Source of the DNA: a bacterium
Lineage (GTDB): Bacteria > T1Sed10-126
DNA: 36,154 bases
Direction of reading: 5' to 3'
Assembly (NCBI GenBank): GCA_003554945.1
Contig: PWHN01000034.1
Span: 1 to 36,154 of the forward strand
Shown here: positions 1 through 36,154 of the stretch, one piece after another
Numbering within the stretch: the first letter of the stretch is position 1
Layout: every line of letters begins with the position of its first letter
Made by a program: the position numbers and the translations under genes
Notes under the pieces: generated by a model
Told to the model about the DNA's origin: nothing
What the model saw: the letters and a program-made list of their open reading frames with translations, nothing else
Database searches by the model: none

Positions 1-128
1 GATAGGTCATGTCTTATTTTCGGATTTATGTATTCTTCAAGGCCCTGGAGGGGCCTGTTTTGAAGAATACATACCTCGGAGTCCCGCTGGAGGCGGGATG
101 AGAATGAGAAAATAAGATATGATCTATC
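1..128 (+). ncRNA. Folded repeat element, copy A (candidate structured RNA)
   Basis: Bases 1-21 pair with 108-128 over 21 bp; the only departures from Watson-Crick pairing are two G-U pairs (6/123 and 11/118), which exist only if the + strand is the RNA. Inside lies a 14-bp stem (27-40 with 60-73) capped by a 5-bp hairpin (41-45/51-55, five-base loop) with an unpaired TGTT at 56-59. Then come the conserved CCTCGGA (74-80), a GC-rich hairpin (about 82-98) and GAGAATGA (100-107). The 5' arm probably starts before the window: the bases after the 3' arm (TTGC) could pair with a GCAA, and GCAA precedes the same arm sequence at 35979. Neither arm is followed by a T run, so it is not a simple terminator. 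No known family was recognised; an ERIC-like palindromic repeat is the main alternative. Confidence 0.5.
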
Positions 129-216
129 TTGCTTGCAAAACGCTAAACTTTAGTTGACTCGCATAGAAGTTTATCAAATTTGGCTGGAAATATAATCTTA
201 ATTAAACCAAACCCAA

Positions 217-458
217 AACCTACCGCCCCCCGTCATTACCGTTACCGGATCAAGACCGGCATGACGTTGCTTGACCCGGCAATCCATTTTGTCCCCCCCT
301 TTGTCTTTCACCCCTTCAAGGGGGGAAAAGAACGGGCTCCCTTTGCCCCCTTTTTTCGAGGGGGAAAAGAACGGGCTCCCTTTGTCTTCCCCTTTCAAGG
401 GGGAACAAGGAAAGGGGGATAGATCCCGGGTCTGTGTCTTGAATGACAACGGGGAGGT
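217..458. repeat. Composite palindromic repeat, expanded form
   Basis: It opens with AACCTACCG and a CGTCATTacCG-type half palindrome, and continues to CAATCCATTTT near 290. It resumes at about 421 with GATCCCGGGTCTG and ends ATGACAACGGGGAGGTT. The two halves match the beginning and end of the uninterrupted copy at 18167-18308, so the stretch 291-420 looks like material inserted at its centre. No gene is supported here; short open frames on both strands are repeat translations. The rest of 459-622 holds no clear feature except the ribosome binding site of the next gene. Confidence 0.6.
311..419. repeat. Tandem hairpin array 1
   Basis: A 24-nt block beginning GGGGAAAAGAACGGGCTCCC occurs at 322-345 and again at 361-384 (period 39). 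Each is preceded by a C-run/G-run hairpin such as CCCCTTCAAGGGG, and a third hairpin with a diverged tail follows at 385-419. The unit plan, a G+C hairpin plus a purine-rich linker, matches array 2 at 10092-10221 although the sequence differs. Confidence 0.6.
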
Positions 459-625
459 TGACCGGTATTTTTTCTGGTGTGATTGATTAATTTCTTATCA
501 GTAAATTTTTTGGTAAACTTTTAGCAGTTAAATTTGTTTGTCGTTCCCGCTGGCAGCTCGAGCGGCTGGCCGGCGCTAAACAAGTAATTTCAAACATAGA
601 AAATAGTTAAGGATAGTGTGATTTG

Positions 626-2293
626 ATGAGTGATAAAATAAGATTCAAAGTTGGCGATCAATTACTTAGCTATGAACCACCGGTGACACCGCTTCAAATC
701 ATCGAAGACACCGACCCGGAACTGACCAACGGTGATAATCCACTCGTAGGGATAGCGATTAACCAGCGAATGTTTTCCCTGCGTCATCCCCTGAAAAGAG
801 GGGGGCGGGTAAATTTTATTCGCTACAAAGACCGCTACGGAGATGAATATTATCGGAGGGGTCTGACGTTGGTTTTAGTTCTAGCCTGTGATAGATTGTT
901 TGAGAAAAGACAGTTAGAGATTGGACATTCAATCGAACACGGTTATTACTATCAGCTTTCTGACGAAAACCCGGTTGATCGAGAGGTTCTGCAGCAGATT
1001 GAGGAACATATGCATGAAATCATTGAAGCCAACCTGCCAATTGAAGTGGAAGTTGTCGAACACGCTAGAGCCCTCAAAATTTTCCGGGAGAGGGAAGAAG
1101 ATGACAAGATACGACTGCTCGAAACATGGTCTGAAGAGCTGGTTGAGCTTCACAAACTTGGCGGCCACTATGACCTTGCTTATTTTCCTGCACCGGCGAA
1201 CACCGGCCTGCTAAAACATTTTGAGCTGCGACCTTACACACCTGGCTTTATTCTCCGCTTCCCGCTTGGAGACAACCATAAAAATGTACCGGAACCGAAG
1301 GACCAACCGAAGCTTTTCCAGATATACCAGGAAACAAGGGATTGGGCAAAAATTTTGGAAGTGGATGACGTCGGCGCCCTAAACAAAGTTATAGAGGAGG
1401 ATGAAATAACCGAGTTTATTAAGATATCCGAAGCTCTGCACGAACGTAAAATCATTCGGATTGCTGATAAAATCCACCGTAATCTTAAAAACATCAACTT
1501 AGTGACCATCGCCGGTCCTTCAAGCAGTGGTAAAACCACCTTCGCCAAGAGGCTGTCTATACAACTGCGTGTCCAGGGAATAAAACCGGTCAGAATATCC
1601 ACCGACGATTACTTTGTTAATCGGAAGGATACCCCAAGAGACGAGGACGGTAATTACAATTTTGAAGCCCTGGAGGCAATTGATCTGGAGCTATTTAACC
1701 AGCATTTGACCGAGCTTTCCCAGGGGAAAGAAGTGGAAGTACCTCAATTTTCATTTGAGACCGGACAGCGTAAAGAAAAGACCATCCAATTGAAGCTAAC
1801 TGAAGACCAGCTTTTGATTGTCGAGGGAATTCACGGACTAAATCCGGAGTTAACCCGAGCGGTTGACCGGCATCGCAAGCACCTGATTTATGTCAGTGCC
1901 CTGACACAACTGGTTATCGACAACCACAACCGAATAAGCACATCAGACTCACGGCTGATCCGGCGTATAGTGCGTGACGTCCTCTTCCGCAACATTTCTG
2001 CAACCACAAACATCCACCGCTGGACAAACGTGCGCCGTGGCGAGCGAGAATATATATTTCCCTACCAGGAAGACGCTGACTCCATGTTCAACTCCTCACT
2101 TCTCTACGAGCTGGCGGTTTTGAAACCTTACATAAAATCGGCACTTAAATCTGTTGACGACTGTGATTCGGGCCACCGGACGGCCCACCGGATCAGACGG
2201 TTTATAAACCTGTTCCAAAAAGTCGATTCAAAAGAAATACCGCCAACATCGATTTTGCGCGAGTTCATCGGCGGCAGCAGCTTTAGCTATTGA
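626..2293 (+). CDS. Nucleoside kinase, uridine kinase-like with ThrRS-like N-terminal domains
   Basis: The C-terminal half is a P-loop kinase of the uridine kinase/phosphoribulokinase family: Walker A GPSSSGKTT near residue 295, STDDYF near 324 and VEGIHGLN near 398. It would phosphorylate a nucleoside, probably a pyrimidine, in salvage. The N-terminal half resembles the TGS and second additional domains of threonyl-tRNA synthetase (IEHGYYYQL near residue 102), a combination known from a bacterial nucleoside kinase family of about 550 residues; this one is 555 aa. I start at ATG 626, nine bases after an AAGGAT ribosome site; a TTG lies directly before it. The stop overlaps the TTG start of the next gene, so the two are probably co-translated. 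The true substrate cannot be read from the sequence. Confidence 0.9.
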   Translation: MSDKIRFKVGDQLLSYEPPVTPLQIIEDTDPELTNGDNPLVGIAINQRMFSLRHPLKRGGRVNFIRYKDRYGDEYYRRGLTLVLVLACDRLFEKRQLEIGHSIEHGYYYQLSDENPVDREVLQQIEEHMHEIIEANLPIEVEVVEHARALKIFREREEDDKIRLLETWSEELVELHKLGGHYDLAYFPAPANTGLLKHFELRPYTPGFILRFPLGDNHKNVPEPKDQPKLFQIYQETRDWAKILEVDDVGALNKVIEEDEITEFIKISEALHERKIIRIADKIHRNLKNINLVTIAGPSSSGKTTFAKRLSIQLRVQGIKPVRISTDDYFVNRKDTPRDEDGNYNFEALEAIDLELFNQHLTELSQGKEVEVPQFSFETGQRKEKTIQLKLTEDQLLIVEGIHGLNPELTRAVDRHRKHLIYVSALTQLVIDNHNRISTSDSRLIRRIVRDVLFRNISATTNIHRWTNVRRGEREYIFPYQEDADSMFNSSLLYELAVLKPYIKSALKSVDDCDSGHRTAHRIRRFINLFQKVDSKEIPPTSILREFIGGSSFSY

Positions 2294-3237
2294 AGGATCA
2301 CGATTATTTTCGCCTTATTTTTGCCGTCGGTTCACTGCCTTTCTGGACCGGATTAAAGAAACTCCGCCGTTTTTTGCTCGGTCAGCCCGGTTCCTTCTGG
2401 AAGGGGGAAACTCCACTTAAGCCCATCTATCTGAGTCATTATTTTTTCGCAACATTTGCCCCCAAAGGGCAGTCTTATCTCTCCCAACTAATTCAAAAGC
2501 TGATTGAGTCAAATTATTTGACCCAGACACAACTATCAAAAAATATGCGCGCACGGGTAATCAAGCTGACCGACCGGGGCGCCAAACAATATTACAATCA
2601 ACTGGTCAATCTCCGGCAGATAGAGAAACCGACCTGGTATCTGCATCACCTCGCCCAGTTAAACTCTCAACCGCGATCACCGATAGTCACGGGGGGCGAA
2701 CTACTGGAATTTTCCGGGCGGCTTTATATCTCGCAAACACCCGAATTTGTTGAAATACAGCAGCGAATTTCTGATGAAAGTACCGTAGAGGTTATCAGAA
2801 AAAACGATGCACTGCCTGAACCGGGCAATGTCTATGTACTAAAAGAAATCGGTGTTAAGACCGGCGCCGGAGTAAAGTTAGAGCTAACTGAAAATAGCAG
2901 TGTGGAAGCCGTTTCCGGAGCTGAACTGCGTGAAGCTTTGACTCATTTTCCTAACCCCCAGGTGGCTTATGAAGGTGAAAATCCCTTTATCCTGCGGGGA
3001 AAACTGGTCGAAATTGACAAAAAAAGTTCTCACCCTCAGCTCCTGTTCGAGAAAGACGGAGCGCAGATTTTCTTGCGCTATAGTCCGGGCGGCGGGGCAG
3101 AACTTGACTTAGAAATTGGGAAAAAATACTGTTTTGGTTCTCTGGAACCTAAAATAATTGATCGACGTCGAGGTAATATTCCAGTCGTCGAGTTGGACAA
3201 CCGCGGCACCATTGAACCGGCGAGTCCGATTATTTAA
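2290..3237 (+). CDS. Conserved-looking protein of unknown function, winged-helix-like N-terminal part
   Basis: I do not recognise this 315-aa protein. Its first codon is a TTG that overlaps the upstream stop (TTGA), and no ATG occurs in frame until about residue 86, inside what looks like a domain. Residues about 60-105 (LIQKLIES, then RARVIKLTDRGAKQYYNQL) read like a winged helix-turn-helix ending in a wing. The C-terminal half (about 205-305) is rich in short beta strands and could be OB- or SH3-like. There is no signal peptide or membrane segment. Coupling to the nucleoside kinase hints at a shared pathway, but the function is unknown. Confidence 0.7.
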   Translation: MKDHDYFRLIFAVGSLPFWTGLKKLRRFLLGQPGSFWKGETPLKPIYLSHYFFATFAPKGQSYLSQLIQKLIESNYLTQTQLSKNMRARVIKLTDRGAKQYYNQLVNLRQIEKPTWYLHHLAQLNSQPRSPIVTGGELLEFSGRLYISQTPEFVEIQQRISDESTVEVIRKNDALPEPGNVYVLKEIGVKTGAGVKLELTENSSVEAVSGAELREALTHFPNPQVAYEGENPFILRGKLVEIDKKSSHPQLLFEKDGAQIFLRYSPGGGAELDLEIGKKYCFGSLEPKIIDRRRGNIPVVELDNRGTIEPASPII

Positions 3238-3240
3238 ACC

Positions 3241-3291
3241 CTCTCCGAAAAGGGTTAAACATCTCCAGGGGAGAGGGAACTTTTCGGAGAG
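3241..3291. repeat. Inverted repeat after the unknown gene
   Basis: CTCTCCGAAAAG (3241-3252) and its exact complement (3280-3291) form a 12-bp stem around a 27-nt loop. It follows the stop at 3237 and precedes the hydrolase start by about 70 nt. There is no T run after it, so it is a weak terminator candidate; it may be a processing hairpin or a small repeat. Confidence 0.5.
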
Positions 3292-3364
3292 GCTCTATTT
3301 AGTTGCAAAAAATGGATTTTGGATTAACGAATTATTCTGTAATCGTCGTAATGGAGGGATATCC

Positions 3365-4141
3365 ATGAGCAGCTGGCTGTTGACAGTATTAGGTAGTTCA
3401 TCGTCTTTCCCGCCCGGAAGTGAATCAACTGCCGCTCTACATCTGACGGGCAAAAAAGATTCGATTCTGATCGACGCCGGCGGCAATATTCCACGACTGC
3501 TTGCCGACTGCGGGTTCGACTACCGTCAGCTTACGGAAGTCCTGATATCACACAGCCACCCCGATCATACGTATGGCCTGCCCTTTCTCACCCACTGTTT
3601 TTATCACGGCGGCAAAAAAATGATCTGCCGAGCACCTGAAGATACTATTGTGCGTCTCAAGAAAAATTTAGCTGCTTTTGACCTGGAAGATGAGGTAAAA
3701 TATCTCGATTTTGTTTTTGAACCACTGCCCGTCGATAGACCGATTAAATTTAAGGTGGACAACAGCTTACAGATTCAAACGGTGCCCACCAGCCACAGCC
3801 GGCCGGGAGTCGGTTTCCTCTTCTCGGGGCCCGCACAGAATATCCTCTATACGTCCGACACGGCTCAAAACGAGGTATTACTTGGTCTTGAAGAGAAACT
3901 GGACGTGCTGATGATAGATTGTCAAGCAACGGAAGCTTATCGACGTTACTTTGAAGATTCGCACTGCAGCGCCCTGGAAGTGGGTAAAATTGCTGCAAAG
4001 CTGGAGGTAGGAAGCGTGGTTCCCTTCCACTACAACACAACAGAATTTCCAGTTGAGCGGGCTGAACTAACAGCCGAGATCAGGAAAAACTACGAGGGAA
4101 CGATTATTTTCCCGGCCCGGGGAATGGGATTTGAGTTATGA
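3365..4141 (+). CDS. Metallo-beta-lactamase-fold hydrolase, RNase Z-like
   Basis: This 258-aa protein has the metal-binding signature HSHPDH near residue 60, a further His in TSHSRPG, an Asp in YTSDTA and a C-terminal PFHY, in the order of the two-metal hydrolase superfamily. N-terminal LLTVLGSSSSFP and the LIDAGGN strand are typical of the RNase Z/PqqB/phosphodiesterase branch. The substrate is not evident: tRNA 3' processing, cyclic nucleotide or phosphonate hydrolysis are all possible. ATG 3365 is chosen because GGAGGGA precedes it by six bases; the open frame extends further upstream but across the stem-loop at 3241-3291. It stands at the end of the + strand group and converges with the acyltransferase gene. 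Confidence 0.85.
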   Translation: MSSWLLTVLGSSSSFPPGSESTAALHLTGKKDSILIDAGGNIPRLLADCGFDYRQLTEVLISHSHPDHTYGLPFLTHCFYHGGKKMICRAPEDTIVRLKKNLAAFDLEDEVKYLDFVFEPLPVDRPIKFKVDNSLQIQTVPTSHSRPGVGFLFSGPAQNILYTSDTAQNEVLLGLEEKLDVLMIDCQATEAYRRYFEDSHCSALEVGKIAAKLEVGSVVPFHYNTTEFPVERAELTAEIRKNYEGTIIFPARGMGFEL

Positions 4142-4182
4142 CTACTGTTTAGTCACAGTCGACAATGTGACTGCTTCTGGTT

Positions 4183-4372
4183 GTCATTCCCGCGAAAGCG
4201 GGAATCCAGTGACGTTGAATTTGAACAGTCTATGAGCGAAAGTCAACAGCAACGTCAAAGTCGCTGGATTGCCCGGTCAAGTTGGGCAATGACGAGCGGT
4301 GAGGCTGGATTGTCGGGGCAAGACCGGGCACGATGGTCTACTGTCTACTGGCAATGACGGCAAAGGGTAACC
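4183..4372. repeat. Dispersed palindromic repeats in a convergent intergenic region
   Basis: The 258 nt between the hydrolase and the acyltransferase gene hold several relatives of the palindromes seen elsewhere in the window: CATTCCCGCGAAAGCGGGAAT (about 4185), GGATTGCCCGGTC with GGGCAATGACG (about 4265-4295), and a third half unit ending GGCAATGACGG near 4370. Perfect short stems and ATGACG ends mark the family. No coding region is supported. Confidence 0.6.
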
Positions 4373-4399
4373 CGAAAATACAACTGTGACTGAGCACTA

Positions 4400-7201
4400 T
4401 CACATGTTTTTAACTCGCTTTTGAAGGGCGCTGGTGAAAGCTTCGTAATCACGCTCAGCTTCAGACCCTTCTCCCAGCTCATCAAAATTAAGCGGCGCGC
4501 CAAAAGTGATCTTAACAGACGACGGCCTCGGCAAAGCTTGTCCGGGAGGCATGGACCGGTAAGTCCCGTCGATACGAACAGGAACGACAGGTCGAGGAAT
4601 TTTTGAGACCAGCATCCCTAACCCCGGCCTGAACGGCTGCAAATCACCATCAAGCGAACGGCGTCCTTCGGGGAACCAGACAAGGTTGTGACCACGCCGG
4701 AGAACGGCAGCACCATAGGCAAGACTGGTGACAAGATTGTTCAACGGATCAACGGGCACGGCACCGGCCAGGTAGCTAAAGGTTTTATTGAGCGGATTAG
4801 TGAAAGCGACCTGGCTCCAGGCGGCCCAGCGGGTCCTGGTCAACAGGTCATAGTCCAGAACTGAAGCGAGAACAAAAGGATCAAGATAACTGAGGTGGTT
4901 GGGAGCAAGGATAAAATTACCGTCATCCGGCAAATTTTCCAGACCATGAGCTTCCGGTCTAAAATAAGCACGACAGGCCAGCTTGTTGGTCAAGAAGAGC
5001 AGGCGCCGACAAAAACGACCGGCGGCTCCCGGGCCGGCCAGCCATTTTTCTGCTTTGCTATCCAAAAATTCCTCCGGATTCGCGAACAGATCACCGGTAA
5101 GCTCCGCGCTTACATCGCCACCTCCGGTCGCCTTAACTTCCTCCAGCAAATCACGCACAGTCTCCACCCGGGCCAGCGCTTCTTCGCTCAGATCGACGCC
5201 GGTGAGGCTACTGATGGTCAAGGTGTAGTTGACCCATTCAAGGGAATCAACCCCAAGATCAAACTGAAAATTAGTCTCCATGGTGAGCGGATAATCAGAA
5301 AACTTATCGGCCAGCCAGTCCCAGACTTCCCGACACTCGGACGTCTGAAGCAGCTCCTGAGCAGACTCCGACATCTGCTCAACTTCTATGGGTGTCCCCT
5401 GCTTGATTTGCCTGCTATCGGAGGCCAGCTCCTCGTAACGTTTTTGCAGAAGGTGACGTCGCAGCTTCCCCAGCCTGGTCCGCTCCAGCTCTCCCCGGTC
5501 AACTTCAAATTTTTGTATCTGCTGATAGCTGGGTAGCTCCCGCCCTACCTCGCTCAGGGCCGCGTAGACAGCGTCGCGCGGATCGTTTTCACCACGCTGC
5601 TGCATCTGCTCGGCGTTGGGTATAACGACGGCAGCCAGCCCACCCTCCTCTTTTAACACTCCTATTTCTTCAATCAATGGATGCCCGGCGTATTTCTCCT
5701 CGAGGTCAGCCGGCTGAATATTTTTTCCGCTCTCCGTCACAATCATCGTCGACACCCGCCCACCAAGCTCCAGGTAATCATCTCCATCAAAACAACCCAG
5801 GTCTCCGGTCCTGAACCAGCCCTCAACAAAAGCCTCCTCAGTCTCCTCGGGCCGGTTGTAATACCCGGAAAATACATTAGGGCCGCGGGCCAGCAACTCG
5901 CCTTTTTCAGTCTCCTCATCAGAACCTACCGCCCCCCCGTCATTGCGGGCTTGACCCGCAATCCATTTTCGATGGTCTTCCATGGATTCCGGGTCTACGT
6001 TCCCCCGGCTCAAGTCCGGGGTCACTTCGCCCGGAATGACGTCGGTAGGTTTTGTCCCCTCATGTTCTTCTTCAGAAATTTTTAATTCAACCCCGGGCAG
6101 AGCGCGTCCGACCGTGTTGAACTTCAACTCGTCAGGTTTAAGCAGGGTAAGAAGTGGCGAAGTCTCCGATAGCCCATAGCCAACCGCAACCTTCCAGCCC
6201 AACCCCTCCAACTTCCAGGCCAGCTGCTCAGGCAGTTGCGAACCGCCGGAGGCCAGCAACCTGAGACGGGGGCCCAGCTTACGATGCAGAAAAAATAGTA
6301 GTTTCTTGCCCAGGCTTATGCCCAGTCGACGGCGCAGAAAAGCGCTTAATCCAAGCAATCCTTTTATCAGATGACTCAATCCGGGTGGGGCGGAATTGAT
6401 TTTTTCTTTGATTCCACTATTTAAAGCCCGATAGAGGCGGGGAACCCCAATAACTATGGAGACCTTGCCCTCGTTGATGGCGGAAATAATTGCCGGTCCG
6501 GTTACGGCTTCAGGAAGAATTACCGGAATTCCCAGGAAAACAGGGGTAAGCAGGCCAATCACAAAGGGATAGACGTGGTGAAATGGCAGAGGCAGAAGCA
6601 TTCTGTCGCCCGGACGAGCAAGGCCGGCACCGTCTATCGCCCGAACGGAAAAAAGTAGGTTGGAATGGCTAAGTGGAACACCTTTTGGCAGTCCGGTGGT
6701 CCCGGAGGTATAGAACTGCACAACTGTCTCTTCCGGGTCAGGCGAAGGCTTTTTGGGGTGGTCGGCAGCAGGTAGACTGTCCGGGGCGATCTCAGCTTCC
6801 GAAGCGTCAAGCAAATGGAGTGAAGAATCTTCAACCAGATCGCTGAATTTATCTTGATTTTCCGAAGCGGCAAAAACAAACCGGGGCTCGCAGTCAGCGA
6901 TAATCGCTTGCAGCTCATCAGCGGACGTCTGGTCGTCAAGCGGTACAAGAACGCCACCGGCGTAAATAACAGCGAAAGCGGCAGCCACCCATTCGGAAGA
7001 AGGCGGTGCCGAAACGACAACCCGCTCGCCGGCCTCCAGACCCGCCGACTGTAAACGTGCGGCCAGGGATTTTACCTGCCCGTATATCTCTTCGCCAGTA
7101 TAAGAATTTCGGCCGGCCTGCATAAGGGAAAGATTTTGTTCTGAGGCGAGTAGTTCAAACAGTTCGATTAAGGTCTGGACATCACCTTTGTCACTACTCA
7201 T
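4400..7201 (-). CDS. Fused acyl-AMP ligase / acyl carrier protein / PlsC-type acyltransferase
   Basis: Three domains in 933 aa. Residues about 10-610 are an AMP-forming acyl-CoA/acyl-ACP synthetase (TSGTTGLPKG near 164, GYGLSETSPL, then RTGDLG). Residues about 615-700 are an acyl carrier domain with LGVDSLEW, Ser near 653 being the likely phosphopantetheine site. Residues about 740-933 are a lysophosphatidate-type acyltransferase with NHLSYLD (H near 769) and FPEGRRS (near 843). It probably activates free fatty acids, holds them on its own ACP and transfers them to a lysophospholipid, like Aas but with a built-in carrier. ATG 7201 follows GGGAGG by nine bases; a longer frame would run into the tRNA gene. 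A 129-nt repeat is inserted in frame, adding about 43 residues near 384-426. The stop is at 4400. Confidence 0.88.
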   Translation of the reverse strand: MSSDKGDVQTLIELFELLASEQNLSLMQAGRNSYTGEEIYGQVKSLAARLQSAGLEAGERVVVSAPPSSEWVAAAFAVIYAGGVLVPLDDQTSADELQAIIADCEPRFVFAASENQDKFSDLVEDSSLHLLDASEAEIAPDSLPAADHPKKPSPDPEETVVQFYTSGTTGLPKGVPLSHSNLLFSVRAIDGAGLARPGDRMLLPLPFHHVYPFVIGLLTPVFLGIPVILPEAVTGPAIISAINEGKVSIVIGVPRLYRALNSGIKEKINSAPPGLSHLIKGLLGLSAFLRRRLGISLGKKLLFFLHRKLGPRLRLLASGGSQLPEQLAWKLEGLGWKVAVGYGLSETSPLLTLLKPDELKFNTVGRALPGVELKISEEEHEGTKPTDVIPGEVTPDLSRGNVDPESMEDHRKWIAGQARNDGGAVGSDEETEKGELLARGPNVFSGYYNRPEETEEAFVEGWFRTGDLGCFDGDDYLELGGRVSTMIVTESGKNIQPADLEEKYAGHPLIEEIGVLKEEGGLAAVVIPNAEQMQQRGENDPRDAVYAALSEVGRELPSYQQIQKFEVDRGELERTRLGKLRRHLLQKRYEELASDSRQIKQGTPIEVEQMSESAQELLQTSECREVWDWLADKFSDYPLTMETNFQFDLGVDSLEWVNYTLTISSLTGVDLSEEALARVETVRDLLEEVKATGGGDVSAELTGDLFANPEEFLDSKAEKWLAGPGAAGRFCRRLLFLTNKLACRAYFRPEAHGLENLPDDGNFILAPNHLSYLDPFVLASVLDYDLLTRTRWAAWSQVAFTNPLNKTFSYLAGAVPVDPLNNLVTSLAYGAAVLRRGHNLVWFPEGRRSLDGDLQPFRPGLGMLVSKIPRPVVPVRIDGTYRSMPPGQALPRPSSVKITFGAPLNFDELGEGSEAERDYEAFTSALQKRVKNM
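5923..6051 (-). repeat. Palindromic element inserted in frame in the ligase domain
   Basis: The element is bounded by AACCTACCG (5923-5931) and CGGTAGGTT (6043-6051), exact inverted terminal repeats. It contains ATTGCGGG/CCCGCAAT and ATTCCGGG/CCCGGAAT palindromes like the copies at 217, 4183 and 18167. At 129 nt it is 43 codons, so the host frame stays open. It encodes a low-similarity insert (DVIPGEVTPDLSRGN through QARNDGG) between the GVELKISEE and KGELLARGP segments of the ligase, probably a surface loop. Confidence 0.8.
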
Positions 7202-7228
7202 CCCGGCCGGCCTCCCTGGTAAGAAAAA

Positions 7229-7300
7229 TGGGGGCTGCTGGGTTCGAACCAACGACCTCCTGCTTGTAAGGCAGGCGCTCTTCCGCTGAGCTAAGCCCCC
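7229..7300 (-). tRNA. tRNA-Val (anticodon UAC)
   Basis: Seventy-two nt on the minus strand fold as a full cloverleaf: acceptor GGGGGCT/AGCCCCC, D arm GCTC/GAGC, anticodon stem CCTGC/GCAGG with loop CTTACAA, T arm GTTGG/CCAGC with TTCGAAC. The anticodon TAC (7266-7268 on the complement) reads GUA valine codons. The 3' CCA is not encoded: discriminator A is followed by TTTTTC, which may help termination. It lies just upstream of the acyltransferase gene on the same strand. Confidence 0.95.
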
Positions 7301-7304
7301 GGGT

Positions 7305-7336
7305 GTTAGTTGGCTAGTTAGCTAGTTTGCTAGTTG
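7305..7336. repeat. 8-bp tandem repeat (GCTAGTTN x4)
   Basis: Four consecutive octamers, GTTAGTTG, GCTAGTTA, GCTAGTTT and GCTAGTTG, sit four bases upstream of the tRNA-Val gene in its transcription direction. They may be slipped-strand expansion; they would lie in the tRNA promoter region. Confidence 0.7.
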
Positions 7337-7398
7337 GTCTGAGTATTGATTGACATATATTTTAGCTTAATCGGACCAATTCTGGCAAGCAAATCAGC

Positions 7399-8535
7399 CT
7401 AAACTCCTCCAAGAATTCCAGTATCCACGTCAGGAAAGTGGCCTGACTTGTATTTACTCCAGTTAGTCGGTTTACTGCAGTGCGAACGGGCCTCGTCATC
7501 GCTGATATAGCCATCTTTATAAAGCTTAACGATTGCCTGGTCATAGGTCTGCATACCTTCGTTTTCCCCCTGATGGATAGCAGAACGTAAACTGTCCAGC
7601 TCATAATCAGCAATCAGGTTTTTTATCAGAGCATTATTAAACATCAACTCAACTGCAGGGACCATTCCGTCCCTGTCATCACGGTCTAAGAGACGCTGAC
7701 CACAAACCGCCATAAGATATTCAGAAAGCAGCGCCAGGACCTGGTTACGAGACTCGTCTGGATAAAAGTCCAAAATTCGGTCAAGAGTCTGGGGAACCGT
7801 ACTGGTGTGAAGTGTCGAAAATACAAGATGACCGGTTTCAGCCGCTTCAAGTGCCGCTTCAACCGTCTCCTGGTCACGCATTTCACCAATCAAAATTACG
7901 TCCGGATCTTGACGCAACACAAATTTTAACGCCGAGGCATAACTCTCGGTGTCAGTCCCTATCTCTCGCTGAGTTATAACGCTTTTTTTGTCTTCATAAA
8001 CAAATTCTATCGGATCCTCAATGGTGATCACGTGTTTGGCCTGATTTTGATTGATATATTCAACAATCGACGACAAAGTAGTTGTCTTACCGCTGCTTGT
8101 CGTGCCGGTGACAAGCACAAGACCACGATCAAATTCAGGAATTTTTTCTATGGCCGATGGTAAATTCAATTCAGAAAAAGATTCGATTTCCGATTTAATG
8201 TACCTGAATACCAGGGTGATCGAGTTGCGCTGCAAAAAGGCGTTCACCCGAAAACGCTCGCCATTGTCAAGCACATAAGAACCGTCGTATTCCTGACCGG
8301 AAAGTAACTCTTCTACTTCTTCTCCAGTTAAAAAATCGCGGGCTAATTTAAGCATGTCTTTATCAGAAAACGGAGGCATGTTGGCCTTATGTATTTTGCC
8401 CTCAATGCGAAAAGAAGCCGGGGACCCACTTTTCAGGATCAAGTCACTGGCACTGTTACGGACCATCATTTCAAGAAACTGTTCCAGGTGATAATCAAAC
8501 TGTTCCTCGTTATTATCCTCTTCTGATTTGCTCAT
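7399..8535 (-). CDS. PilT/PilU-family type IV pilus ATPase
   Basis: This 378-aa secretion/retraction ATPase has Walker A GTTSSGKTT (144-152), an Asp box ITIEDPIEF (170-178), Walker B DPDVILIGEMRD (210-221) and a His box HLVFSTLHT (236-244). The C-terminal GMQTYDQAIVKLYKDGYIS segment is characteristic of PilT/PilU, which power pilus retraction at the inner face of the membrane. Length and motif order match the family. GGAGGAG precedes ATG 8535. No other pilus gene (pilB, pilC, pilins) is in the window, so it may act with a distant pilus locus. PilT versus PilU cannot be settled here, so no symbol is given. Confidence 0.9.
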   Translation of the reverse strand: MSKSEEDNNEEQFDYHLEQFLEMMVRNSASDLILKSGSPASFRIEGKIHKANMPPFSDKDMLKLARDFLTGEEVEELLSGQEYDGSYVLDNGERFRVNAFLQRNSITLVFRYIKSEIESFSELNLPSAIEKIPEFDRGLVLVTGTTSSGKTTTLSSIVEYINQNQAKHVITIEDPIEFVYEDKKSVITQREIGTDTESYASALKFVLRQDPDVILIGEMRDQETVEAALEAAETGHLVFSTLHTSTVPQTLDRILDFYPDESRNQVLALLSEYLMAVCGQRLLDRDDRDGMVPAVELMFNNALIKNLIADYELDSLRSAIHQGENEGMQTYDQAIVKLYKDGYISDDEARSHCSKPTNWSKYKSGHFPDVDTGILGGV

Positions 8536-8686
8536 TTCGCTCCTCCTCTGTTTTTTGCCGCAGGATTGTAATACTTGTCGGTCTTCACCCTTGCGAGCAA
8601 TACTTCTATAGCGTAGGATTTTAGGCTAACAAATCAAACTGAATTAAATTTAAAACTAATTCAAATTAACCATAGGATGTCATAAA

Positions 8687-9649
8687 ATGCTGATAACACG
8701 AGCCTCCGCTTCTTCGTATATTACCGAAAATTTTCTCAAAATCGAAGCCAGACAAATTCAAGACCTGGGGGTCAAATATAGTAACCTGGCCGAGGAAAAG
8801 CCCTCAATCAATGAATTGCTCGACGCAGACGTATTGATCATAAACAGCCAGCAGAGGATAACTTCAGATTATTTAAAAAAATGGGAAAACGGACGACTCA
8901 TTCTAACCACTTCAAGCGGTTACGACCATATCGACTGCGAAAGTTGTGCAGAACTGGGGATAAAAGTAGCTCGAACTCCAGAAGCACGAACCGGGCGGGT
9001 GGCCGAACATACGCTGGCTCTTGCCGGCGCTCTGCTGCGCGACCTGGGGGAAACCGGAATAGCACTGCGGGAAGGGGGGGAATGGAGACGGCGGGAGGCT
9101 GCTGAACGATGCCGTGAACTGTCCAGTGAGAAGGTAGGAATTATTGGCTATGGTCTCATAGGCCAGCTTGTCTGCCAACGCCTCACACCACTGGTTAACT
9201 CTCCTCCATTGGTCTGCGATCCTGCTAAAAAACAGGACATTAAATCCAATCCACAACTAAGATACGCTGAATTGGAAGAGCTGCTAAAGAAGGCTACACT
9301 GATTAGTATACACGCCGACCTGAATTCTACTTCACACCACCTGATAGACGAAAAAAGCCTCTCTCTCTGCAAACCCCAAGCACTTTTAGTAAATACTGCC
9401 CGGGGCGCTATAGTCAAACAGTCGGCACTGCTATCGGCATTAGAAGAAAAGACTATCGGCGGGGCGGGGCTGGATGTTTTCGAAAACGAACCCCCGGAAA
9501 AAGTCGAACTGAGTAGTTATGAGAACCTCATCGTCACTCCACATGCCGCTGGATTCGGCCCACAGATGTTAGATGATCTGCAGGAGGAAATCGTTGAAAC
9601 AATAAAGAATTTCATAAACGACTCGCCCCTGCCACACCCGGTTAACTAA
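8687..9649 (+). CDS. D-isomer-specific 2-hydroxyacid dehydrogenase (NAD-dependent)
   Basis: The 320-aa protein has the two-lobed family plan. The nucleotide-binding motif GYGLIG lies near residue 154 in GIIGYGLIGQLV. The catalytic triad is recognisable: Arg in NTARGAIV (about 239), Glu in DVFENEPP (about 266) and His in TPHAAGF (about 286). Such enzymes reduce 2-oxoacids to D-2-hydroxyacids (glycerate, lactate, phosphoglycerate and others); the substrate is not readable, and there is no ACT domain as in long SerA. ATG 8687 follows AGGATG by seven bases. It is transcribed away from the PilT-type gene across a 151-nt AT-rich gap (8536-8686) that should hold both promoters, though I see no convincing consensus. 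Confidence 0.9.
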   Translation: MLITRASASSYITENFLKIEARQIQDLGVKYSNLAEEKPSINELLDADVLIINSQQRITSDYLKKWENGRLILTTSSGYDHIDCESCAELGIKVARTPEARTGRVAEHTLALAGALLRDLGETGIALREGGEWRRREAAERCRELSSEKVGIIGYGLIGQLVCQRLTPLVNSPPLVCDPAKKQDIKSNPQLRYAELEELLKKATLISIHADLNSTSHHLIDEKSLSLCKPQALLVNTARGAIVKQSALLSALEEKTIGGAGLDVFENEPPEKVELSSYENLIVTPHAAGFGPQMLDDLQEEIVETIKNFINDSPLPHPVN

Positions 9650-10384
9650 AAAATCCGTAATGAGGAAATTAGGAAGAGATCGAGCAGGGGAAAGTTCACG
9701 TTGGGGGGATAGGGCGAGTGGGGGAAGTTCGCGGGGCGCAGGGAGCGGGGAGTGGAGCGTAATTGCAGAACAGCGAACAGGCGAGCTTGCGAGCAGGCGA
9801 AGAAGAGCGCGGGGCGCAAGGCGCTGAGCGCTTGGCGTCAAAGTCAAGGTCAAGGACAAAACCGTGCCACAAGTTCAAGAGCAAGACATCGAAAACCGAG
9901 AGAAAGTGGGTTTGGCGTTGAGCTTTGGGCTTTTGGCTTTTGGCTTTGAGCTTTTAGCTGATGTTTTGCGAAGGCGCAAAGGTGCAAAGGAAGTTCGGAA
10001 ACTATGCCAGACCGTTTAAAATGGATTGCGGATCGGGGTCCGCAATGACAATCGAAAATCAAAACTGAATCAATTCCCCCCTCTCCTGCATCCTCTCCCT
10101 CGGAGGGGAGAGGAGATAAATCAAAAGCGGTGTATCTTCTCCCTCGGAAGGAGAGGAGATAAATAGAAAGCGGTGTGTCTTCTCCCTCAGAAGGAGAGGA
10201 GATAAATAGAAAGCGGTGTGTCCTCTCCTGTTTGGAGTTGGAAAGTTGGAAAGTGTGAAAGTTAGAAACCGTAAAGATGGATTCCGGCTCGGTGGCCGGA
10301 ATGACGGTTAGCGGGGGGACGGGGGTTTAGCGACATTCCGCCCCCCCTGGCAAAGTGAAATGTGGGGGCTTTGGGAAAAGGTTT
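9650..10384. repeat. Gene-free repeat-rich region
   Basis: This 735-nt stretch between two convergent genes shows no credible gene. It holds low-complexity GCG-rich sequence (9700-9850), repeats of GGCTTTTG/GAGCTTT (9920-9958), palindromes ATTGCGGA/TCCGCAAT (10025-10046) and ATTCCGGC/GCCGGAAT (10281-10302), and hairpin array 2 between those palindromes. A possible G/C hairpin (10340-10369) follows the stop of the oxidoreductase gene but lacks a T run. Confidence 0.6.
10092..10221. repeat. Tandem hairpin array 2 (43-44 nt units)
   Basis: Three near-identical units start at 10092, 10136 and 10179. Each has a palindrome of the form TCTCCCTCGGAAGGAGA followed by GGAGATAAAT and AAAGCGGTGTGT. Partial hairpins (CCTCTCCTG-like) flank the array at both ends. 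Differences between units fall mostly in the hairpin loop and at paired positions. Confidence 0.8.
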
Positions 10385-12649
10385 CTAAAGGACGTCGCTG
10401 GCATCCATCGCTTTCAGACGCTCCCAGCGCCGGTCAACGTCAGCCTGAATCTTCTCGACCAGTTCGGGATTATCCTCCAAGTTAAGGTGAGCAAAAGCTT
10501 TGCCCATCGTCTGCAGCATTTCCTCGACAGGAATTTTATCACCCTTCTCTTCCGGGTTCTTATTGAGAGTAGTAATCCCGTTTTCAACCTCGTAGAGCGG
10601 GAACATGCAGCTATTTACGGCCTTATCGACGGCTTCGTTCCCTTTGTCAGGTGCCATACCCCAGTTGAGCGGACAGACTGAAAAGAGCTTACCGAAAGCA
10701 AAATTACCGTTGCGCACTGCATCTTGAGCCTTGCGCGCTTTGATAATCATGTCCCTTTCTTCCGTTTCAGCGGCCTGAAAGAGATAAGGTGCATGGGTAC
10801 CGCGCATAATCTCAGTAATATCCTTGTGGGCGTAAGGCTTACCGACCTGATTGGGGCCAACGTTGGCGTTAGTGTTATACTGTCCCTCAATTCCAGAGTA
10901 ACAGACCTGGTTACCGGTATTCATGTAGCCCTTGTTGTCATATTCAAGCATGATAAAGGGGTCGTCGCGAAGGGCTGAACCAATTACCTGGTCCATACCG
11001 ATATCAGTACCACCATCACCGGAGACAGCAATAACGGTCATATCGTCTGTGATTTTGCCCTGACGTTTAAAGCGTTGATACATCTCAACGATACCACTGG
11101 CAGTGCTGGAACCGTTGTGAAATAGGTTGTGAAAGTAAGTGATTTTAAAAGAAGTTTCGGGGAAACCGGTGGTCACAACCATTCCACAGCCAGTATTAAA
11201 GAGAACAGCGGTGTGCCCTTCTATACCGCGCAGAAATACCTGCAGGTTAGCAAAAATACCACAGCCCGGGCAACCGGAGTGCGGACCTATACGTTCGGGC
11301 ATATTAGCCAGTTCCCGGGTATTTACACGTTCAACATTACGCTCCTCATCATCAAGAGTAAAGATTGTAGCGTCCTCCGGGATCGGCTCCATCTTCTCTT
11401 CCGGTTCAAAGTCAGGATCACCGGGCCAGGCGTCATGGTAGTCCTTTCGTTTTTTGTCTTCATCCGGTACGTCAGGATAATTGTCAGCAAGCTCAAGCAA
11501 CTCGCGAGCATCACCAGCATCAAAACGAAGACCACCAATACCGTAGGTGCGTTCCAGAATAGTAGTATCTTTGCCCTCGCGCTGGAGCAGGGCGCCAATT
11601 TCATTGGCAAGATAGTTGCCGGCGCCGTATTGAGAGACACGTTCTGCACAAACAAGGGTGTCAAGTCCGTCAACGGCGTTAAGAATCTCTTTTTCCGGGA
11701 AGGGACGAAGAACCAGCGGTTCAATCAACCGGGTGTCGACCCCCTCGTCTGCAAGATCGTCAACAGCCACTTTGGTTGTCTCGGCGGCCGTATTCAAGGC
11801 AACCATACCGCTAACACCGGCTTCATCAGAACCATAGGTCATAACCTCGTTATAATTGCGGCCGGTAAGTTCACCATACTCTTCAAAAAGTTGCGGTATA
11901 AGCTCGGCCGCCTCCTCCATCTTCTGTTCAAGCACGACCTTGGTATTAATCAGGTCGTCGTTCATGTAGGGCCCGAATGTGCGGGGGTCATCGACATCAA
12001 GGAAGGTGGGCCGCTCGGGCGGTTCACCGATAAAGTCCTGTGCATCTTCTCGATCCTCAAAAATTTCTATTTTTCGAGTACCGTGTGAGGTGTGAAAACC
12101 GTCGTAGACAACCAGGCAGGGAAGATTAACAGCTTCGGCAAGACGAGGCGCAATAATATTCATGTCGTAAGTCGCCTGCACTGAAGGAGCGAGAAGAATC
12201 AACCAGCCCATGCCCAGCGCAGCAGCGAGATCGGAGTGACCATTCTTAATGTTCAGTGGAGCGGAGACGTCACGAGTAGCAACGTTCATAACCACGGGAA
12301 GCCCCAGTCCACTGAGCACGGGCAGCTCTTCCGCTTTTAACAGGACACCATTAGCAGAAGTAACGTCAACCACGCGGCCACCGGCGATAGACATACCGCC
12401 GGCAATACTGATGGCGGCCAGTTCGCTGGTTCCGCGGACGAGTTGAACGTCGGTTTCACCTTCAGCATACATACGGTCAACTTCCTGCCCAACGTCGCTG
12501 GAGGGTGTGATTGGATAGTAACCTTCGCCGTCATAGGCGGCGTGAACAATTGCCTTTGCAGCGGCGTGATTACCGTTGGTAACCTCAATTTTTTGGGGGG
12601 CTTTTGGGGCCCCTACATCAGAATCAGCTCGTTTCGATACAGGACTCAT
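10385..12649 (-). CDS. 2-oxoacid:ferredoxin oxidoreductase, fused alpha-beta subunit
   Basis: This 754-aa chain joins two subunits that are usually separate. The alpha part (about 20-435) has YPITPSSDVGQEVD near residue 45 and the domain-II region. The beta part (about 440-754) has SGCPGCGIF near 456 for a [4Fe-4S] cluster, and the thiamine diphosphate motif GDGGTDIG near 540 continuing to NKGYMNTGNQ. It should decarboxylate a 2-oxoacid, probably pyruvate, and pass electrons to ferredoxin with formation of acyl-CoA; exact substrate specificity is inferred. ATG 12649 is preceded by GAGGC and overlaps the upstream stop (TAATG), so both chains are translationally coupled. An upstream in-frame ATG at 12715 lies inside the previous gene and is rejected. 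Confidence 0.88.
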   Translation of the reverse strand: MSPVSKRADSDVGAPKAPQKIEVTNGNHAAAKAIVHAAYDGEGYYPITPSSDVGQEVDRMYAEGETDVQLVRGTSELAAISIAGGMSIAGGRVVDVTSANGVLLKAEELPVLSGLGLPVVMNVATRDVSAPLNIKNGHSDLAAALGMGWLILLAPSVQATYDMNIIAPRLAEAVNLPCLVVYDGFHTSHGTRKIEIFEDREDAQDFIGEPPERPTFLDVDDPRTFGPYMNDDLINTKVVLEQKMEEAAELIPQLFEEYGELTGRNYNEVMTYGSDEAGVSGMVALNTAAETTKVAVDDLADEGVDTRLIEPLVLRPFPEKEILNAVDGLDTLVCAERVSQYGAGNYLANEIGALLQREGKDTTILERTYGIGGLRFDAGDARELLELADNYPDVPDEDKKRKDYHDAWPGDPDFEPEEKMEPIPEDATIFTLDDEERNVERVNTRELANMPERIGPHSGCPGCGIFANLQVFLRGIEGHTAVLFNTGCGMVVTTGFPETSFKITYFHNLFHNGSSTASGIVEMYQRFKRQGKITDDMTVIAVSGDGGTDIGMDQVIGSALRDDPFIMLEYDNKGYMNTGNQVCYSGIEGQYNTNANVGPNQVGKPYAHKDITEIMRGTHAPYLFQAAETEERDMIIKARKAQDAVRNGNFAFGKLFSVCPLNWGMAPDKGNEAVDKAVNSCMFPLYEVENGITTLNKNPEEKGDKIPVEEMLQTMGKAFAHLNLEDNPELVEKIQADVDRRWERLKAMDASDVL

Positions 12650-13596
12650 TATTTTGCCTCCTCTTTGGTTTTGGAAGGTCGCACAAGGGCTTTGCCCTTC
12701 TTGGTTTCGGGACAAACAAGAGTGCAGCGCATACAGCGCTTACAGATGTCCGCATTAATTCCTTTCATTGCACCATCTTCAAAAACAATTGCGCCGGGGT
12801 CGGGACAGTTAAGAACACAATTACCACAGTGAATACAGATTTCAGGATCAAACTGTGGCTCTATACCAAGCGCATGGGTTCTTTCCGGGTGCGGTTGGGT
12901 AAGAAAATACCGCGACGGCAAGCTACCGCCGTAGGGCATGTTCTCGTAGCCAATAGGACTTGGCTGTTCTTCTTTACTTTGGATATTTTTATACTCTTCT
13001 TTTGGTTCAAAAGTCTGTTCTTCGTATAATTCCTCCGCTCTGTTGAAAGCGGCCAGATTGGTTTCTTTAACCGAGGGCCACTTCTTGGCAACAGCGTTTT
13101 CTACAGCATCAAAAGGATAATCAAGCTCCCGGGCAAGAAGCCAGAGCATCGGCATGTTCAGCCGCGAGCCGGTTTCATCAACAATTTTACCGGCGTCGAG
13201 CGTAATAATTTTACCGCTATAAAGCTCAATTTCGTCGCGGATCTCTTCCGGACTAAGCTTGGTGTTGATAGCGACAGTAGCCCCCTCGGGCAGATTTTTG
13301 TGAAAACCCTGTTTTTTCAACACTGAGAGATAAAACCCAACAAGGATATGGGGTGATTGTGTGGGGCCGCTGGTCCGAACTTCAACATCGTCCGGACAGA
13401 GACGGATTGAGACCGAGGTCGGCGTTCCCGTCTTCTCCGAACCATATTTTGCGTCGTAACCACCGTCAAGATTAAACTCATTAACCCCGAGTTCAAAGAT
13501 CATCTTCCCGACTGTATTTGCTCCATCACCACCAATAGCAGACATTAAGATCTTGCAGAAACCGTATTCGTCCTGATAAGGTAAGCTGTAATCCAA
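12649..13596 (-). CDS. 2-oxoacid:ferredoxin oxidoreductase, fused gamma-delta subunit
   Basis: Residues about 10-190 match the gamma domain (SAIGGDGANTVGKM, then SGPTQSPHIL). Residues about 235-300 are a delta-type double [4Fe-4S] ferredoxin domain, with CIHCGNCVLNCP near 251 and CKRCMRCTLVCP near 281. Electrons would leave the alpha-beta catalytic chain through these clusters. The gene order gamma-delta then alpha-beta equals the four-gene porGDAB order with two fusions. The start is TTG 13596, placed eight bases after GGGAGG; the next Met is about residue 18, inside the conserved fold. The gene heads its operon. Confidence 0.87.
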   Translation of the reverse strand: MDYSLPYQDEYGFCKILMSAIGGDGANTVGKMIFELGVNEFNLDGGYDAKYGSEKTGTPTSVSIRLCPDDVEVRTSGPTQSPHILVGFYLSVLKKQGFHKNLPEGATVAINTKLSPEEIRDEIELYSGKIITLDAGKIVDETGSRLNMPMLWLLARELDYPFDAVENAVAKKWPSVKETNLAAFNRAEELYEEQTFEPKEEYKNIQSKEEQPSPIGYENMPYGGSLPSRYFLTQPHPERTHALGIEPQFDPEICIHCGNCVLNCPDPGAIVFEDGAMKGINADICKRCMRCTLVCPETKKGKALVRPSKTKEEAK

Positions 13597-13717
13597 GGCA
13601 GCCGCCTCCCGTTACAAGATTAATTGTTCATCATTCACATAAAACTGGTTATAATTTTCTCAAATACTATCACCAGGGTCAAGCTAAGTATACGCATGGC
13701 AAAAAAAGGTGAATAAA

Positions 13718-15364
13718 TTGAAAGTTGAAGTAAAAAACGCGAGAAAAAACGGCTATTATTTAGAAATAACCAGAGAATCGGCCAAACGTCTGCTCCACAG
13801 CAAATACGCCCCCCGACAGGAAGCAAAAAAGTGGGCCGACAAATACTGCCGCGATCTAAAAGGCAAGAACCTTGCCCTGATCGGGGGCGGTTTAGGTTAT
13901 TTGCCTGAAATATTGGAAGAACGTGGTTTTGATTGTCTGGTTTTTGAACCGCTTCCCGAGTTCAACTCCCCCCCGGATACACCACTGTCAAAATTAAAAA
14001 AGCAGAATAAAATTATATTTCCTGCGGGCGAAGATGATATTGAGTCTTATCTGGACAAATTTTCCGGTGAATACCTGCAAGAACTGCAGGTTTTAGTACA
14101 CCCCAGTTACGGCGATCTCATTCCCGAAGAAGTTGACCGGCTTCGAAATCAGGTGGTTTTGATTGGACGGAAAATTCATCGAGACAGGCGGACGCGAAAA
14201 AAATTCTACTGGCTCTGGTTTGATAATTTGATTCAAAACCTTCCCCTACTTGATGGCGGACACCGTTTAAACGAACTACGCAATTTATACAGTAAGGAAG
14301 CGGCGGTCATAGTGGGGGCCGGACCCAGTCTCGGAGAATCACTGGACTGGTTAAAAAAATATGCGGATAGGTTCCTGCTCATCTGCGTTGACTCCGCCCT
14401 GGCAACACTGCAGAGCGCCGGCGTGAAAGCTGACTTTGTTTTGACCACTGACCCCCAGTCAACAAACAACCTCTATCTTGAGGGGGTTGAACCCGAAGGT
14501 CGTTTAATTGCGGCCTGGACAGCACAACCGGCTTACTTCCGCTGGGCCGACGATCAACCTATTTATCCGATTAACATCGCCCACGGAACAATCCACAAAA
14601 AACAGATGTTCCCGCCGGGCGGCTGGATAAGAGAATACGTTGAGGGATTGGATGACCTGCAGAGTGGTGGCAGTGTAACTTCTACCGCTCTCGACCTTGC
14701 CCAATACCTGGCAGTTCAGACAATTGCTCTTGTCGGGGTCGATCATGCGTTTACCAAAAACCGCATCGTCAGTCCGGGGAACTGCTGGGAGAGACGTCAA
14801 CTGAACAGATTGAACCGTTTCAAAAGCCTCGCCGGGTCTCATCTGAATAGTTTTCTTGGCAGCGGTAGATACAGCTCAAAATCACTGCTAAAAGCCACCT
14901 GCCTGGGTGATTATACCTACTGGACCACCGATGAATACGTCAACCAGAACCAGTGGTTCGAAGAGGCCGGCAAATTGCTGCCCGCCCGCTGTCTGGACAT
15001 GAGAGCCGGTGGCCTGAAGATGCGATACTGGGAGCGAGTGGATAACCCGGAAAATTTCTGGAAAGAAATAGCTCCAATTAAACCTGTCGCAGAAAAACTC
15101 CCTGAAAAGAGGCCAGTTCGAATAAACCGGGAAGAACTGATCGAAAAATGCCGCCAGCTTAGTGACTATATCGAAGCTGAATCGGATCAACTAATCTATA
15201 AGTTTTCCACCGCGAGTGGGAAAAGACCAGAGCGTTTAGAAAAATTTTACGACCCGTTCCGGGAATACGCCGGGCTGGACGGAAGCACGTCAGACGAGCT
15301 GGCGAAAGAATTTTTCCGCAAACTGCCCAAACGCCTCCGTAACCTGGCGGCTCAACTCAGCTAA
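13718..15364 (+). CDS. MptE-like (DUF115) protein, motility-associated-factor type
   Basis: The central motif IVGAGPSLGESLDWL (near residue 197), followed by LICVDSALATLQSAGV and DFVLTTDPQ, is the signature of the 6-hydroxymethylpterin pyrophosphokinase MptE-like domain. In bacteria it is found in 500-650-aa proteins linked to flagellin or surface-glycan modification. The protein is 548 aa with an Arg/Lys-rich C-terminal part. AAAGGTGA lies just before TTG 13718, which I prefer; an in-frame GTG at 13709 overlaps that ribosome site. It stands alone, divergent from the oxidoreductase and convergent with ftsZ. No flagellar gene is nearby. A sugar or pterin transfer role is inferred only. Confidence 0.8.
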   Translation: MKVEVKNARKNGYYLEITRESAKRLLHSKYAPRQEAKKWADKYCRDLKGKNLALIGGGLGYLPEILEERGFDCLVFEPLPEFNSPPDTPLSKLKKQNKIIFPAGEDDIESYLDKFSGEYLQELQVLVHPSYGDLIPEEVDRLRNQVVLIGRKIHRDRRTRKKFYWLWFDNLIQNLPLLDGGHRLNELRNLYSKEAAVIVGAGPSLGESLDWLKKYADRFLLICVDSALATLQSAGVKADFVLTTDPQSTNNLYLEGVEPEGRLIAAWTAQPAYFRWADDQPIYPINIAHGTIHKKQMFPPGGWIREYVEGLDDLQSGGSVTSTALDLAQYLAVQTIALVGVDHAFTKNRIVSPGNCWERRQLNRLNRFKSLAGSHLNSFLGSGRYSSKSLLKATCLGDYTYWTTDEYVNQNQWFEEAGKLLPARCLDMRAGGLKMRYWERVDNPENFWKEIAPIKPVAEKLPEKRPVRINREELIEKCRQLSDYIEAESDQLIYKFSTASGKRPERLEKFYDPFREYAGLDGSTSDELAKEFFRKLPKRLRNLAAQLS

Positions 15365-15424
15365 CCCGGGCTATGCATAGGCCGCCCAAAGGGCCACCCA
15401 TTCGTCAAATGGGCGGGGCTAACC

Positions 15425-15472
15425 CACCCAGCCCTCCAGCTCTTTCCGTGTAAAGGGCTGGGGAGCTGGGTG
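15425..15472. terminator. Long stem-loop between convergent genes
   Basis: CACCCAGC and GCTGGGTG close an imperfect stem of about 21 bp (15425-15445 with 15452-15472), with TCTTT/AAAGG next to the loop. It lies between the MptE-like stop (15364) and the ftsZ stop (15530) and could end transcription from both sides. T runs are missing, so rho-independence is uncertain. Confidence 0.5.
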
Positions 15473-15529
15473 TCCTGCGAACGGATAATTCACGACCGTA
15501 TCGTCCTGAATAATCCAGGGTAACCCGAA

Positions 15530-16705
15530 TTACTTTATCCGCATGAACGTTGGAATGTTGAGTTCATCATCGTCCTCATTCCCGGGCTTAGACGGGTCTT
15601 CGTTAACAACCTCAACCTGTTCTTCCTCCTGGCGCTCCCAGGCGGGCTTGTCGAGATCCCGATCGGAAAAATCCTCAACCCGGTAGACGTTGCTGCGGCG
15701 ACGTGTCGACTGTTTCTGACGCTGTTCTCCGGCTGGAAAGCCGGTGGCGATCACAGTTACCCGAACGACGTCAAGATCGGAGCGTAATGTCTGACCGGCA
15801 ATCACGTTAGCTTCGTCGGCGGCCTTCTCTCGAACGAGATTTATAGCCTCCCTGACCTCGACGGCCGTAATGTCATCACTGCCCATGATATTGACGATAA
15901 CACCACTTGCTCCATCGATGTCGTTAGTTTCCAGAAGCGGACAGTGAAGGGCTTCACGGGCTGCTTCAACCGCAGCTTTCTCACCGGTAGCTTCGCCAAT
16001 TCCCATGAGCGCGTCGCCTTTTTCTTTCATAATTGTCTGAACGTCGGCAAAATCGAGGTTTACTTCTCCCTGCTCAACAATTAACTCTGAAATCCCCTGG
16101 ACACCCTGATAAAGCACCTGATCAGCAATTTTGAATGCATCCAGGAAAGAAGTGCTCTCATCAATAACCTCAAAGAGACGTTCGTTGGGAACAACAATTA
16201 GAGTGTCGACACTCTCACGCAGCTGTTTAATGCCAGCGTTTGCATTTTTATGACGACGCTGGCCCTCGTAATCAAAAGGTCGTGTTACAACACCGATTGT
16301 AAGAATGCCAAGTTCTTCCTTGGCCATGTCGGCAATAACGGGAGCGGCTCCGGTTCCGGTGCCACCACCCATGCCGGCGGTAACAAATAACAGGTCCGAT
16401 CCTTCAATAGCCTTCTTAATTTCCTCGCGGCTCTTTCGCGCGGCATTGAGACCAACTTTGGGGTTAGCGCCTGCACCAAGCCCCTCCGAGTTGCCATCTG
16501 TAATCCGGAGCTTGTTGTCCGCTTCGGACTGCTGAAGATCCTGGGCGTCGGTGTTTACCGCTATAAACTCAACCCCCTTGACTCCAGCATTTTTCATTCG
16601 AGTGACAGCGTTGTTACCACCACCGCCAACTCCTACCACCTTAATTTCAGTTGGGTTATTCAGCTCCTCATCATCAAACTCAAACAGCTCTTCATCAATC
16701 GCCAT
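15530..16705 (-). CDS. ftsZ: Cell division protein FtsZ
   Basis: FtsZ is the tubulin-like GTPase that forms the division ring. The tubulin signature GGGTGTG sits near residue 111 and [10 protein letters not shown] near 26; NTDAQDL and the T7 loop region (DFADV) are present. After the GTPase core (to about 325) comes an acidic linker, then the C-terminal tail [13 protein letters not shown] that binds FtsA and other partners. The length of 391 aa is normal. TAGGAGG precedes ATG 16705. It is the last gene of the cluster, 152 nt after ftsA; that gap may carry its own promoter, but no site stands out. Confidence 0.98.
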
Positions 16706-16857
16706 CCTTATTACCTCCTAATTAAATTTCATGGTTTCCACTTCAATCAAACATTCACAATTCATAATAATCAGTCAATCAGCCGGTTACTACTCACCTC
16801 CGGATTAATATAATCGCAACTACTCATCCCTGACACACCATTTGTTTGTTTGCTGAT

Positions 16858-18120
16858 TTATCCACTTATTAACGAACTAACTTCCCCGAACCATTCCTTC
16901 ATACGGCTGGAAACTTCACCAATCAGACTCCCCCCTCCGCCTAACCTCGAATAACTCTCGGTCTGTTCGGCCTGTTGAAAACCATACTTAACCAGGCCAA
17001 CTCCAGTCGCGTATTTCGGATTGTTGACCGCTTCAATGAGACCGGAGACGCCCCACGGTTCACCGAGGCGGACCGGCATGTCAACAATCTGTTCAGCCAG
17101 CTCGGGAACACCTTTCATCCCGGAAGCTCCACCGGTAACAACCATACCGGCTATAACTTCCTCACGATAACCGGACTGCTTGATTTCATAATCAATAAAC
17201 TTAAATATCTCTTCCATCCGCGGCTGAATAATTTCACAGAGATTGCGCCGGCCTATGTTTCGAGGCTCACGACCGCCAACAGATGGAACTTCAATCATTT
17301 CGTCCTCGGGAACCATGTCCACCATGGCACAGCCGTGATTTATCTTAACCATTTCGGCGTCCTGGGAAGCCGTGCAGAGTCCTTTCATTACGTCCTGTGT
17401 GACATGTTCACCACCCAGTGCGATAACTTTAGAGTCGTAGACCGACCCCTCGTTAAAAAGCGAAATATCGCTGGTTCCGCCGCCAATATCAACAAGACAG
17501 ACACCTAGTTCCTTTTCATCCGGATCGAGCACAGCAAGACTCGAAGCAAGTGGTTCCAACACAATATCTTCGACATCATAACCGGCCTGGTGAACACTTT
17601 TGACAATATTCTGCGTCGCCGTAATATCAGCGGTTACGAGGTGAACGTCCGCCTCAAGCCGGACTCCGTTCATTCCCACCGGATCCTCAATAGAATCCTG
17701 GCCATCAACATAAAACTCCTGGGGGATAACATGGATTATCTCCCGTTCTTTTTCACCGGAAATATGGATGGAGGTGGCGGCGTCAACGACCCGTTCAACA
17801 TCCTTCTCAGTTATCTGACGGGTATCGTTGGAAATAGCAATAACACCGGGGCTATTTATGCTCTTAATATGCTTGCCCGCCATTCCAACGTAAACGCTGT
17901 GCACGTCCACACCGGCCATTAGCTGTGCCTCCTCCACAGCCTTAGTTATAGATTCAACAGTGTCGGCCACATTTATAACCATTCCCCTGTGCAGTCCACG
18001 CGAGGGCTGGTCACCGACACCAATAATCTCAACCTCCCCGTCCCTGTTTTTCTCCCCGATAATGGCACATACCTTGGTAGTGCCAATATCGAGACCAACA
18101 ACGTAATCGTCCTGCGGCAT
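16858..18120 (-). CDS. ftsA: Cell division protein FtsA
   Basis: FtsA is the actin-like ATPase that tethers FtsZ to the membrane. GLDIGTTKVCAIIGE at the N terminus and LVDIGGGTSDISLF near residue 210 are the phosphate-binding motifs of the actin/Hsp70 fold, and MVVTGGASGMKGV near 335 is the adenosine motif. The C-terminal end (SSRMKEWFGEVSSLI) is a plausible amphipathic membrane-targeting helix. The length is 420 aa. It precedes ftsZ, and is separated from ftsQ by 203 nt filled by a palindromic repeat, unlike the tight spacing of the genes before it. Confidence 0.97.
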   Translation of the reverse strand: MPQDDYVVGLDIGTTKVCAIIGEKNRDGEVEIIGVGDQPSRGLHRGMVINVADTVESITKAVEEAQLMAGVDVHSVYVGMAGKHIKSINSPGVIAISNDTRQITEKDVERVVDAATSIHISGEKEREIIHVIPQEFYVDGQDSIEDPVGMNGVRLEADVHLVTADITATQNIVKSVHQAGYDVEDIVLEPLASSLAVLDPDEKELGVCLVDIGGGTSDISLFNEGSVYDSKVIALGGEHVTQDVMKGLCTASQDAEMVKINHGCAMVDMVPEDEMIEVPSVGGREPRNIGRRNLCEIIQPRMEEIFKFIDYEIKQSGYREEVIAGMVVTGGASGMKGVPELAEQIVDMPVRLGEPWGVSGLIEAVNNPKYATGVGLVKYGFQQAEQTESYSRLGGGGSLIGEVSSRMKEWFGEVSSLISG

Positions 18121-18166
18121 GGTAACTCACCTTCCTTAAAAAAATTCTAATTTCATTCAAATTCAG

Positions 18167-18308
18167 AACCTTCCAGCGATTTCGTCATTGCCGGTACCGG
18201 ATCAAGTCCGGCATGACGTTGCTTGACCCGGCAATCCATCTTGAATATACCATAGATTCCGGGTCTGCGGTCGCTACGCGACCTTGCCCGGAATGACGTT
18301 GAAAGGTT
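18167..18308. repeat. Palindromic element, uninterrupted form
   Basis: It is bounded by AACCTTCCAGCG and CGTTGAAAGGTT. It contains CGTCATTGCCGG, a GATCAAG-CCGGCATGACG half, TTGACCCGGCAATCCA and ATTCCGGG/CCCGGAATGACG. It matches both halves of the expanded element at 217-458 and the general plan of the in-gene copy at 5923-6051. It occupies most of the ftsQ-ftsA gap. Confidence 0.75.
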
Positions 18309-18323
18309 TTGCTCAAAATTCAG

Positions 18324-19205
18324 TTATCTGGCCCGGATATCTTCCAGGTTGCTAAGATCTATATAATCTTCTATCTGATAGAACCCTTCTCGACTCATGA
18401 TGTCGTATAATTCAAGAACCTTTTCGTTAAAATTTTCTCTACCAAAATGAACTTCTATTTGATTTGGCCGGGCGAGTTCAACAACCAGTGAACCGCCGGG
18501 ATTAAATTCATATTTTTGTTCAATTGGATCATCAAACATAGCCGTAAAGGCTTCCCTGACTTTAGTAAATCGCTCCCATCTTTCCTCATACTCAGCCTCT
18601 TTATCTTCAAGAGTCTCCAATCCATACACCGGAATCAGCTCCTCAAGCATCCACTCCTGTTCATCAGGCCGGGGGCTGAAAAGAATCCCCTCCCGATCAG
18701 CCGGAAGATAGCCGGAACGTCCGTTGTAACGCCGAGCCACCCGGGCGTAAGGCTGACGCTCATCAACCTCAATACGCAGCGTTCGGGGCAGGATCCGTCC
18801 TACTCTAACGTATCGAAAACGATCAAAGCTATCTTTAAGACGCTGTTCAACAGCTTCCGGTGAAATAACAAATATACTGACCGTATCTCCGGCTTCGTTT
18901 TGCAGGGACCAACCCGATTGCCGATCACTCTCCTCAATATCAGCTTCTTTGCCAAGCAGAGCACGTATTTCAGAAGTGCTTACCGTATCATTGCCGCGAA
19001 CATCCAATTGAACTGCTAATTTTTCAGATGTGCTGGCAAAACCGATAAAATCATAGAAAACCAGCGAAACTACGATAAGCAGCAGAAGTAGTGCCCCCAA
19101 ATAGATAAATTTTTTCACCGAAAACAAATACTGACGTGGATCAAAATCGTCAAAAAAACTCTGCTGCCGGCGGTGCGTTTTTTTAGGATCAACGCTGGGA
19201 CTCAT
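18324..19205 (-). CDS. ftsQ: Cell division protein FtsQ/DivIB
   Basis: This 293-aa bitopic protein has a basic, Gln-rich cytoplasmic tail, one membrane segment (YLGALLLLLIVVSLVFYDFI, about 35-54), a POTRA-type domain (LDVRGNDTVSTSEIRALLG, about 67-140) and a beta domain ending in the acidic YIDLSNLEDIRAR. It links the cytoplasmic ring to the septal enzymes together with FtsL. Sequence in this family is poorly conserved; the call rests on domain order and on its place between ddl and ftsA. ATG 19205 overlaps the ddl stop by four bases (ATGA). Confidence 0.9.
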   Translation of the reverse strand: MSPSVDPKKTHRRQQSFFDDFDPRQYLFSVKKFIYLGALLLLLIVVSLVFYDFIGFASTSEKLAVQLDVRGNDTVSTSEIRALLGKEADIEESDRQSGWSLQNEAGDTVSIFVISPEAVEQRLKDSFDRFRYVRVGRILPRTLRIEVDERQPYARVARRYNGRSGYLPADREGILFSPRPDEQEWMLEELIPVYGLETLEDKEAEYEERWERFTKVREAFTAMFDDPIEQKYEFNPGGSLVVELARPNQIEVHFGRENFNEKVLELYDIMSREGFYQIEDYIDLSNLEDIRAR

Positions 19206-20131
19206 TTATATCCCGCCAGTGCTCGACAGACAAGTCCCCATATGAGTTCTGGGAAATCTGTTCCCGCAGCCTCCGCAGCCATGGGAAGCAACGAGGTTGC
19301 CGTCATCCCGGGTATGGTATTGATTTCTAGTAAATTCGGCTGACCGGCCTCGTCCAGCAAATAATCAACCCGGCACAAGCTCTTCGTCTGAAAAGCTGAG
19401 ACGGCACGCCTTGTAAACTCTCGCAGTTTCTCAACAACTTCTCGTTCCAGTGGGGCCGGAACATCGTATTCGGTCAGCCCTTTTGTATATTTTGTTTCGA
19501 AATCAAAAAATTCATGTGAAGGTCTTATCCCCACAGGAGGCAGCAATTCAAACTCTTCAAGAGTTACTGCACCAACAGTAACCTCATAGCCTTCAACATA
19601 CTCTTCGACTAAAATTTCGCCGTCATATTCTCGTGCCACTTCAACAGCTTCCGGCAGCTCAGTTGCATCAACGATCGAAAGACCTATGCTGCTGCCCTCG
19701 CAACGTGGTTTGACAACCATACGTTCAAAATCTTTTTTTATAACCGGCTCCTCATCAGCCTCCAGTATAAACCAGTCGGGTGTCGGCAGCTGGAGCTGTT
19801 CGACAATAAACTTAGTGTAGATTTTATCTATACAGATTGAACTGGCCGCCACTCCCGGACCCGTATATGGAATACCATGCCACTCCAGCATTCCCTGGAT
19901 GACACCGTCCTCGCCTCCCCGGCCGTGCAAGGCCACAAAAGCGACGTCAACATCCGCTTCTGTCAAGCGGGAGCCAAGATCAACTTCAGTGTCAAACATA
20001 CTAACCTCGGCGGGCGACTGCTCCAGCGCCTCTAACACAGCATGTCCACTCTTCAGAGAAACCTCGCGTTCCGCAGACTGACCGCCACATATAACTGCTA
20101 CGTGTTTTGGTTGTTTCACCATAATCACCAC
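19202..20131 (-). CDS. ddl: D-alanine--D-alanine ligase
   Basis: This ATP-grasp enzyme joins two D-Ala for the UDP-MurNAc pentapeptide. Motifs: GGQSAEREVSLKSG near residue 17, ALHGRGGEDGVIQG, VVKPRCEGSSIGLS near 142, and the metal/ATP site LLEINTIPGMT near 272. The length is about 309 aa. GTG 20131 and ATG 20122 are both possible starts; GGTGAT just before the ATG leaves the choice open. It starts six bases after the murB stop and overlaps ftsQ by four bases. Confidence 0.96.
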   Translation of the reverse strand: MVIMVKQPKHVAVICGGQSAEREVSLKSGHAVLEALEQSPAEVSMFDTEVDLGSRLTEADVDVAFVALHGRGGEDGVIQGMLEWHGIPYTGPGVAASSICIDKIYTKFIVEQLQLPTPDWFILEADEEPVIKKDFERMVVKPRCEGSSIGLSIVDATELPEAVEVAREYDGEILVEEYVEGYEVTVGAVTLEEFELLPPVGIRPSHEFFDFETKYTKGLTEYDVPAPLEREVVEKLREFTRRAVSAFQTKSLCRVDYLLDEAGQPNLLEINTIPGMTATSLLPMAAEAAGTDFPELIWGLVCRALAGYK

Positions 20132-20137
20132 TGATAG

Positions 20138-20995
20138 TTACTTAATAATTTGTAATTCAAGCTCAAGATCTATGTCGTAATAGTTGGAAATGCGGTGGCG
20201 CACACGCTCAATTAGCCGCAGGACGTCGGCAAAGCGGGCACCACCGCAATTTATTATAAAATTAGCATGTTTTTTAGATATCATCGCATCGCCCTCTCTG
20301 AGTCCTTTTAAACCAGCCGCATCTATAAGAGCGCCGGCGGACTCGCCAGGCGGATTTTTAAATACCGAACCGGCACTTTTTTCACTTAGCGGCTGCGTCT
20401 GCCTGCGGAGTCGATGATTTTTTCTTATGTTTTCTCGAACCACCTCAGTGTTTCTAACTTCAAGTGTAAACTGTGCCTCAACAATTACGCCTGCCTCCGG
20501 GAATGGACTCGAGCGATATGATAACTGCAGGTCCCGGCGGGAGATTTTGCGGCAATCGCCCGACTTTTCAACCACCCGCACCCAATCAAGAACATCAGCT
20601 ATCGAGGTTTCAAACGCGCCGGCGTTCATCGCCACTGCACCGCCGATGGTTGCCGGCAATCCGGCAGCCCACTCAAACCCGGATAAACCGCGGCGGGCAC
20701 ATTCAGTTACAATTTTAGCTAGAGATGCACCAGCTTGAGCTCGCAGGTGTTTCCCGGCGAAATCAAACCGACTTAGGTGCTCGCCAAATTTAACAACTCT
20801 ACCTGATAGACGTTTTTCCTGAACCAGCAAATTGCTCCCACCACCAAGGATGTGGACCCGGCTCTTCAATGCAGTTGCCTGCCCGATTAAGTTCTGAACC
20901 TCAGAAATACTTTCCGGTTCATAATACTGTTGTGCCGTTCCACCAATACCAATAGTTGTCAGCGGAGCAAGAACCTTATCCTCCGTTTGACGCAT
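20138..20995 (-). CDS. murB: UDP-N-acetylenolpyruvoylglucosamine reductase MurB
   Basis: MurB is the FAD enzyme that makes UDP-MurNAc. LAPLTTIGIGGTA begins the FAD domain, with ILGGGSNLLV near residue 50 and GLPATIGGAVAMNAGA near 113. SAGSVFKNP near 208 carries the catalytic serine, and KKHANFIINCGGA with a terminal glutamate region (LELEL) completes the site. The length of 285 aa is normal. The start overlaps murC by 20 nt, so the two are coupled. Confidence 0.96.
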   Translation of the reverse strand: MRQTEDKVLAPLTTIGIGGTAQQYYEPESISEVQNLIGQATALKSRVHILGGGSNLLVQEKRLSGRVVKFGEHLSRFDFAGKHLRAQAGASLAKIVTECARRGLSGFEWAAGLPATIGGAVAMNAGAFETSIADVLDWVRVVEKSGDCRKISRRDLQLSYRSSPFPEAGVIVEAQFTLEVRNTEVVRENIRKNHRLRRQTQPLSEKSAGSVFKNPPGESAGALIDAAGLKGLREGDAMISKKHANFIINCGGARFADVLRLIERVRHRISNYYDIDLELELQIIK

Positions 20996-22394
20996 CTTTT
21001 AACTCCCTCAACTTTCGGGCAACACGATCCTGTATCGGTTCGGCGTATTGAACGACATCACCAGCACCAAGCGTAAATAAAACCTGCTGGTGATCTGGTT
21101 CGAAAACCGCCTCAACCCAATCAAGTACCTGCTCACGATCAACAGCAAAAGCTGTTGTTTTAGCTGAACAGTGCTTAAGAATTTTGTCTTTTAAGAAGTC
21201 GATATTAACACCCGGCACCGGTTCCTCGCCGGCCGCATAGACATCAGTTACACAGAGCTTATCTGCCTCTTGCAGGGCCTCGCCAAACTTGCCGGCCAAT
21301 AGCTCTGTACGCGAATAGCGGTGCGGCTGAAAAACTACCAACAGCTCTCCATCAAAGCTGTTCGCAGCGGCACTGAGTGTATTTTTTACTTCAGTCGGGT
21401 GATGAGCGTAATCATCGTAGATAATAAAATTTTCAACTCGTCCCTTGTAATCAAAACGCCTGGCAACCCCTTCAAAACTCTTGAAAGCCTGCTCTATTTT
21501 TTGAAAGTCAATACCCATTTCCAGAGCCAGTGCCGTTGCGGCAAGAGCGTTTTGAACGTTAAAATCACCGGGCAAAGGCAGTATTAAATCGCCTATTTCC
21601 CTGTCCTCTCGTTGGACCGTGAATGTCTGCTTGCCATTTTTTTGTCGACAGTTGACGGCACGTAACTGATTGTGGTCCTCAAGCCCATACGTCTGATGAG
21701 GTTTGGTTACTTTAGGCAACAGATTTTGCAGACGTGGATCATCCCCACATATAGCAGTAAAACCATAAAATGGAACCGAATTTATAAAATCCAGGAACGC
21801 CTGTTCCAATTTTTTCATTGTGCCGAAATAATCAAGGTGGTCGTCTTCGATGTTGGTTACGGCACTAAGCACCGGCATTAATTTCAAAAAGGATCCGTCC
21901 GACTCATCGGCTTCAACAACAATATGATCTCCACTTCCCAGCCGGGCGCCAATACCAAGATTATGCATCCGGCCGCCAACAACCACCGTCGGGTCATATT
22001 CCGCAGTTCGTAAAATATGTGACATCATCGCCGTCGTGGTTGTTTTGCCATGAGTGCCGGCTATGGCTATCCCCTCCTTCAGCCGCATCAACTCTGCCAG
22101 CATCTCGGCCCTCGGAATCACCGGAATTGATCGCTCCCGGGCAGCCTTCACTTCGCAGTTATCATCATCAACTGCCGAAGTTCTGACGACAACGTCGACT
22201 TCTTCTACGTTCTTTGCGGCGTGCCCGAGAGTAATTTTTGCGCCGCGACGGCGCAGGTTCCGAACCCGGGCGTTCTCGTTAATGTCCGAGCCACTGACGT
22301 TGTAACCAAGCGTCAGCAGAACCTCAGCAATACCACTCATACCAATTCCGCCTATTCCAACGAAGTGAATCGACTGAGTCCTTCTAAATTCCAT
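20976..22394 (-). CDS. murC: UDP-N-acetylmuramate--L-alanine ligase MurC
   Basis: MurC adds the first amino acid of the stem peptide. HFVGIGGIGMSGIAEVL is the N-terminal Rossmann motif, GTHGKTTTTAMM near residue 112 is the ATP loop, and EADESDGSF and DDYAHHPTEV are family signatures. The length of 472 aa is normal. ATG 22394 lies two bases after the ftsW stop; murG, often found between these two genes, is absent. Confidence 0.97.
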   Translation of the reverse strand: MEFRRTQSIHFVGIGGIGMSGIAEVLLTLGYNVSGSDINENARVRNLRRRGAKITLGHAAKNVEEVDVVVRTSAVDDDNCEVKAARERSIPVIPRAEMLAELMRLKEGIAIAGTHGKTTTTAMMSHILRTAEYDPTVVVGGRMHNLGIGARLGSGDHIVVEADESDGSFLKLMPVLSAVTNIEDDHLDYFGTMKKLEQAFLDFINSVPFYGFTAICGDDPRLQNLLPKVTKPHQTYGLEDHNQLRAVNCRQKNGKQTFTVQREDREIGDLILPLPGDFNVQNALAATALALEMGIDFQKIEQAFKSFEGVARRFDYKGRVENFIIYDDYAHHPTEVKNTLSAAANSFDGELLVVFQPHRYSRTELLAGKFGEALQEADKLCVTDVYAAGEEPVPGVNIDFLKDKILKHCSAKTTAFAVDREQVLDWVEAVFEPDHQQVLFTLGAGDVVQYAEPIQDRVARKLRELKDASNGG

Positions 22395-22396
22395 TT

Positions 22397-23482
22397 TTAG
22401 CGATTCCCCGAAATGTTAAGAATTGTCCCTACAATAATCATATTGACCACAAGTGAAGTCCCACCATAGCTGATAAAAGGCATGGGAACCCCGGTAGTTG
22501 GCAAAAATCCTATGACAACAGCCAGATTCATTATTGCCTGCAGCGCTATCAGTGACGTCATGCTGACTCCCAGCAATCTGGTATAAGGAGAGCCAGTTTG
22601 AAGACTCACTGTTATCCCCCTGTAAACCAGAAATACTAGCAAGGAGAGCAGAATCCCGATTCCAATCAGACCAAGCTCTTCACCCAATACAGCAACAATT
22701 GAATCAGTAAACGGTTCCGGGAGATAACGGTGGACCCCGGTACCAAGACCACGTCCCAGAACACCACCGGAAGCCAGAGAACGCATTAAATGTATAGATT
22801 GATACCCGCCTGCCAGCGGATCCGACCAGGGGTTTATAAACGCAACTATCCTGGCACGCCGGTAACCGCTTATAAAAATTGCCACCCCGAGTACAGGCAT
22901 TAGTAGAACTAACAGCGAGAAGAGGTGGCGATAGGCAAAACCTGAAATAAATAGCAGTATTAAACTAACGCTAAAAATCTGGATAGAAGAACTCAGATCG
23001 GGCTGGATCAACACAAGCAGAGCCGGTATCCCTCCAAGAATACAGACAAACAAAAGATCTCTAAACGCTGTCTTCTCCCTCTGCTCTATTCGTGTTAAAT
23101 ATAAAGTCCCCGCCAAGATGACGCTCAATTTAGCCAGCTCAGCCGGTTGAAACCCAAATATTCCCAGATCGAGCCAGCGTCGCGAACCACGGGTCATGAC
23201 ACCAATGAAGGGCACCAGGACCACCAAAAGCAGAATTATGACCATAACATAGAAAAGCGGAGTTAATTTTTCAATTACCTCAAGGGGCAGAAAAGTGATA
23301 CCAATACAGATACCCAGGGCAATAATTGCCCAGATTAGCTGCCGGTGAAAAAAGTAAGGAGTCTGCCCTACCAGCTCGTATGCTTCTATTGCACTGGAGC
23401 TGTAGATCATAACCAGCCCAAGCCCGGTAAGCACAAGAGCAACAAGTAATATCGACCAATCAATATTTGAGACTTTACGCAT
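22397..23482 (-). CDS. ftsW: Peptidoglycan glycosyltransferase FtsW (SEDS family)
   Basis: This 361-aa protein has about ten membrane segments. SEDS signatures include GLVMIYSSSAIEAY (N-terminal), GSRRWLDLGIFGFQPAELAK (about 118-137) and, near the C terminus, GVPMPFISYGGTSL. With a class B PBP it polymerises septal peptidoglycan from lipid II. Its place inside the mur cluster favours FtsW over RodA/SpoVE. Its ATG overlaps the murD stop by eight bases. Confidence 0.93.
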   Translation of the reverse strand: MRKVSNIDWSILLVALVLTGLGLVMIYSSSAIEAYELVGQTPYFFHRQLIWAIIALGICIGITFLPLEVIEKLTPLFYVMVIILLLVVLVPFIGVMTRGSRRWLDLGIFGFQPAELAKLSVILAGTLYLTRIEQREKTAFRDLLFVCILGGIPALLVLIQPDLSSSIQIFSVSLILLFISGFAYRHLFSLLVLLMPVLGVAIFISGYRRARIVAFINPWSDPLAGGYQSIHLMRSLASGGVLGRGLGTGVHRYLPEPFTDSIVAVLGEELGLIGIGILLSLLVFLVYRGITVSLQTGSPYTRLLGVSMTSLIALQAIMNLAVVIGFLPTTGVPMPFISYGGTSLVVNMIIVGTILNISGNR

Positions 23483-24869
23483 CTGCCGCTACCTCCCTCG
23501 CCCAGCGTCGAAAACAGCGGCCACGCTCGCGGTAATTATTAAAAGCATCAAAACTGGTCCCACCGGGTGAAAGCAACACTGTTGTCCCTTCGCCGGCACG
23601 AACTATTAGTTCTTTCACCGCTTTCTCCCAGCCCTGAAATTCTGTGGCGCTCAGATCGTACTTTTGACAGCCATCTTTCAAGCGGCTGAGGAGAGAGTCC
23701 TCGGCACATAAGTATAAATTTTGTAAATCACTGCGACGGTTTTGTAGCACTTGTAAAAGTTCATCAAAATTAGCCCCTTTGTCGCCTCCGCCGAGAATAA
23801 TACTGAATTTGCCCGGAGTAGCTTCTACAAGTGCACGGACGGAGGTCGGTGTTGTCCCTTTTGAATCATTAATTACTCGGCATTCTCCCACCTCAATTAA
23901 TTCAGCACGGTGGGGTGGCACGCTAAGCTGCAAAAGGGCTGTCCGAAGTACTTGTTCGCGCGCTGGCGGCTGGACAAGCCCCAGGGCGGCAAGAAAATTT
24001 TCCGGGAAAATATTTATTAAATGAGGAAACTCAGCTGCCGGTACCTGCAGCTCGCCGTAACTCAAACCGGAATCAGACCAGCTAATTTCATATTTGCTTC
24101 CCTGAACATGCGTCCGATCAAAATAGACTTTATCGTCAACGTCTATTTTTTCGGCAGCCGGCGCATCAATTAACTCGAGCGGCATACAGACACGACCGTT
24201 GGATTTTGTTCGCTGCAGTAGCTCCCATTTGAGACCGTGGTATTCGTCCAGTGAATCGTGTCGATCCTGATGATCGTCGCCAAGGTTGGTAAGCAAAGCA
24301 TGGTCTGGACTAAACTCAACCATTGATTCAACCTGAAAGCTACTTACTTCGACGACATAATTTGTTCGCTCATCACCGTGCTCAAAAACAGCGTCAATAA
24401 ACGGGCGGCCGCGGTTACCGCAGACAACCGTCTCCCGGCCTGAAGCGGCAAGCAGGGCGCCGATAATCTCAACACAGGTGCTCTTGCCATTAGTCCCGGT
24501 GATCGCCCAGACCTTTCCCGAACAGAGCCTGAAGGCGATTTCAACTTCTGCCTGAACAGACAGATCCTTCTGGCGAGCTTCGAGAACAAGCTCGTTGTCG
24601 GCTGGAATACCGGGACTGATAATCAAGCGATCCAGACCAGGCGGTAGACCGGATGGTGAAAAAAGCCATTCAATTGACGGATCGCTGTTCGCCCGTTCAG
24701 ATTCAAAATCATCAGGGTTACCGTCCTCAATAACAATTAAACGGTGAACCAGAGGAGCCAGTCGCCTGGCGACAGCACGTCCCGTTCGGCCGTAGCCATA
24801 AACGGCCACAGTTTCATTTTTAAACTCCGCTACAAGATCTTGCTCGTGAGTCATTGATTTCACCGTCAT
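23475..24869 (-). CDS. murD: UDP-N-acetylmuramoylalanine--D-glutamate ligase MurD
   Basis: MurD adds D-Glu in the third step of the stem-peptide ligase series. VAVYGYGRTGRAVARRL opens the N-terminal domain, TGTNGKST near residue 124 is the ATP loop, NLGDDHQDRHDSL and the C-terminal NDSKGTTPTSV motif (DSKATN in most homologues) follow. The length is 464 aa. ATG 24869 overlaps the mraY stop by four bases; a second Met is six codons in, and the first is kept because of the coupling. Confidence 0.95.
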   Translation of the reverse strand: MTVKSMTHEQDLVAEFKNETVAVYGYGRTGRAVARRLAPLVHRLIVIEDGNPDDFESERANSDPSIEWLFSPSGLPPGLDRLIISPGIPADNELVLEARQKDLSVQAEVEIAFRLCSGKVWAITGTNGKSTCVEIIGALLAASGRETVVCGNRGRPFIDAVFEHGDERTNYVVEVSSFQVESMVEFSPDHALLTNLGDDHQDRHDSLDEYHGLKWELLQRTKSNGRVCMPLELIDAPAAEKIDVDDKVYFDRTHVQGSKYEISWSDSGLSYGELQVPAAEFPHLINIFPENFLAALGLVQPPAREQVLRTALLQLSVPPHRAELIEVGECRVINDSKGTTPTSVRALVEATPGKFSIILGGGDKGANFDELLQVLQNRRSDLQNLYLCAEDSLLSRLKDGCQKYDLSATEFQGWEKAVKELIVRAGEGTTVLLSPGGTSFDAFNNYRERGRCFRRWAREVAADA

Positions 24870-25993
24870 CGTAGTTTTAAAGTGCTGAGCGCAAAGAGCG
24901 CAAGGATTATGGCAACTATCCAGAATCGTATAGTTATTTTACTTTCAGCCATTCCGTCAAGTTCAAAGTGATGGTGCAATGGAGCCATGCGAAAAAAACG
25001 CTTGCCGGTGGCTTTATACCAGCCGACCTGAAGTATTACCGAAAGCGCTTCAATAACAAATATACCGCCTACAACCAGCAGTAAAAGCTCTTGTTTTATT
25101 AGAACAGCGACAAGACCAATAGAGCCGCCAAGCGGCAGAGCACCGGCGTCGCCCATAAAAAGCTCGGCGGGATGAGCATTAAACCAGAGAAAACCCAGGC
25201 AGGCCCCTATCATAGACGCTATAAAAACTGTTAACTCGCCACTCCCCATTACATTGGGGACCTGTAGATACTCAGAAAATATATAGTGGCCGCTGATGTA
25301 TGTCATCCCGCCATAGGCAACAGCCACAAAAATTACTGTTCCTACAGCCAATCCGTCCAGACCGTCAGTTAAATTAACAGCGTTTGAACTACCAAGTATT
25401 ACCACCATTACAAATGGAATATATAGTGCCCCGAGAGGAATCCAGGCCGCAGTAAAGAAAGGGAAAAAAAGTGAATTGCCCAGCTCCGTCCTGAACTCTT
25501 CCCCCAACCAGAGTAGCCTCAGGGGCAGCTCCATGTTAAACACCCAGACAGCGATGATAGCGGCAATTATCAATTGTCCAATAATTTTAGTCCGTATTGA
25601 AACCCCGTCGCTGGCCGGATAATAAATCTTGAGCCAATCGTCAACCGCTCCCAGCAACCCAAGGCTGAGCAGCACTAAAAGCGCCATCTGAACAAAACTA
25701 TTGCTCAGGTCGGCCCAGAGCAGCGTTGAAATAGCAACAGCGGCAACAATAAATATACCACCCATAGTAGGAGTCCCGGTTTTACCCTCCTGGAATTCCA
25801 GGTAAGGGCGACCGCGGTTCAAAGCCATCTCCCACTCCTTCAGCCTGGGAATAAACCACCAGGCAAGGGTCCAGCAGAGAATTAAACTGGTTACCGCCGC
25901 ATAAGCAGTTCGAACGGTGATAAACCTGAACAGGCGAATAAATGAATACCAGGTGTCCGGCTGGTAAAAGGTCTCGTAAAGTGCGTGCATCAT
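24866..25993 (-). CDS. mraY: Phospho-N-acetylmuramoyl-pentapeptide-transferase MraY
   Basis: MraY moves phospho-MurNAc-pentapeptide to undecaprenyl phosphate to form lipid I. The protein is 375 aa with about ten membrane helices. GTPTMGGIF near residue 51, VDDWLKI near 110, the NLTDGLDGLA motif near 210 and the cytoplasmic HHHFE near 337 are catalytic signatures. I choose ATG 25993, whose ATGA overlaps the murF stop; a GTG five codons upstream is possible, as is the next ATG at 25990. Confidence 0.96.
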   Translation of the reverse strand: MMHALYETFYQPDTWYSFIRLFRFITVRTAYAAVTSLILCWTLAWWFIPRLKEWEMALNRGRPYLEFQEGKTGTPTMGGIFIVAAVAISTLLWADLSNSFVQMALLVLLSLGLLGAVDDWLKIYYPASDGVSIRTKIIGQLIIAAIIAVWVFNMELPLRLLWLGEEFRTELGNSLFFPFFTAAWIPLGALYIPFVMVVILGSSNAVNLTDGLDGLAVGTVIFVAVAYGGMTYISGHYIFSEYLQVPNVMGSGELTVFIASMIGACLGFLWFNAHPAELFMGDAGALPLGGSIGLVAVLIKQELLLLVVGGIFVIEALSVILQVGWYKATGKRFFRMAPLHHHFELDGMAESKITIRFWIVAIILALFALSTLKLR

Positions 25994-27327
25994 TGTTTGG
26001 TCTTCCACCTTTCGATAAGCTTACTTAATCCTACGGCATTTGAGCCCTTAATCAAAACAGAGCGATAAGAGGTCGGGACCAGCCCGTTGAGCTCCTCGAC
26101 CGTTTCATGCAAGCTAAGGTTAGGGTCCCCTCCCATTCCTTTAGCCAGCTGTTTTCCATATTCACCGACAAACTTAACCTCAAGATCTTCAACTTCACTC
26201 AATTTCTCCCCGATCTCGCGATGTGCTTCGGGCGCCTGGTCACCCAGCTCCTTCATTGTCCCCAGAACTGCAAGACGGGGCGGAGAAAGCTCTTCTAACC
26301 GCTCAATGGCCGAAAGCATTGAATCAGGGTTGGCGTTGTAACTGCCGTCAATAACGGTGGTCTCCCCTATCATAATCTCCTGACCACGCCCGGCCAGCGG
26401 TTCAAATCGGGCCAATCCCTCCCTTATCGCCGTTTCCTCAAGTCCCAGCTCAAATGCCGCCAGAATCACAAGAATTGCGTCTTTTAAAATTTCATCCCGG
26501 GTGAAAGTAACTTCGAATTTGTTTTCGCCCACTCTGATTTTGCCGACCCCGGGACCTATACTCCAATCAACCTCCACATCACCACCGGCGCTGCGGGACG
26601 GAACCCGCGCCGGTGCCGTGGAAGACTGGAGCAAAATATCTTTGTAACGCACCCAGCCTGGAACGATCCCCAACCCGTCCGGGGGAAGACCGGCCAGTAG
26701 CTCGGCTTTTTCACGAGCAACACTTTCAACTGTCTCCAGACCGGCAAGATGAGCGCGGCCAATATGTGCTATCAGACCCATGTCAGGGGCAAGTATTTCC
26801 GTCAACCGCTTGATTTCTCCAGGCTGATTCATGGCTACCTCGGCGACTAAAATATCAGCGCCACCGTAGTTTAAAATAGTCAGCGGCAAACCAAGCTGGT
26901 TGTTGTAGTTGCCGGGGGACCTGTGAACCTGATATTTTTCCGAGAGAACTGCAGTTAGCATTTCTTTGACCGTCGTTTTGCCACAGCTACCGGTAATACC
27001 GATTACATAATCATCAAGTGTGCGTCGGTAAAACTTCGCCAGACGTCCTAATGATTCTTCAGAATCTTCAACCAGCAGTTGTGGAATATCAACATCCTGT
27101 TCACGTTCTACAATCGCAGCCACAGCACCGTTATCATGCGCAGCTTGTAAGAAACGATGACCGTGAGTGTTTTCACCCTGCAAAGCCACAAAGAGGTCTC
27201 CCGGTTCACAATTACGGCTGTCTATCCTGACTTTATTAATTACACGTGGAGGTTTTTTCGTCCAGCGCTCAACTTTAAACTTTTGACTCAGCTCAGCTAA
27301 CGGGATAGCAGATTTACTTCGTTTCAA
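25990..27327 (-). CDS. murF: UDP-MurNAc-tripeptide--D-Ala-D-Ala ligase MurF
   Basis: MurF completes the pentapeptide with D-Ala-D-Ala. Typical segments are RIDSRNCEPGDLFVALQGEN (N-terminal uridine site), GITGSCGKTTVKEML near residue 110 and DGSYNANPDSM near 330. The length is 445 aa. The start is TTG 27327, overlapping the murE stop as TTGA, the same arrangement as at 2290. No better start with a ribosome site is visible. Confidence 0.95.
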   Translation of the reverse strand: MKRSKSAIPLAELSQKFKVERWTKKPPRVINKVRIDSRNCEPGDLFVALQGENTHGHRFLQAAHDNGAVAAIVEREQDVDIPQLLVEDSEESLGRLAKFYRRTLDDYVIGITGSCGKTTVKEMLTAVLSEKYQVHRSPGNYNNQLGLPLTILNYGGADILVAEVAMNQPGEIKRLTEILAPDMGLIAHIGRAHLAGLETVESVAREKAELLAGLPPDGLGIVPGWVRYKDILLQSSTAPARVPSRSAGGDVEVDWSIGPGVGKIRVGENKFEVTFTRDEILKDAILVILAAFELGLEETAIREGLARFEPLAGRGQEIMIGETTVIDGSYNANPDSMLSAIERLEELSPPRLAVLGTMKELGDQAPEAHREIGEKLSEVEDLEVKFVGEYGKQLAKGMGGDPNLSLHETVEELNGLVPTSYRSVLIKGSNAVGLSKLIERWKTKQ

Positions 27328-28766
27328 ACCGTTTCCAGAACCTCCCTTGCCACCCGGGCGTCGTCAAATGGAATAACTCGAGTTCCAATAATTTGCTCAG
27401 TTTCATGACCTTTGCCCAGAATAAGAACCAGGTCCTCGGGAGCCGCCCGCTCGACGGCATCCCGAATTGCCTGGCCACGGTCCACCCGGACGTGAAACCG
27501 ATCCGCTTCCATTCCAACCACAACATCATCAATAATTTTTTTGGGGTCCTCAGAGCGAGGATTATCTGAAGTTACCACAGCGTAATCAGCAAGTCGATTG
27601 ACCGCCTCGCCCATTGCCGGACGTTTGCCCCGGTCACGATCTCCGCCGGCACCAAACACACAGATTATCCGCCCCCGGGTGAGCGGTTTCATGCTTCTAA
27701 TAACATTTTCCACGGCATCCGGTGTGTGTGCGTAGTCAACAACGATATTCGGTTGCGACGCAATTTTTTCACAACGCCCGGGAACATTATCAGCACCGGC
27801 CAACCCCTTTTGGATAGAGTTAATCCGAACCCCCAGTTCAGCGGTCAGTGCGGCCGCCAGGGCCATATTTTTGTAATTATGAAGACCGGTAAGCGAGGAC
27901 TCAAAGACTACTGGTTCTTCGGCGATCGGCATCTGCATTTTTAAGCGTGTTCGAGTGAGGTTGGAATCAGACTCAACCACTCTATAATCATTATCCCCGG
28001 GACCGACAGTAACCGCGTCTATTTCTTTAGCCAGGCGACAGGCGTATTCGTCACCGACATAGACAACGGAAGAGGAACTCTGCTGAAATAATTTTTTCTT
28101 GGACTGGTAATATTCTTCCATTTCACCGTGATAGTCCAGATGGTCCTGGCTGAGGTTTGTAAAGCCTGCTGCAGTAAATGAAAGCCCCTTCACACGACCC
28201 TGATCCAGACCGTGCGAAGAGACCTCCATCACCGCTGCAGTTGCTCCGGCATCAGCCCACGCGCGCAAACACTTGTATGTTCCGACGAGCGAAGGAGTCG
28301 TACAATCCACTGCAAACTCGCTCCCGTTGAATCGACGTTCAATTGTCCCAATCAGGCCGACAGATTCCCCTTCTGCTTCCAAAATTGATTCAACAAGATG
28401 AGTTGTAGTGGTTTTGCCGTTAGTACCGGTTATTCCAATCAGAGTTAGTTCCCGGTCCGGCCGCCCGTAAAAACGGCGCAGTAAATCGGGTAATATCTCT
28501 TGAGGATGGTCAACTGTAAGAATTGGGATGGATATTTCATCAGGTAGGTGGTTCTGCTTGTCTTTAGCAACAACAAGGGCTGCTGCTTCACTCGCCACCG
28601 CTTCATCAAGATAGAGGTGGCCGTCAGTTTCATGACCCCGGCAGGCTACAAAAATCTCCCCGGGTTCCAGATGACGGGTGTCATCATTTATGCCGGTAAT
28701 TTTACAGCCGGCAATATCATTTTTTATTTCCGTTTCAATCCCATTCACAAGTTCCTGCAACAGCAC
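27324..28766 (-). CDS. murE: UDP-MurNAc-L-Ala-D-Glu--meso-diaminopimelate ligase MurE
   Basis: MurE adds the third residue of the stem peptide. TGINDDTRHLEPGEIFVAC opens the protein, GITGTNGKTTTTHLV near residue 114 is the ATP loop, and the DNPRSEDP motif near 405 is the form associated with meso-diaminopimelate rather than lysine. The length of 480 aa is normal. The start is GTG 28766 after GGGAG. It lies 28 nt after ftsL, leaving no room for the class B PBP gene usually found there. Confidence 0.96.
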   Translation of the reverse strand: MLLQELVNGIETEIKNDIAGCKITGINDDTRHLEPGEIFVACRGHETDGHLYLDEAVASEAAALVVAKDKQNHLPDEISIPILTVDHPQEILPDLLRRFYGRPDRELTLIGITGTNGKTTTTHLVESILEAEGESVGLIGTIERRFNGSEFAVDCTTPSLVGTYKCLRAWADAGATAAVMEVSSHGLDQGRVKGLSFTAAGFTNLSQDHLDYHGEMEEYYQSKKKLFQQSSSSVVYVGDEYACRLAKEIDAVTVGPGDNDYRVVESDSNLTRTRLKMQMPIAEEPVVFESSLTGLHNYKNMALAAALTAELGVRINSIQKGLAGADNVPGRCEKIASQPNIVVDYAHTPDAVENVIRSMKPLTRGRIICVFGAGGDRDRGKRPAMGEAVNRLADYAVVTSDNPRSEDPKKIIDDVVVGMEADRFHVRVDRGQAIRDAVERAAPEDLVLILGKGHETEQIIGTRVIPFDDARVAREVLETV

Positions 28767-28794
28767 TATTAACTGTCTCCCTTAACTGAAAGAT

Positions 28795-29229
28795 CTATTC
28801 TATCCCTTCTTCACCTCCCCCCTCCAGCGGCAGTTGCGCCCAACGGCGCCGATCCAACTCAAGAAGCGGCACCGTGTCAACCATCTCCATACCCAGTTCC
28901 GAGACAGCAATCCACTGAATTCTATCCAAACGCTGCAACTGTGAGACCTCGATACGCTCCGAGTGAACTTGCATGCGCAGCTCGAGATTACGCTCACGCA
29001 GCAGATCAACCCGATACTCCAGGCGAGCTTCCTCAACCTGCCGGGCGATAATCTGAGTACACAAGGTCACAGCCAGTAAAAAGACTAAAAGTGAAAGAAG
29101 GAAAGTGCGAGACGAGATTGAATCACGACGCGTCCGAACTATATTTTGGAGCCAGCTCAACAGCCCGTTGAAAGATGATATGGCTCGGTCGGAGCGGTTG
29201 CGGTAGTATTTATTATTCTGGCGAACCAT
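28795..29229 (-). CDS. ftsL: FtsL-like cell division protein
   Basis: A small bitopic protein of 144 aa: a basic cytoplasmic part, one membrane segment (TFLLSLLVFLLAVTLCTQII, near residues 41-60), then a heptad-like helix (ARQVEEARLEYRVDLLRERN) and a short tail. It would pair with FtsQ (and FtsB/DivIC elsewhere) at the septum. FtsL proteins share little sequence, so the call depends on topology and on position after rsmH. ATG 29229 follows GGAG; a longer open frame upstream lacks a ribosome site. Confidence 0.8.
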   Translation of the reverse strand: MVRQNNKYYRNRSDRAISSFNGLLSWLQNIVRTRRDSISSRTFLLSLLVFLLAVTLCTQIIARQVEEARLEYRVDLLRERNLELRMQVHSERIEVSQLQRLDRIQWIAVSELGMEMVDTVPLLELDRRRWAQLPLEGGGEEGIE

Positions 29230-29300
29230 TATGGCTCCATCCCCTGGTCTGAAAATTAGTACGTCAAAAAGCATGTGCAGTGCTGTATTTACAGTCGTCA

Positions 29301-29330
29301 ATATTAGTCTATTTCTAAAGCGCCAATCAA
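29301..29330 (-). promoter_or_regulatory. Possible internal promoter before ftsL
   Basis: On the minus strand TTGATT (29325-29330) and TAATAT (29301-29306) are 18 nt apart, about 70 nt upstream of the ftsL start, in the 205-nt gap after rsmH. The match to the vegetative consensus is moderate. Confidence 0.3.
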
Positions 29331-29434
29331 CTCTCCTTCTGCCCCAAATAAAGAACAAACGGAGCGATTGACCACCCTATTACTATATTTGTGATTTTAT
29401 TTTCGGTCGAATAGTGTATTTAAGTTGTATAAAA

Positions 29435-30361
29435 TTAGCTCATTCTAACTGCTCTCAGCTTGGCCGATCTCGATCTCGGATTAACACTTACCTCCTCCTT
29501 TCCGGGTGTAACTGGTGATTGAGTTACCACGTCAGCAACTTTTTCAGCATCACAGGCGCAGGCCGGCAATTCTGGCGGACAGATACAATCCTCTTCCAGA
29601 CTTCTGAAATAATGTTTTACTATTCTGTCCTCGAGAGAGTGAAAGCTTATTACAGCCAGCCGGCCTCCTGATACCAGCAGCCTGGTCGCCATCTCCAATG
29701 ACTCGCGTAGCTGTTCCAGCTCACGATTAACTTCAATCCTGAGAGCCTGCAGCGCCCGCGCCATCTCTCGATTAATCATGTGCGGCGGGACAACCGCTTC
29801 AACTGCTTTTTTTAAATCTTCCACAGTATCGAGCGGCCGCCGCTCACAGATGGATCTCACGATGGGTTTTAAAAAACGCAGCTCACCAAACCGTCCAAAA
29901 ATACTCAATAGCCTGTCCGGCGCCGCGGCGTTTAGCAACGCACTCGCGGGCTGCCCCTCTTTACTACAAAACCGCAGATCAAGGGGGTCGGTGAGATACC
30001 GGTAAGAAAATCCTCTTCCCGCCCGGTCAAGATGATACGAGCATATCCCCAGGTCGAAATATATCGCATCTACAGAATTTTCTTTGCAAATACGACCCAT
30101 TTCGCAGTAGCTGCTGTTATACAGCCCGACTCTTTCATCAGCTCGAAAAAACTCGGGAATTCGACTGAAAACTTCCGGATCACGCTCAAAACCTATCAAT
30201 TTGGCTTCAGTTCCCAGCCGCTCAAGAACTTCCGCAGCATGACCACCAAATCCAAACGTGGCATCAATCACCATATCTGATTGTGAAAGATCAATTAATT
30301 CAACTAACTCCCGCTTCAACACCGGTTGATGTCCCGGTTTCCTATCAGACACAAAACTCAC
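29435..30361 (-). CDS. rsmH: 16S rRNA (cytosine-1402-N4)-methyltransferase RsmH (MraW)
   Basis: RsmH methylates C1402 of 16S rRNA using S-adenosylmethionine. GHQPVLKRELVELI at the N terminus, DATFGFGGHAAEVL near residue 34 (methyl-donor binding), FDLGICSYHLD near 101, ALRIEVNREL near 217 and VISFHSLEDRIVKHYF near 240 are family signatures. The length is 308 aa. The start is GTG 30361 after AGGTAAAG. It is the second gene of the cluster, 77 nt after mraZ. Confidence 0.96.
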   Translation of the reverse strand: MSFVSDRKPGHQPVLKRELVELIDLSQSDMVIDATFGFGGHAAEVLERLGTEAKLIGFERDPEVFSRIPEFFRADERVGLYNSSYCEMGRICKENSVDAIYFDLGICSYHLDRAGRGFSYRYLTDPLDLRFCSKEGQPASALLNAAAPDRLLSIFGRFGELRFLKPIVRSICERRPLDTVEDLKKAVEAVVPPHMINREMARALQALRIEVNRELEQLRESLEMATRLLVSGGRLAVISFHSLEDRIVKHYFRSLEEDCICPPELPACACDAEKVADVVTQSPVTPGKEEVSVNPRSRSAKLRAVRMS

Positions 30362-30370
30362 TCTTTACCT

Positions 30371-30401
30371 GGAACTTTTTGTTGAACCAGTGAAAAGTTC
30401 C
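30371..30401 (-). other. Hairpin in the mraZ-rsmH gap
   Basis: GGAACTTTT (30371-30379) and AAAAGTTCC (30393-30401) form a 9-bp stem with a 13-nt loop. On the transcript it sits immediately upstream of the AGGTAAAG ribosome site of rsmH. It may affect transcript stability or rsmH translation; no T run makes it a terminator. Confidence 0.45.
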
Positions 30402-30438
30402 GTCTTATATTTTTTCAACCAGATGCAAATCGGGAGGT

Positions 30439-30882
30439 TCAGGCGGAACCTGTAAATACCTCTTCGGCCGCCTGCTCGGGGTCAACTTCCGCCTGATACT
30501 CCTCCCACCTCGATGGCGGCCAGAGCTCAACGGTGTTAAAATTCCCAACCACAGTGACTTCTTCTTCAATACCGGCCCATTCCAGCAGCCGATCGGGAAC
30601 GACAATGCGCCCCTGGCTATCCGGGCTTACACGCTGGGCTCGGGCCGAGAAAAATCGACGAATCTGCCGGGCCCGCTGACTTGGCCCCTCCGAACCCGCG
30701 TTCCCCAGTAGCTCCATCCAGACCTCGTTCGGATAAATAGACAGACAGTTGTCAAACCCGACCGAGAGGATTAACTCCTCCTCGTCAGCCAGGGCCTTCC
30801 GAATCGAAGCGGGCAGCGTTATTCTATTTTTTGGATCGACACTATGTCGATACTCGCCATACAACCCATATTGTTGCTTCAT
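30439..30882 (-). CDS. mraZ: Transcriptional regulator MraZ
   Basis: The 147-aa protein holds two SpoVT-AbrB-type DNA-binding halves: YRHSVDPKNRITLPASIRKA (about 10-29) and RVSPDSQGRIVVPDRLLEWA (about 89-108). MraZ assembles into a ring and represses the dcw operon in the bacteria where it was studied. AGAGGT precedes ATG 30882. A promoter and three GTGGN boxes lie directly upstream, fitting self-regulation of the cluster. Confidence 0.96.
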   Translation of the reverse strand: MKQQYGLYGEYRHSVDPKNRITLPASIRKALADEEELILSVGFDNCLSIYPNEVWMELLGNAGSEGPSQRARQIRRFFSARAQRVSPDSQGRIVVPDRLLEWAGIEEEVTVVGNFNTVELWPPSRWEEYQAEVDPEQAAEEVFTGSA

Positions 30883-30906
30883 TTTTTACCTCTGTCAAGA
30901 GTTTAA

Positions 30907-30931
30907 TCCACTTTGCACCACATTTACCCAC
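30907..30931 (-). promoter_or_regulatory. MraZ operator: three GTGG boxes at 10-nt spacing
   Basis: On the minus strand GTGGG (30927-30931), GTGGT (30917-30921) and GTGGA (30907-30911) repeat with exactly five bases between them. MraZ is known to bind several TGGGN-type direct repeats with 5-nt spacers in the mraZ promoter region. The boxes lie between the -10 hexamer and the mraZ start. Confidence 0.8.
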
Positions 30932-30942
30932 TTCCTGCCATA

Positions 30943-30972
30943 GTTATACCACCTACACCCCACCGCTGTCAA
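30943..30972 (-). promoter_or_regulatory. Vegetative-type promoter of the dcw operon
   Basis: TTGACA (30967-30972) and TATAAC (30943-30948) on the minus strand, 18 nt apart, are close to the sigma-70/sigma-A consensus. The start point would fall near 30936, just before the MraZ boxes. Confidence 0.75.
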
Positions 30973-31071
30973 GTTTTTCTTCTGATTTTCTGGCTATTTT
31001 TGATTATTGATAAAAAGATAGGGAGGAAAGGCATAAAAATAATTCGGCTATTTTAAAGCGTAGTGCGGCTT

Positions 31072-32868
31072 TCAGTCGTGAGAAGGGGAAAAAATAACAG
31101 CAAACTCAGTGGACGGCTGTTTTTTAAAGACAAGCTCACCTACAAGCTGTTCTTCGGCCAGAAGACGAACAAGTTGCAACCCCAGTGAATCAGACTCTTC
31201 TACAGAAAAATAATCCACAAAACCACGCCCATTGTCTCGAACGTAAAGCGTCAGATTATCGTCTTTTTCTACCAGACCGGTCTCAAGCCGAAGCTCGTCC
31301 TCTGAATTAACAGCCGCGTGTTGAAACGAGTTAGCAACCAGCTCATTCAGAATAAGTCCGCAGTAAATAGCCTGGTTGGAATGCAACTTAACATTGGCGC
31401 AGAAGTTCATCTGAATGTTGTAGTTACTGTCGTCAGCAAAAACTTCAGCAGTGCTTTCAACCAACCGAGTAAAATAACTTTCCGGATCAATCTGATCGGG
31501 ATTGGAGGTTCTATATGTCTCGCGATGAACTTCCGCCATGGCAAATATACGCTGACTACTTTCTTCAAGTGCTTCAATCGCAGCAGCCGAAACTTCGCGA
31601 TCCTGCAGCCTGTATTTTTGCATCTGAAGCAGACTGGAAACCACCTGAAGATTATTTTTCACCCGGTGATGAACCTCCTGGAGGAGGGCTTCTTTTTCCG
31701 CCAGGGTGCGGCGGAGTTCAGCATCTTTTTGGCGGCGCTCAGTTATGTCAACAATATAACAAATGTGGTGAGAAAGCGTACCATTCTCCCAGACAAACCT
31801 GGTGTTATCCTGAACCCAGCGCACTTCCCCCTCTTTTGTTAACATCCGATATGGTTCCATAGTAATCGAGTTTTGTCCCCCCTGACGAGCACGACTGGAT
31901 TCCTCATAGACACGCTTAACATCCTCTGGATGTATAAGCTCGTCACCCGTAAACCCTTTCGCCAGCACTTCTTCTGAACTGTAGCCAAGTACTTCTTCCA
32001 CATTTTCAGATACGTATTCTATTTTACTCGTCTCGTCGCCGCTGAGTTTAAAAACTACTACCGGCCCTCTGGCGAAAACGTCTCTTTCCTCGACAAGCGC
32101 CTTCTGGGCTCGACGACGCCCGTCAACGTCACGGACAACCCCCACAAGTCTCTGGCCTCCCCTCTCCGCGTCAGCAAGCCGACCGTGATCATACAACCAC
32201 TTCCAGTTCCCGTCTCGAGTCTTAAATCGATATTCAGTTTTAAAATACTCAGCCTCACCGTTTAAATGCGCTGTCAGAGCTTGATCCACGATCTCTCTGT
32301 CGGCCGGATGAATCCTCGACCGCCACCAGGCTTCGCTTGCTTCCACTTCCTCCGGCCTATAGCCTAAAACCTGGGGAATCCCTTTGTTGTAATCAATTGT
32401 TCCTTTTTTTAACTTCCAGTCCCAGACCCCAAGCTGACCGCCGTCCATGGCTAACGTTAAACGTTCGCGTGTTTCCTTTAATTCAGTTTCGGCACGGAGA
32501 CGCTCTGTTATGTCACGAACAACCTCAACTACTCCAACAACATCTCCCTCTTTTTTAATCGGATAAGTGTAAACTTCAAGATATTTTTTTTCTTCATCAG
32601 GAAGACCTTCGACTACTTTTTTTTCAATTTCGCCGGTTTTAAAAGAGCGTAAGGTTGGACACTTCTCGCAGGGCTCACTGCAATTGTGATAGGCCTGGTA
32701 ACATTTTTTACCGACCAGCGGACTATTTTGAGAATACCACTGGTTCATTTTTGGGTTGACATAACAGATATCAAGATCCCTGTTGAGCACACTGATTCCT
32801 TCCTGGAGGCTTTGAATAGTTGTCTCCATTATCGAATCAACAGGAATTTCAGTTAGCGGTGAATCCAT
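31072..32868 (-). CDS. Multi-PAS sensor histidine kinase (HisKA_2 type)
   Basis: This 598-aa protein has three PAS domains (about 10-125, 130-255, 260-385), each with PAS/PAC-like ends such as VVRDITERLRAE and YIVDITERRQKD. They are followed by a HisKA_2-type box EVHHRVKNNLQVVSSLLQMQ (phospho-acceptor His near 400) and an ATPase domain with LNELVANSFQHA (near 505) and DNGRGF. No membrane segment is seen, so it is probably a cytosolic sensor. The first PAS has a Cys cluster (KCYQAYHNC, EPCEKCP) common in PAS proteins that may sense redox or metals. ATG 32868 follows GAGAGGC; a longer frame would overlap the RNase P RNA. No response regulator is nearby. Confidence 0.88.
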   Translation of the reverse strand: MDSPLTEIPVDSIMETTIQSLQEGISVLNRDLDICYVNPKMNQWYSQNSPLVGKKCYQAYHNCSEPCEKCPTLRSFKTGEIEKKVVEGLPDEEKKYLEVYTYPIKKEGDVVGVVEVVRDITERLRAETELKETRERLTLAMDGGQLGVWDWKLKKGTIDYNKGIPQVLGYRPEEVEASEAWWRSRIHPADREIVDQALTAHLNGEAEYFKTEYRFKTRDGNWKWLYDHGRLADAERGGQRLVGVVRDVDGRRRAQKALVEERDVFARGPVVVFKLSGDETSKIEYVSENVEEVLGYSSEEVLAKGFTGDELIHPEDVKRVYEESSRARQGGQNSITMEPYRMLTKEGEVRWVQDNTRFVWENGTLSHHICYIVDITERRQKDAELRRTLAEKEALLQEVHHRVKNNLQVVSSLLQMQKYRLQDREVSAAAIEALEESSQRIFAMAEVHRETYRTSNPDQIDPESYFTRLVESTAEVFADDSNYNIQMNFCANVKLHSNQAIYCGLILNELVANSFQHAAVNSEDELRLETGLVEKDDNLTLYVRDNGRGFVDYFSVEESDSLGLQLVRLLAEEQLVGELVFKKQPSTEFAVIFSPSHD

Positions 32869-32894
32869 ATCAAGCCTCTCCCTTGAAGTATAAC

Positions 32895-33343
32895 GCCGGC
32901 GCCGGTGGTAAGCCGGATTCTGTTCTAAGGCGACCATTTATCTGGGCTGTTTCTTGCGAGACAGCTCAAGCGGCCCACCAAAGTTTGGCCTTGCTCCCGG
33001 GTGGGGTTTACCAGCACGCCAGCCTTGCGGCCGGCGGCCGGGCGGTAGCAGCAGACAGCCTGTGCCGGAGGCCCGGCACAGCCGCTGCCACATCCACCCG
33101 CTTTTCACCTTTTCCGAGCACTCAATCGAGTCTGCAAACGCCGAAGCCGTTAGCATTACTCCCTTGCCACCTCGATTGAGTGCTCGGTAGTATAGTCTCT
33201 GCGGCACTGGCCGGCCCCTCCTGTTTTATTCAAACAGACGGGGCTCCCGGATTTCCCGGGACACCCAATAGAGAGTCCGGACTTTCCTCCCAATCTGTTT
33301 TTTCAATTGTACAGATCAGGCGGTCGCTCACACCAGCGCCGGC
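32895..33343 (-). ncRNA. rnpB: RNase P RNA (catalytic RNA of tRNA 5' processing)
   Basis: The minus strand carries the bacterial RNase P hallmarks: GAGGAAAGTCCGGACTC near the 5' side, AAACCCCACCCGGGAGCAAGG in the central region, GGGCCGCTTGAGC, AGATAAATGG and ACAGAATCCGGCTTA near the 3' end. The ends pair as helix P1 (GCCGGCGC...GGCGCCGGC). The length is about 449 nt. A 17-bp perfect stem (33114-33130 with 33171-33187) extends one arm in the P10-P12 region far beyond the usual size. The gene lies 24 nt after mnmA and 26 nt before the kinase start, with no terminator visible. Confidence 0.93.
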
Positions 33344-33367
33344 ACTAAGTATTTTACCATTTTATTC

Positions 33368-34450
33368 TTACTCAGTAATTATTCCGCCGCCCAGCACCCG
33401 GTCTCCCGAATAAAAAACCGCTGCCTGGCCGGGCGTAACTGCTCTTTGTGGCTGCTCAAAATCAACCTCAACGCAGTCCTCTCCCACCTCTTTTAGTCGC
33501 GCACGTGCTGGACTATGGCGATAGCGAATCTGCACCTCCACCGACTGATTTTCCAATTCAGACGGCGGCAAGATCCAATTTAATTGTTCTACCTGCATAC
33601 GCTCGTCAAAGAGTTCTTCGCGCTTTCCCACCACCAGCTTGTTCTCAGCGGCGTCAATATCAATTACATAAATCGGGTGACCTACCGAGACCCCAAGCCC
33701 ACGCCGTTGGCCAAAAGTATATTTTTCAATACCCTCGTGTTCACCTATTTTTTTACCGCTGGTGTCCACAATCGGACCGGGACGGCCCGCACCTTCAAGC
33801 AAATCGGTATAATCCCCCGCGTAGAAGTCCTGACTCTCTGCCTTCTCTTCTACCTTGAGCCCCAGCTCCGAGGCCCGATCGCGAACTTCTTTTTTCGTAA
33901 GCTCGCCCAGCGGAAAAAGTGTCCGGGCCAGTTGTTGCTGGGACAACGAATAAAGAAAATAACTCTGGTCCTTAGCACTATCGACTCCTCTAAGAAGCAG
34001 ATGCCGGCCGTTCTCCTCACGACAGCGCACGTAATGTCCGGTGGCGTAATAGTCCCAATCCAATCCCGCCACCTCAAGCGCTTCCAGTAAGGCCCCAAAC
34101 TTAAGCCGCCGATTACAACGCAGACAGGGATTTGGAGTCCTGCCCTGGTTGTATTCAGCGCGAAAATAATCCAATACAATCTCTTCGTATTCCTCTCTGA
34201 GATCAACGACGTGAAAAGGTATATCCAGTTGGTCAGCAACAATTCTGGCATCTTCGATGTCAGCAGCTTCGCCGGGCCCAAAACAGGCGTGCGCGTCTCC
34301 ACCTCCGTCTTCCGGCGCATATTCATCGTTCCAGACCTGCATGGTTACACCAATTACATCGTATCCCTGCTCAACCAGCAGCGCCGCTGCAACGGAAGAA
34401 TCCACACCGCCACTCATTCCCACAGCAACTTTTTTGTCAGCCAACTTCAA
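33368..34450 (-). CDS. mnmA: tRNA-specific 2-thiouridylase MnmA
   Basis: MnmA places sulfur on U34 of tRNAs for Lys, Glu and Gln. GMSGGVDSSVAA (11-22) is the PP-loop, GRTPNPCLRCNRRLKFG carries C109 and C112, and AKDQSYFLYSLS near 159 is typical. The second canonical catalytic cysteine, usually in an ESQ-x-x-C context, is replaced: here ESQDFYAGDY (205-214) has Tyr at that place. An extra Cys occurs at 56 (ACFGPGEA). The length is 360 aa. The start is TTG 34450, overlapping nadA by 14 nt and preceded by AAAGGATGA. Confidence 0.93.
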   Translation of the reverse strand: MKLADKKVAVGMSGGVDSSVAAALLVEQGYDVIGVTMQVWNDEYAPEDGGGDAHACFGPGEAADIEDARIVADQLDIPFHVVDLREEYEEIVLDYFRAEYNQGRTPNPCLRCNRRLKFGALLEALEVAGLDWDYYATGHYVRCREENGRHLLLRGVDSAKDQSYFLYSLSQQQLARTLFPLGELTKKEVRDRASELGLKVEEKAESQDFYAGDYTDLLEGAGRPGPIVDTSGKKIGEHEGIEKYTFGQRRGLGVSVGHPIYVIDIDAAENKLVVGKREELFDERMQVEQLNWILPPSELENQSVEVQIRYRHSPARARLKEVGEDCVEVDFEQPQRAVTPGQAAVFYSGDRVLGGGIITE

Positions 34451-35345
34451 TCATCCTTTCGAGCGCTACGGCGGCCCGCTCTCGTATATCTTCCGGCAGA
34501 TCAACCTCGTATTTTTCTTCTTCTAACGCAGTCAGGACGTCCGTCAGCCGGCTCTGTTTCATCGCCGAACAGACTCGCGGCGTCCCTGCTGTATAAAAAT
34601 CACTCTCGGGCGCAAGCTGCTCCAACCGGTTAACCAGCCCCTGTTCGGTGCCTATAAGAAATGTCCCGGGTTCACTCGTGCGAACACGCTCAACCATTCC
34701 GGCGGTCGATTCAACCCGGTCGGCAAGATCAATCACCTCACCGCGGCATTCAGGATGCACCAGTAACTCGGACTCCGGATAATTTTCTTGAGCTTTTCTC
34801 ACTCCAGACTCGTCAATTCGGTTATGTACGTAACAGTAACCTTCCCAGGGTATAATCTTTTTGTTTACATAGCGCTGAACGTAGTTTCCCAGGTTACGAT
34901 CAGGGACAAAAATCACCTCGTCCTCTTCCAAACTGCGCACCACCTGAATTGCGTTGGAAGAGGTGCAGCATATATCAGCTTCGGCCTTCACTTTTGCAGT
35001 CGTATTAACGTAAGCAACGACGGCCGCATCCGGGTATTTTTCTCGCATCTCGCGCACTCCCCCGGCACTTACCATGTCAGCCATGGGACAGTTTACTTCT
35101 GAGGCTGGCCGCGGCAGCAGGACTTTTCGCTCCGGCGAAAGGATTTTAGCCGTCTCGGCCATAAAGTTAACACCGCAGAAAACAATAATATCCGCTTCGG
35201 TATCCGCCGCCTGTTTGGATAATCCCAGGGAATCACCCAGAAAATCAGCCACATCATAAATTTCAGGCCGCTGATAGTTATGAACAAGCACAACGGCGTT
35301 CTTCTGCCGCTTCAGCTCTTCTATTTTTTCACGAAGCTCACTCAT
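34437..35345 (-). CDS. nadA: Quinolinate synthase NadA
   Basis: NadA condenses iminoaspartate with dihydroxyacetone phosphate to quinolinate for NAD synthesis and carries one [4Fe-4S] cluster. Family motifs include VLVHNYQRPEIYDVADFLGD near the N terminus, GVNFMAETAKILSP, Cys in NCPMADM, HPECRGEV and Cys in TPRVCSAMK. The length is 302 aa. ATG 35345 follows GGTGA and overlaps the iscU stop by eight bases. nadB and nadC are not in the window; the neighbouring scaffold gene could supply its cluster. Confidence 0.94.
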   Translation of the reverse strand: MSELREKIEELKRQKNAVVLVHNYQRPEIYDVADFLGDSLGLSKQAADTEADIIVFCGVNFMAETAKILSPERKVLLPRPASEVNCPMADMVSAGGVREMREKYPDAAVVAYVNTTAKVKAEADICCTSSNAIQVVRSLEEDEVIFVPDRNLGNYVQRYVNKKIIPWEGYCYVHNRIDESGVRKAQENYPESELLVHPECRGEVIDLADRVESTAGMVERVRTSEPGTFLIGTEQGLVNRLEQLAPESDFYTAGTPRVCSAMKQSRLTDVLTALEEEKYEVDLPEDIRERAAVALERMIEVG

Positions 35346-35721
35346 CTTTGTCACCACTTTTTGCATAATAATCCTTCACCGCCGCTTCAATCCCTTCCTC
35401 AGCAAGAAGCGAACAGTGTCTTTTTATACAGGGTAGACCGCCAAGCGCCTCCTCCACGTCCTCATTTGATATTTCAAGAGCCTCTTCAAGCGTCTTCCCC
35501 TTGGCCAGCTCAGTGACCATGGAAGAGGTGGCGATTGCCGCCGCGCAACCAAAGGTTTTGAACTTGATGTCTTCTATCACATCCTCCTCCACCTTTATCT
35601 GAATTAACATCTGATCACCACAGGTCGGGTTACCCACCTCCCCGACTCCGTCGGGATTTTCCATCTCTCCCATATTCTGAGGACTGGCAAAGTGTTCCAA
35701 TACTTTTTCTGAGTAATCCAT
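35338..35721 (-). CDS. Iron-sulfur cluster scaffold, IscU/SufU/NifU N-terminal type
   Basis: The 127-aa protein has the three scaffold cysteines: NPTCGD near residue 34, FGCAAAIATSS near 58 and LPCIKRHCS near 97-103. It would build Fe-S clusters or carry sulfur for the adjacent NadA and perhaps MnmA. ATG 35721 follows AAGGTG by six bases; a GTG three codons upstream is less likely. The absence of a second domain fits IscU or SufU, and the branch is not settled. No cysteine desulfurase gene is in the window, but one may lie upstream, beyond the end. Confidence 0.9.
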   Translation of the reverse strand: MDYSEKVLEHFASPQNMGEMENPDGVGEVGNPTCGDQMLIQIKVEEDVIEDIKFKTFGCAAAIATSSMVTELAKGKTLEEALEISNEDVEEALGGLPCIKRHCSLLAEEGIEAAVKDYYAKSGDKDE

Positions 35722-35775
35722 GCTTAACACCTTTTTATCAAAAAATTAAATCAACTAAATTTTTGGATTTTTTCC

Positions 35776-35913
35776 GTTCTGAGGACCGATATATTTCTGA
35801 CATCATTCTCGTGGCCCTCGGGGCCACTTCCGAGGTATAAAGACCCCAAAACAACCCCATCCTGGGGTTTGAGGTCTTTATAAATCCGTCAGAAACACAT
35901 CGGTCCTCAGAAC
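35776..35913 (-). ncRNA. Folded repeat element, copy B (possible leader of the iscU operon)
   Basis: The outer arms 35888-35913 and 35776-35801 pair over 26 bp with only two G-U pairs, both valid only on the minus-strand RNA. The inner 14-bp stem (35869-35882 with 35836-35849, one G-U) carries a 5-bp hairpin with a five-base loop and the same unpaired TGTT as copy A. Then follow TACCTCGGA, a GTGGCCC/GGGCCAC hairpin and GAGAATGA. The stem sequences differ from copy A while stem length and junction bases are kept. It ends 54 nt before the iscU start on the same strand. Confidence 0.5.
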
Positions 35914-35978
35914 TACCGTTTCTCTTTTACAAAGTAGGGACCAATTCCTATTTGACCAAAAATAAACGTATGGTGCAA

Positions 35979-36154
35979 GATAGGTCATGTCTTATTTTCG
36001 GATAATGAAGATGTCTCTTTGACAACATACAGGGAGCTACCTGCAGGTGTTTTTCGGAATTATAGCCGGTTGCAGGCCACGATGGCCTGGTTTGCAATCG
36101 GCTATACCTTGGAGGTTGCCTGGACCATTTAGCAATGGAGGCTTTTTCCTTCCA
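35979..36154 (+). ncRNA. Folded repeat element, copy C (variant, cut by the window end)
   Basis: It begins with the same 25 bases as position 1, then diverges. Two small hairpins (about 36010-36028 and 36031-36044) follow. Next comes CGGAATTA and a 14-bp stem (36061-36074 with 36093-36106, one G-U) with a GGCC hairpin and five-base loop, then CCTTGGA. The 3' outer arm is not visible before the window ends. It looks like an enlarged relative of copies A and B. Confidence 0.4.

Follow-up and report, generated by a model that had tools for sequence, protein, structure and literature searches.

Copies of the element in the window

The window (36,154 nt) is the whole of one contig (G000:C106), broken at repeats of the family described here, and belongs to a 2.2-Mb MAG of 121 contigs. 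Three copies of a folded element, designated A, B and C, were found at its two ends. The only Rfam matches in the window were a bacterial RNase P class A RNA (32893-33341, minus strand) and a tRNA (7229-7300, minus strand).

Copy A is a complete element on the plus strand (1-128). The arms of its closing stem P1 (1-21/108-128) enclose GGATT (22-26, between the P1 5' arm and P2), stem P2 (27-40/60-73, with inner pairs 41-45/51-55, loop 46-50 and bulge 56-59), CCTCGGA (74-80), hairpin P3 (81-87/93-99, loop 88-92) and GAGAATGA (100-107), which lies between P3 and the P1 3' arm. The composite repeat of which copy A is part ends, on the same strand, in the TIR-like TTGCTTGCAAAACGCTAAACTTTAG at 129-153. 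A further repeat with C-rich and G-rich palindromic stretches (ccccttcaaggggggaaaagaacgggctccctttg) is located at 270-420, and several Nitrospirota copies (L222, L233, L264 and L267) have similar palindromes, CCCCCCTT...AAGGGGGG, inserted into their P2 loop.

Copy B is also complete and lies on the minus strand (35776-35913), with a P1 of about 26-28 bp. It is bordered at 35755-35775 (minus strand) by a diverged TIR-like end of its composite, which reads CTAAATTTTTGG on the plus strand, and at 35914-35978 (minus strand) by a conserved linker between head-to-head elements (CGTTTATTTTTGGTCAAATAGG...) that is repeated elsewhere in the genome. The P1 5' arm and CGGA of a second, A-type element then occupy 35979-36002 (plus strand), and its 3' half is beyond the contig end. 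Copy C (36033-36154, plus strand) is nested within the P2 region of this element and is itself truncated by the contig end; its P1 5' arm (36033-36055), P2 (about 36061-36106) and TACCTTGGA (36105-36113) could be assigned, all on the plus strand. In copy C an inserted hairpin, about 100 nt long, separates CCTYGGA from the true P3, and full-length relatives place the GAGAATGA of this copy past the contig end. The same nesting of a C-type element inside an A-type P2 region was observed at 29-289 of another contig of this genome (C17).

The first-pass annotation had described three copies whose folds share one architecture. The copies are real and folded: the minimum free energy z-scores against dinucleotide shuffles were -9.2 for copy A, -12.7 for copy B and -4.8 for the partial copy C, and none of 200 shuffles folded as well as copies A and B. 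The common architecture, second hairpin included, held for copies A and B; the second hairpin of copy C is not homologous to their P3, because the extra hairpin precedes the true P3. The inner stem, first read as 14 bp with a short hairpin and five-base loop, is more exactly, in copies A and B, 14 bp followed by a 3'-side bulge of 4 nt and about 5 further bp that carry the 5-nt loop.

Architecture of the family

On the CM strand the order of the element is P1 5' arm, C-GG-N-TTT, P2, CCTCGGA, P3, GAGAATGA and P1 3' arm, with a total length of about 110-150 bp. P1 is a long variable closing stem of about 20-28 bp, and its sequence differs in each sequence family. In the source genome P2 begins with 14 bp and, beyond the 3'-side bulge of 4 nt, continues with about 5 bp closed by a 5-nt loop; P3 has 6-7 bp and likewise a 5-nt loop. 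The junction letters are almost invariant, while nearly all stems differ among copies with pairing kept.

P3 can be replaced by quite different hairpins. In E' copies its place is taken by a 13-bp stem whose loop has about 50 nt, and C' copies, the type to which copy C belongs, carry the extra hairpin ahead of P3. We considered whether the variants with a longer P3 might be an autonomous element with an open reading frame; the E' variants hold a longer hairpin only and no gene, and this reading was therefore rejected.

The Nitrospirota and Latescibacterota copies have an arbitrary P3 loop and an arbitrary distal half of P2. Two pairs away from the junction, their P1 contains a tandem G·A/A·G step (G-A in 54 and A-G in 60 of 66 copies) that breaks the stem; the source-genome copies lack this step. 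The copies of a Latescibacterota MAG (L121, L247-L252) have a GAGGTCC-like P1 end, unlike the Nitrospirota copies listed.

Copy number and distribution

A motif that makes no use of pairing, TACCTYGGA-N-GAGAATGA, occurred at 24 places in the source genome, and the reversed control pattern at none. Each distinct motif copy has predicted P2 and P3 hairpins, and nearly all are closed by a predicted P1. A covariance model built from 20 of these motif-found copies gave 62 matches in the source genome, about 58 of them at E<1e-4, so that the MAG holds about 58-60 copies. The element is recurrent, as first proposed, and no Rfam family matched it at the gathering or E-value threshold, in agreement with the original statement that it had been matched to no riboswitch, ribozyme or repeat family.

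Scanning one genome per species with the pattern returned 45 stretches, mostly from Nitrospirota MAGs. The first-pass annotation had suggested a covariance-model search of related genomes, and model R2 detected the element in all 14 genomes reached through the pattern scan. Copies were found in Nitrospirota, Nitrospinota, Latescibacterota and Hydrogenedentota, all in MAGs, with 98, 87 and 82 per genome in three Nitrospirota, 55 in one Latescibacterota and 15 in a Nitrospinota MAG. The distribution is patchy, also between related genomes: the element is present in 22 of 148 Nitrospirota genomes and in 7 of 386 genomes drawn around the source genome (the source itself included), and the single other genome of the source organism's family is without it. 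Neither copy A nor the exact pattern was matched in plasmid, phage and viral-contig collections. Pattern matches in Ruegeria and Spirochaetaceae had no covariance-model match and were taken as chance. One copy on an archaeon-labelled contig is the sole copy in that genome and is of the source-genome C type, so this contig is probably mis-binned.

The P2 and P3 loops read CAGGATG in many Nitrospirota copies. As CAGGAUG they resemble CsrB repeats, and the source genome contains CsrA, which raises the idea that the element is an RNA sequestering CsrA/RsmA. This idea is hardly credible, since CsrA was not found in 8 of the 15 genomes that have copies, including some with more than 80, the loops are arbitrary in other lineages, and the Rfam CsrB match was at chance level.

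Mobility of the element

Copy A is found again on four contigs, at 98-100% identity. In the source genome, the E and D families lie in transposon-like units of about 200-290 bp, which are bounded by TIRs with the ends GGCTCTRTTGAAATCC / GGCTCTGTAGAAAACC and flanked by 8-bp target duplications. In the E units 60 of 80 duplicated bases match, compared with 30 in shuffled controls (maximum 50), and two of three D units have duplications matching in 8 of 8 positions. The A, B and C families occur as head-to-head elements in units that end in CTAAAGTTTTGCG; only two of these units have clear 7-bp duplications. The TIRs and target duplications expected of MITEs were found for E and D units, and only partly for B units. 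Some E units contain no junction and might be ancestors or deletion derivatives; the junction is thus not clearly needed for movement. D-type units also occur next to or within H-type elements (CTTATTATCGGATTTT; L020 and L046).

Outside the source genome, most copies stand alone between operon genes without a TIR-bounded unit, and several Nitrospirota genomes have solo copies with P1 as the outermost feature. Through the comparison of orthologous gene pairs we found sites without the element: one pair overlaps by 4 nt in G103 and is separated by 153 nt with the element in G101, and further junctions lacking it leave 3, 9 and 28 nt between the genes, where those that contain it measure 147-179 nt. 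At three orthologous junctions the element is present in both genomes, with P1, P2 or P3 changed; in one of them the distal part of P1 reads ATAGAG/CTCTAT in one genome and GCTC/GAGC in the other. At locus L270/L232 (G104/G102) the flanks are shared and the element is in opposite orientation, possibly by inversion (perhaps through the P1 arms) or by independent insertion.

Y1_Tnp proteins, many of them RAYT-like in size, were present in 14 of the 15 copy-bearing genomes, and the source MAG encodes five of about 290-320 aa, also RAYT-like (G000 C103, C94, C16, C14 and C79). They would suit repeats of the REP/REPIN type moved by RAYT transposases. We regard this as very unlikely, because no copy was found within about 2 kb of 20 Y1_Tnp genes or near those five, and because the elements are 110-150 bp long with a three-way junction, and not 20-40-bp hairpins tagged by GTAG or CGTC (PMC3733652).

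The original proposal of a new structured RNA family had been staked on finding no Rfam or MITE explanation, and on stems with significant covariation. No Rfam family accounts for the element and the covariation is significant (below), but MITE units with TIRs and 8-bp duplications do exist. Considering these units, the orthologous junctions without the element and the patchiness between related genomes, the element is a dispersed mobile repeat, which had been missed, and a structured RNA family is only half of the account. The other half stood: the fold covaries, the junction is almost invariant and the G-U pairs are strand-specific. That the element acts as RNA is our reading.

Covariation and strand-specific mismatches

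The stems were said to differ between copies and yet to pair, and the larger samples bear this out. Among the source-genome copies, 32 of 40 pairs had double changes, and the covariation score was 0.530, compared with 0.188 in shuffled and at most 0.220 in slid controls. For 66 copies from other genomes, 86.5% of positions were paired (56.7% when shuffled) and the score was 0.663 (0.180 shuffled, at most 0.120 slid); this alignment was fitted to the model, so its figures lean towards the model. We also read 67 non-redundant copies from sequence anchors. Their P3 was 95% paired, compared with 58% when arms were exchanged between copies, and comprised 63 different hairpins; their P1 was 93% paired against 63%, a biased value because copies needed P1 pairing for inclusion. 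Covariation beyond both shuffled and slid controls, which is required of a structured RNA, was found.

The departures from Watson-Crick pairing had been described as G-U on the strand set by the motifs. This was upheld on many more copies: G·T outnumbered A·C mismatches on the CM strand by 75:15 in P1, by 97:27 in the 67 non-redundant copies and by 70:9 in P1 of the fitted alignment, all counts ignoring the kinship of copies. The mismatches of the CM strand being G·U/G·T and not A·C, one strand is seen by selection as a folded single strand.

Template-switch correction of palindromes could be the source of part of the covariation. In its full form, this explanation takes the copies as ordinary MITEs whose imperfect inverted repeats are kept paired by template-switch repair, without selection on the fold, as might be suggested by the source-genome copies within units with TIRs and target duplications and by the units without a junction. 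It is quite unlikely as the whole explanation: repair to a perfect palindrome predicts no excess of G·T over A·C, so the observed ratios speak against a pure palindrome-repair origin, and both the invariant unpaired junction letters across phyla and the non-Watson-Crick G-A step are left unexplained.

The G·T excess by itself does not separate RNA from ssDNA. The element may instead be a folded ssDNA site, such as attC or the ends of IS200/IS605, of which the CM strand is read by a recombinase with no role for RNA. Strand-specific wobble is expected here too, G-T being better tolerated than A-C, and the long near-perfect P1 palindromes (20-28 bp), the mobility of the element and its inversion between genomes at L270/L232 fit as well. 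We consider this possible and still rather doubtful, given that a conserved tandem G-A step and an almost invariant junction are usual in RNA and that no copy lies within about 2 kb of the 20 Y1 transposase genes examined. An attC site is marked by an R box (GTTRRRY) and goes with an integrase; no box of this kind was noticed in the element.

Orientation relative to genes

The copies lie between co-directional genes. Taking the longest ORFs as flanking genes, we found that for copies from other genomes (n=64) both flanking genes were antisense to the CM strand in 39 cases and both sense in 10 (P=4e-5); in the source genome the numbers were 12 and 6, which is not significant. As a check for replication-strand bias, GC skew was calculated in the complete bin1476 chromosome, where it was weak and gene-driven, and so uninformative on any link with replication. 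The orientation bias most likely arises because copies inserted in sense are selected against; this would be in keeping with an RNA that undergoes termination, cleavage or binding. For ERIC in Yersinia, an orientation-dependent effect on mRNA is described in the cited part of PMC2229807.

Proposed nature of the element

The best explanation, to which we give a probability of roughly 0.6, is a non-autonomous, MITE/ERIC-like mobile repeat with a conserved folded single strand that is recognised in trans. The arms change sequence and pair again around a nearly invariant three-way junction, indicating that a folded single strand, probably RNA, is preserved. Such a repeat would encode the folded strand. 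Its three stems change freely in sequence provided that pairing holds, and the joining strands are nearly invariant. To us it seems likely that selection acts on RNA from the CM strand and not on ssDNA. With about even chances, the junction (C-GG-N-UUU / CCUCGGA / GAGAAUGA, joined in many lineages by the tandem G-A step) is the binding site of a protein acting in trans, which would thereby maintain the fold. It is likewise a balanced guess that most surviving copies are antisense to operon genes because a copy inserted in sense would lead to interruption or processing of the mRNA, by analogy with ERIC in Yersinia as presented in the cited part of PMC2229807.

We might further speculate that the CM-strand transcript is a new kind of active RNA, perhaps a small self-cleaving ribozyme, or else the guide or substrate RNA of a transposition system. 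This is unlikely; if true, it would explain both the invariant junction and the scarcity of sense insertions in operons.

Comparison with known systems

The D and E units of the source genome are presumably comparable to ISL3-family MITEs, judging by their GGCTCTRTWGAAA ends and 8-bp duplications. However, no ISL3 transposase was found in the source genome (MAG 93.5% complete), the B/A/C units have other ends, and most copies elsewhere have no such unit. The covarying fold and conserved junction are shared with the structured RNAs of Rfam, none of whose families matches.

ERIC (also IRU or RU-1) is an imperfect palindrome of about 127 bp, dispersed and intergenic in transcribed regions, according to the part of PMC2229807 cited here. 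The present element is likewise a dispersed intergenic palindromic repeat, of about 115-150 bp, but its stems are rewritten between copies and the constant part is the three-way junction. No shared consensus was seen when copies were compared by eye, Rfam having no ERIC model. ERIC is restricted to enterobacteria and relatives, whereas the element occurs in the four phyla named above. REP sequences (20-40 bp, with unpaired GTAG or CGTC tags and links to RAYT) are also palindromic, multi-copy, extragenic and present in several phyla (PMC3733652); among the copies listed, no 20-40-bp hairpin with such an unpaired tag was seen. Correia/NEMIS, RUP, RPE and CIR are MITE-like and give hairpin transcripts, but each is confined to one or a few genera, and no conserved three-way junction is noted for them in the cited part of PMC2229807.

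The element thus represents a new family of mobile structured repeats that crosses phyla, with ERIC/MITE-type behaviour and outside every named family tested. As a rule, the small repeats of bacteria are defined by their sequence and within one group; in this family the fold and a junction of roughly 30 letters persist across several phyla while all stems turn over. With up to about 100 copies per genome, the family is a natural and deeply sampled mutational record of one fold, and the junction with the tandem G·A step offers a target for direct tests of the RNA or ssDNA machinery that spreads the element.
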